Origin: Candidatus Gastranaerophilales bacterium
GTDB taxonomy: Bacteria > Cyanobacteriota > Vampirovibrionia > Gastranaerophilales > Gastranaerophilaceae
Assembly (NCBI GenBank): GCA_944325675.1
Contig: CALVAZ010000112.1
Coordinates: 1-42,781 of the forward strand
DNA length: 42,781 nucleotides
Direction of reading: 5' to 3'
Under the pieces are notes generated by a model, which searched no databases, had not been told where the DNA came from, and was given only the letters and a program-made list of their open reading frames with translations. Position numbers and translations under genes: made by a program. The number at the start of each line of letters is the position of its first letter. Position 1 is the stretch's first letter. Positions 1 through 42,781 of the stretch are shown here, piece by piece.

Positions 1-11
1 AAAGGTGCCGC

Positions 12-40
12 TTGTAATTCATAAAAAAATATGTTATGAT
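12..40 (+). promoter_or_regulatory. Sigma70-type promoter for the first small operon
   Basis: A -35 like TTGTAA (12-17) lies 17 bp before an extended -10, TGT-TATGAT (32-40). The predicted start is near 47, which leaves a short leader containing the GAGGT ribosome site at 60-64. Confidence 0.55.
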
Positions 41-71
41 AACGAAAAATAAGAAAGTCGAGGTACACGAG

Positions 72-383
72 ATGAGCAAAAATAAATCATTTATGTTTGG
101 AATGGGGCTTATTGCAGGCGTAATCGGCGGTGTGATTGCCGGTGTTTTGTACGCTCCAAAGCCGGGCGAAGAATCAAGACGTGAATTAAAAGAAGCTGCT
201 TGCAAACTCTACGAAGAAAATTCTCCGGCAATTTCAGAGGCTAAGAAGCAGGCGCTTGAATCTGTTGATTTGATGAGATACAAGCTCGAAAGACAGTTGC
301 GCAAATTCAGCAATATGCTTAAGAATAGAAAGCTTCGTAAAGCTAAAGAATTGGAAGATGGCGAAAGTGAATTTACGTACTAG
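72..383 (+). CDS. YtxH domain-containing small membrane protein
   Basis: A 103-residue protein. Residues about 8-29 form one glycine-rich hydrophobic segment, followed by the YtxH-type hallmark YAPKPGEESRRELKE and a charged helical tail. This family is usually an inner-membrane-anchored stress or envelope protein of unknown biochemistry. An in-frame ATG exists at 36, but the ATG at 72 has GAGGT 7 nt upstream and gives a natural N-terminus (MSKNKSFMFG), so I use it. It is followed 21 nt later by a DUF948 protein and then by a second YtxH protein, a grouping common in Firmicutes and Cyanobacteria-related genomes. The function of the trio is unknown. Confidence 0.8.
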   Translation: MSKNKSFMFGMGLIAGVIGGVIAGVLYAPKPGEESRRELKEAACKLYEENSPAISEAKKQALESVDLMRYKLERQLRKFSNMLKNRKLRKAKELEDGESEFTY

Positions 384-404
384 ATAAATAAGGAAATTTA
401 AAAA

Positions 405-764
405 ATGGATTTTTCACAAATAGCATTAAATCAAGGTTTGACATTCTTAGCTTGGGTTACAAGTGTCGTTTTGATAGTTGTGGCAGGTTTTTTGGTAAAG
501 TTGCTTATTGATTTGTCAAAATTGTCAAAAAATTTGAATGACACATCTTTGATGCTCAACACAGAGCTTAGGCCGACTCTGCAAGAGTTGAATGAAACGT
601 TACACACTATAAATGAACTTGTAAAAAGTACCGACAAAGGTGTTGATAATGTTAAGGTTATAATTGAAAGAGTTCTTGGCAAAACAAAAGTCATATCAGA
701 ATCCATTATAGGCGGATTTTTGAAGGTTTTTGTTGCCATGTTGGGACTTTTTTCTAAAAAATAG
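405..764 (+). CDS. DUF948 domain-containing protein
   Basis: A 119-residue protein with one N-terminal transmembrane helix (about residues 12-35) followed by a long amphipathic helix of the kind seen in DUF948 and methyl-accepting-like coiled coils (LNDTSLMLNTELRPTLQELN). A second hydrophobic stretch ends the protein (GGFLKVFVAMLGLF). AAGGAAA sits about 8 nt before the ATG. DUF948 proteins are often encoded beside YtxH proteins, as here on both sides. The molecular role is unknown; it is probably a membrane-anchored structural or stress protein. Confidence 0.75.
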   Translation: MDFSQIALNQGLTFLAWVTSVVLIVVAGFLVKLLIDLSKLSKNLNDTSLMLNTELRPTLQELNETLHTINELVKSTDKGVDNVKVIIERVLGKTKVISESIIGGFLKVFVAMLGLFSKK

Positions 765-833
765 CCGTTTTTGGTGATTAAAAAATTGCCGATTAAAGTA
801 AAAATGTAGAAGAACAGAAAAGGAGTAAACTAT

Positions 834-1103
834 ATGTCAGCAACAAGATTTTTAGCAGGTTTTATAGTAGGCGGTGCAATAGGCGCTATAACAGGTATTT
901 TGCTTGCACCAAAATCAGGTGAAGAAACTCGTGCAATGTTAGCCGAATCAGCAAAAGAAACTATGCGAAAAGCAGATGCAACAGTTAAAGAAATCCAATC
1001 GAAAGCAGATGATGTAGTTTCGGATTTGCAGAAAAAAGGCGACGAAATTAAAGAAAAACTTCAAGGTTTGATTAACCAACAAAAACAAGAAGCAGAAGTT
1101 TAA
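834..1103 (+). CDS. YtxH domain-containing protein (second copy)
   Basis: An 89-residue protein with an N-terminal glycine/alanine-rich hydrophobic helix (residues 5-26), the motif LLAPKSGEETRAML and a long Lys/Glu-rich helix (residues 35-85). The AAAGGAG site is 9 nt before the ATG. It is a paralogue in style of the gene at 72 (LAPKSGEETR against YAPKPGEESR) and is probably part of the same transcription unit, which ends at the hairpin at 1131-1156. Confidence 0.8.
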   Translation: MSATRFLAGFIVGGAIGAITGILLAPKSGEETRAMLAESAKETMRKADATVKEIQSKADDVVSDLQKKGDEIKEKLQGLINQQKQEAEV

Positions 1104-1130
1104 TATTGGATTCCACTAATTGACTAAAGA

Positions 1131-1156
1131 AAGGACGTATTTTTAAATGCGTCCTT
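1131..1156. terminator. Hairpin between convergent genes, probable bidirectional terminator
   Basis: A 10-bp stem, AAGGACGTAT with ATGCGTCCTT (one G-U pair), closes a short TTTTAA loop. It lies between the end of the plus-strand YtxH gene and the end of the minus-strand pilin gene. The T-run is short on both sides, so termination strength is uncertain. Confidence 0.65.
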
Positions 1157-1949
1157 ATCTTATGCCCAGTTCTGTCAATCTCTGTGTTAAATTTTTGCCA
1201 CCTTCTTCAATTGTTACATATTGCCTGAATTCTTGAATGCCGTTTTCTTTGTTACCGTAAAAGATTATGCCGTAAATGTCGTAACCCCATTTATTGGGAC
1301 CTTTTTTCCCGTTAATGTCAAAAGCAAATACAGGGTTTCCACTTAAGTAATTCCCTCCAAATTTAATGATATAGGTACCATCCTGTAATACTATTGTTGG
1401 ATATTTATTTTTGATGTTGCTATCAGAAAATTCTCCCTCAGGATCGTAGCTCTCGTTTGGATTTTTTTCTGCTTTGATTACATCATTTCCTCTTATATTA
1501 TCAGGTAAGCAGCCATTAGCTAGTGCATTCTCCTCACAAACCCTTGCTACTTTTAATTTTTTTGTAAACACTTCAGTGTATAACATTGAACATTCTGAAA
1601 AACTACCGTTGAAATCACTCGGAACTGATTGCCCTGTTTCCTCACAATATTGTCCGGATATGCAAGCATTATATTCATTTCTTTCACAATTTGGAGTACA
1701 TTTACCTGAATATGGGTTACTTTGCCAATAAAAACACTTTACGGGTCTTCCTTCCTCCGTTTGAACACTCATAAAGGCTTGTTTAAATGTGCTGTAAAAT
1801 TTCTTAAATTGGTTATTTAACACCATTTGTTGAATACTATTAGTTATTGTTGAAATGGTTAAAACAGCAACAATGCCAATAATGCCTAAAGTAATCAAAA
1901 CTTCAGCAAGTGTAAAAGCATGAAAACGCTTAAATTTATAATTCATCAT
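1155..1949 (-). CDS. Type II secretion/type IV pilin-like protein (pseudopilin)
   Basis: About 264 residues. The N-terminus MMNYKFKRFHA-FTLAEVLITLG is a prepilin signal: a short basic leader, cleavage before Phe (Ala at -1), Glu at +5 and a hydrophobic helix. The body has many Cys residues and the motif DINGKKGPNKWGYDIYG near residue 225, shared with the pilin at 41036. The frame stays open to 2060, where an ATG has AGGAG 10 nt upstream. However, a perfect TTGACA-N17-TATAAT promoter lies inside that extension, 6 nt before the ATG pair at 1949/1946, so I favour 1949 and leaderless translation. The extension also carries a C7 run, the inverse of the G-run seen in two other pilin genes. The exact role (pseudopilus, adhesion or surface display) cannot be told. 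Confidence 0.8.
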   Translation of the reverse strand: MMNYKFKRFHAFTLAEVLITLGIIGIVAVLTISTITNSIQQMVLNNQFKKFYSTFKQAFMSVQTEEGRPVKCFYWQSNPYSGKCTPNCERNEYNACISGQYCEETGQSVPSDFNGSFSECSMLYTEVFTKKLKVARVCEENALANGCLPDNIRGNDVIKAEKNPNESYDPEGEFSDSNIKNKYPTIVLQDGTYIIKFGGNYLSGNPVFAFDINGKKGPNKWGYDIYGIIFYGNKENGIQEFRQYVTIEEGGKNLTQRLTELGIR

Positions 1950-1955
1950 ACTAGA

Positions 1956-1984
1956 ATTATAGTTATAGTTTGCAAAGTTGTCAA
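1956..1984 (-). promoter_or_regulatory. Perfect consensus promoter inside the apparent 5' end of the pilin ORF
   Basis: On the minus strand TTGACA (1984-1979) and TATAAT (1961-1956) are separated by exactly 17 bp, six of six matches in both boxes. Only 6 nt separate the -10 from the ATG at 1949, so the transcript would start at or within 1-2 nt of the start codon. Confidence 0.8.
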
Positions 1985-2016
1985 GTTGGTTGAAAGCTAA
2001 TAACACAGTTCGAAAC

Positions 2017-2023
2017 GGGGGGG
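2017..2023. repeat. G7 homopolymer within an AAC-G7-CGACT motif
   Basis: On the plus strand the run sits in GAAACGGGGGGGCGACT. The same core (AAC, 6-7 G, C, G/A, A/T, CT) occurs at 16344 and 41057 inside pilin leaders. Here it is in the opposite orientation to the pilin gene. Confidence 0.7.
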
Positions 2024-2117
2024 CGACTATCTGAATCGCTTTATTAGTATTTATCTTCATACAACTAATTCTCCTTTTGGTTAGATTCTAACATTTTTAG
2101 TGTTTTTTTGCAAGAAA

Positions 2118-2492
2118 TTATTTGTTGAGTGCATCATCCAGTGCTTTTTCTAATGTTGCAATTTTGGCTTCCAAAACCTCAACCTTCGAAGTGCTTGATG
2201 AATTTGTTATTGAGCTTTTTTCAAGCTCCCTTTTATATGCATTTAATTTTTCTTTTTGTGCTAAATAAAACTGTCCGACCCAGCAAATTCCCGTGAATAA
2301 ACCGACTGCTAATACAATAAATGTGTATGTCGCAAGGTTTATTACTTTAGTGTATTCAGGCATCCCAAGCGTTTCTGCCGTACCCTTAAATCCCCAAAGG
2401 TGTAAATTTAAAATCTCTGCTGCATTTGCTATTGCAACATATATTACACCTAATACTGCCAAATAAGATATTATATTTAGAATTTTTTTCAT
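2118..2492 (-). CDS. Small membrane protein with two TM helices and a coiled coil
   Basis: A 124-residue protein with hydrophobic helices at about residues 5-25 and 50-75, then a Lys/Glu-rich C-terminal helix (residues 80-124: QKEKLNAYKRELEKSS, then VEVLEAKIATLEKALDDAL). This layout resembles LapA-type proteins, but I see no diagnostic motif, so no function is given. Its ATG overlaps the stop of the upstream pseudouridine synthase gene (ATGA), so it is translationally coupled and is the last gene of the 4747-2118 operon. Confidence 0.65.
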   Translation of the reverse strand: MKKILNIISYLAVLGVIYVAIANAAEILNLHLWGFKGTAETLGMPEYTKVINLATYTFIVLAVGLFTGICWVGQFYLAQKEKLNAYKRELEKSSITNSSSTSKVEVLEAKIATLEKALDDALNK

Positions 2493-3412
2493 TTGGTTCT
2501 CCTGCTCCTGTAATACGTCAAAACTTTATTGATTTTTTCATCAGGTTCAATTTCCAACTCTATTATATCACTTGTAAAAGGTTTTGTGAATTTTAAATAA
2601 TATGATTGCAAAACCTGTTCTTGTGTTTTTACACGACCTTCACCGGCTCCATATAATGTGTCGTTATAAACCGGGTGGCGCATGTGACTCATATGTACTC
2701 TTATCTGATGTGTTCTGCCTGTTATAAGTGTTAATTCAACATAGGTTGCTTCTTTAAATCTTTCAAGAACCTTTAAAATGGTGATACTTTCTTTTCCGCC
2801 ATCTTTGACAGGTACAATTGCCATCTTGTGAGGTTGTTTTGGGTGACGGCCTATTGGCAGGTCAATTCTGTCTTCATCGCCGTTGTAGTTGCCCTTTAAA
2901 ATTGCCCGATATTTTTTTGTTACAGAACGGTCTTTTATTTGTTGCGCTAAAAATTCGTGGGTTGCATTGTTTTTCGCTACCATTAAAAGTCCTGAGGTGT
3001 TCCGGTCAAGTCGATGAATTATACCGCGTCTGAATTCTCCGTTTAAGTTCGAAAGATTATCACCATATTTATACAGTAGTGCATTTACAAGGGTGTTTTC
3101 TCTTTCAATTGATGTAGGGTGTGTAAGCATTCCGGAGGGTTTGTTTACAACGAGCATATTTTCATCTTCAAAGATTATATCCAGTGGAATATTTTGGGGC
3201 TCAATTTTTAATTCCTCGTTTTCAAGTTTTTCAAACTCTATTTTGTCACCTTGTTTTAGCATATAAGACGGTTTTTTGATGCAATTATTCACAAGAATTG
3301 TACCGTTTTTAATGAAATTTTGGATTTTTGAGCGCGAAATATTTTCAAACATACCTGAAAGGTAGTTATCTATTCTTATATTTTCATCGTTTTCGTCTAC
3401 AAAAATTATCAT
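2489..3412 (-). CDS. RluA/RluD-family pseudouridine synthase with S4 domain
   Basis: A 307-residue enzyme that isomerises uridine to pseudouridine in rRNA (or tRNA). Residues about 12-75 form an S4 RNA-binding domain (IRIDNYLSGMFENISRSKIQ). The catalytic domain carries the family signature GIIHRLDRNTSGLLMVAKN, with the catalytic Asp in HRLDRNTSG, and later GRTHQIRVHMSHMRHPVYND. The length fits RluD-type enzymes; which rRNA site it modifies cannot be read from sequence. It overlaps lspA by 4 nt upstream and the two-TM gene by 4 nt downstream. The lspA-rluD neighbourhood is common in bacteria. Confidence 0.93.
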   Translation of the reverse strand: MIIFVDENDENIRIDNYLSGMFENISRSKIQNFIKNGTILVNNCIKKPSYMLKQGDKIEFEKLENEELKIEPQNIPLDIIFEDENMLVVNKPSGMLTHPTSIERENTLVNALLYKYGDNLSNLNGEFRRGIIHRLDRNTSGLLMVAKNNATHEFLAQQIKDRSVTKKYRAILKGNYNGDEDRIDLPIGRHPKQPHKMAIVPVKDGGKESITILKVLERFKEATYVELTLITGRTHQIRVHMSHMRHPVYNDTLYGAGEGRVKTQEQVLQSYYLKFTKPFTSDIIELEIEPDEKINKVLTYYRSRRTK

Positions 3413-3873
3413 AATTTCTTTTTTAACAAAATCATTATCACAAGGACAATCACGCCAACATTTATTAAAATGTCTGCGATATTAAATACCGGAAAATCAA
3501 TGAAGTTTAGCTGAATGTAATCCCTTACAAACCCTAGAGCGATTCTTTCGTGCAGGTTGCCGCCGATTCCGGCACCAAGCATTGCTAAGAAAAATATTGC
3601 TTTCATTGATATTGATGAAATATGTCGTATTATGTATGCTACTATTCCGCATATCGCTACAACAGAGGCAATAATCAAAACTTCTCTTGAATCTTTTAAA
3701 ATACTGAAGGCTGCACCTGTGTTTTCAACGTAATTAAGCGAAATTATGCTGTTGGAATACGAAAATCCATGCAGCAATTGAGATACTATCATATCGGAAA
3801 AGTAAAGGGTTACAAATACAAAGAAGGCAAAACAAATTGTGAAATAAAAATATTTACTTATCTTTTGGTGCAT
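3409..3873 (-). CDS. lspA: Lipoprotein signal peptidase (signal peptidase II)
   Basis: An inner-membrane aspartyl protease that removes the signal peptide of lipid-modified prolipoproteins. Four hydrophobic segments are visible, and the family blocks are present: NYVENTGAAFSIL (residues about 47-59), GIGGNLHERI, and the two catalytic Asp regions VRDYIQLNFIDF and FNIADILINVG. The frame extends to 3891, but the ATG at 3873 has GAGGT 6-7 nt upstream and gives a normal 154-residue LspA. It starts 20 nt inside the end of the upstream NTF2-like gene, so the two are coupled. Confidence 0.93.
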   Translation of the reverse strand: MHQKISKYFYFTICFAFFVFVTLYFSDMIVSQLLHGFSYSNSIISLNYVENTGAAFSILKDSREVLIIASVVAICGIVAYIIRHISSISMKAIFFLAMLGAGIGGNLHERIALGFVRDYIQLNFIDFPVFNIADILINVGVIVLVIMILLKKKL

Positions 3874-4747
3874 TTTCAACCTCATTTTCAAGATTAACTC
3901 TTGTCATAATAAAAGCAATTCCGGCCATATAAACCCGTATCGTTCCGGGTGTAACATTTTCTGATTTTGTTATGCCTACTGAAGCTATGTTGTACTCATT
4001 TTTACCGTTTTTATTTGCGTAGAACATTCTCTCCAATATATGATCGTCAGGGAGTTTCCTAAAGGTTTCCGAAGCTTGTTCCTGCGGATATTTTATTTCG
4101 TCACGGCCAATAGAAGCTATTGCAAAAGCGTTTTCCGGCAAATCAATTTTTAATGATGCCGTGTAGTATTCTCCAGGTTTTACGCTTTCAGGCGATGTAA
4201 GATCCATTTCCATAAATCTGGTGTCGCCGTATTTCAAAAAAGATTTTTCATTCTTTACTTTTTCACCCGAAATCAGCCATTGGCCATTGGTTTTTGTAAA
4301 GTAGTAAAATCCGTTAGAATATGAATGTAATTCTCCGAAAAGCTGTATTCCTTCTTCAATCTGAGTTGATGTGGCAAGAGCTGTTTCATACACCTCTGCT
4401 TCCGCTTTGTCCCCTTCAACCTTTATACTTTTAATTTCGGTTGTATAAGTTATATCGGAATAGGAATTCCAGGTGTCTTTTATGAGATAAAAGTAAGTAT
4501 CTTTTGTGAATCCGTCGGAATTAACAAAATCATCCGAGTATAAGTCAAACAATCCTGCGTAATTATGTTTTGTAGCAAGTTTGTTTTGTTTTTCCAATAT
4601 GCGGCGGATGTCTCTTTTTGCAGTTTTTTCTTTATAATTGCTTATAATTTCAGTTTTTTTATCTGAAAAATACCCCGCTTGAGCAGGCGCAAAAAGGTTA
4701 GTGCTGAGTAATATTCCTAAAAATAGGGTTGCAAACAATCTCTTCAT
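3854..4747 (-). CDS. Secreted protein with NTF2-like domain
   Basis: About 297 residues. The N-terminus MKRLFATLFLGILLSTN followed by APAQA is a clear Sec signal peptide with an AxA-type cleavage site. Residues about 45-165 look like a SnoaL/DUF4440 NTF2-fold domain (ILEKQNKLATKHNYAGLFDLYSDDF, then FYYFTKTNGQWLISGEK). The C-terminal ~130 residues are unassigned (PGEYYTASLKIDLPEN). I see no catalytic motif and give no substrate. The ATG at 4756 lies inside a TATAAT box; the ATG at 4747 is 7 nt after that box and is preferred. It is the first gene of the operon with lspA, the pseudouridine synthase and the two-TM protein. Confidence 0.7.
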   Translation of the reverse strand: MKRLFATLFLGILLSTNLFAPAQAGYFSDKKTEIISNYKEKTAKRDIRRILEKQNKLATKHNYAGLFDLYSDDFVNSDGFTKDTYFYLIKDTWNSYSDITYTTEIKSIKVEGDKAEAEVYETALATSTQIEEGIQLFGELHSYSNGFYYFTKTNGQWLISGEKVKNEKSFLKYGDTRFMEMDLTSPESVKPGEYYTASLKIDLPENAFAIASIGRDEIKYPQEQASETFRKLPDDHILERMFYANKNGKNEYNIASVGITKSENVTPGTIRVYMAGIAFIMTRVNLENEVENAPKDK

Positions 4748-4754
4748 GGTTTTC

Positions 4755-4760
4755 ATTATA
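4755..4760 (-). promoter_or_regulatory. -10 box giving a leaderless start for the NTF2-like gene
   Basis: TATAAT on the minus strand, 7 nt before the ATG at 4747. The -35 is poor (TTACTA at 17 bp). No ribosome site is visible before either ATG. Confidence 0.5.
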
Positions 4761-4801
4761 CGCTAAAAGTTTCAAAATAGTAATAATGTAAACAAATTAT
4801 T

Positions 4802-4830
4802 TTGAAAAAGGACTTTATTCATGCTAGGAT
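4802..4830 (+). promoter_or_regulatory. Extended -10 promoter of leuS
   Basis: TTGAAA (4802-4807), 17-bp spacer, TAGGAT (4825-4830) with TGC just upstream of the -10. The predicted start is near 4837, upstream of the AGGGAGAG ribosome site. It is divergent from the NTF2-like operon. Confidence 0.6.
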
Positions 4831-4855
4831 TTTTTTAAACAGGGAGAGAAAAAGA

Positions 4856-7333
4856 ATGAAACAAAGTTATTTTCCGCAGGAAATAGAAAAGAAATGGCAA
4901 AAGATTTGGGAAGAATCAGGAGCTTTTAAGACTTCTGATGACAGTGAAAAGCCTAAATATTATGCCTTGTCGATGTTCCCGTATCCTTCAGGTAAATTAC
5001 ATATGGGGCATGTAAGGAATTACACGATTACCGATGTTATAGCAAGGTTCAAAAAGGCTCAAGGATACAATGTATTACATCCGATGGGCTGGGATAGCTT
5101 TGGTCTTCCTGCAGAAAATGCTGCCATGAAGCATGGTGCAGATCCCGAAACTTGGACTGATGAAAATATTGCATATATGACAAAACAGCTAAAAATGCTT
5201 GGTTTATCTTATGATTGGGACAGAGAGGTCACAACCTGCAAGCCTGATTACTATAAATGGACACAGTGGCTGTTTTTGCAATTGTATAAAAAAGGTCTTG
5301 CATATAAAAAAGAAGCTGCTGTCAACTGGTGTGAAAACTGTGCAACCGTACTTGCTAATGAGCAGGTAATAGATGGAAAATGCTGGCGCTGTGACGGCGA
5401 AGTAGAAAAGAAATATTTATCTCAGTGGTTTTTGAAGATAACCGATTATGCGGATGTTTTACTCAAAGACTTAGATAAATTAAAGGGCTGGGGTGACAAT
5501 GTTAAAATAATGCAGGAAAACTGGATAGGTAAATCTCACGGTGCCATCATCAAGTTTAAAGTAAAAGAAATTGAAGGGCTAGAGGTTCCTGTTTACACAA
5601 CTCGTCCTGATACCGTCTATGGTATAACTTATTTGGTTGTGGCTCCCGAATATAAAGATATAGAAAAACTTACAACTCCTGAAAATAAGGCTAAAGTTGA
5701 AGAATATCGTGCAAATGCTCGTAAGATGTCTGAAATTGAAAGACTTTCAACGGATAGAGTTAAAACGGGTGTTCCTCTTGGTACTCACTGTATAAACCCG
5801 TTCAACGGCGAAGAATTCCCGCTATGGACGGCGGATTATGCCTTAGTTGAGTATGGTACCGGTGCGGTGATGGCTGTTCCGACACATGATACAAGAGATT
5901 TTGATTTTGCGAAGAAATACAATTTACCAATGAAGGTTGTTATAGAAAATCCTTCAAATCCTTCAGATTGCAAAAATGAAGCATATACAGAACCGGGTAT
6001 TCTTGTTAATTCCGGTGAATTTAACGGGATGAAAAATGATGATGCCAAAAAGGCAATAACCGAAAAGGCTGTAAAAGAAGGCTACGGTGAATTTAAGACT
6101 CAATACAGACTTCGTGACTGGTTAATATCAAGACAGCGTTATTGGGGTGCGCCAATTCCGGTGGTTTATTGTGATAAATGCGGGATTGTCCCGGTTGACG
6201 AGAAAGATTTGCCTGTAATGCTTCCGAAAGATGTTGATTTTTCAGTTGTCGGCAAATCTCCTATCACAACTTCAAAAACTTTTGCCCAGACTACTTGTCC
6301 GCACTGCGGCGGACCTGCAAGACGGGAAACGGATACTATGGATACGTTTGTTTGCTCAAGCTGGTATTATTTGAGATATTCGGATGCAAAAAATTCCGAA
6401 AAGCCTTTTGACAGAAATCTTGCAAATAAATGGCTTCCGGTAGATCAATATGTCGGCGGGATTGAGCATGCAATTTTGCACTTGCTGTATTCAAGGTTCT
6501 TTACTAAAGCTTTGCGAGATTTAGGTTTGTTGGATTTTGATGAACCGTTTAAAAACCTTTTAACGCAAGGTATGGTATTAAAAGACGGTTCAAAAATGTC
6601 TAAGTCAAAGGGAAATACGGTAGATCCCGATGAAATATTTGAAAACTACGGTGCGGATACCGCAAGATTGTTTATACTCTCTGATTCGCCTCCGGCACGT
6701 GATTTTGACTGGTCAGATGCAGGTGTTGAAGGATGTTATAAATTCCTTAACAGAGTTTGGCGTCTTGTTGCATCTAACGCTGATGATATATCTTTGGATT
6801 ATTCTTTGGATTATCCTTTGAAAAAAGATAATGACGATTTGGTTCGTATCGTACATATGGCGATAAAAGGAATAACCAATGATATTTCAAACGATTTCCA
6901 ATTCAATACTGTAATATCCAAATACAGAGAATTAACCAATGCTATATATGATTGGCAAGGGAAGAAAACTAATCCGGACAATGAAGACAAAAATGTTTTA
7001 AGTTTTGCTGTTATAGCTTTACTTAAATTGATGTCGCCCGTAGCGGTTCACTTGACAGAAGAAGCATGGCACGAATTGGGAGCTAAAGGTTCAATCCATG
7101 ATGAAGCTTGGCTTGAGTGGGATGAAAATTTGGCTAAAGCAAGTTCAATTACTCTTGTTGTGCAGGTTAACGGAAAAGTTAAAGATAAAATTGAAGTAGA
7201 TGAAGGATTTTCACAAGATGAATTGAAAGAAGTCGCATTGAATAGTCCGAAAATCAAAGAATTGACCGAGGGGAAGAATATAGTCAAGGTTATTGTTGTT
7301 CCGAAAAAACTTGTTAATATAGTTATAAAATAA
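4856..7333 (+). CDS. leuS: Leucyl-tRNA synthetase
   Basis: An 825-residue class I synthetase that charges tRNA-Leu. The class signatures are present: HIGH box as HMGHVRNYT (about residues 50-58) and KMSKS in DGSKMSKSKGN. The CP1 editing domain is intact (VPVYTTRPDTVYGITYLV, VPTHDTRDFDFAKKY), with a Zn-type CDKCG/CPHCGG pair and a full anticodon-binding and C-terminal domain ending VVPKKLVNIVIK. The frame is open from 4802, but AGGGAGAG before the ATG at 4856 and the family start (MKQSYFPQEIEKKWQ) set the start. It is monocistronic: its own promoter lies upstream and the terminator at 7332 follows. Confidence 0.97.
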   Translation: MKQSYFPQEIEKKWQKIWEESGAFKTSDDSEKPKYYALSMFPYPSGKLHMGHVRNYTITDVIARFKKAQGYNVLHPMGWDSFGLPAENAAMKHGADPETWTDENIAYMTKQLKMLGLSYDWDREVTTCKPDYYKWTQWLFLQLYKKGLAYKKEAAVNWCENCATVLANEQVIDGKCWRCDGEVEKKYLSQWFLKITDYADVLLKDLDKLKGWGDNVKIMQENWIGKSHGAIIKFKVKEIEGLEVPVYTTRPDTVYGITYLVVAPEYKDIEKLTTPENKAKVEEYRANARKMSEIERLSTDRVKTGVPLGTHCINPFNGEEFPLWTADYALVEYGTGAVMAVPTHDTRDFDFAKKYNLPMKVVIENPSNPSDCKNEAYTEPGILVNSGEFNGMKNDDAKKAITEKAVKEGYGEFKTQYRLRDWLISRQRYWGAPIPVVYCDKCGIVPVDEKDLPVMLPKDVDFSVVGKSPITTSKTFAQTTCPHCGGPARRETDTMDTFVCSSWYYLRYSDAKNSEKPFDRNLANKWLPVDQYVGGIEHAILHLLYSRFFTKALRDLGLLDFDEPFKNLLTQGMVLKDGSKMSKSKGNTVDPDEIFENYGADTARLFILSDSPPARDFDWSDAGVEGCYKFLNRVWRLVASNADDISLDYSLDYPLKKDNDDLVRIVHMAIKGITNDISNDFQFNTVISKYRELTNAIYDWQGKKTNPDNEDKNVLSFAVIALLKLMSPVAVHLTEEAWHELGAKGSIHDEAWLEWDENLAKASSITLVVQVNGKVKDKIEVDEGFSQDELKEVALNSPKIKELTEGKNIVKVIVVPKKLVNIVIK

Positions 7334-7357
7334 AAGAGAGTTTTAAAACTCTCTTTT
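7332..7357. terminator. Bidirectional intrinsic terminator
   Basis: A perfect inverted repeat, AAAAGAGAGTTTT with AAAACTCTCTTTT, directly after leuS and directly before the stop of the convergent acetyltransferase gene. T-runs on either side suit both strands. Confidence 0.8.
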
Positions 7358-7358
7358 A

Positions 7359-7886
7359 TTATTTAAAATTGAGTTCGAAAAACATTGGCGTTTGGGTTGA
7401 AGGGTCTGAAAACATTTGCGGTTTTGGACTATCTTTCAGGCGAATTATTTCTTGCAAATGCTTTTTATTTGTTGTTGTAAAGCCCATCTTATAATAAAAA
7501 GTTTGGGGGCTTATGTTCGACTCATCTATGCAGCTTGCAACAAGGTTAATTCTACCGTCACAACCTTTTTTATAGCTTTCTTTTTTAGCAACATCAATTA
7601 AAGCTTTACCAATTCCATGTTTTTTTACGTTGGCTATTAGTTCGTCTATGTAGAGACATTTAAATTTATTTTTGGTATTTGGGTAATAAAGAGATGTATG
7701 CTCCAGAGTTATAGGATATGCAATCATTTCACCTAATAGATTTCCGTTTTTCGTTGAAAATGCTTTATAATGTGATTGCCTGCTGTAAATCAAGGTTTCA
7801 GGCAGTTTTTGAATTGTTCTTGTTTTGAGGATACTGTCTGTTCCTATTGCTTTTTTGAAAAAATTTATTGCAATCCTGCTAACCAT
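7359..7886 (-). CDS. GNAT-family acetyltransferase-like protein
   Basis: A 175-residue protein. Residues about 80-145 fit the GNAT core: LYIDELIANVKKHGIGKALIDVAKK carries the acetyl-CoA loop as KKHGIGKAL, and PQTFYYKMGF matches the C-terminal FYxKxGF motif. The N-terminal 60 residues are not typical. The substrate is unknown. No good ribosome site precedes the ATG at 7886. It is convergent with leuS, so not part of that unit. Confidence 0.65.
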   Translation of the reverse strand: MVSRIAINFFKKAIGTDSILKTRTIQKLPETLIYSRQSHYKAFSTKNGNLLGEMIAYPITLEHTSLYYPNTKNKFKCLYIDELIANVKKHGIGKALIDVAKKESYKKGCDGRINLVASCIDESNISPQTFYYKMGFTTTNKKHLQEIIRLKDSPKPQMFSDPSTQTPMFFELNFK

Positions 7887-8023
7887 ATATTGATAAACAA
7901 ATGTAAATGAGAAAAATTGTCAGTTGTATAAAAAATATATTAATAAATCATAACATTCAAGCTTTTGGCGCATTTTAGTATTATAATAGATAAAGTAAAT
8001 AGCAAATTTATAGGGATAGAAAA
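7887..8023. other. AT-rich divergent intergenic region upstream of murC
   Basis: It separates the acetyltransferase start from the murC start. TATAAT at 7982-7987 could be the -10 of the mur operon, but no convincing -35 accompanies it. No ORF or RNA gene is seen. Confidence 0.4.
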
Positions 8024-9397
8024 TTGAGAGAGAAATATCATTTTATAGCGATTGGTGGAATAGGTATGAGCGGATTAGCTAAATACCTTTTGGAAAACGG
8101 CTTTGAAGTTTCAGGCTCAGACATAAATGACAGCAAGTATATAGACAAATTACGTGATTTGGGGGCAAAAGTATTTATCGGCCATGATGAAAATAACTTG
8201 CCGGAAGATTGCATTGTTGTCGCAAGTACTGCAATTAAAGAGGATAACCCTGAAATGCAAAAAGCCAAAAGGTTAGGGCTTCCTGTATACCACAGATCAG
8301 ATGTGTTAGCTAAATTATCAAGCATGGGTAAGTTCTTTTTAGGTTACTCCGGGACTCACGGTAAGACTACAACAAGCGGTTTGTGTGCTTATGTACTGGA
8401 AAAAGCAGGATTAAAGCCTTCTTATGTGGTTGGCGGAATGCTTCCGGATATTGGTACAAATGCACACTCTCAAGATGGAAAATTTTTCTGCGCGGAATTG
8501 GATGAAAGTGACGGGACAATAGTAAAATATTCGCCTGATGTTGTTGTTGTTAATAATCTTGAGGCAGATCATCTTGATTTTTATAAAAACGGTTTAGAAT
8601 CCATCGTTGAAACTTTTGATAAGTTTCTTTCTAATCTAAAACCGAATGCAACAGTATTAATTAACAACGATTGCAAAGGAACCAAAATGTTATCCGGGAG
8701 GGCATTTGTTACTTTCGGGTTGAATGATGCCGATTATTTGGCTCAAGATATTGAGTATGACGAGGATTATACAAGCTTTAATATCTATTATAAGGGACAG
8801 TTTTTGTCTGATATGAAGATATGTTTAAAAGGTCAGCATAATGTTTACAATGCTTTGGCAGTGTATGCAAGTTTGCATCAAGCGGGTGTTAATATGGATT
8901 TGGTGAAGCCTCATTTTGCGACCTTTACCGGCATGGGTAGACGTTTCCAAAAGGTTTGCGAATTTAAAGGGGTCTCAGTTTATGATGATTATGCGCACCA
9001 TCCGACTGAAATTAAAGCGACTTTATCTTCGGCAAAATCTTTCAAAAATAAAAATGTTATTGCAGTTTTTCAGCCGCACAGATACACAAGGCTTAGCAAT
9101 TTGTGGAATGACTTTTTGAATTCTTTTGATGATGTTAATCATGTTGTTGTAACTGATATTTATGCAGCATCTGAAAAACCGATAGAAGGAATTGATTCTG
9201 AAAAGTTTGTTGAAGAATTATCCCAAAAATATTCGGCTGAATATATTAACGGTGATATAAAGAGTGTTGCTGAACAGCTATATCCAAAGCTAAAAGCAGG
9301 AGATGTCGTTATCGGACTTGGGGCCGGTACTATAACTAATTTGGGTAAAGAGCTTTTAAAAATCGATGAGGGAGTTGTAAGCGGTGTTGGAAAATAA
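8024..9397 (+). CDS. murC: UDP-N-acetylmuramate--L-alanine ligase
   Basis: A 457-residue cytoplasmic ligase adding L-Ala to UDP-MurNAc, the first peptide-stem step of peptidoglycan synthesis. It has the N-terminal nucleotide fold AIGGIGMSGLA (residues 9-19), the ATP P-loop GTHGKTTTSG (110-119), the ELDESDGT segment, NNLEADHLDFY and the C-terminal DDYAHHPTEIKATL. The start is TTG (8024) with AGGGAT about 6 nt upstream; no earlier ATG gives the conserved N-terminus. It is the first gene of the murC-murB-ddl-ftsQ-nadE-folC run and overlaps murB by 14 nt. Confidence 0.97.
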   Translation: MREKYHFIAIGGIGMSGLAKYLLENGFEVSGSDINDSKYIDKLRDLGAKVFIGHDENNLPEDCIVVASTAIKEDNPEMQKAKRLGLPVYHRSDVLAKLSSMGKFFLGYSGTHGKTTTSGLCAYVLEKAGLKPSYVVGGMLPDIGTNAHSQDGKFFCAELDESDGTIVKYSPDVVVVNNLEADHLDFYKNGLESIVETFDKFLSNLKPNATVLINNDCKGTKMLSGRAFVTFGLNDADYLAQDIEYDEDYTSFNIYYKGQFLSDMKICLKGQHNVYNALAVYASLHQAGVNMDLVKPHFATFTGMGRRFQKVCEFKGVSVYDDYAHHPTEIKATLSSAKSFKNKNVIAVFQPHRYTRLSNLWNDFLNSFDDVNHVVVTDIYAASEKPIEGIDSEKFVEELSQKYSAEYINGDIKSVAEQLYPKLKAGDVVIGLGAGTITNLGKELLKIDEGVVSGVGK

Positions 9398-10292
9398 TTT
9401 TAATATAAAATCGCTTACATCATTTAAAATAGGCGGCAAGGTTAGAAAAGTATATTTCCCAACCTCCGTTGATGAATTTGCGGAAATTTTGAAAACAGAG
9501 CCTGATGCAAAAGTTTTCGGTAATTTATCAAATACACTTGTTTCATCTGATGGTTATGACGGTGTTGTTATTTTGACAACAAAAATGTGTAATGTTGATT
9601 TCTCCGGCACAAGAGTTGTTGCAGATTGCGGAATAAAGGGGCCGAAATTAGCTCAATTGGCTGCGGCAAAAGGCTTGAGCGGGTTTGAGTTTATGATTGG
9701 ATTTCCGGGCTCTTTAGGCGGAAATGTATGCATGAACGCATCTGCAAATAATCAATGTATCAGTGATAAACTCGTTTCGGTGCTTTGTTTTGACGGCAGT
9801 GAAGTTAAAAAATATACTAAAGCACAAATGAATTTTGCATATAGACATTCTGTTTGCATGGACAAAAAGTTGATTGTATTGAGTGCTGAATTTGAGTTGG
9901 AAAAGGCCGATATTTCCGTTATTAATGAAAAAATGGATATGAATTTGAAATTCAGAAAAGGTCATCAGCCGTCATTAGCTTTGCCTAATTGCGGCAGCGT
10001 GTTTAAAAATCCTGAAGGTGATTCTGCAGGAAGATTACTGGATTCTGTCGGTGCAAAAAGCATGGCTTTTGGTGGGGTTCATGTTTGGGAAAATCATGCA
10101 AACTTTATAATTAACGATAACGACGGAACCTCTTTGGATGTTTTGTTGCTTATGGATAAGATGTCAAGTGTGGTTGAGGCTGAGTACGGTATAAAACTTA
10201 TACCGGAGGTGAGATATTTAGGTGGAAATAATAAAATAGAGGAAGAATTATGCGAGAAGTTACTAATAGAATCGATAAAAAATCTAAAATAG
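9384..10292 (+). CDS. murB: UDP-N-acetylenolpyruvoylglucosamine reductase
   Basis: A 302-residue FAD/NADPH enzyme making UDP-MurNAc. It has FAD-binding segments NLSNTLVSSDGY and GFPGSLGGNVCMNASAN, the catalytic-Ser motif CGSVFKNPEG (about 204-213) and the late Glu in KLIPEVRYLG. The absence of the extra E. coli-type loop and the YRHS motif (AYRHSVCMD) fit the shorter type II MurB. The start is GTG at 9384 (TTG at 9387 also possible), within the end of murC. The 3' end overlaps ddl by 43 nt. Confidence 0.95.
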   Translation: MLENNFNIKSLTSFKIGGKVRKVYFPTSVDEFAEILKTEPDAKVFGNLSNTLVSSDGYDGVVILTTKMCNVDFSGTRVVADCGIKGPKLAQLAAAKGLSGFEFMIGFPGSLGGNVCMNASANNQCISDKLVSVLCFDGSEVKKYTKAQMNFAYRHSVCMDKKLIVLSAEFELEKADISVINEKMDMNLKFRKGHQPSLALPNCGSVFKNPEGDSAGRLLDSVGAKSMAFGGVHVWENHANFIINDNDGTSLDVLLLMDKMSSVVEAEYGIKLIPEVRYLGGNNKIEEELCEKLLIESIKNLK

Positions 10293-11200
10293 CAGTATTA
10301 TGCGGCGGTATGTCATCAGAAAATGAAGTATCCATGCGTTCAGGCAAGGGCTGCTATGATGCTTTAAAAAGGCTTGGTTTTGAAAATGCTGAAATGGTTG
10401 TTGTAGATAAGGATATTGCAATAAAATTAAAAGATGGTAACTACGATTATGCCTTTAATGCGTTGCATGGCAAATATGGCGAAGACGGTTGTATTCAAGG
10501 AATTTTGGAGATTTTAAGAATACCTTATACCGGCTGCGGGGTTATGGCAAGTTCAGTTTGCATGAATAAAGAGTTTACCAAAAGAATTCTTTCTACAAAC
10601 CCTGATATAATAATGGCGCGTTCTGCTTTTGTAAGAAAAGGTGACGATTTGTTTGAAAAAACAAGCGATTTGTCTTATCCGTTGTTTGTAAAACCTGTCA
10701 GTGAAGGTTCAAGTTTTGGTATGACAAAGGTTGATAAGTCTGAGGATCTGAAAGCGGCATATGATGTTGCTGTTAAATACAATGACGATGTATTAATCGA
10801 AGAATTTATCGACGGCTTCTTTGTTACTGTTGGGGTTTTGGAAGAGGATGGCAAGCCTTTTGCGACTGAAATTCTTGAAATCAGGCCCAAAAATGAATGG
10901 TATGATTTTGAAGCTAAATATACTCAAGGTATGTCTGATTTTATTTGCCCGGCAAATTTATCGCCTGAGGTTACTGAGTATGTAAAGGAATTGGCGGTAA
11001 AAGCATTTGAAACGGCAGGTTGCAGAAGTGTATCCAGAATTGACTTTATGATGAAGGACGATATCCCGTATTTGTTAGAAATTAATACAAGCCCGGGTAT
11101 GACCACAATGAGTGATTTGCCCGCTCAATCGGCTGCTATGGATATTGATTATGATAATTTGGTGTTACTAATATTAAATAGCGCAGGTTTGAATAAATAA
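10250..11200 (+). CDS. ddl: D-alanine--D-alanine ligase
   Basis: A 316-residue ATP-grasp ligase making the D-Ala-D-Ala dipeptide. It has the N-terminal VLCGGMSSENEVSMRSG (residues 14-30), ALHGKYGEDGCIQGILE, the ATP-grasp FVKPVSEGSSFGMTKV and the metal-site SRIDFMMKDDIPYLLEINTSPGM, written here in parts: RIDFMM and LEINTSPGMT. GAGGAAG precedes the ATG at 10250. It begins 43 nt inside murB, an unusually long overlap for an operon, and ends in TAATG with the next gene. Confidence 0.96.
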   Translation: MREVTNRIDKKSKIAVLCGGMSSENEVSMRSGKGCYDALKRLGFENAEMVVVDKDIAIKLKDGNYDYAFNALHGKYGEDGCIQGILEILRIPYTGCGVMASSVCMNKEFTKRILSTNPDIIMARSAFVRKGDDLFEKTSDLSYPLFVKPVSEGSSFGMTKVDKSEDLKAAYDVAVKYNDDVLIEEFIDGFFVTVGVLEEDGKPFATEILEIRPKNEWYDFEAKYTQGMSDFICPANLSPEVTEYVKELAVKAFETAGCRSVSRIDFMMKDDIPYLLEINTSPGMTTMSDLPAQSAAMDIDYDNLVLLILNSAGLNK

Positions 11201-12051
11201 TGACTGATTACCATGAATTTGAAAATCCGGAAGAACTTTTAAAAACTAAACAAAGAGAAAGAAAACTGAGAAAAGGTAAGAAAAAACAGAGTTTTCTAAA
11301 GTCTTTGCTGCGTCTTGTCACCGGATTTTCCATAATCTTTGTGATGTACTATTTTTCAACCCTTCAGGGTTGGTATTTGCCGCAGGATGCTTTCAAAAAT
11401 GTTAATTCACCCTGCGTGCAGATTGTAAATAACAAAATTGTAAAAACTCCCAAAATTCAAGGTATTCTCAAAAATATTGAAGTGCCGCGTTTGCCTTTGT
11501 ATATGGTTAGTTTTAATGAATTGAAATATAAACTTACCTCGCTTGCACCTGTGGAAAGTGTTTATATAAGAAGATATGCTTTTCCGGCAAGAATTTTGAT
11601 TATTATTCGTGAAGCGGTACCTGTTGTGACAATAGCACCTGATGAAAAGGTTAAGCCCGTTGCCGCTTTTACAAAAGAGGGAAGATTGATTATAGGCTCG
11701 GATTACCTTCCTCTGCCGGAAGAGTATAAGACCATAAGAGTATTGTCTTACGGTAACAAAGGCGATGATTACAGAAAATGGGATATTAATAAGATTCATG
11801 AAATAGAAAAAATTTCTAAATATGTTGAAACTTTTTCGCATGAAAAAATTGAATATATTGATATGCGTGATCCAAAAGATGTTTACGTAAAGATAAAAAC
11901 GGTTCCGGTGAGACTCGGACAGCTGGATTCAAATGTTTATGAGAGAATTAAACGTATTCCGTCTATATTGCCTCAGGTTGAAAAGGTTAAGGGTAAAGTC
12001 AAATATATTGATTTGAGTTGGGAAAAAGTTAATTACTTAAAATTGGAATAA
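11200..12051 (+). CDS. ftsQ: FtsQ/DivIB-like cell-division protein
   Basis: A 283-residue bitopic membrane protein: a basic cytoplasmic N-tail (residues 10-35, many Lys/Arg), one TM helix (about 37-53, LVTGFSIIFVMYYFS), then a POTRA-like region (EVPRLPLYMVSFNELKYKL, VESVYIRRYAFPARILIII). The segment FPARILIIIREAVPVV matches the FtsQ pattern in which a predicted strand is followed by E-x-x-P. Position right after ddl is classical for ftsQ. Sequence identity to known FtsQ is always low, so the call rests on topology and context. It starts in the TAATG overlap with ddl. Confidence 0.8.
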   Translation: MTDYHEFENPEELLKTKQRERKLRKGKKKQSFLKSLLRLVTGFSIIFVMYYFSTLQGWYLPQDAFKNVNSPCVQIVNNKIVKTPKIQGILKNIEVPRLPLYMVSFNELKYKLTSLAPVESVYIRRYAFPARILIIIREAVPVVTIAPDEKVKPVAAFTKEGRLIIGSDYLPLPEEYKTIRVLSYGNKGDDYRKWDINKIHEIEKISKYVETFSHEKIEYIDMRDPKDVYVKIKTVPVRLGQLDSNVYERIKRIPSILPQVEKVKGKVKYIDLSWEKVNYLKLE

Positions 12052-12063
12052 CAAGGAGCATCA

Positions 12064-13476
12064 ATGAAAGTAGCATTGGCACAAACCAGATTTAAAACAG
12101 CTGATTTTGATTTTAATTTTAATCAGATAATAAAACAAGTTGATAATACAGACTGCGATTTGATAGTTTTCCCGCAGTATGATTTGGATGAAATCGGCGG
12201 AAAGGATTTGTCTTTTGATGAAAAGGTACAAAGGGTTCAGTGTGATTTTTATGAAAAAATTGCTGAAAAAAAATATGACAAAGCCATATTGATTGGTGAT
12301 GTGTTAATCCAAAACGGTGAGATAAATTTATCTGACGAAGGTTTTTATATTGTGTGCGGTAAGAATATATACGTTGATGATATTTATCGTGATGATGTGG
12401 TCTGTGACTTGTATATTCTTGCTAAGAATAAGTATTTTGTTATGGAGTCATATAAGGAGTTTATAGAAAGTATAAATTCAAGAAATGATTTTATTTTTGT
12501 TAATGCTGTTGGAATGTCTGATGAGAGTATATTTGCCGGCGGAAGTTTTGCCAAAAACAGAGAAAACGAGATAGTTAAGGTTATGCCGATTTGCAGGAGT
12601 GCATGTGAGGTGATTGACTTTTTATCCCCGGTTGATTTCGTCGAGCCTGAACAGGAAGAGCTTGTATATGAAGTTATAAAATTTGGTCTGAGGGAATATT
12701 GCGAAAATACAGGCTTTAAAAAAGTGGTTTTGGGACTTTCAGGCGGGATTGACAGTGCATTGACAGCGGTTTTGGCTGCGGATGCTATTGGTGCCGAAAA
12801 CGTTTTGGGCATTATGATGCCCAGCATGTACTCATCAGAGGGGAGTGTTATGGATTCCGTAAGGTTAGCTCAAAATATCGGGATTAAGACGGAAAAGCAT
12901 GCAATAACGCATTTGTTTGAAAATTTTATGGATAAAGTTGGGCATGAAAAAAGACAGGATTTGGCTGAAGAAAATTTACAAGCGAGATTAAGGGCTTTGA
13001 TTTTAATGTTCTTTTCTAATCGTGATAACAGACTATTGTTGTCAACAAGTAACAAATCGGAAGCGGCCATGGGGTTTGGAACATTATACGGTGATTTGGC
13101 AGGCGGTTTAAATTTGATTTGTGACTTGACTAAAACAAATGTGTATAAATTATCGAATTATATAAATAGAGAGGTTGAAAGAATTCCGCAGGAGATTATT
13201 GACAAGGCTCCTTCTGCGGAACTTCATCCGGGCCAAAAAGATCAAGACAGGCTCCCTGAATATGCTGTATTGGACGATATTATAGAAATGTATGTTGAAA
13301 AAAATGTTCCGATTGAGGAGATTTCTGAAAAATACGGAACAGAGCTTGTGCAAGATACAGTCAAGAAGATATACAGAGCTCAATTTAAGCGTAAACAGTG
13401 CTGCTTGGGCTTGAGGTTAACCGAAAGATCCTTCTGCAGAGGGGTTGATTATCCTATAATGCAAAGGTTTTATTGA
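12064..13476 (+). CDS. nadE: NAD(+) synthetase with degenerate glutaminase domain
   Basis: A 470-residue protein. The C-terminal synthetase (about 205-470) is intact: LGLSGGIDSALTAV (PPi loop), ENLQARLRAL, STSNKSEAAMGFGTLYGDLA and PSAELHPGQKDQDRLPEY. The N-terminal half resembles the CN-hydrolase domain of glutamine-dependent NadE (start MKVALAQTRF, end FVNAVGMSDESIFAGGSF). However, the catalytic Glu of FPE is Gln (VFPQYDLDEIG), and the segments with the catalytic Lys and Cys (LPNYGVFDE, CEDIW in the family) are missing. Family members are about 540-560 residues. I infer ammonia-dependent amidation, or ammonia from a partner. It lies 12 nt after ftsQ and its stop abuts folC. Confidence 0.92.
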   Translation: MKVALAQTRFKTADFDFNFNQIIKQVDNTDCDLIVFPQYDLDEIGGKDLSFDEKVQRVQCDFYEKIAEKKYDKAILIGDVLIQNGEINLSDEGFYIVCGKNIYVDDIYRDDVVCDLYILAKNKYFVMESYKEFIESINSRNDFIFVNAVGMSDESIFAGGSFAKNRENEIVKVMPICRSACEVIDFLSPVDFVEPEQEELVYEVIKFGLREYCENTGFKKVVLGLSGGIDSALTAVLAADAIGAENVLGIMMPSMYSSEGSVMDSVRLAQNIGIKTEKHAITHLFENFMDKVGHEKRQDLAEENLQARLRALILMFFSNRDNRLLLSTSNKSEAAMGFGTLYGDLAGGLNLICDLTKTNVYKLSNYINREVERIPQEIIDKAPSAELHPGQKDQDRLPEYAVLDDIIEMYVEKNVPIEEISEKYGTELVQDTVKKIYRAQFKRKQCCLGLRLTERSFCRGVDYPIMQRFY

Positions 13477-13478
13477 TT

Positions 13479-14627
13479 ATGGAATATTGTGATGCGGTTA
13501 AACTTTTAACAAGCCAAGGTAAATTCTATATTGAACTCGGTTTGGAGAGAATTTCAAAAGTACTGGAATTGTTAGGTAATCCTCAAGATGAACTTAAATG
13601 TATTCATGTCGCCGGAACTAACGGAAAAGGTTCAGTTTGTGCGATTGTTGAGGCTGTTTTAAGAAATGCCGGCATGAAAACAGGTCTATATACAAGTCCT
13701 CATATTTTTGAATATACTGAAAGAATTAAAATAAATGGCAGCGATATAAGTAAAGAAGATTTTGCCAATTATGTTGAATTGGTGTGTAATTTGGCTGATA
13801 AAAATGAAATTCATTTGACTGAATTTGAGATTTTGACGGCAGTTATGTTCAAGTATTTTTATGATAAAAAAGTCGATGTTGTCGTTTTGGAGACAGGTCT
13901 TGGGGGAAGGTTTGATGCTACAAATGTTGTAAAGTCAAATTTATGTTCAATAATAACTCATATTGACTTCGATCATACAGAAAGACTCGGTAATACTTTG
14001 TCTAAAATTGCCTTTGAAAAAGCCGGAATAATAAAAGAAAATTGTCCTGTCTTTGCATCGGAAGGTTACGAGATTTTCAAGGATACTGCAGATAAAAAAA
14101 ATGCTATGTTTATTTTGGTAGCACCTTTTGAAGATATCTCTAATCTCTCGCTGAAAGGTTTATGTCAAAGAGAAAATCTTTCGCTTGCTTTGGCTGCTGT
14201 CAGATACCTGTTTCCGAATATTGGTGAAAATGTAATTCAAAATGCCTTATCCAAAGTGCAGCACCCGGGGAGGTTTCAGCTTGTTGAAGACAAAAATATG
14301 ATAATTGATGCCGCGCACAACCCGAACGGAATAAGAGCGTTAAAAGAGAGTTTGGATTTTTGGTATCCAAGTTTGAAAAGAAGATTTGTATTTGGGTGTT
14401 TGAAAAATAAAGACTACAAAACGATGATGGCGGAATTATTTGAGAAAGGTGATGAGATTTATTTTTATAAATTTGACTACCCAAATTCTGCAAACGTTAA
14501 AGATTTGCAGGCAGCATGTGCATATCCTTCAAGAGAATTTACAGAAAAATTTGACTACAAAGACGGCAAGCTGACAGTTGTTTGCGGTTCTTTTTATATG
14601 ATAAAAGAATTACTTGCGAAGTTATAG
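13479..14627 (+). CDS. folC: Folylpolyglutamate synthase/dihydrofolate synthase
   Basis: A 382-residue Mur-ligase-family enzyme adding glutamate to dihydropteroate/folates. It shows the P-loop HVAGTNGKGSVCAIVE (about 44-59), the family segment LETGLGGRFDATNVV, ITHIDFDHTERLG and IDAAHNPNGIRAL. It is somewhat shorter than the usual 420 residues because the C-terminal domain is compact. A TTG 6 nt upstream (13473) has better spacing from AAAGG; the ATG at 13479 is used. It is the last gene of the mur-nadE run, 3 nt from the end of a convergent glycosyltransferase gene, with no clear terminator between. Confidence 0.94.
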   Translation: MEYCDAVKLLTSQGKFYIELGLERISKVLELLGNPQDELKCIHVAGTNGKGSVCAIVEAVLRNAGMKTGLYTSPHIFEYTERIKINGSDISKEDFANYVELVCNLADKNEIHLTEFEILTAVMFKYFYDKKVDVVVLETGLGGRFDATNVVKSNLCSIITHIDFDHTERLGNTLSKIAFEKAGIIKENCPVFASEGYEIFKDTADKKNAMFILVAPFEDISNLSLKGLCQRENLSLALAAVRYLFPNIGENVIQNALSKVQHPGRFQLVEDKNMIIDAAHNPNGIRALKESLDFWYPSLKRRFVFGCLKNKDYKTMMAELFEKGDEIYFYKFDYPNSANVKDLQAACAYPSREFTEKFDYKDGKLTVVCGSFYMIKELLAKL

Positions 14628-14630
14628 TTT

Positions 14631-16187
14631 TTAATCTTCACTGCCTTTGGTTACCATTTCCTCGATTAAACTGTTTAATCTTGCAGGTGAAAATTTTGAG
14701 CAAGAATTCCAAATCAAAGTCGGTTTTGGTTCTTTGATTGACGGGCTTGGGTAGTCACAGTTGCATACACCGTTTAGCATGTTTGTTGAACCGTCAACTG
14801 ATGATGTGAAATGTGAGCAGCAATTACAGATTTTTAAAATAAATCCGTAATCATCTAACTTGGATTTTAATTCCTGCAGAGCATCTATCATTCTTAAATG
14901 ACCGCCTGTCGTGTATTTTTTATTTTTGAAAATAAACCTAACCTTGGATAATTCCTTATCAGAAATAAACTCCAACTTGCAAGGCAGGTCACTCTTTCCT
15001 GTTGATACTACAACGTCTATTGATAGTTTGTCTTTTTCACTGGAAACTCTGCCTTCCCCTATTTTAGCTAATAAATTGCGGACCGGCGGCAGATTTTTTA
15101 TTATGTGGCCGATTGAATATATTGGATACAGGCCCAACAGCAGCATTTCTTTTGCGGTTAATTTTGAATTAATCAAGCTTATGCCAAAGCCTACAATCAA
15201 CAACATAAAAGTGAAAAGAACAATTTTGAAATCTACAAAAAAGTAATACCTGTATGAATGTTTCATTAGGCCAAGATAAGCGATTACTAGCACCCAAAAA
15301 TTAGGCGCAATTAGTGAAAATACGTGTTCCGTAAATACAAAATTTTTGGTAAAAATGCCTTTGATGCAATCTTTGAATAATTTTAGTCTTTGTGATAATC
15401 TCGGACGTCTGAATATATAGCCTTCTGCGTTTACAAAGGTTTGAATGTTCGGATTATAAGCACATCTGCAGCCTATTTTAGACAATAAAAGGCTGTATTT
15501 TAGTTCACTATCAATGCTTTTAAAGTCGACATCACCAATTTTGTCTACAATATCTTTTTTTATTATAAGAACGCCGCTGTCAGCCTGAGATGCAAGACCA
15601 AACAACGATCTTGCCTGTCTTATGAAATTCATGTGGTACTTTTGATAGACGGCTTTGATACTGTCTATTATATCAAGATTATCAGCCAGCATAAGGGTTT
15701 CTCCGCTAAGCACGGAGTTTTTTACCAGTGCTGAATTAACCGTTGATAAAAAGTCTGTTGATATCCCTCTGTTTCCGTCGATGAATATATATGAGTCAAT
15801 CCATTGGTCCTGTTTAAGCTGTTCTATTAAAAGTGATACAGCCTGATCTTTACCTAAGGTACCGTTATCTTTGAAATTGATTACATTCACAAAAGAATTT
15901 GTTCTAAATATTGCTTCTGATCCGTCATTACAATTGTCCAAAATTGCAAATACTTTGAAACAATCAACCGGATAATCCTGTAACTTGATTTGATTAATAA
16001 GGTTTTCAAGAGTAGCTTTGTTGTTGTGTGAGTATATTACAACTGCGAGGTGATCTTTTTCTTCGTATTGAGCGTATCTTTTTTCAATTTTAAACGGTTT
16101 ATCTTTCAAATTTCTAAACGCAAGTGCCAAAAAATACACTGAATAAACTGCGATATAAATATATAGTAAGTCTAAAATATATTCCAT
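14631..16187 (-). CDS. Membrane glycosyltransferase (GT2) with Cys-rich C-terminal domain
   Basis: A 518-residue protein. One N-terminal TM helix (residues 3-22) is followed by a GT-A domain: VVIYSHNNKATLENLI, AILDNCNDGSEAI, a DxD-like FIDGNRG, and LASQADSGVLIIKKDIVDKIG. Two or three further TM helices lie at about 290-355. The last ~125 residues form an extra domain with clustered cysteines (KICNCCSHF, VCNCDYP, WNSCSKF), possibly metal-binding. The GT part resembles cellulose- or N-acetylglucosaminyltransferase-like enzymes, but the QxxRW motif is not evident (QRLKLF instead), so the product is unknown. AGGAAGGA precedes the ATG. It stands alone on the minus strand. Confidence 0.8.
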   Translation of the reverse strand: MEYILDLLYIYIAVYSVYFLALAFRNLKDKPFKIEKRYAQYEEKDHLAVVIYSHNNKATLENLINQIKLQDYPVDCFKVFAILDNCNDGSEAIFRTNSFVNVINFKDNGTLGKDQAVSLLIEQLKQDQWIDSYIFIDGNRGISTDFLSTVNSALVKNSVLSGETLMLADNLDIIDSIKAVYQKYHMNFIRQARSLFGLASQADSGVLIIKKDIVDKIGDVDFKSIDSELKYSLLLSKIGCRCAYNPNIQTFVNAEGYIFRRPRLSQRLKLFKDCIKGIFTKNFVFTEHVFSLIAPNFWVLVIAYLGLMKHSYRYYFFVDFKIVLFTFMLLIVGFGISLINSKLTAKEMLLLGLYPIYSIGHIIKNLPPVRNLLAKIGEGRVSSEKDKLSIDVVVSTGKSDLPCKLEFISDKELSKVRFIFKNKKYTTGGHLRMIDALQELKSKLDDYGFILKICNCCSHFTSSVDGSTNMLNGVCNCDYPSPSIKEPKPTLIWNSCSKFSPARLNSLIEEMVTKGSED

Positions 16188-16322
16188 AAAACCTATTCCT
16201 TCCTCTCAACATTCTAGTCAAAACTAAGAAAAATTTCCATCACATGTAAATAAATGTAATATGTATGGTAATTTATAACAATTATAGTATAATTAAACAA
16301 TATAGATAATGTGGAGGTACAG

Positions 16323-17486
16323 ATGGTTTATTTAGAAAGCACTAACGGGGGGGCATCTCTCCTAAGTAGAATAAACAGGGCTTTTGGGGCTTTTACACTT
16401 GCTGAGGTTTTGATTACTATCACAATAATAGGTGTTGTAGCAGCAATGACTATACCAACTTTGGTTCAAAACTATAAAAATAAAGCTTGGGATACTGCAG
16501 CTGAAGTCTTTGAGCGAAAAATATCCGAAGCAACAAAAGTGATGAATTCTGAGATGACATTGATAGGTCATAATACAACAATGGATTTTGTTTCTGAACT
16601 ATCAAAACATATGAAAATAGTTAAAACTTGTGATAGTAGTAATTTAATAAATTGTTTTGCTGAAAAATTTTATTGGGGGGCAGATAATACCGAAGTAGAT
16701 ACAACGGAATTAACGACAAGTGAAAATTTTGGTAAAGATAACTATGAAACAGAGTTGGTGGGAGTAATGTTTGCTAACGGTGTAAATGCAATAATGACAT
16801 TTGATAAACATTGCAGAACTCAGGATCCATATTCTAACCAAATAAATACAACCGGGTGTTTAGCTATGGTTTATGATGTAGATGGTTATAAAAAGCCAAA
16901 TACATTTTCAAAAGATCTGAGAGCTTTTAATGGTGTTAGTATATCCACAATCCCTGATGGCTGTGATTATTATGTGAATCATTTATGTTTGTCGTCCGAG
17001 TTTGTGCCTGATCCAATTTCAGAATTTGGCGATGAAGCAACTTATCGTTCTTTAGAAGGAAGCATGTACCCTTCCCCTCTAAACGGGAGTTATTCAGAAT
17101 GGACAAGAGACTATGTAAGTGCGGCAAAATATCACTGTCACAAAATGGGTATGTCGTTGATTGGAAATGAGGATATGTATAAATTAACTCAATATCTGTA
17201 CCCAGAGGCTTCCTGTTCTGCATCTCAGTGTACTGGAAAAATAGACGAAGACAGATTAAGTAAAACACCTGTAACTATGCTGAATGGTTGGAAATATTAT
17301 TTGGTGGATGTTCAGAGTGTATATCCCGATGCGGGGTATTGTTTAAATTCTTCCAAATGCTATTGGGCCACTGAAACATATCAATTTCAAAGTAATGGAT
17401 TGTCAGGCTCAACAGGGTTGGTTGCAACTGTTTGTCAGTTAGCTTTTTCTGATTTAATCCTGACAAAGGCTTTTTGCATCAAATAA
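16323..17486 (+). CDS. Pseudopilin with G7 run in its leader and lectin-like C-terminus
   Basis: A 387-residue protein. A leader of about 28 residues (MVYLESTNGGASLLSRINR, then AFGA) ends at A-FTLAEVLITITIIG, the prepilin helix with Glu at +5. A Cys-containing body follows, with YDVDGYKKPNTFSKDLRAF, and a C-terminal region starting SAAKYHCHKMGMSL whose Cys pattern (YHC, YCLN, KCYW, FCIK) suggests a C-type-lectin or FGE-like fold (inference). GGAGG lies 5 nt before the ATG at 16323. The leader codons 9-10 sit in a G7 run (16347-16353); one G fewer would stop translation after three codons. It is a close paralogue of the 23530 gene up to about residue 270, then divergent. A second G6 run is at 16673-16678. 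Confidence 0.85.
   Translation: MVYLESTNGGASLLSRINRAFGAFTLAEVLITITIIGVVAAMTIPTLVQNYKNKAWDTAAEVFERKISEATKVMNSEMTLIGHNTTMDFVSELSKHMKIVKTCDSSNLINCFAEKFYWGADNTEVDTTELTTSENFGKDNYETELVGVMFANGVNAIMTFDKHCRTQDPYSNQINTTGCLAMVYDVDGYKKPNTFSKDLRAFNGVSISTIPDGCDYYVNHLCLSSEFVPDPISEFGDEATYRSLEGSMYPSPLNGSYSEWTRDYVSAAKYHCHKMGMSLIGNEDMYKLTQYLYPEASCSASQCTGKIDEDRLSKTPVTMLNGWKYYLVDVQSVYPDAGYCLNSSKCYWATETYQFQSNGLSGSTGLVATVCQLAFSDLILTKAFCIK
16347..16353 (+). repeat. G7 homopolymer in the pilin leader
   Basis: It encodes the Gly-Gly of N-G-G-A-S. The tract has seven G here and the frame is open, against six G and a broken frame in the equivalent place of the gene at 41036. Confidence 0.8.
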
Positions 17487-17563
17487 ATATTGAATTGAAC
17501 GGGACTATGTTGTAACAATTAGCATGAGATTTCGATTTTATTGATATGAAAATATAATAAAAA

Positions 17564-17695
17564 GTGAGTCTGCAAAATCTAACATTTCAAGGCACATCTT
17601 GTGCCGGCTGGGTAATATATAATGGCAATTTGGATTATTTACGTTGCCCTGAAAAGCTCGATTGGGACAAGGCTCATAGCTGTGAGGATAATTGA
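17564..17695 (+). pseudogene. 3' remnant of another pseudopilin gene
   Basis: A 43-codon open stretch encodes the segments LTFQGTSCAGWVIYNGNLDY and LRCPEKLDWDKAHSCEDN before a TGA. It has the look of a pseudopilin C-terminus (Cys-Ala-Gly-Trp-Val-Ile-Tyr-Asn-Gly-Asn then Cys-rich end), and it lacks any prepilin N-terminus. It begins at a GTG without a ribosome site, just after an in-frame TAA. I read it as a decayed or donor fragment left downstream of the 16323 pilin. A genuine 43-residue protein is less likely. The rest of the 311-nt gap (17487-17797) shows no other gene. Confidence 0.55.
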
Positions 17696-17797
17696 AAAGT
17701 TTAATTTTTGTTAAGTCCTATTTGGTAAAAGGCAATTATTCGTTATCATATATCTTATACTAGGTGTAGATTTTAATTATTTTGAAAGGAAGTGTGT

Positions 17798-18142
17798 ATG
17801 GCGTTATCAGCAATTCAAAAAACAATGCTGAGACTTCATGGGTTTAAGAAATTACCGTTGAAGGACACAAATTGCGTGTTGGAAAATAAAAATAATTACA
17901 AGTTTATGCGTGACAGAATAAAGACCATTAATGGCGAAGTTTGGCGATATGTTGATACGTATTTGCCTTCCGGGACAAAAGTGTCTAAAACATACGATTT
18001 AAATCATGAACCGTTTGAAAAATTATTATTCAAGGAAGTTCATAAACCGGATGGTACATCTTTTGCCTATACAAATGGTGATAACGTGGTTTATAAGTAT
18101 TTTAAAGATACTCTTGTTGGTAAATTATTTATGAAAAAATAG
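17798..18142 (+). CDS. Small protein of unknown function
   Basis: A 114-residue basic, soluble protein (MALSAIQKTMLRLHGFKKLP) with no signal peptide or TM helix. Two similar beta-rich stretches (GEVWRYVDTYLPSGTKVSKTYDL and, written in part, HKPDGTSFAYTNGDNV) hint at a small beta-sheet fold. AAAGGA lies 7 nt before the ATG; a GTG 6 nt upstream is less likely. It has its own downstream hairpin terminator and no operon partner. I do not recognise the family. Confidence 0.6.
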   Translation: MALSAIQKTMLRLHGFKKLPLKDTNCVLENKNNYKFMRDRIKTINGEVWRYVDTYLPSGTKVSKTYDLNHEPFEKLLFKEVHKPDGTSFAYTNGDNVVYKYFKDTLVGKLFMKK

Positions 18143-18164
18143 TCCAAGATGATATATTTAAGTA

Positions 18165-18191
18165 AGGGGCAGAAAATTTTTGTCTGCCCCT
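18165..18191 (+). terminator. Intrinsic terminator
   Basis: A 9-bp GC-rich stem, AGGGGCAGA with TCTGCCCCT, closes an AT-rich loop. It is followed by CTTATTTTGG, a modest T-rich tail, 22 nt after the 17798 gene. The following 190 bp to 18383 hold no gene that I can see. Confidence 0.75.
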
Positions 18192-18383
18192 CTTATTTTG
18201 GTTTATATTATATTAATTTGTTTGGTGTTGGAGCTTTAGGTAGTTATATTTAAAAAATAAATTTTATCGAGGATTATTTGTTAAAATTTTAATACTTTTA
18301 AGAACTAGCCCTGAGTTGATGATTTATGGGAATACTATGTCCGGAAAAATTATACATAATTAGTTCAAAGAGGGAAATATAAA

Positions 18384-19049
18384 ATGAAAAAAATATTTTT
18401 TGTAATATTGTTTTTTATTTTGGGTTATACCCCTGTGTTTGCGCTAAATTACGAACCCGATGAAAAGATTAATATTACTGTTTATGAAAAAATAAATCCG
18501 GCAATAGTTGCGATTGATGCACAATTGGAAGATGGAGTGTCGGCAGGCACCGGATGTGTGGTTTCCTCGGACGGTGTTATTCTTACAGGTTCTCATGTTG
18601 TGGAAGATTGCATTGACATTGATGTTACAACTTATAATGGTCAGGTGTATAAGGCAAAAGTTATTGCAAAAATGGGAAAAAATAAGGATTTGGCATTGTT
18701 GAAAATAGATCCCAAAACTCCATTAAGTACGGTAAAATTCGGGGATTCGGAAGATGTAAAGGTTGGGCAAAAAGTTCTTGCGATTGGCAATCCGTTCGGC
18801 TTTTCAGGAACGTTGACTCAGGGGATAGTTTCAAGGATAGATTATTCGAAAAACAGAATTCAAACTGATGCGGCAATTAACCCCGGATGTTCAGGCGGAC
18901 CGCTTTTGAATTCTGCGGGTGAAGTTATCGGGATTAACCAATCCATATACAATCCTGACAACAATATTTCCAATATAGGTATCGGATTTGCAATCCCTGT
19001 CAACGATGCAAAAACATTTATTCAAAATGTTAATCTGGTAAGTAAGTAG
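18384..19049 (+). CDS. Secreted trypsin-like serine protease (HtrA-type, no PDZ)
   Basis: A 221-residue protein with a signal peptide (MKKIFFVILFFILGYTPVFA). The chymotrypsin-fold domain has the catalytic triad in HtrA contexts: His in LTGSHVVED, Asp in NKDLALLKID, Ser in NPGCSGGPLLN (family GNSGGPL, here with Cys). Also present are GTGCVVSSDGVIL and AIGNPFGFSGTLTQGIVS. The protein ends where a PDZ domain would begin, so it is a minimal S1C protease acting outside the membrane, perhaps in envelope protein quality control. AGAGGGA precedes the ATG. It is followed 84 nt later by an MlaE permease gene on the same strand. Confidence 0.88.
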   Translation: MKKIFFVILFFILGYTPVFALNYEPDEKINITVYEKINPAIVAIDAQLEDGVSAGTGCVVSSDGVILTGSHVVEDCIDIDVTTYNGQVYKAKVIAKMGKNKDLALLKIDPKTPLSTVKFGDSEDVKVGQKVLAIGNPFGFSGTLTQGIVSRIDYSKNRIQTDAAINPGCSGGPLLNSAGEVIGINQSIYNPDNNISNIGIGFAIPVNDAKTFIQNVNLVSK

Positions 19050-19133
19050 AAATGTATAAATTTGTTTAAGAACTGGCGTTTTGTTCAAATTTTATGCTAT
19101 ATTAAATTTTGTGGACATAAGCATTGAGGGTAA

Positions 19134-19871
19134 ATGATTAATTTTTTCGGGCTTTGCGTCATAAATTTAATGAAAAGCATAAAATATTTGTTGCAGCGGC
19201 AGGTCAAGTTTTCGAGTATTATAAGTCAGGCTGCTGCGATAAGTTATGATTCTCTGACTATATCCCTTTCCATTGCATTTATTGCTGCTGCAGTTATAGC
19301 AATACAAGTATCAAAGCAGTTTTTGATGTCAGGTGCTGAAACCTATATCGGCGGTACAATTGCTATAGTTATGATAAGAGAGATTGCACCGGGTTTTGTG
19401 GCACTTGCAATAGGTGCCAGAGCGGGAACTGCAATATCTGCAGAAATTGCAAACATGCAGGTTACTTCTCAAGTTGATGCCATGAAAACATTAAAAGTTG
19501 ATCCTGTCGGGTATTACTTCACACCCAGAATTATTGCATCGGTCATATCGGTTCCTATGGTTGTTTTAATAGCAGAGGTTATAGGGATTTTAGGCGGAAT
19601 GTTTGTTTCTTCAGCTACCATAGATTTGCACCCCGCAAGGTACATAAATTCTGTTTGGGCTTGGCTTTCAACCAGAGATATTTATATAAGTCTTTTGAAG
19701 GCTTCAGTTTTTGGCGGATTAATTGCTTTGGTTTGTGCAACACAAGGTTACGAGACCCGAGGCGGGGCAAAAGAGGTAGGTATTTCAACAACTCAGGCTG
19801 CTATCTTGTCTACGCTTTATATGCTTATTGCTGATTTTCTCATAAACCTTGTTTTCTATATTGCAAAATAG
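19134..19871 (+). CDS. MlaE-family lipid ABC transporter permease
   Basis: A 245-residue inner-membrane protein of the MlaE/YrbE family that works with an MlaF-type ATPase and MCE proteins in phospholipid transport to or from the outer membrane. Five to six hydrophobic segments are visible, with the family blocks AIVMIREIAPGFVALAIGAR, AGTAISAEIANMQVTSQVDA and a C-terminal ATQGYETRGGAKEVGISTT. It is full length for the family. No mlaF or mlaD lies in the window, so partners must be elsewhere, which is usual in Cyanobacteria. GAGGG lies close (about 3 nt) to the ATG. Confidence 0.93.
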   Translation: MINFFGLCVINLMKSIKYLLQRQVKFSSIISQAAAISYDSLTISLSIAFIAAAVIAIQVSKQFLMSGAETYIGGTIAIVMIREIAPGFVALAIGARAGTAISAEIANMQVTSQVDAMKTLKVDPVGYYFTPRIIASVISVPMVVLIAEVIGILGGMFVSSATIDLHPARYINSVWAWLSTRDIYISLLKASVFGGLIALVCATQGYETRGGAKEVGISTTQAAILSTLYMLIADFLINLVFYIAK

Positions 19872-19876
19872 GTGCC

Positions 19877-21259
19877 TTAGGCTAAGTATTTTTGGATGGT
19901 GTCTTTGTCAAAGACTTCGATGCTGTCTTTTGAGTGAATGAAAATCATGCAGCTTATCAGCGCTTTTAATGTTTCAAAATCGGAAAAAGCCATTTTGTTT
20001 CGCAAGTCTTCCATATTATTCGCTAAAAATTCCATAATTATGGTTTTGCCCTCAAATACGAGACCTGCAAAATAGTCAAAGGATTCTTTTGTTTTTATAC
20101 CTTCAAGATAGATTAAATCGGGTGATTGGAATTCTATAAATCTTGACGCTTTGTCCATATTAAACCCAATATTTTCATTCAATTCACACTGATTTACACC
20201 CTTAAGGTTATATTTTGCAATACTTTCAAGAGTCATAATATTGCCGGAATTTGTTTTGGCCGCTTCGAGAAGCAAAGAGTATATCACGTGAGTTTTGCCG
20301 CTCAGCGGAGAACCGCAAACAAGTATTATACCTGGTTCTTTAAGTGATTTTTTGACAAGTTTTTGTGATTTGTCATTGGTAATTATTTTGTTCAGCATTT
20401 TAGGCGGTTTGTATATTTTCAAAAATACACGCTCACCCATAATAGTCGGGAAGGTTGAAATACTTGCAATAACCAGGACATCGTCCACTTTGAAATTGAG
20501 CTTTCCAAGCTGTGGAACTTCCGAAACTGACGGATCAAGCTCGGCAAGAGTTTTTAGTTTGGCTGTAAACGAAGAGGTAAGCACACTTGGAATTATTCCT
20601 TTGTTTACAAGTTCACCCTGTTTTTTAAAATTTACACCGAGACCGCTGTCTTCGCCTTGAAAAGTTACCTCGTGAACTCCTTCCATTATCGCTTGTTTTA
20701 GTATTGCTCGTATTATTTTTTGTATGTGATTATCGCTCAAATCCTCACTATGAAGCTCATCACGCCAATCATATTCCATACCCGTATCTGTGAAAATATC
20801 TCCCACTGTACTTTCTTTTGTATAATATTCATCAATTTTTTTATATATACTGGACTCTGATGATATAACAGGCTCAATGGAACATTCCGCGCTTTCTATA
20901 ATTTTATCTATTGCAAACAGATCAAGCGGATCTGCCATTGCAACAGTTAAGGTATCTTCAATTTTAAAAAGCGGAATTATGCGATATCTTTTCGCATCAG
21001 AAAAACTTATGTATTTTAGACAATTTTTGTCGAGTGAATAATCTTCCAAATTGACGTACGGAATATGGAGTCTTGATTCCAGAAATTTAAGCAAAGAATC
21101 CTCGGTTATTACTCCGGAATTTATCAGGGCTTGACCGATATTAATATTTTGAGCATTAGAAATTTCCTCGGCCTGTTCAATAGTTTCATACTGAACAAGA
21201 CCGGCTCTTACCAAATCATATTTTAATTTTTCTAATGTCTTGTTTGTAACTGTTTCCAT
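19877..21259 (-). CDS. PilB/GspE-type ATPase-like protein, shortened and divergent
   Basis: A 460-residue protein. The N-terminal MshEN/GspE-N domain (residues about 8-150) has NINIGQALINSGVITEDSLLKFL and IPYVNLEDYSLD, and PLFKIEDTLTVAMADPLDL. The ATPase core has Walker A GSPLSGKT and a Walker-B-like region SPDLIYLEGIKT, where the family has DPDxIxxGEIRD. The tetracysteine Zn motif and the normal C-terminal domain are absent, and typical PilB is about 560 residues. It may be a regulatory or weak ATPase rather than the main pilus motor (inference). Its start overlaps the stop of the CheY-like gene by 1 nt; the next genes upstream are a regulator and a kinase. Confidence 0.8.
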   Translation of the reverse strand: METVTNKTLEKLKYDLVRAGLVQYETIEQAEEISNAQNINIGQALINSGVITEDSLLKFLESRLHIPYVNLEDYSLDKNCLKYISFSDAKRYRIIPLFKIEDTLTVAMADPLDLFAIDKIIESAECSIEPVISSESSIYKKIDEYYTKESTVGDIFTDTGMEYDWRDELHSEDLSDNHIQKIIRAILKQAIMEGVHEVTFQGEDSGLGVNFKKQGELVNKGIIPSVLTSSFTAKLKTLAELDPSVSEVPQLGKLNFKVDDVLVIASISTFPTIMGERVFLKIYKPPKMLNKIITNDKSQKLVKKSLKEPGIILVCGSPLSGKTHVIYSLLLEAAKTNSGNIMTLESIAKYNLKGVNQCELNENIGFNMDKASRFIEFQSPDLIYLEGIKTKESFDYFAGLVFEGKTIIMEFLANNMEDLRNKMAFSDFETLKALISCMIFIHSKDSIEVFDKDTIQKYLA

Positions 21260-21624
21260 TATGCTTCCAGATATTGTTTAACTTTTTCAACCACTTCGCT
21301 TAAATCAAAAGGTTTTGTTATGTATTCATTGGCACCGGTTTCTTCTCCGATAAGTTTATCACCTTCTTGAGAGCGGGCTGTTATCATAAAGATAGGTATA
21401 TTTTTGTATTTGTTATCATATTTTAGTAACCTGCTAATTTTATAACCATTGATTTTAGGCATCATAACGTCAAGTATAATCAAGTCAGGCATTATTTCTT
21501 TTGCAAGTTTTAATCCGTCTTCCCCGTTATATGCACAGTAACATATATAATCCGCAGATTCCAAAACAAATTTTAAACTTTCTACTATATCTTGTTCATC
21601 ATCAACAATAAGAATTTTTTTCAT
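21259..21624 (-). CDS. Single-domain response regulator (CheY-like)
   Basis: A 121-residue receiver domain only: acidic pair VDDEQD (residues 7-12), phospho-acceptor Asp in LIILDVMMPKING, Thr in FMITARS, Lys in YITKPFDL. There is no output domain, so it acts by protein contact. GGGGAGA lies just before the ATG, and a TGC-TATAAT extended -10 is at 21645-21650 (minus). It is translationally coupled to the PilB-like ATPase downstream and follows a histidine kinase gene, so a kinase-regulator-ATPase pathway is likely. Confidence 0.93.
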   Translation of the reverse strand: MKKILIVDDEQDIVESLKFVLESADYICYCAYNGEDGLKLAKEIMPDLIILDVMMPKINGYKISRLLKYDNKYKNIPIFMITARSQEGDKLIGEETGANEYITKPFDLSEVVEKVKQYLEA

Positions 21625-21644
21625 ACTTCTCCCCTGTCAATATT

Positions 21645-21653
21645 ATTATAGCA
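21645..21653 (-). promoter_or_regulatory. Extended -10 promoter of the regulator-ATPase pair
   Basis: Minus-strand TGC-TATAAT, 20 nt upstream of the regulator ATG. No good -35 is found at 16-18 bp, which fits an extended -10 promoter. Confidence 0.5.
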
Positions 21654-21716
21654 TGTTTCCGCATGGACAAGTTTTATGTAACATTTCGTAAAAATATATT
21701 GTTACCGAATGCGTTA

Positions 21717-23420
21717 TTAATTTGAAACCAGAATTTTTTCGGCGGGTATTTTGCTTACAGGTATTGCAAAATAAAATCTGGACCCTTTGTTGATTTCGCT
21801 GTCGCACCATATTGCGCCGTTATGCGCTTCAAGAAGTTGTTTTGCAATAGGCAGTCCAAGGCCCGAGCCTCCAACTTTTCTCGATAAGGAATTTTCAATT
21901 TGGGCAAATTTATCAAATGCACGAAGAAGATCCTTTTCTGCAATTCCTATCCCTTGATCTTCAACACAAACCACAATATATTCGCCGTCTAATTTTTTGA
22001 CGATTTCTTTAAAACATTCAGGGGCATTTAATTGTTCTGCCCTCGCCAGATGTGAACGTATCATGATATTTTTACCTTCAGGTGTAAATTTGATGGCATT
22101 TGAAACTAAATTAGTCAAAACCTGTTCAAGTCTTTGAGAATCTGCGTAAATCTCAGGCAGATTTGCGGTTTCTTCGGCAATCAAATTTAATCCTTTTTCT
22201 TTTGCAACGCCTGAGAGTGCAAATCTCACATATTCTATTACAGAGTGTATGTTCATGTTTGTAAAATGATAATCCATTTTTCCGGCTTCGATTTTTGAAA
22301 GGTCCAGTAAATCGTTTATAATTCCTGAAAGACGCTGGACGTTCCTTTGTGCCATTGACATAAATTTGCTGCCTGAATCGTTTATTTCGCCGCATTTGCC
22401 GGATGATAGTATGTCAAGTGAGTTTTTTATGGCTGTTAAAGGTGTCCTTAACTCGTGCGAAACTATTGAGATGAACTCAGATTTCAGCCGTTCAAGTTTT
22501 TCGAGTTTTGAATTTGTTTCCATAATTTCTTGGTATAAAGTTGCACTTTTTAGCGGCAATGATACCTGCTGTGCAATTGTTTGAAAACATGTTGCATCAT
22601 CAGATGTAAAAGGTGTTTCTTTAAAAATTTCTATACAGCCGAAAAAATTATCTCCCAGACTTATTGGGGCAAACATATTATCATATCGGAAAAGATTGAA
22701 TGTAAACCTGTTTGCCGGATACTTGACCGTCTTGACTACTTTTAATTTTTCAATATCAATTTCAAATGGCGGTGTTTTGTCTTCAAATAATGATTTGTAG
22801 TTCAAAGCAGCTCGAAGTTTTATGGCACTGATAAGTTCATCCGAAAGCTCGTATAACGAATTCAGCAGCAATACCGGCTCGGTATCCGTACAAAATGCCA
22901 AAGTACATGTCAAATCAAAGCTCAAAGATTTATCCATTCCGTCTATCATATAATTTACAAGTTTCTCCTTATCTAAAGAACCTGCAAATTGAGAACTTGT
23001 ACTGTATAGGACATTTAATCTGTACAAGCTGTCTGCAAGATTTTTGTTGGTTGCGGATAATTGTTCAAGTGATTGCTTTGTTTTGAGATTAACGTTGATA
23101 GTCGATAGTATGAGGTTTTCAGACAAATCCTCAGTTAAAAACGAATTAATATATTTGGTGATATTTTGCTCTATCTCACCATTTTGCGTAAGGAGAACAA
23201 AGGCTGTCGAATCGTTTATTGATTTAAGATTTTTTATGATTTTTTTTAAATTATTAAATTTGTAATCAAAAATTATAACATCAGGAGAATTTAATTCGGC
23301 AGCTTCAAGCACTGCATTTTCATCAGAAATTGCCGTAAAATTATAAGGCTTTTTGTTGAAAATATCGGAGTATTGCTGAATTTTTTCCAATCTGTCTGAT
23401 ATAAATAAAATATTCCCCAT
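21717..23420 (-). CDS. Sensor histidine kinase (receiver-like, GAF, HisKA, HATPase)
   Basis: 567 residues from the ATG at 23420. Residues about 3-110 resemble a receiver domain (ILFISDRLEKIQQYSDIF, VIIFDYKFNNLKKI), though with altered acidic residues. A GAF-like sensor domain follows (about 140-300), then HisKA with phospho-acceptor His in FISIVSHELRTPL (about residue 325), and HATPase_c with N box NLVSNAIKFTPEG and G boxes EDQGIGI and GGSGLGLPIAK. No TM helix remains when started here, so it is cytosolic. The frame stays open to 23597, but that part overlaps the divergent pilin gene and lacks domain character. It is upstream of the CheY-like gene, its likely partner. Confidence 0.9.
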   Translation of the reverse strand: MGNILFISDRLEKIQQYSDIFNKKPYNFTAISDENAVLEAAELNSPDVIIFDYKFNNLKKIIKNLKSINDSTAFVLLTQNGEIEQNITKYINSFLTEDLSENLILSTINVNLKTKQSLEQLSATNKNLADSLYRLNVLYSTSSQFAGSLDKEKLVNYMIDGMDKSLSFDLTCTLAFCTDTEPVLLLNSLYELSDELISAIKLRAALNYKSLFEDKTPPFEIDIEKLKVVKTVKYPANRFTFNLFRYDNMFAPISLGDNFFGCIEIFKETPFTSDDATCFQTIAQQVSLPLKSATLYQEIMETNSKLEKLERLKSEFISIVSHELRTPLTAIKNSLDILSSGKCGEINDSGSKFMSMAQRNVQRLSGIINDLLDLSKIEAGKMDYHFTNMNIHSVIEYVRFALSGVAKEKGLNLIAEETANLPEIYADSQRLEQVLTNLVSNAIKFTPEGKNIMIRSHLARAEQLNAPECFKEIVKKLDGEYIVVCVEDQGIGIAEKDLLRAFDKFAQIENSLSRKVGGSGLGLPIAKQLLEAHNGAIWCDSEINKGSRFYFAIPVSKIPAEKILVSN

Positions 23421-23427
23421 AATTACT

Positions 23428-23455
23428 ATGTTATCAGGGTTTTGTATTTTTGCAA
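23428..23455 (-). promoter_or_regulatory. Candidate promoter of the histidine kinase gene
   Basis: Minus-strand TTGCAA, 16-bp spacer, TAACAT ending 7 nt before the ATG at 23420. It has no ribosome site. The -10 is weak, but the geometry matches the other leaderless genes in the window. Confidence 0.4.
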
Positions 23456-23476
23456 GTAAGTTAAATATGTTAATGC

Positions 23477-23505
23477 TTGCATTAGTTTTGAAAAATTGAT
23501 ATAAT
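23477..23505 (+). promoter_or_regulatory. Promoter of the 23530 pilin gene
   Basis: TTGCAT, 17-bp spacer, TATAAT (23500-23505). The predicted start is near 23512, leaving about 18 nt before the ATG with AAGGA in it. It is divergent from the histidine kinase promoter. Confidence 0.6.
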
Positions 23506-23529
23506 AAACTCGTGCAAGGATGGTGGATT

Positions 23530-24639
23530 ATGTTAATTAAGAAAACAAGGGGAAGTATTTTTATAGTTGCTAAATATAAATTTTTTCGGGCATTCACTCT
23601 TGCCGAAGTTTTAATTACTTTGACAATAATTGGTATAGTTGCTGCATTGACAATTCCTACGTTGTATCAAAACTATAAAAATAGAGCTTGGGATACTGCA
23701 GCCGAAGTTTTTGAACGAAAAATATCTGAGGCTACAAAAGTGATGAATTCAGAGATGACTTTAATAGGTTATAATACAACGAGGGATTTTGTTTCAGAAC
23801 TATCAAAACATATAAAAATAATCAAAACATGTGATAGTAATGATTTAACAAACTGTTTTGCTGAGAAATTTTATTGGGGTGCAGATAATGCCGAAGTAAA
23901 TACAACAGAATTAACTACGAGCCAAAATTTTGGAAAAAGTGAGTATGAAACAGAGTTGGTTGGGGTTATGTTTGCTAACGGCGTAAACGCAATAATGGCA
24001 TACGATAAAAATTGTAGAACCCAAGATCCATATTCCAATCAAATAAATACAACTGGATGTTTAGCCATGGTTTATGATGTAGACGGCTATAACAAGCCAA
24101 ATACATTTTCAAAAGATTTGAGAGCTTTTAATGGTGTCAGTATAATCAGTGGCTGTGACTACTATGTCAATAATTTATGTTTGACAACGGCATTTACGCC
24201 TGACCCAATTTCAGAGTTTGGCGACGAAGATACATACCGTTCTTTAGAGGGGAGTATGTATCCTTCACCACTTAATGGTAGTTATTCTGAATGGACAAAA
24301 GATTACGTGAGTGCGGCGAAATATCACTGTAGCAAGATGGGAATGTCTTTACCTAGTGAAAGTGAAATGGAAAAAGTTGTTCAATATCTTTATCCTGATG
24401 GAAAACTAGATTATGACAGACTGTCTAAAACACCTATATCGTTGGGTTCTGTTGTTGATTGTTATGTTACAGATGAGCAACGTGTAGGTTCAAGTAGTAC
24501 ATGTTTAAATAATGGCAGCTGTTATTTTGGTACTAGAATAGCAACGTTTACCAATGATTTTGGAGGATTTAATGCTCTTATAGCTTATGCTGGTAGTCTT
24601 GGCCTTTCAGGTTCTGTAAGTGCTGTTTGTGTAAAATAA
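23530..24639 (+). CDS. Pseudopilin, paralogue of the 16323 gene
   Basis: A 369-residue protein. The leader MLIKKTRGSIFIVAKYKFFR precedes A-FTLAEVLITLTIIG with Glu at +5. Body and motif YDVDGYNKPNTFSKDLRAF are nearly the same as in the 16323 product; both carry YRSLEGSMYPSPLNGSYSEW. After the shared SAAKYHCSKMGMSL the two diverge strongly, although the Cys pattern (TCLN, SCYFGT, AVCVK) is kept. There is no G-run in this leader (only G4). AAGGA lies 9 nt before the ATG. The gene ends 4 nt from the convergent rel gene. Confidence 0.85.
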   Translation: MLIKKTRGSIFIVAKYKFFRAFTLAEVLITLTIIGIVAALTIPTLYQNYKNRAWDTAAEVFERKISEATKVMNSEMTLIGYNTTRDFVSELSKHIKIIKTCDSNDLTNCFAEKFYWGADNAEVNTTELTTSQNFGKSEYETELVGVMFANGVNAIMAYDKNCRTQDPYSNQINTTGCLAMVYDVDGYNKPNTFSKDLRAFNGVSIISGCDYYVNNLCLTTAFTPDPISEFGDEDTYRSLEGSMYPSPLNGSYSEWTKDYVSAAKYHCSKMGMSLPSESEMEKVVQYLYPDGKLDYDRLSKTPISLGSVVDCYVTDEQRVGSSSTCLNNGSCYFGTRIATFTNDFGGFNALIAYAGSLGLSGSVSAVCVK

Positions 24640-24643
24640 CAAA

Positions 24644-26845
24644 TTATTTTTGTTTTTTCTTTTGAAATTTTTGTTTCCCGTTGTTAGGTCTTTTAGGTGC
24701 AGCTGTTTGGGCGGAGGTTTGAATACGTTTTACGCTGAATACATCAGGCAGCGCCTGCAGACAGTTTATGACTTTTTTGAGAGTTTCAATATTATCAAGT
24801 TCCAAGCCTATTTCTATAATACCTATATTATTTCTGGATTTGACGTTTGCTGTAATTATGTTCGTATTGTTATCGGATACGGCTGCAATAATATCTTTGA
24901 GCATTCCGAGTTTGTCAGCGGTTTCGACTCGGATGGTCGTTGTGTAGGTTTTGTTGGTATTTGTGCCTGCCCACTTAATATCCATCATACGTTCGGGTTC
25001 TATGTATTCAAGGGTTTTGCAGTCTATCCTGTGGACGGTAACACCTTTTGATCTTGTGACAACCCCGACAATCGGTTCACCGGGAATTGGCGAACAGCAT
25101 CTGGCAAATGAATACATTAAACCTTCAAGGCCTACTATATCTTTTTCTGATTTCTTTTTGGTTGATGTATGAAATTTGTCTTCAATAGTTTTTTCTTTTG
25201 GTTTTTGCAGTTTGTTAATAATCTTGTTTAGAGTTGTTTCTCCGTAGCCAAGTGCTGCAAACAAGTCGTCAGCAGAAACGTAGTTCATTTGTTTGGCTAT
25301 TTTTTCGAATTCACCTTGCTTCATGTATTCATCAAAAGAAGCCTTTGTGAGTTCGTGTTCAAGATGTGATTTGCCAAGTTCAATATGTTCTTCACGGTTA
25401 TTTTTTTTGAACCATTGTTTTATTTTGGAAGATGCTTGTTTTGTTACTACAAAATTTAGCCAGTCAAGTCTTGGAGCAGGGGTTTTTGAGGTTAGAATCT
25501 CGACAATGTCACCATTAACTATTTTCGTATCTAATTGCGCTATACGACCGTTAATTTTGGCGCCTATGGTTTTATGACCTACATCGCTGTGAATACGGTA
25601 TGCAAAATCTACGGGTGTGGCATCTTTTGGTAAATCCAATACGTCGCCTCCGGGTGTAAATGCAAATACCTGATCGGAAAATAAATCCAGCTTCACTGAA
25701 TTTACGTAATCCTCGGCATTTTTCATTTCTTTGTCGTATTCAACCATCTTCCGCATCCACGAAAACTGCAAATCAGAGGCGTTGTTTGCTTTTTCAGAGC
25801 CTTTTTCTTTATATCGCCAGTGTGCGGCAACACCATATTCCGCGATTTCATGCATCTCCCAGGTTCTTATCTGGACTTCAAGCGGTTTTGAACGGGGGCC
25901 AATTACCGATGTGTGCAAGGATTGGTATAAATTCCCTTTTGGCATTGCTATGTAATCTTTGAAACGTCCCGGAATTGGTTTGAATTGGGAATGTATAAGA
26001 CCTAATACTTCGTAGCATTCTTTTTCCGTATCTACAATTACTCTTACTGCCGTAATGTCATATAAGTCGTGGAAAGCCACGTTCTGTCGTTTCATTTTAC
26101 AGTATATGCTGTAATAGTGCTTGGCTCGACCTGTTATCTGTGCATTTATTCCTGCGGCTTTTACGTCTTTGGAAATTTTATCTATAAGCAGCTGCACCGT
26201 CTGTTCACGTTCTGCTTTTTTTTGTGAAACAAGTTGCGCTATCTCAAAATATTTGTCTGTCTCAAGGTACCTTAAAGACAAATCTTCAAGTTCTGCCTTT
26301 ATTTTCCCCATACCTAAACGGTTTGCCAGCGGTGCAAATATATCCAATGTTTCTTGAGCAATTCGTTTTTGTTTGTTTACGGCCATGAAGTTCAGAGTTC
26401 GCATATTATGGAGTCTGTCCGCCAGTTTTAAGAATATAATTCTTATGTCGTTTGCCATTGCTATGAATAATCGTCTGAAGTTTTCGGCTTGGCGTTCTTC
26501 TTTGGATTTGAATTTTAACTTGCTTAATTTTGTTACCCCTTGTACAAGGTTTAAAACATCTTCTCCAAATAAATTTTTGATTTCTTCGGGCTTTGTTTCG
26601 GTGTCTTCTAAAATATCATGCAAAAAAGCCGCAATCAGCGTATGGGTGTCTACTTTTAAATCTACAAGTATTTTGGCAACTTCCACAGGGTGGATTATGT
26701 ACGGCTCTTCAGATATTCTGTATTGACCTTCATGGAGTTTTTTTGCAAAATGATAGGCCTTTTCTATTAAGGCTATATCTTCCTGTGTTCTGTTTTGTTC
26801 AATAAGTTTCTGTTTTATTTCTTCAAAAAGTTCTACATCGGTCAT
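24644..26845 (-). CDS. Bifunctional (p)ppGpp synthetase/hydrolase
   Basis: A 733-residue Rel/SpoT protein controlling the stringent response. The hydrolase HD domain has IIHPVEVAKIL and AAFLHDILEDT (His76-Asp77) and LADRLHNMRTL; the synthetase has YDITAVRVIV and GRFKDYIAMPKGNLYQSLH, whose RFKD motif marks bifunctional enzymes. TGS (VFAFTPGGDVLDLPKDATPV) and a C-terminal ACT domain follow, with a Cys-containing FARCCSPIPGEPIVG. The tail is basic (KRPNNGKQKFQKKKQK). The ATG at 26845 lacks a ribosome site and lies 9 nt after a -10 box, so translation is probably leaderless. Confidence 0.96.
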   Translation of the reverse strand: MTDVELFEEIKQKLIEQNRTQEDIALIEKAYHFAKKLHEGQYRISEEPYIIHPVEVAKILVDLKVDTHTLIAAFLHDILEDTETKPEEIKNLFGEDVLNLVQGVTKLSKLKFKSKEERQAENFRRLFIAMANDIRIIFLKLADRLHNMRTLNFMAVNKQKRIAQETLDIFAPLANRLGMGKIKAELEDLSLRYLETDKYFEIAQLVSQKKAEREQTVQLLIDKISKDVKAAGINAQITGRAKHYYSIYCKMKRQNVAFHDLYDITAVRVIVDTEKECYEVLGLIHSQFKPIPGRFKDYIAMPKGNLYQSLHTSVIGPRSKPLEVQIRTWEMHEIAEYGVAAHWRYKEKGSEKANNASDLQFSWMRKMVEYDKEMKNAEDYVNSVKLDLFSDQVFAFTPGGDVLDLPKDATPVDFAYRIHSDVGHKTIGAKINGRIAQLDTKIVNGDIVEILTSKTPAPRLDWLNFVVTKQASSKIKQWFKKNNREEHIELGKSHLEHELTKASFDEYMKQGEFEKIAKQMNYVSADDLFAALGYGETTLNKIINKLQKPKEKTIEDKFHTSTKKKSEKDIVGLEGLMYSFARCCSPIPGEPIVGVVTRSKGVTVHRIDCKTLEYIEPERMMDIKWAGTNTNKTYTTTIRVETADKLGMLKDIIAAVSDNNTNIITANVKSRNNIGIIEIGLELDNIETLKKVINCLQALPDVFSVKRIQTSAQTAAPKRPNNGKQKFQKKKQK

Positions 26846-26854
26846 GGTATAATA

Positions 26855-26883
26855 ATGATACAAATTTTTCTTACTTTTTTCAA
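26855..26883 (-). promoter_or_regulatory. Promoter of the rel gene
   Basis: Minus-strand TTGAAA, 17-bp spacer, TATCAT ending 9 nt before the ATG. The mRNA leader would be 0-3 nt. Confidence 0.6.
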
Positions 26884-26915
26884 GTAAAATTGAATAATTT
26901 CATACAGAAGGATTA

Positions 26916-27206
26916 ATGATGCTGCGGCAGGTTAAAAACGGATTTTTGTTAAATTTGAAAATTGTACCTAATTCGTCTAAAAATGAGATTTTGGTATCAG
27001 GTGGGGTTGTAAAAATAAAGATTACGGCTCAACCGGTTGACGGTAAGGCGAATAAGGCTTTGGTTGAGTTTTTGTCGAAGGAATTAAAAGTCCCAAAAAC
27101 CTCTATTGAGATTGTAAAAGGAGCAACGAGTAAAGAAAAAACTGTCTTGTTCCATACTTTGGAAGAAGATAAGATTAAGATTTTTAAAGATATATTTGAA
27201 AACTAG
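26916..27206 (+). CDS. DUF167 (YggU-family) protein
   Basis: A 96-residue protein carrying the full DUF167 pattern: FLLNLKIVPNSSKNEI (residues 10-25), VKIKITAQPVDGKANKALVE, and IEIVKGATSKEKTVLF. Structures of the family show a small alpha/beta fold with no known enzymatic role. AGAAGGA lies just before two adjacent ATGs (26916, 26919). It is divergent from rel and 49 nt before an unknown gene with its own ribosome site. Confidence 0.92.
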   Translation: MMLRQVKNGFLLNLKIVPNSSKNEILVSGGVVKIKITAQPVDGKANKALVEFLSKELKVPKTSIEIVKGATSKEKTVLFHTLEEDKIKIFKDIFEN

Positions 27207-27255
27207 CAAAAAAATGCTTTAGAGATGTTAAACACACTAAAAGGAGAATTATAAA

Positions 27256-27864
27256 ATGAAAGTTAGCACAAATTATTCGATTGGTAATAATATTCACTCA
27301 AATTACAATTATCAAAAGTGTAATAAACCTTGCTTTCAGGCAAATTTAATTCCTGCAGTGAAGGAAACTTTGATTATGGAAGCTAAAAGAGCAGGCAAAC
27401 TTGGCAAGTTGAATGAACAGTTGAAGAATATTGCTAGCTGGGGTAGCCCAAAATCTTTTATCAACACAAGTTATGATTTAAATGATGGCAAAACTCTTTT
27501 GTCGCTTGAAAATTATCATTTATCCAACAACTATGGCGGTAATTTAGGTGTTAAAAAGAATGCAGGTTTACTTGAGCAATTTTTATCACTTACTGAAAAG
27601 AAGGTTGTTGATGCCGAAAAAAACATTGCTGATAGTGTTGCTTTAAACAAAAAAGAGGCAACTTTAGCTATATTCAACAACCCTGAATATGTTGAAAAAT
27701 TAACAGGTGAAAAAAATCCTTCAATGGGGAAGTTGAAATCTGCAATTAATCAGCTTTCTGAAGATGAATTGATAGATTATCGTTTCGGATTAAAGGATAA
27801 GAAGTTTGATTTAGATAATGATTTTTTTCTGAACTCATTGACAGGTATTGAAAAAATAAATTAG
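27256..27864 (+). CDS. Unknown protein upstream of the histidine attenuator
   Basis: A 202-residue soluble protein, rich in Lys, Asn and Leu, with no signal peptide and no recognised domain. The N-terminus (MKVSTNYSIGNNIHSNYNYQ) is low-complexity, then CFQANLIPAVKETLIMEAKR begins a predicted helical body (LGKLNEQLKNIAS; VDAEKNIADSVAL). AAAGGAG is well placed before the ATG. The histidine leader ORF starts 33 nt after its stop with no strong promoter between (an exact TTGACA at 27838-27843 lacks a good -10), so leader and gene may share a transcript. Confidence 0.6.
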   Translation: MKVSTNYSIGNNIHSNYNYQKCNKPCFQANLIPAVKETLIMEAKRAGKLGKLNEQLKNIASWGSPKSFINTSYDLNDGKTLLSLENYHLSNNYGGNLGVKKNAGLLEQFLSLTEKKVVDAEKNIADSVALNKKEATLAIFNNPEYVEKLTGEKNPSMGKLKSAINQLSEDELIDYRFGLKDKKFDLDNDFFLNSLTGIEKIN

Positions 27865-27897
27865 TTGTGTTAGCATTTAGCAAAAGGAAAATTTTAA

Positions 27898-27951
27898 ATG
27901 AAAAAAGTATTTGTAAAACTCCATCATCATTCACATAGCACCCTCGGGTAG
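27898..27951 (+). CDS. Histidine leader peptide
   Basis: A 17-residue ORF encoding MKKVFVKLHHHSHSTLG, with AAGGA 9 nt before its ATG. His codons are 9, 10, 11 and 13. The arrangement (short basic start, His run, stop inside a hairpin, then an intrinsic terminator) matches the enterobacterial HisL leader in style. Segment 1 of the attenuator is codons 13-15 and the stop lies in the segment 1-2 loop region, so ribosome position at the His codons would decide the RNA fold. It is too short to be seen in ordinary gene calls. Confidence 0.8.
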   Translation: MKKVFVKLHHHSHSTLG

Positions 27952-28040
27952 GCTATGGAATTGATGTGTCGCTTTTTACAAATGTTTCAATTCTATAAAA
28001 AATAGCTTCCCGGGGATTAAAAGCGAGAAGTTATTTTTTT
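27934..28040 (+). promoter_or_regulatory. Histidine transcription attenuator (1:2, 2:3 and 3:4 hairpins)
   Basis: Hairpin 1:2 pairs CATAGCACC (27934-27942) with GGT-AG-GCTATG (27947-27957). The competing 2:3 pairs GGG-T-AGGCTAT (27946-27956) with ATAGCTTCCC (28002-28011), continued inward by GGAATTGA (27957-27964) with TCAATTCT (27987-27994). The terminator 3:4 pairs AATAGCTTC (28001-28009) with GAAGTTATT (28027-28035), followed by T to 28040. 2:3 excludes both 1:2 and 3:4. A ribosome stalled on the His codons would cover segment 1 and favour the antiterminator; one reaching the stop would cover segment 2 and favour termination. Confidence 0.78.
28001..28040 (+). terminator. Attenuator terminator hairpin
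   Basis: A 9-bp stem, AATAGCTTC with GAAGTTATT, with two further inner pairs across a mismatch, is followed by a 6-7 nt T-run. It ends 27 nt before the next gene, upstream of that gene's GGAGG. Confidence 0.8.
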
Positions 28041-28066
28041 ATCGAATTGGAGGTTTTAAACAAAAT

Positions 28067-29428
28067 ATGTCACTAGTAAATTTAATATCAGCAATAGGAA
28101 ATAATAGCAGTATTTACCCGTTAATAGTTCGTGACTGTGGTATTGAAGTCCCGACCAAAATTGCTATGACTTATAATCAGAATAAAGAAAACAAGAAAAT
28201 AGCATGGCTTGGAGCGAGAGAAAGGTTTATCGATGAATATTCTGTGTCTGCCGTTTGGTTAGGCGGTATTCCGCTGATCGATAAGCTGGGTTCAAAAATT
28301 ATTAAAAAAGTAAGAAATATAGGGTTGAACTCGGATGTGAATTTAAAACTTATAAGTGATGAAGAAAAATACAATAAAAAACTCAAATCCGGTAAAGCTG
28401 TTGAGGATTTATGCCAAGGTTTTGAGTACAATATCAAAAAATTTGCAAATATTCCGGAAGCAAAAGAGGCAGTTGAAGATTTAATTAAAGTTAAAAACAA
28501 CAAAAAACTTTTTGAAGGCTTGATGAACACAAAATTTATTACATCTATTGCCATACCGATTGCATTGATGGGTTTTGTCATCCCTAAATTAATATTTGCA
28601 TCCACTGCTAAGAAAATGGAGAAGTATAAACAGGAAAACCCAAACAAAGATTATTCAAGTCTTACTTTCGGCGGAAAGGATTTTGAGCAGTTTATCCGCG
28701 GAAAATCTAAGATGACGACTTTCCAAGGTGCGTTAACCTCTGTTCTTACAAATTTCACAACTGTTCAAAAGATGGCAGTTACAGACGGCGGTTATGCTGC
28801 CGGTAGAATTATAACTGCCAGAAAGAAAAATGAAGCTATTGATTTGGCTTTTAAAATGTCAGGCATGATGTTTTTAAATTTTGTTGCTCCACACTGGATT
28901 GAAAAAGCATTTAATAAGATTACTGATGTAAATTTAGATCCAAAAATGTTTGTTAATAAGAGATTTCTGGTAAACATAAAGAATAATCGCCTTCAATTAC
29001 CGGCTTCAAATTCTGCAAAGGATATAATTGACTTTATTGACAATAATCCGAAAGCACTATTCACAAAGCTTGCTGGCAAATATGATAAAGTTAAATTGCT
29101 TGAAAATGGTGTAAGAGACCCTCGTGCTTATGTTGATGTGAAAGAATTGGTTAAATTCAAATCCAATATTGAAAAATTTGCACAAAATGCTAAGGCTCAA
29201 GGGGTTATGCCAAGAATGTTTGCAAAAGCCGGACAGAACAAGGATATAATAAAATTTGCAAACAAGTCACTAAGGTTACGCTCTCTGACTATTTTGGCAA
29301 ACATCGGCCTAAGCAGCTTTTTGCTTGCATATTGCCTTCCCAAAGCGCAGTTTATTTTTAGAGAATGGTTTACAGGTTCGAAGCTTGAACCTGGGCTTGT
29401 GGAAAATCCTAAAAATAATGCAAATTAG
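28067..29428 (+). CDS. Unknown membrane protein controlled by the attenuator
   Basis: A 453-residue protein. Predicted TM or strongly hydrophobic segments are at about residues 160-182 (FITSIAIPIALMGFVIPKL), 262-280 (MSGMMFLNFVAPHW) and 412-430 (SLTILANIGLSSFLLAYCLP). Between them are long Lys-rich stretches. I find no catalytic motif and do not recognise a family. GGAGG sits 13 nt before the ATG, just past the attenuator terminator, so expression should depend on readthrough. It is followed 35 nt later by the first phosphatase-like gene, probably in the same unit. Confidence 0.65.
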   Translation: MSLVNLISAIGNNSSIYPLIVRDCGIEVPTKIAMTYNQNKENKKIAWLGARERFIDEYSVSAVWLGGIPLIDKLGSKIIKKVRNIGLNSDVNLKLISDEEKYNKKLKSGKAVEDLCQGFEYNIKKFANIPEAKEAVEDLIKVKNNKKLFEGLMNTKFITSIAIPIALMGFVIPKLIFASTAKKMEKYKQENPNKDYSSLTFGGKDFEQFIRGKSKMTTFQGALTSVLTNFTTVQKMAVTDGGYAAGRIITARKKNEAIDLAFKMSGMMFLNFVAPHWIEKAFNKITDVNLDPKMFVNKRFLVNIKNNRLQLPASNSAKDIIDFIDNNPKALFTKLAGKYDKVKLLENGVRDPRAYVDVKELVKFKSNIEKFAQNAKAQGVMPRMFAKAGQNKDIIKFANKSLRLRSLTILANIGLSSFLLAYCLPKAQFIFREWFTGSKLEPGLVENPKNNAN

Positions 29429-29463
29429 ATAGCAAAAAATATAATTAGGAGGTTTATATATAT

Positions 29464-30282
29464 ATGCGTATTAATCCTGTAACTTTATATAATTCAAATC
29501 TGATTCTCTTTAAACAGAAAAAATATGATTTAGAAGATGAAGTTGTAGAAAAACCTAATCTCCGAAATAACCTTTTTGAGGTAGATATTATTGGTGCTGC
29601 TTCTAAAAATCAGAAAGGGCATTCTGATAAGAGAGAGTTAAATCTGAGTGATTTTGAGAGAATAAGCTTGTGGGAAACTTATGTAAGAACGCGTTTGCCA
29701 ATGCCGATAACATCTATTGGTGCCGATTGTTATAGAGGTGAAGCACTTTTGTATACTCCCAAAAGAATGAACGAGTTAAAAGCTAGAGGGGTTAAAAGAG
29801 TTATTGATTTGGCAGGATTGGAACACTATGACGAGTTATGCAAGAAAAAAGGCCTTGACTATGTAGCTTTTCCAATTTTTTCTGATTACCAAGAAAATCC
29901 TGTTTTTTTGACAAGAGACCAATATGCTGAAAAAATGCAGGAATATAGTTGGGGTAAGAAAGGTTTTGACGATTCTGATTTTGATGAAAAAGGTTTGAAA
30001 TTTATACGTGACTTTAAAGAATTGGTTAATGTTATAAATGAGGGTAAGTTCTATATATGTTGTAACCATGGTCGTATTAGGACTAACTTGGCACTACTTA
30101 TGAATCAATATTTTAATCCAAAATGGCAGGGTGACAAATCATTAGTTCCTAATGATGAGGAAAAGGTTTTGTTGCAAGAATTCTATTATAAACTTTCCCC
30201 AAAAGATAAAAATGACTTAAATTTTACTCAAGAATTTGATGACTCAATAAGAGAAAAATTGGACATACCCGAAGATTGGTAG
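29464..30282 (+). CDS. Tyrosine/dual-specificity phosphatase-like protein
   Basis: A 272-residue protein. It has the PTP P-loop CX5R as CNHGRIRT (Cys200 to Arg206), with the usual Gly at Cys+3 and Thr after Arg. Upstream, CYRGEALLYTPKRMNELK (residues 89-106) and RVIDLAGLEHYDEL match the N-terminal pattern of bacterial DSP/Y_phosphatase3 enzymes, and Asp141 in FSDYQENP could be the general acid. The protein has no signal peptide. The substrate (phosphotyrosine, phosphoinositide or other) is unknown. It has AGGAGGT before the ATG and lies in line with the attenuated membrane protein gene and a paralogue downstream. Confidence 0.75.
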   Translation: MRINPVTLYNSNLILFKQKKYDLEDEVVEKPNLRNNLFEVDIIGAASKNQKGHSDKRELNLSDFERISLWETYVRTRLPMPITSIGADCYRGEALLYTPKRMNELKARGVKRVIDLAGLEHYDELCKKKGLDYVAFPIFSDYQENPVFLTRDQYAEKMQEYSWGKKGFDDSDFDEKGLKFIRDFKELVNVINEGKFYICCNHGRIRTNLALLMNQYFNPKWQGDKSLVPNDEEKVLLQEFYYKLSPKDKNDLNFTQEFDDSIREKLDIPEDW

Positions 30283-30351
30283 AAGTTTGGTTTGTTTATA
30301 TAACAACCAGAGGACCTCAAAAAATCTAAAAAGTTTATTGTAAAAATACTT

Positions 30352-31191
30352 ATGAAAGTTGCAATCCTAAATTTAAGAAAAATTAATTTTACATCGCGTG
30401 ATAAGTGTCATAAAGATTTCTCTGAGCAGGAAGATTTGGGTGATTTTGCGGATAATTGGGAAGGTTCAAAAATAAGAGAAGCTATTAGAAATCATATGTA
30501 TCCGCAGTTTATATTAGATGATAATTCTTCTAAAAAATTACCTTCTTATATTACATCTATTGAAGATGTTTTTGTCCCTAATTTGCAATCTTTGGGGCAA
30601 GGTTCCTACAGGGGCGCTTCGATGTCTCGGAATACTCAATATTTGGAGCTTTTGGCAAAAAATGGTGTAAATACTATCATTGATTTAGTAGGGTTTAGGA
30701 AATTGCAAGAGGCATGTGAAGAAAAAAATCTTAAGTATTACAAATATGAAGTGCCATTTGATTATTGGTCAAATCCGATTTTTATAAGTAACACAGAATT
30801 AATTGCCAACAAAAAAATTGAATTAGCAAAATATAATCTTACTAAAACAGAATTTGACGAGCAGCTTGATTACTATAAGAAAAAAGTCAAACGCAAAAGA
30901 GCTGAATTCATGGAAAAATTTGTGGGCTTGACAAATATAATAAATAAAGGACATTTTTATATAGGTTGCGAGCTTGGAGAATACAGAACCCCGAATATAT
31001 TAGCGTTAAATTCGTATTTTAATCCTAATTGGCAAGGCAAAAAAATGCCGCCGACAGATGATTTTATATATATTTTAATGAAAAATATGTATAAAAATAT
31101 GACTGAATTTGATAAGCAAAAATTAGGTTTTACCGAGAAATTTGAGCAAAATTTGCGTAAAAAATTGAATATAAATAATGAGAGGTATTAA
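30352..31191 (+). CDS. Second phosphatase-like protein, paralogue of the 29464 gene
   Basis: A 279-residue protein aligned to its neighbour over its length: SYRGASMSRNTQYLELLAKN against the CYRGEALLYTPKR block, TIIDLVGFRKLQEAC, an Asp-Tyr-x-x-Asn-Pro segment (Asp137) and the P-loop CELGEYRT (Cys206 to Arg212). Both end in S/N-YFNP-N/K-WQG plus a conserved C-terminal helical tail. The P-loop keeps Cys, Gly and Arg but has acidic residues in the loop, which is unusual for a phosphate pocket. No ribosome site precedes the ATG. It ends in the 31177 hairpin. Confidence 0.7.
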   Translation: MKVAILNLRKINFTSRDKCHKDFSEQEDLGDFADNWEGSKIREAIRNHMYPQFILDDNSSKKLPSYITSIEDVFVPNLQSLGQGSYRGASMSRNTQYLELLAKNGVNTIIDLVGFRKLQEACEEKNLKYYKYEVPFDYWSNPIFISNTELIANKKIELAKYNLTKTEFDEQLDYYKKKVKRKRAEFMEKFVGLTNIINKGHFYIGCELGEYRTPNILALNSYFNPNWQGKKMPPTDDFIYILMKNMYKNMTEFDKQKLGFTEKFEQNLRKKLNINNERY

Positions 31192-31202
31192 ATCCTCTCA
31201 TT
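31177..31202. terminator. Hairpin overlapping the stop codon, probable terminator
   Basis: A perfect 9-bp stem, AATGAGAGG with CCTCTCATT, has an 8-nt loop that contains the TAA of the 30352 gene. The T-tail is weak on both strands, so it may act as a 3' end stabiliser or terminator between this gene and the convergent glycosylase gene. Confidence 0.6.
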
Positions 31203-31229
31203 ACCTTTAACCAAATAAGTATTTAAGAT

Positions 31230-31871
31230 TTATGCTATAACCATATTGCTTTCATTTGCTACAACTCTGTCAGATAAAATTGTGTTTCTGATTTCAATAA
31301 GATCTTGTTGCATTAACCGTCTCGGAGACCCTTCCTGCATAGAGTGGTTTCTCAACAAATATGACGGATGGAATATTGCCATAGCTTTATATTCCTTTTC
31401 ATTGATATTAACTGTAAACCAGTTGCCTCTGATTTTGGAAATCTGTACCTTTTGATCATCCCAGAAAGATTTTAACGCTGTTGCACCGCAAAAAACAATT
31501 GCTTTCGGTTTCACTATATCAATCTGTGTATGTAAGAATTTTTCACAAGCTGACTTTTCTTCGTCAGTTGGGATACGATTTTCAGGCGGTCTGCATTTTA
31601 CTGTATTTACGATATACAAATCATCTTCTCTTGAAATTCCTGCTTCGGTTAAAAAGTCGTTCAGTAATTGTCCCGCACGGCCAACGAATGGTTTTCCTTC
31701 CATATCTTCCATTTCGCCGGGTGCTTCACCGATTAATACAATACTTGCAGTCTCGGGGTTTCCATCTGCAAAGACTACATTGTGGCGAGTTTTGGCAAGT
31801 GCACAAGCTTTACATGCTCTGCATTTAGACTCTACAATGTTTAGACATTCTTTCTTCATAATCATTTTCAT
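31230..31871 (-). CDS. Uracil-DNA glycosylase, family 4 (Fe-S)
   Basis: A 213-residue base-excision-repair enzyme removing uracil from DNA. Cys ligands of the [4Fe-4S] cluster are in CRACKAC (residues 17-23) and in KCRPPENR followed about 16 residues later by SAC. The active-site motif is GEAPGEMEDMEGKPFVGRAG and the second is HPSYLLRN. It has the family's usual length. Ribosome site AAGGAG is 4 nt before the ATG at 31871. It begins 47 nt inside the end of the upstream alanine symporter gene, so the two are co-transcribed. Confidence 0.95.
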   Translation of the reverse strand: MKMIMKKECLNIVESKCRACKACALAKTRHNVVFADGNPETASIVLIGEAPGEMEDMEGKPFVGRAGQLLNDFLTEAGISREDDLYIVNTVKCRPPENRIPTDEEKSACEKFLHTQIDIVKPKAIVFCGATALKSFWDDQKVQISKIRGNWFTVNINEKEYKAMAIFHPSYLLRNHSMQEGSPRRLMQQDLIEIRNTILSDRVVANESNMVIA

Positions 31872-33339
31872 CTCTCTCCTTGTTATTGTTAAATATTATT
31901 CCAATATTATATTTTTGGCAATATCGTTTCAATTCCTTCATAATTACATTCGATAATAAAAATACTGCAAATAAATTAGGAACGGCTAAGAATAGTGTAA
32001 AAGCATCGGATAAATTAATGATACTTTTAAAATTCATAGCAGAACCGATAATTATAAATAAGCAATAAATAACTTGAAAAGTTCTCGTAGTTAACTTTGA
32101 ATCTCCGAAAAGGAAATTCCAACTCTTAATCCCGTAATAAGAGCCGCAAAGCATTGTTGATAAAACAAAACAGCTTGCCATAATTGTTAACAAAATCGGG
32201 AAGAACGGACATACACTTTCAAATGCTTTTGAAGTCAACTCAATGCCTGCAAGCCCGTTAGAATGTTGATATACTCCTGATACAACAATTACAAATGCGG
32301 TTGCGGAGCCTACAATGACCGTATCGACAAAAGGTTGTAACATTGCAATGAAGGCTTGCGCAACAGGTTTGCTTGTTTTGACTGCAGAAAATGCAATAGG
32401 TGCAGTGCCAAGTCCGGCTTCATTTGCAAACATTGCCCTTCTAAATCCCCAGAGCATACAAGCAAACATTCCGCCTGTTAAGGCTTGAGGTTTAAAAGCT
32501 TCCTTAATAATTAAATGTATTGTGTGGGGGATATGGCCTATGTGCATAAGACAAATTACAAAGGCTGAAAACACGTACAAAGTACACATTAGAGGTGTAA
32601 CTTTTGATGTGAATTTGCCTATTGCCTTAATTCCACCAATTATTGTAACGTAAGTTATTATGGCAACAATAAGCCCCAAAAGCCAGCTTTGTCCGTAGAA
32701 AAAGCTGTTTTCGCCTCCTGTAACTTCAGTTATTTGTGTTGTCATTGCATTTATTTGAAATAAATTCCAGCCGCCTATCATTGCAAAAATACAACATAGT
32801 GCGTAAATTTTGGATAGGTAAGGTGCAAATGGCTTTATCCAAGGCGCTTTTAACCCGCCTAAAATATAGTACATCGGCCCACCGGCGACTGTTCCGTCTT
32901 TATTTACCTTTCTAAATTTTATTCCCAAAAGCACCTCAGCAAACTTCAATGCCATTGAGAAAAATCCGGCTATTACCATCCAAAAAATAACTCCGGGGCC
33001 GCCGATTGATACTGCGGCAGCAGAGCCCGCAACATTACCGATGCCTGCTGATGCTGAAATCGTTGCGGTGAGGGCCTGAAAAGATGAAACTTCACCTTTT
33101 TTCTTACGCTTAACTATATCTTCGTGTTTATATTTGTTTAAAATTAAATTCAGACCGTGTTTAAATCCCCATATCCCGATAAATCTTGTTCTTATCGTGA
33201 AATATAATGCGGCAAACATTAAAAGTGCAACCAAAAGCTCCACTTTTACTCCATTGATGTTAACGGAGTAAAATATTATACCGGAAATTTTATCGGCTAT
33301 TGGGGATAATAAGTTATCAATAGTATTATCAAAACTCAT
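31825..33339 (-). CDS. Sodium:alanine (AGCS family) symporter
   Basis: A 504-residue inner-membrane transporter with about 10-11 hydrophobic segments. Family blocks: ATISASAGIGNVAGSAAAVS, VIFWMVIAGFFSMALKFAE, GGPMYYILGGL and WGFRRAMFANEAGLGTAPI. It imports alanine, glycine or a related amino acid with Na+. The C-terminus is a long charged tail (NNNKERDENDYEERMSKH), which overlaps the glycosylase start. The ATG at 33339 has no ribosome site and lies 6 nt after a TATAAT box. Confidence 0.95.
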   Translation of the reverse strand: MSFDNTIDNLLSPIADKISGIIFYSVNINGVKVELLVALLMFAALYFTIRTRFIGIWGFKHGLNLILNKYKHEDIVKRKKKGEVSSFQALTATISASAGIGNVAGSAAAVSIGGPGVIFWMVIAGFFSMALKFAEVLLGIKFRKVNKDGTVAGGPMYYILGGLKAPWIKPFAPYLSKIYALCCIFAMIGGWNLFQINAMTTQITEVTGGENSFFYGQSWLLGLIVAIITYVTIIGGIKAIGKFTSKVTPLMCTLYVFSAFVICLMHIGHIPHTIHLIIKEAFKPQALTGGMFACMLWGFRRAMFANEAGLGTAPIAFSAVKTSKPVAQAFIAMLQPFVDTVIVGSATAFVIVVSGVYQHSNGLAGIELTSKAFESVCPFFPILLTIMASCFVLSTMLCGSYYGIKSWNFLFGDSKLTTRTFQVIYCLFIIIGSAMNFKSIINLSDAFTLFLAVPNLFAVFLLSNVIMKELKRYCQKYNIGIIFNNNKERDENDYEERMSKHCRV

Positions 33340-33345
33340 TCTTAG

Positions 33346-33373
33346 ATTATACTATAAACAAATTTATACTCAA
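33346..33373 (-). promoter_or_regulatory. Promoter of the symporter-glycosylase unit
   Basis: Minus-strand TTGAGT, 16-bp spacer, TATAAT ending 6 nt before the ATG. It implies a leaderless transcript. Confidence 0.65.
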
Positions 33374-33402
33374 TTAATCTCAAATTTATGGTAATTTTGA
33401 AA

Positions 33403-34176
33403 TTATACTAAAGTATGTTGATTGATAGAACTTTCAGCGTAGTCTTTCAATGCTTTAAATACAAACGGGTGTAAGTTACCTTTTGCAACATCTCTATATA
33501 TCAAGGCCAGTGCCTGTTCTTTGGCCATTGGTGCTTTGTAGACTCTGGATTCAAGGAGTGCAGAGTATTTATCTGCTGCTGAAACAATTTGTAAGTTTAA
33601 ATCAGCAAAGAAGTCTTTTGCTACTTTCGGGTAGCCTGTTTGGCTTGTATTTTGATGGTGGTATTTAATCAAATTAAGAGTTTTGTAGTCTAAACCGCTG
33701 TTTTTCAATAATTCATAGCCTAATTCAGAGTGTCTATGCATAATTTCTTTTTCTGCATCATCAAGTTTCCCGTTCTTATTAAGGATTTCTTTAGGAATCA
33801 AAACTTTTCCCAAGTCGTGTAAATATGCCGCATCTTTGACGGCTTTAACGTCAACGTGTTCTTTTAGTGCTTTTGGCAGGTTAGATATTATTCCTGCGGC
33901 TATTTTTTGGGTTTCTTTTGCGTGGTTTTCTGAAAGGTCTTGCAATTCTTTTAGATTTAATTTTACAGGCGCATTCATTTCTTTAAGAATTGTTTTGATT
34001 TGTGGATTTGTCATAATTGCATTTTGTATGTAGTCTTCTGAAATAAAGCGATTGACGGAGGTTGATTCAAATCTGTCTCCGTTTAAATTATTTCCAAATC
34101 CTACACGAGATGAAAATATTCCTAAATTTGAATTGATTCCGCTCACACCAAGCGGTTTTCTGACGTCAATTCCCAT
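33403..34176 (-). CDS. HD-GYP-domain protein
   Basis: 257 residues. The HD-GYP core is recognisable from about residue 85: ENHAKETQKIAAGI, AYLHDLGKVLIPKEIL, IMHRHSELGYELL and a GYP motif in HHQNTSQTGYPK, where the family has HHExxDGxGYP. The HDLGK and His ligands remain, so cyclic-di-GMP hydrolysis is possible, but the Glu and Asp of the GYP loop are replaced. AADKYSALL replaces VADxFDAL. The N-terminal 60 residues are unassigned. The ATG at 34176 is used; a GTG at 34185 is less likely. Single gene on the minus strand upstream of the symporter. Confidence 0.85.
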   Translation of the reverse strand: MGIDVRKPLGVSGINSNLGIFSSRVGFGNNLNGDRFESTSVNRFISEDYIQNAIMTNPQIKTILKEMNAPVKLNLKELQDLSENHAKETQKIAAGIISNLPKALKEHVDVKAVKDAAYLHDLGKVLIPKEILNKNGKLDDAEKEIMHRHSELGYELLKNSGLDYKTLNLIKYHHQNTSQTGYPKVAKDFFADLNLQIVSAADKYSALLESRVYKAPMAKEQALALIYRDVAKGNLHPFVFKALKDYAESSINQHTLV

Positions 34177-34295
34177 TTCCCACACTAAAATAATCTACAC
34201 TACTATGTCTATATAAAGTATTTTTTTCTGTCTCAATTGCATAAAATGTGTGCATTGTGAATAAAAGTTAACATAATATATGTTATAGAGCCCAT

Positions 34296-34339
34296 GTTCA
34301 CTTTTTCTTTTTGTTGCGATGCAAAAAGAAAAAGTGAAC
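34296..34339. repeat. Perfect 18-bp inverted repeat
   Basis: GTTCACTTTTTCTTTTTG (34296-34313) pairs exactly with 34322-34339 around an 8-nt loop. It lies 120 nt upstream of the HD-GYP gene start on the other strand, so it is not obviously that gene's terminator. Confidence 0.85.
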
Positions 34340-34492
34340 CGAAAAAGAAAAACACGCTTTTAACTTGCAATCCGAAGGATTACTCAAGCCATTTCAGGGC
34401 GCACATACGTGCCGTTGCAAATTTTTCACCATATTCCCTCGCCCCTTGTGGGAGAGGGGTAGGGTGAGGGGTGTAAAATTTGCAATCGTTCA

Positions 34493-34516
34493 CCGCGCCT
34501 AAGGACAACGGCGCGG
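34493..34516. repeat. GC-rich inverted repeat
   Basis: CCGCGCC (34493-34499) and GGCGCGG (34510-34516) form a perfect 7-bp stem with a 10-nt loop, in an otherwise AT-rich window. Confidence 0.7.
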
Positions 34517-34539
34517 TTATTCACTTCGAAAGGTGGTTG

Positions 34540-34568
34540 TAACATATATTATGTATTTATGCTATGAT
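34540..34568 (+). promoter_or_regulatory. Promoter of the PanE-like gene, overlapping the element end
   Basis: TAACAT (34540-34545), 17-bp spacer, TGC-TATGAT extended -10 (34560-34568). The ATG lies 9 nt later. The -35 region is part of the right inverted repeat of the 34271 element. Confidence 0.45.
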
Positions 34569-34577
34569 AATTGCGTT

Positions 34578-35501
34578 ATGAGAGAGATAGAAAATGTTTT
34601 GATTTGCGGTCTTGGCGCTGTAGGAAGTATTTATGCCGACAAAATTAATAAATTCAGTCCCGATAAATTGAGAATTCTTGTCAATCATGAGCGCTTTGAG
34701 CGCTATTCAAAATCTCCCATAGTATTTAATGGGCGTGAACTCCGCTTGAATTATGTTTTGCCCCAAAATACGGATAACTTTAAAGCGGATTTGATTATCG
34801 TAGCAACAAAGTACGATGGTTTATGTGATGCTATAAAAAATATCAAAAATTTCATTGCTGATGATACGATAATTATTTCGCTGTTAAATGGAGTTACATC
34901 AGAAAGTCTTGTTGCAAAGGAATATGGTTGGGATAAATTATTGCTTGCGTATTTTATTGGTCACAGTGCTATGCGTGACGGCCGTTATATAACTCAAGAC
35001 GGGGTTGGTAAGATAGTTTTCGGTTCAAAAAATTCTGATAAAACAAACGAAATAAGATTAAAAAAGTATTTTGATGTTGTTGGTATTGATTATGAAATTC
35101 CTGAAGATATGGTACATGCGCTCTGGTTAAAGTATATGATGAATGTTAGTACAAACCAGCCATCAGCAATTTTGGGAATGACATTTGGCGAAATGAATTC
35201 CAATAAAAAATTTCTTGATTTTGCTAAAAAATTAATGCAAGAAGTTCAAATGGTTGCGAAGGCAGAAGGGGTTAAAAATACGGATAAAATGATTGAGGAA
35301 GCTTTTAGTGCTGTTTCCAAGATGATACCTGACGGCAAAACTTCGATGTATCAAGATGTCTTGGCAGGCAGAAAGACTGAGGTTGATATGTTTGCAGGTA
35401 CGATGATTGAATTTGGTAAAAAACATAACATCCCCGTTCCATACAATCAATTTATGTACGAAATTTTTGATATAATCCATGAGAAATTTAAAAAACAGTG
35501 A
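34578..35501 (+). CDS. panE: 2-dehydropantoate 2-reductase (ketopantoate reductase)-like
   Basis: A 307-residue protein of the ApbA/PanE family, which reduces 2-dehydropantoate to pantoate with NADPH in coenzyme A synthesis. It has the Rossmann start LICGLGAVGSIYADKI (residues 7-22), IIVATKYDGLCDAI, LLNGVTSESLVA, a Lys-containing ALWLKYMMNVSTNQPSAI helix (catalytic Lys in KYMMN), and TSMYQDVLAGRKTEVDMFAG. All match the family. The frame opens at 34533, but the ATG at 34578 gives the normal N-terminus. Paralogues act on other 2-keto acids, so the exact substrate is not certain. It is convergent with the minus-strand operon. Confidence 0.88.
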   Translation: MREIENVLICGLGAVGSIYADKINKFSPDKLRILVNHERFERYSKSPIVFNGRELRLNYVLPQNTDNFKADLIIVATKYDGLCDAIKNIKNFIADDTIIISLLNGVTSESLVAKEYGWDKLLLAYFIGHSAMRDGRYITQDGVGKIVFGSKNSDKTNEIRLKKYFDVVGIDYEIPEDMVHALWLKYMMNVSTNQPSAILGMTFGEMNSNKKFLDFAKKLMQEVQMVAKAEGVKNTDKMIEEAFSAVSKMIPDGKTSMYQDVLAGRKTEVDMFAGTMIEFGKKHNIPVPYNQFMYEIFDIIHEKFKKQ

Positions 35502-35505
35502 AGAT

Positions 35506-35727
35506 TTATTCTCCAAGTAGATTATCGTTGTATTCGAGATGTTTTTGACGGATATTTTCTATGTCATCTATCATTTCGTTTGCATGTTGCTGTGCATCTT
35601 CAAGTTTTGTATGTTGCAATTGCCCGTCTTGCATTTGCATTAACGTCATGTGCATAAATCCTGCGATAATTATGCTTAACAGCAAAAATGAAATTAAAAG
35701 TTCTATTACTCCGAAAGCTCTTTTCAT
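35506..35727 (-). CDS. Small pilin-like protein
   Basis: A 73-residue protein. The N-terminus MKRA-FGVIELLISFLLLSI fits a prepilin signal: basic leader, cleavage before Phe, Glu at +5, long hydrophobic helix. The rest (residues 28-73) is a polar helical tail rich in Gln, Asp and Glu. No disulfide Cys are present. It could be a minor pseudopilin or assembly factor. It lies 3 nt after the 98-residue membrane protein, last in the minus-strand operon, with AGGT before its ATG. Confidence 0.7.
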   Translation of the reverse strand: MKRAFGVIELLISFLLLSIIIAGFMHMTLMQMQDGQLQHTKLEDAQQHANEMIDDIENIRQKHLEYNDNLLGE

Positions 35728-35730
35728 ATT

Positions 35731-36027
35731 TTACCTTAATTTGTTTTTTCTAATGAAAAAATGCACTGCCTCATCAACTGTTTCAGGTGTGGATAGTGAA
35801 TCTTCTTTGTTGAATTTTATAGCTTTACGTTCTACAAAAAATTTGTTATAAATTGATAATCCTGCAAATATGACAAAAGAAGATAATGCAACTCCACCCA
35901 TTGCAAGCAGGAACTTGATAGCGGTCTGTTTTAGTGAAATCGCCGGTGAACAATATCCCGGCAGTGCAGTGAATATAACCACTGCAGCCGGAATTATAAA
36001 TTTTTTAAGAATGTTTTTATTCTGCAA
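35731..36027 (-). CDS. Small membrane protein
   Basis: 98 residues if started at the TTG at 36027, which has GAGG 6 nt upstream. The longer frame to 36108 would overlap the RNase gene by 92 nt and add a Lys/Gln-rich stretch that is the out-of-frame image of the RNase tail. Two hydrophobic segments (IIPAAVVIFTALPGYCS; FLLAMGGVALSSFVIFAGL) suggest a two-TM protein, or a signal peptide plus TM. The family is not recognised. It overlaps the RNase stop by 11 nt and precedes a pilin-like gene. Confidence 0.6.
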   Translation of the reverse strand: MQNKNILKKFIIPAAVVIFTALPGYCSPAISLKQTAIKFLLAMGGVALSSFVIFAGLSIYNKFFVERKAIKFNKEDSLSTPETVDEAVHFFIRKNKLR

Positions 36028-37759
36028 CTTTTGCCTCACTTTTTTTAGCCCGTGGTTTTCTTGTTGTTGCTCTTTTTCTTTTTGGTTTTTCTTCTTTCGG
36101 TTCTTCAACTACTTCAGGTGTTTCTGTATTTTTTACTTCCTTATTTTCGGCTGTGGATTCCGTTATTTCAACAACCGGTTTAATTTCTTCATTCGGTTTT
36201 AAAACAGTTTCAGCAGTTGGAGTTACGTTTTCAACAACTTCTTTATTTTTATTAAACTTGTTATTTTTCCTGTTATTTTTGCGTTTGTTATCACGTTTAG
36301 TTGTTTCATTTTGTGCCACTTGAGCAGGATTTTCAACTTCAATTTGAACGGTTGTTTGGGTTTGTTCAACCACCGGTTCCGTGATATTTTCTTGAACTTT
36401 ATTATTGTTTTTGTTCTTTTTGAAGTTATTTGATATCGGTAATTTTGTTTTAGCCTGTTTTGCTCGATATTCACCCTCTGCAGTCGGAGTTGAGAAATTG
36501 AGTTCGTTCATAAAATATCCGGTGCCTTGGCAATGAGGACATTTTTTGGTGAATATTTCGGATAATGATTGTCCTTGTCTGTGACGTGTAAGCTCGACCA
36601 GACCAAGGTCTGAAAGTTGACCTACTTGCGGTTTTGCTTTATCAGGTTCAAGTGCAATTTCCAATTCTTCCATTATTGCGAGTTTATCGGCTCTTGAAAG
36701 CATATCGATGAAGTCAATTATTACCATACCGCCTATGTTTCTCAGTCTTAATTGGCGTGCAATTTCATGTACCGCTTCAATATTTGTTTTTAAGATTGTT
36801 TCATCCTGAGTTGCAGAACTTGTGAATTTCCCGCTGTTTACGTCTATTACAGTCAAGGCTTCGGTTTGCTGGATAAACAAATAACCGCCTGACGGCATAT
36901 TAACCTTAACATTCAACGCTGCTTTGATTTCTTTGTGAATATCAGTTGCAATCAAAAGCGGTTCGGTGCCTTTGTATAAAGTTACTTGTACGTTTTTGTT
37001 TATGTGCCAGTTTTGCAAAATATTTTGTACCCTGTTAAGTGCAAAGGCCGTATCTACGACGATTTCCTTAACATCATCAGTGCAGGCTTCTCTGATAACT
37101 CTATATAACAAATCCTGATCGCGGTATATCAAGTTAGGCGGTGTCAAACTTTCTGCTGATGTAATTATGTTATTCCATTTTTCAAGAAGTATTTCCAAAT
37201 CCTCTTGAATGTCAGCTTCTGTCTGGCCTTCAGCTTCGGTTCTGATGATTACGCCAACACCTACCGGTTTGATAAGATTCATTATTGCTTTTAAGCGTGC
37301 ACGTTCCTTTGAATTTTCGATTTTTTTGCTTATACTTACTCCAGGTTCATATGGCATTAGAACTAAAAATCTTCCCGGTAAGCTGATTTCTGTTGTGACG
37401 CGCGGACCTTTGTGTCCTGTAGGTTCTTTTACAACTTGAACTATTAACTTTTGTTTGGGTTTAAGTTTTTCTTTCAATGTTCCTTTGCCCATAACATCTT
37501 CTGCGTGTAAAAATCCCATTTTATCAGTTCCGACATTAACAAAAGCCGCATCGATACTTGGAAGTATATTATCAACTGTTGCTAAATAAACGTCTCCTAA
37601 TAAGACATCTCCTCGATGGATAAAAAAGTCTGTTACCTTTTTGTTTTCTAAAACAGCTGCGATGTTGTCACGTTCAGCTATGATAATCTTTTTTTCAGAA
37701 GACGAAATATCGCTTTGTACTTGTTGTCTGTTGCGATTGTTGTTTTTGTAATTTCCCAT
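36017..37759 (-). CDS. Rne/Rng family ribonuclease (RNase E/G)
   Basis: A 580-residue endoribonuclease for mRNA decay and RNA processing. The S1 domain is at about 40-135 (GDVYLATVDNILPSIDAAFV), followed by the RNase H-like/catalytic core with metal-binding Asp in EALTVIDVNSGKFTS and GGMVIIDFIDML. The Zn-link is CPHCQGTG (about residue 400) and the DRRSLxxL-like block is TRHRQGQSLSEIF. After about residue 425 a long tail rich in Asn, Lys, Glu and Val begins, ending KRKRATTRKPRAKK. This resembles the non-catalytic tails of cyanobacterial RNase E. Downstream of the radical SAM gene by 15 nt. Confidence 0.95.
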   Translation of the reverse strand: MGNYKNNNRNRQQVQSDISSSEKKIIIAERDNIAAVLENKKVTDFFIHRGDVLLGDVYLATVDNILPSIDAAFVNVGTDKMGFLHAEDVMGKGTLKEKLKPKQKLIVQVVKEPTGHKGPRVTTEISLPGRFLVLMPYEPGVSISKKIENSKERARLKAIMNLIKPVGVGVIIRTEAEGQTEADIQEDLEILLEKWNNIITSAESLTPPNLIYRDQDLLYRVIREACTDDVKEIVVDTAFALNRVQNILQNWHINKNVQVTLYKGTEPLLIATDIHKEIKAALNVKVNMPSGGYLFIQQTEALTVIDVNSGKFTSSATQDETILKTNIEAVHEIARQLRLRNIGGMVIIDFIDMLSRADKLAIMEELEIALEPDKAKPQVGQLSDLGLVELTRHRQGQSLSEIFTKKCPHCQGTGYFMNELNFSTPTAEGEYRAKQAKTKLPISNNFKKNKNNNKVQENITEPVVEQTQTTVQIEVENPAQVAQNETTKRDNKRKNNRKNNKFNKNKEVVENVTPTAETVLKPNEEIKPVVEITESTAENKEVKNTETPEVVEEPKEEKPKRKRATTRKPRAKKSEAKVAE

Positions 37760-37774
37760 AATTAAAAATCCTTC

Positions 37775-40309
37775 TTATAATTCTTTTAAACTCTCGTCAA
37801 AAAATCTTGTTCTGGTTATGTTGAAATGTATTCCTTCCGCAATCAAGTTCATCAAGGCGTCAGCTCTCAATGACGGAATGCCGTTTTCAAGATTTTGACC
37901 CGCTTTTAACACTGTGAACAGACTATCATTGTCAAATCGATATGACTTTATTGATGATTTTATGTCTGTTTTTTTAATTAAACCTTTTTTGTTTTTCTTC
38001 TCGATATAAATTTCATCAGAAGATAAAACTCTGTTTGTATTATATACCAATTTTTGAAAATCGTAAATAGCCGGATCTAAAATTTCTATTTTATATTCTG
38101 CCCAACATACAGTATTATCAATTGATTTTGACCCTTTTTCGAGTTTTACAATACTTAGTATTTTTGACTCTTTTGGCAATACTTTTTCTAACTTTAGTTG
38201 GATATCATTCGGGTCTAAATTGTCATAAAGTTCTATATCAACAAGTTCTCCCAAACTTTCTGCAAAAAGCGGAAGGGCAACACCCATGGAAACTTTCATA
38301 GAAGGGTTGTAGCCCAAAGAATACGCTATATTTAAACCGCTTCTGGATAGTGCTTTAAAGAATGTATTTTGCCAGTCAAGGTGTGAAAAATACTTCAATA
38401 TACCTGTTTTTGTCAGTTTTATTCTGTATTTATAAGTTTCTCTTATTTGCTGATGTGCGTTTGCCGGGTCAATGTGGGGTATTTGCGATAATTTTTGAGC
38501 TTTTTCACTTGCCTTGAAGGGTTTTGCCATGACTTTATGTGTCTTGAAATTTGAACAAACTCCGCAATTTACGCACTGTTTTTCACAGGTCGGAACTATA
38601 TGGGGCGAATTTGCGTTAACTTCCATTGCTTTTTGATATTCACTAATTAACCATTTTTTACCTAAGCCTGTGTCTATGAAATCCCAAGGCAGTTCTTCTT
38701 CAATATTATAAGTTTTTTCGGCCAGTTCATTTAAAGAGATATCCAGTTCTTTTGCGGTATTTTGCCAAATGTTTTTGTCAAAATATTCTCCCCAAGCATC
38801 AAGGTAGCAACCTTTTTGGTATAGTGCTTCAATATATTTGCAAAGGTGTGTGTCTCCTCTTGTTAACACTGCCTCAATTTGGGAAACAAATTTTTCATGA
38901 TAATTGACTTTAACACCTTTTAGATGTGAAATTTTATCTTTTAAGTAATGAATATGTGCCGTAACTTTGTCTAAATTCATCTGCGGACACCACTGAAACG
39001 GTGTAAACGGTTTGGGAACAAATATCGAAAGCGTACAGGTTATATCCATACCGTGTTTTAAATTATTTTCTTTTTTTATTTGTTTACAGCGGTATTTTAT
39101 TTTACTCAAAAGTTCCGCCATCTCATCCATATCTTCAAGAGTTTCTGTCGGAAGTCCGCAAATAAAGTAAAATTTAACTTTAGACCAGCCGTTTTTATAT
39201 AGGGTTAAAACAGCATCAAGAATTTGTTCTTCGGTAATATTTTTCTTTATTACATCTCTAAGCCTTTGGCTTCCGGCTTCAGGGGCAAGCGTCATGGTGG
39301 ATTTTCTGACACTTTGAACAAGGTTTGCAAGCTCCAGGTTAAATCCGTCAATCCTTTGACTCGGCAGGGATACGGATACTTTTTTTTCATTAAAATCTAT
39401 CGCAAGCTCTTTGATAACTTCATTGATATTGGCGTAATCGTTTGAGGATAGCGACAGAAGTGAATATTCATCGTATCCCGTATTTTGAACGAGTTCTTTT
39501 GCAATTTTTATAATATCTTCGGCACTTCTTTCCCTTATAGGCAGCGTTACGTGTCCCGGCTGGCAAAAACGGCACATACGTCCGCATCCGCGTCTTATTT
39601 CTACAATCGCTCTATCATGAACCGATGAGGAAAATGGAATTGGATACGATTTTAGAGCCCTTTCATAATCAAGCTGTGCAATCCTCTTTTTAACTCTTCC
39701 GCCAACAAGACTAGACCAGCGTCCGGAATTTTCACCTTCGACAAGTGCTTTTATCCGTTCTTTTCGGGGCATACCTTTTGTACGTTCAAGAATTTCGCAA
39801 ACTTCTACAATGCTGTCTTCTCCGTCACCTATCATAAAAACATCAATAAATTCGGCCATTGGCAGCGGGTTATAAGCGCAAGGCCCGCCTGCGATAATTA
39901 TGGGGTCATTATCAGTTCTTTCGCAATTTTTGTAGGGTATTTGTGCCATCTCAAGCATTTTCAAAACTGTTGGATATGACATCTCATATTGGAGTGAAAA
40001 TCCTACGGCATCAAATTTATTTATTTCCTGCTTGCTTTCTAATCCGTACAAAACATCCGGCTTGAAATCAGGTTCCGGTGCATAAACTCTGTCACACATG
40101 TAATTGGGTTGACGGTTTATCATGTCATATAAAACTCTTACCCCGAGGTTACTTATGCCTATTTCATATTTATCGGGAAACGCAAATGCAAATTTTACTT
40201 TGGCAGAATTAAAATCCTTGTTGTATGACAAAAATTCTCCGCCTACGTATTGATAAGGTTTTGTACAATTGAACAGTGCTTCGTGATATTTTCTAAAAAA
40301 ACAATTCAT
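37775..40309 (-). CDS. Radical SAM protein (TIGR03960-like) fused to DUF2344
   Basis: An 844-residue protein. N-terminal ~190 residues resemble a B12-binding-like domain of this family (AFPDKYEIGISNLGVRVLYD, IGDGEDSIVEVCEIL). The radical SAM core has the 4Fe-4S triad in RRGCGRMCRFCQPG, Cys-x3-Cys-x2-Cys. Four further Cys lie in CEKQCVNCGVC. The C-terminal DUF2344 domain (from about residue 628, IKLTKTGILKYFSHLDWQNT) follows with YNPSMKVSMGVALPLFAES. Such fusions are often encoded next to RNase E/G, as here. The substrate is not known. First large gene after two small unknown genes. Confidence 0.92.
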   Translation of the reverse strand: MNCFFRKYHEALFNCTKPYQYVGGEFLSYNKDFNSAKVKFAFAFPDKYEIGISNLGVRVLYDMINRQPNYMCDRVYAPEPDFKPDVLYGLESKQEINKFDAVGFSLQYEMSYPTVLKMLEMAQIPYKNCERTDNDPIIIAGGPCAYNPLPMAEFIDVFMIGDGEDSIVEVCEILERTKGMPRKERIKALVEGENSGRWSSLVGGRVKKRIAQLDYERALKSYPIPFSSSVHDRAIVEIRRGCGRMCRFCQPGHVTLPIRERSAEDIIKIAKELVQNTGYDEYSLLSLSSNDYANINEVIKELAIDFNEKKVSVSLPSQRIDGFNLELANLVQSVRKSTMTLAPEAGSQRLRDVIKKNITEEQILDAVLTLYKNGWSKVKFYFICGLPTETLEDMDEMAELLSKIKYRCKQIKKENNLKHGMDITCTLSIFVPKPFTPFQWCPQMNLDKVTAHIHYLKDKISHLKGVKVNYHEKFVSQIEAVLTRGDTHLCKYIEALYQKGCYLDAWGEYFDKNIWQNTAKELDISLNELAEKTYNIEEELPWDFIDTGLGKKWLISEYQKAMEVNANSPHIVPTCEKQCVNCGVCSNFKTHKVMAKPFKASEKAQKLSQIPHIDPANAHQQIRETYKYRIKLTKTGILKYFSHLDWQNTFFKALSRSGLNIAYSLGYNPSMKVSMGVALPLFAESLGELVDIELYDNLDPNDIQLKLEKVLPKESKILSIVKLEKGSKSIDNTVCWAEYKIEILDPAIYDFQKLVYNTNRVLSSDEIYIEKKNKKGLIKKTDIKSSIKSYRFDNDSLFTVLKAGQNLENGIPSLRADALMNLIAEGIHFNITRTRFFDESLKEL

Positions 40310-40648
40310 TTAGGCTAAATCTTCCGGAAAGTATTTGTCTATTTCTATTATTGTCCCGTCAAGAGTATTCTCTTCAAAGGATTTCATAAACTTAAACAAA
40401 TCCTTGTTCGGAACTTCATAATTGTAAAGATAAGTTTCGCCGTCAAATTCTCTCATCACTCTTACGATGTAATGGCATTTTTCAGCATATTTTTTAAGGT
40501 GTTCTGAATTGAACTTCTTCCCGTTGGTGTCTTTATTTATTTTTACGTAATTGAATCCCGCATAGTATTTGATTTTTTCATCGGTTGGGATGGATTTACT
40601 ATGCTTGTTAAAAAGATTAATTATTTTTTTGTTGATGTCATCGGCCAT
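40310..40648 (-). CDS. Unknown small protein in the radical SAM operon
   Basis: A 112-residue soluble, Lys-rich protein (MADDINKKIINLFNKHSKS; GETYLYNYEVPNKDLFKFM). There is no signal peptide, Cys motif or recognised domain. Its stop directly abuts the ATG of the radical SAM gene and its start is 2 nt from the stop of the repeat protein, so all are co-transcribed. Function unknown. Confidence 0.65.
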   Translation of the reverse strand: MADDINKKIINLFNKHSKSIPTDEKIKYYAGFNYVKINKDTNGKKFNSEHLKKYAEKCHYIVRVMREFDGETYLYNYEVPNKDLFKFMKSFEENTLDGTIIEIDKYFPEDLA

Positions 40649-40650
40649 TA

Positions 40651-40941
40651 CTATACCTGTTTTAAATAATCAATTATGTCCAAAGCCAGCTGTTTACGAA
40701 TTTCCACAGGACAATTTTTTAAATACTCCATTGCGTGTGATACTTTAATATTCTTGTCATACCAGCGTCTTAAAATATAGTTGTATTGATCATCCAGTGA
40801 CATTGGAATATCAAAATCAATGTCTTTCAACCGGTCAATAACGTATTCAGCACAACGAACCTGAAGGGCTTCTTCAGCCTTTTCCAGCATACTGATTGCT
40901 TTACTAACTGTTACGTCTAAGTCATACCAACGTTTTTTCAT
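40651..40941 (-). CDS. Small helical protein with an internal repeat
   Basis: A 96-residue protein built of two similar halves: RWYDLDVTVSKAISMLEKAE (residues 4-23) against RWYDKNIKVSHAMEYLKNCP (residues about 59-78), each followed by a helix ending in I/V-I-D-x-L-K. The repeat R-W-Y-D-x-x-V-S-x-A looks like a duplicated helical hairpin. No known family is recognised. It is the first gene of the minus-strand operon to the radical SAM and RNase genes. The ATG follows a TATAAT box by 7 nt and has no ribosome site. Confidence 0.7.
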   Translation of the reverse strand: MKKRWYDLDVTVSKAISMLEKAEEALQVRCAEYVIDRLKDIDFDIPMSLDDQYNYILRRWYDKNIKVSHAMEYLKNCPVEIRKQLALDIIDYLKQV

Positions 40942-40948
40942 AGTATAA

Positions 40949-40978
40949 ATTATAATATGTCATGGAAAAATAAGTCAA
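40949..40978 (-). promoter_or_regulatory. Strong promoter of the radical SAM-RNase operon
   Basis: Minus-strand TTGACT (40978-40973), 18-bp spacer, TATAAT (40954-40949), ending 7 nt before the ATG. Its -35 is 5 bp from the -35 of the divergent pilin promoter. Confidence 0.75.
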
Positions 40979-40983
40979 CAAAT

Positions 40984-41012
40984 TTGCAAGTTAATAAAAA
41001 ATTTGCTATAAT
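40984..41012 (+). promoter_or_regulatory. Promoter of the 41036 pilin gene
   Basis: TTGCAA, 17-bp spacer, TGC-TATAAT (extended -10, 41004-41012). The predicted start is near 41019, just upstream of the GGAGG at 41025-41029. Promoter and ribosome site look fully functional although the frame downstream is broken. Confidence 0.7.
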
Positions 41013-41035
41013 TGTCCTGTAACAGGAGGGATGGC

Positions 41036-41820
41036 ATGAAAATATCGGTGATAACAAACGGGGGGCGACTCCTCTAAGCCTACGCAGCCGTTGCATTTGC
41101 ACAATTAAACATGGTTTAAAAAGAGGAAAAGGTTTTACATTAGCAGAAGTTCTTATAACTTTAGGTATAATAGGCATTGTTGCTGCGTTGACTATACCTA
41201 CAATGGTTAAGAATTATCAGCAAAAAGCTCTAAATAATCAATTTAAAAAAACTTATGCACTAATTAATCAAGCGTTACTATCTACGGTAGGTGAGCTTGG
41301 TTATATACCGCAATGTTATTATCAAACTAATAATATCTATGTCCATGATGATGCTGCTTGTACGCTTCTTCGCGAGAAATTTTTTTCTAAAATAAAAATT
41401 TCAAGAGTGTGTGCAGGAAAAGCATATGCAGATGGCTGTATACCTGAATATGAAGGAATGGATACAGTTGCAAATGCAAATAATCCGGATGCGGAAGTGC
41501 CTGAAGGATATGAAGATTATGGTGAATATGCTTCAAGAGGATGTACTTTTTTTCGTAAAGAAGCAATATTAAATGATCGCACCGTGTATGTTGCAACAGA
41601 TGGAACAATAATGTTTCCATATGCATCTACAATAAACATACTTGCTGTTGATGTTAATGGGGTGAAAGGGCCTAATAAATGGGGTTATGATCTGTTTTCG
41701 TTTATGTTAAGATTTGATGGTTCAAAGCTGTATTATGGTGGCGAGGGTTGTATGCATGTTGAAAAAGGTGGTGTTGGCACTTCAACAATGATCTTGAGAT
41801 TACAAAAAAATGAACTTTGA
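41036..41820 (+). pseudogene. Pseudopilin gene out of frame at a G6 run (phase-off or frameshifted)
   Basis: A strong GGAGG is 6 nt before the ATG at 41036, but the frame MKISVITNGGRLL stops at 41075 because the run at 41060-41065 has six G. With seven G the product would read N-G-G-A-T-P-L-S and continue openly through a basic leader into G-FTLAEVLITLGIIGIVAA and the pilin body (to 41820). The body keeps EEYRSLN-free pilin traits: several Cys, and DVNGVKGPNKWGYDLFSF near the end, as in the 1155 pilin. No start codon with a ribosome site lies between the run and the pilin helix. The frame from 41188 alone lacks the signal and helix start. Confidence 0.8.
41060..41065 (+). repeat. G6 homopolymer at the frame break
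   Basis: It sits in AAC-GGGGGG-CGACTCCTCTAAG. The equivalent run in the 16323 gene has seven G. Confidence 0.85.
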
Positions 41821-41844
41821 TATTTTTTTAAATCAGTATATAAT
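41817..41844 (+). promoter_or_regulatory. Promoter overlapping the pilin stop codon
   Basis: TTGATA (41817-41822), 16-bp spacer, TATAAT (41839-41844), with the ATG 6 nt further on. The -35 contains the TGA of the 41036 gene. Confidence 0.65.
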
Positions 41845-41850
41845 ACTGTT

Positions 41851-42781
41851 ATGAAAAAGATTTTTGCATTAGTCATATCAATAGTTTTTATGTTCAATAC
41901 AGTGGTTTTGGCAGCTGAACCATTGCAGGGACATATTGAAGAAACTGATGAATATAAACAGCTTCAAGATGAGCTTTTTACAGGGAAAATTGAACATCTT
42001 GACAGAAAAGATATAATTAATATGACTGTGTCACAGGTTTTGGATACATCGTATTCAATGGAGGGCGATGAGTTTTTCGCTCAAGTTACATCGGATGTTT
42101 ATGGAGATGAAGGGGTTATTATTCCAAAAGGTACTATAGCTCATGGGAAAATTTCTCAAACGGGTGAAGCCGGAAATATGGGGAAACAGGCTTGGATAGA
42201 ACTTTCTTTTGATTATCTGGTAACTCCTGATGGCAGAGAAATCCCAATTGATGGTAAGATGTCAACAAAATTACATCCGATTACTGAAACTTCCAAAATA
42301 ATTGCCCAAGACTTAGGCTATACCGCAGCAGGCGGTGTTGTCGGGGGATTTTTGGCGCTCAATTGGCTGGGGTTAGAAGCTGCTATTTTATCGCAAGGTT
42401 ATACAATAGCAGGCGGTGCTGCGTTGGGTGGTGCTGTCGGTTTGGGTATGGCTCTAATCAGAAAAGGTAAGGATGTTTTAATCGCTCCAGGTGATGAAAT
42501 TAAGGTTAAAATAAATTCTAAAGTCCCTTTGCCTGTCTATAAAGCCGAAGCATTGAAGCAGGAAGAACTATTATACCCCGGGTTAGACATATTGATTACC
42601 AATGTCAAACATGAGGAGGATCCTTTTGGTGAAATGAATACAATCACGCTTTCTATAACCATTTCTAATATGTCAGACAAAACTCTTTCAGGGTTTGATA
42701 TGGCACTTGTGAATGATTATAATTCATCTTTCAGACCTTCAATTTTTGGTGATACAAAGATTATGTTTAAAACGATAAATC
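41851..42781 (+). CDS. Secreted protein of unknown function, runs off the window
   Basis: Open for 310 codons to the window end, so the C-terminus is missing. It starts with a signal peptide (MKKIFALVISIVFMFNTVVLA). The middle has a pattern close to TrbI/VirB10-like beta barrels: DEGVIIPKGTIAHGKISQ, then DGREIPIDGKMSTKLHP, followed by a Gly/Ala-rich hydrophobic stretch of about 45 residues (GGVVGGFLALNWLGLEAA and onward) and KGKDVLIAPGDEIKVKINSK. The last part (TLSITISNMSDKTLSG) looks like an Ig-like beta domain. No ribosome site precedes the ATG; a -10 box is 6 nt upstream. Family not assigned. Confidence 0.75.
   Translation, partial: MKKIFALVISIVFMFNTVVLAAEPLQGHIEETDEYKQLQDELFTGKIEHLDRKDIINMTVSQVLDTSYSMEGDEFFAQVTSDVYGDEGVIIPKGTIAHGKISQTGEAGNMGKQAWIELSFDYLVTPDGREIPIDGKMSTKLHPITETSKIIAQDLGYTAAGGVVGGFLALNWLGLEAAILSQGYTIAGGAALGGAVGLGMALIRKGKDVLIAPGDEIKVKINSKVPLPVYKAEALKQEELLYPGLDILITNVKHEEDPFGEMNTITLSITISNMSDKTLSGFDMALVNDYNSSFRPSIFGDTKIMFKTIN

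Follow-up and report, generated by a model that had tools for sequence, protein, structure and literature searches.

The gene g1 of a Gastranaerophilales bacterium codes for an orphan predicted membrane protein and is directly preceded by a short leader ORF rich in His codons. We conclude that a ribosome-mediated histidine attenuator very probably controls g1, acting mainly by hiding or exposing its Shine–Dalgarno (SD) sequence and, in this lineage, probably also by transcription termination. The class of mechanism is known; the target, the lineage and the auxotrophic setting appear to be new. The analyzed DNA (the window) is a contig of 42,781 nucleotides from a 1.47-Mb, 86%-complete genome (MAG). 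The terms 'family' and 'genus' refer below to groupings of the genome set used, with 288 genomes in the family. The features of the attenuator region are compiled in Table 1.

Table 1. Features of the predicted histidine attenuator and the genes that follow it (window positions).
Feature	Position	Strand	Basis
Promoter-like TTGAAA (27848-27853), 17-nt spacer, TAGCAT (27871-27876); candidate	27848..27876	+	Sequence; similar motifs upstream of the leader in genus relatives
SD AAGGA of the leader ORF	27884..27888	+	Sequence; AAGG or AGGA at the same place in most relatives
Leader peptide ORF MKKVFVKLHHHSHSTLG, stop TAG	27898..27951	+	His-rich leader in 56/56 loci and 14/14 divergent ones
His codon cluster CAT CAT CAT TCA CAT	27922..27936	+	Ribosome-masked folding; relatives peak alike
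Stem 1, 5' strand, pairs with 27952-27966	27925..27939	+	Fold; duplex -15.8 kcal/mol; cognate over non-cognate z = -4.4 (23 thinned sequences)
Segment A, 5' side of the antiterminator; partner B	27942..27956	+	Double-sided changes in 12/14 pairs; 95.3% of cells paired in an alignment fitted to the structure
Segment D GGAATTGA, similar to the SD region of g1; partner E when ON	27957..27964	+	z = -3.8, p = 0.00015 (thinned); also seen in folding with a stalled ribosome
Segment X TCGCTTTT, may pair with 28019-28026 as a pseudoknot	27969..27976	+	Cognate versus non-cognate permutation p = 0.0007, 65 sequences, uncorrected for their relatedness
Segment E TTTCAATTC, anti-SD; partner F when OFF, D when ON	27985..27993	+	E:F z = -7.8 (23 thinned sequences); half or more of the SD paired in 59/65 OFF folds
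Segment B; partner A when ON, C when OFF	28002..28015	+	Covariation, cognate pairing, folding
Segment X' AAAAGCGA, in hairpin loop	28019..28026	+	Same permutation test as X
Segment C, 3' side of the OFF hairpin; weak terminator with 7-U run (28034-28040)	28027..28042	+	B:C z = -10.1 (thinned); U-run of at least 5 in 36/65 relatives
Segment F GAATTGGAGG, g1 SD region, partly paired in the OFF state	28044..28053	+	OFF folds, cognate pairing, window folding
g1, basic, helical protein of 453 aa without known family or fold	28067..29428	+	Pfam, NCBIfam, PDB and fold searches; AF2; hydropathy
p1, CX5R phosphatase-like gene, after g1 only in its own genus	29464..30282	+	No Pfam match; neighbour comparison
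p2, CX5R phosphatase-like gene, weak Y_phosphatase3 match (E 6e-4, below the curated cut-off)	30352..31191	+	Pfam; neighbour comparison

The leader is real and strongly conserved. The initial annotation of this DNA had described an ORF with a ribosome-binding site and four His codons in five positions, and the description holds: a comparable SD-led ORF never appeared when the window was dinucleotide-shuffled 100 times. The His codons of MKKVFVKLHHHSHSTLG are codons 9, 10, 11 and 13, all of them CAT. Sequences resembling TTGAAA-N17-TAnnAT occur at the same distance upstream of the leader in genus relatives. Scanning with the g1 protein returned 17 loci at 39–93% identity, and the leader was found at all 16 whose upstream region is present. 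A covariance model built from 17 leaders matched 153 of the 288 family genomes, each of them exactly once. At each of the 56 loci read, which include a few genomes reached twice, a g1 ortholog lies directly downstream of the leader; other neighbours vary. Fourteen further g1 orthologs were missed by the model. All 14 have His-rich leaders (e.g. MFTPSVKRHHHNHHHCH and MKTGNQNRLHHHHHLG), and the RNA of these divergent leaders is mostly unalignable.

No relative read has lost the His codons. Each leader at the 56 loci contains 3–7 of them, in registers that differ (HHHSH, HHNHH, HLHHH, HHLHHH), with Tyr (TAT) or Asn codons in some cases taking the place of His codons or interrupting the run. The leader peptide is otherwise little kept, except for its C-terminal part, which overlaps segment A. 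Codon usage is skewed as well: CAT accounts for 94% of the leader His codons (56 loci) versus 57.5% in nearby genes (p = 1e-29), a bias that may come from base pairing or from the choice of a slow codon. A translatable, SD-bearing leader ORF with a conserved codon cluster for a single amino acid, one of the marks of ribosome-mediated amino-acid attenuators, is thus present.

The RNA of positions 27898-28045 folds with -41.3 kcal/mol (z = -5.2), and none of 200 shuffles was as stable. Two pairs of mutually exclusive helices, A:B against B:C and D:E against E:F, each have covariation support, another mark of amino-acid attenuators. The A:B duplex (27942-27956 with 28002-28015) amounts to -20.5 kcal/mol; its covariation is 0.591 versus 0.306 in shuffled data, with 170 double-changed cells versus 50. 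When the partner was slid by 1–3 columns, the paired cells dropped to 31–55% from the cognate 95.3%, a value obtained with an alignment fitted to the structure; in an unfitted MAFFT alignment of 17 sequences, 91.6% of cells are paired and nine pairs are doubly changed. When cognate strands were compared with non-cognate ones for 23 thinned sequences, A:B reached z = -9.7 (see Table 1 for B:C, E:F, stem 1 and D:E). Segments X and X' might add a pairing that would form a pseudoknot with either A:B or B:C.

These results refine the architecture initially proposed. The competing pairing of 27946-27956 with 28002-28011 exists and covaries in relatives, although it is longer than was described. Segment 1 had been placed at codons 13-15; it actually spans codons 10-14. 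What had been read as an intrinsic terminator at 28001-28040 does include a 7-U run, but it is part of a longer hairpin (~27985-28052), the outer helix of which (TTCAATTC:GAATTGGA) takes in the start of the g1 SD. Since the G+C core of this hairpin is short, the terminator is expected to be weak.

We modeled the ribosome by masking 15 nt on either side of the P site, an assumed footprint. In the window, the computed probability of A:B was 0.79–0.89 with the A site at His codon 1, 2 or 3; without a ribosome, or with the ribosome at the fourth His codon or the stop codon, it was 0.00. Likewise, the g1 SD was exposed only with the ribosome at His codons 1-3. Across 63 relatives, mean SD accessibility was 0.43, 0.47 and 0.49 over the first three His codons versus ~0.25 elsewhere (His versus stop, p = 1e-6). 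Individual folds are noisy, and the His-stall effect exceeded the stop state by more than 0.1 in 36 of the 63 relatives taken singly. Mean accessibility in the 14 divergent leaders is likewise highest over the first three His codons (0.39, 0.47), but not significantly so (p = 0.24), the effect being seen in five of them. Thus, in computed folding a stall at His codons turns the switch ON, and completed translation or none turns it OFF, clearly so in about half of the single relatives.

Based on this modeling, the first three His codons of the leader are predicted to be the regulatory stall codons. In the absence of a ribosome, or after translation of the leader up to its stop, B:C and E:F would pair, the latter covering the SD region, and g1 would be OFF. 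If charged tRNA-His ran short, the ribosome would stall at the first three His codons and block stem 1; A:B and D:E would then pair, C and the SD would be left free, and g1 would be ON. The protein would accordingly be made under histidine scarcity. We infer both the response to histidine in cells and the termination efficiency of the switch. The initial proposal of a ribosome-mediated attenuator with His codons in a lineage related to Cyanobacteria is supported by the conservation of these codons and by the covariation of the pairings.

It might be argued that the mechanism is purely transcriptional, as originally suggested, with the terminator near 28040 as the sole output. The 7-U run agrees with this, and so do the strong terminators that overlap segment B in some relatives (L087, L104 and L076). 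However, among 65 relatives, 59 have two or more of the four SD bases paired in the OFF hairpin and only 36 have a U-run of at least five, so that the SD-hiding helix is the more conserved element. Moreover, segment E covaries with the SD region. In other relatives, such as L014 and L015, the terminator is absent and only SD hiding is left. Termination as the sole output is therefore unlikely. The folds instead point to SD hiding as the conserved output, with termination apparently added in many lineages, perhaps including this one. It is also conceivable that base pairing (CATCAT with TGATG) brought about the His codons as a by-product and that the leader senses something other than histidine supply. 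The codons do lie within stem 1, and pairing predicts the observed preference for CAT over CAC. Nevertheless, the His clusters persist despite the register shifts (HHNHH, HLHHH, HHLHHH) and in the 14 orthologs with unrelated hairpins, and SD accessibility peaks with the ribosome on His codons, which makes such a by-product scarcely credible. Finally, the switch could respond to the quality of tRNA-His decoding, such as queuosine modification of the GUG anticodon, and not to histidine itself. The CAT bias would fit, as would the Tyr and Asn codons within the His run; yet the bias is explicable by pairing, and the distribution of the leader tracks the histidine pathway specifically (see below). 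We consider sensing of decoding quality very unlikely.

The link between the histidine attenuator and histidine metabolism is apparent at the genome level. The gene for histidinol dehydrogenase, hisD, was found in 81 of the 288 family genomes; here it serves as a proxy for the whole pathway, and many of the genomes are MAGs. Five genomes have both the leader with g1 and hisD, 162 only the leader, 76 only hisD and 45 neither (Fisher p = 3e-31). The split is the same among genomes lacking trpA (5, 161, 40 and 44, respectively; p = 2e-17), although both p-values overstate independence, the genomes being related. It is also seen within single genera, with 10 leader-only, seven hisD-only and three double carriers in g6, and 8, 10 and 0 in g35. 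The control for general auxotrophy, trpA, shows an overall anti-correlation with the leader, which disappears when hisD is taken into account (p = 0.39). No hisD was detected in the 86%-complete MAG of the window, and only one of the 16 genus genomes searched has it. Most family genomes thus appear, by gene content, unable to make histidine. One of the five double carriers, G012, belongs to a genus otherwise without hisD and has a hisZ-hisG-hisD-hisC-hisB-like cluster (L022, G012:C10:28042-32256). Its hisD scores far above all other family hisD genes, and the cluster may represent foreign or contaminating DNA. No His leaders were found within 1.5-kb flanks of hisD loci; the starts of his operons may lie outside these flanks.

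The near-exclusive distribution of g1 and histidine biosynthesis makes a functional link between them likely, and the initial characterization of the controlled genes as unrelated to histidine needs to be qualified. The initial annotation had also assigned the two phosphatase-like genes to a three-gene unit under common control. This does not hold up, as they follow g1 only in its own genus; being lineage-specific, they leave g1 as the target. The g1 protein itself has no match in Pfam, NCBIfam (at cut-off) or PDB sequence searches, and none of the Foldseek hits is significant (best E 0.25). Consequently, neither sequence nor fold assigns it to a known amino-acid transporter family. Hydropathy reveals only two strong hydrophobic segments (~157-175 and 410-423), unlike in ordinary amino-acid transporters, and the chain has 73 K/R versus 43 D/E residues. 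The AF2 model, computed from the window protein and 16 related-locus sequences, has a pLDDT of 76 and a pTM of 0.71, and at that pLDDT is no basis for function. Some g1 matches (in G257, G269, G273, G024, G092 and others) contain one in-frame stop. Most of these are in long open frames, and the match may overrun the gene's own stop.

Whether g1 helps histidine auxotrophs to obtain histidine is, in our judgment, an evenly balanced question. The attenuator could be real and g1 nonetheless encode a protein of the cell surface or of host interaction that is induced by starvation, with histidine serving just as a cue. The lack of transporter-like features in hydropathy and fold searches is in keeping with such a protein, as are the phosphatase genes downstream in one genus, and auxotrophy may itself mark a host-dependent lifestyle. 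However, a lifestyle marker explains poorly why hisD and the leader with g1 still avoid each other within g6 and g35 and when only genomes lacking trpA are considered; we regard a surface or host-interaction role as possible but somewhat doubtful.

Homologs of g1 in other families and its paralogs within the family have no His leaders (the same holds for the one g1 paralog of the window's own genome that was read closely, at L020) and are preceded instead by other short conserved leader ORFs. These leaders often have an Arg-Arg pair (CGA-CGN) near the start and NLxWGL at the end. Tandem-Arg leaders were seen upstream of g1 homologs or paralogs at L156-L175, L180 and L181, and at L020:1181-1440 (e.g. 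MINTRRITQANRKLVRIANLIWGL). In 17 such leaders, the sequence that follows the Arg codons is complementary to the bases abutting the SD (cognate versus non-cognate z = -4.3, p = 5e-5). A second upstream Arg-Arg leader is present at L164-L167, L171 and L020, and a terminator-like hairpin follows several. A third leader type, MLxIKIY...ANKxxVDLMNMxWGL, lies directly upstream of another group of g1 paralogs (L176-L178 and L182). As a probe for Arg auxotrophy, argG (PF00764) gave full-length matches in ~22 of the 288 genomes, and at least one genome (G095) has both argG and an Arg-type leader. There are also many partial argG matches of 70 residues, which perhaps represent another enzyme such as MnmA. 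Together, these leaders suggest amino-acid-matched control across the g1 family. We tentatively propose that g1 is the His member of a new membrane-protein family for amino-acid acquisition or rescue in Gastranaerophilales-type bacteria. Each paralog would be switched by its own amino-acid-matched leader, Arg for several (with tandem CGA-CGN beside the anti-SD), and gain of the His member would accompany loss of histidine biosynthesis.

Histidine attenuators have been reported in Proteobacteria and some Firmicutes, upstream of his genes (PMC9413887). The g1 leader shares with enterobacterial hisL (RF00514) a short leader peptide with His codons, alternative antiterminator and terminator hairpins, and a decision made by ribosome position. 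It differs in that RF00514 is absent from the 19 models listed at E up to 10, that it belongs to another phylum, that the SD is hidden too, and that its target is an orphan predicted membrane protein in mostly His-auxotrophic genomes. RF00514 stands upstream of his biosynthesis genes, whereas g1 comes next in all loci read here. The Rfam scan of the leader assigned it to no known RNA family. Candidate histidine attenuators of Firmicutes (Bacillus cereus group, Peptostreptococcaceae and Erysipelotrichales) have 3–5 consecutive His codons and precede his biosynthesis or transport operons, and attenuators that hide the ribosome-binding site in place of a terminator have been noted (PMC9413887). 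A His leader peptide before attenuator structures and RBS hiding are common to both, but here the target is one orphan gene that rarely occurs together with his biosynthesis. A His-specific T-box has been reported upstream of a histidine transporter in auxotrophic Holdemania (PMC9413887). Like the histidine T-boxes of Firmicutes and Actinobacteria, the g1 switch is predicted to respond to tRNA-His charging, but a T-box binds tRNA directly and the g1 leader is translated. The leader has no T-box covariance-model match at gathering thresholds or at E up to 10. A 2016 survey noted a lack of reliable data on attenuation in Cyanobacteria (PMC4833913), and we found no report of it for Melainabacteria or Gastranaerophilales in the open-access literature.

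Our results describe a family-wide, covarying predicted attenuator in non-photosynthetic gut relatives of Cyanobacteria. The switch names its own signal and is thereby an unusual and testable lead to the function of an orphan protein encoded by over half of the genomes sampled from these gut bacteria, which are hardly cultured. It is also a clue to how these bacteria may live without making histidine.
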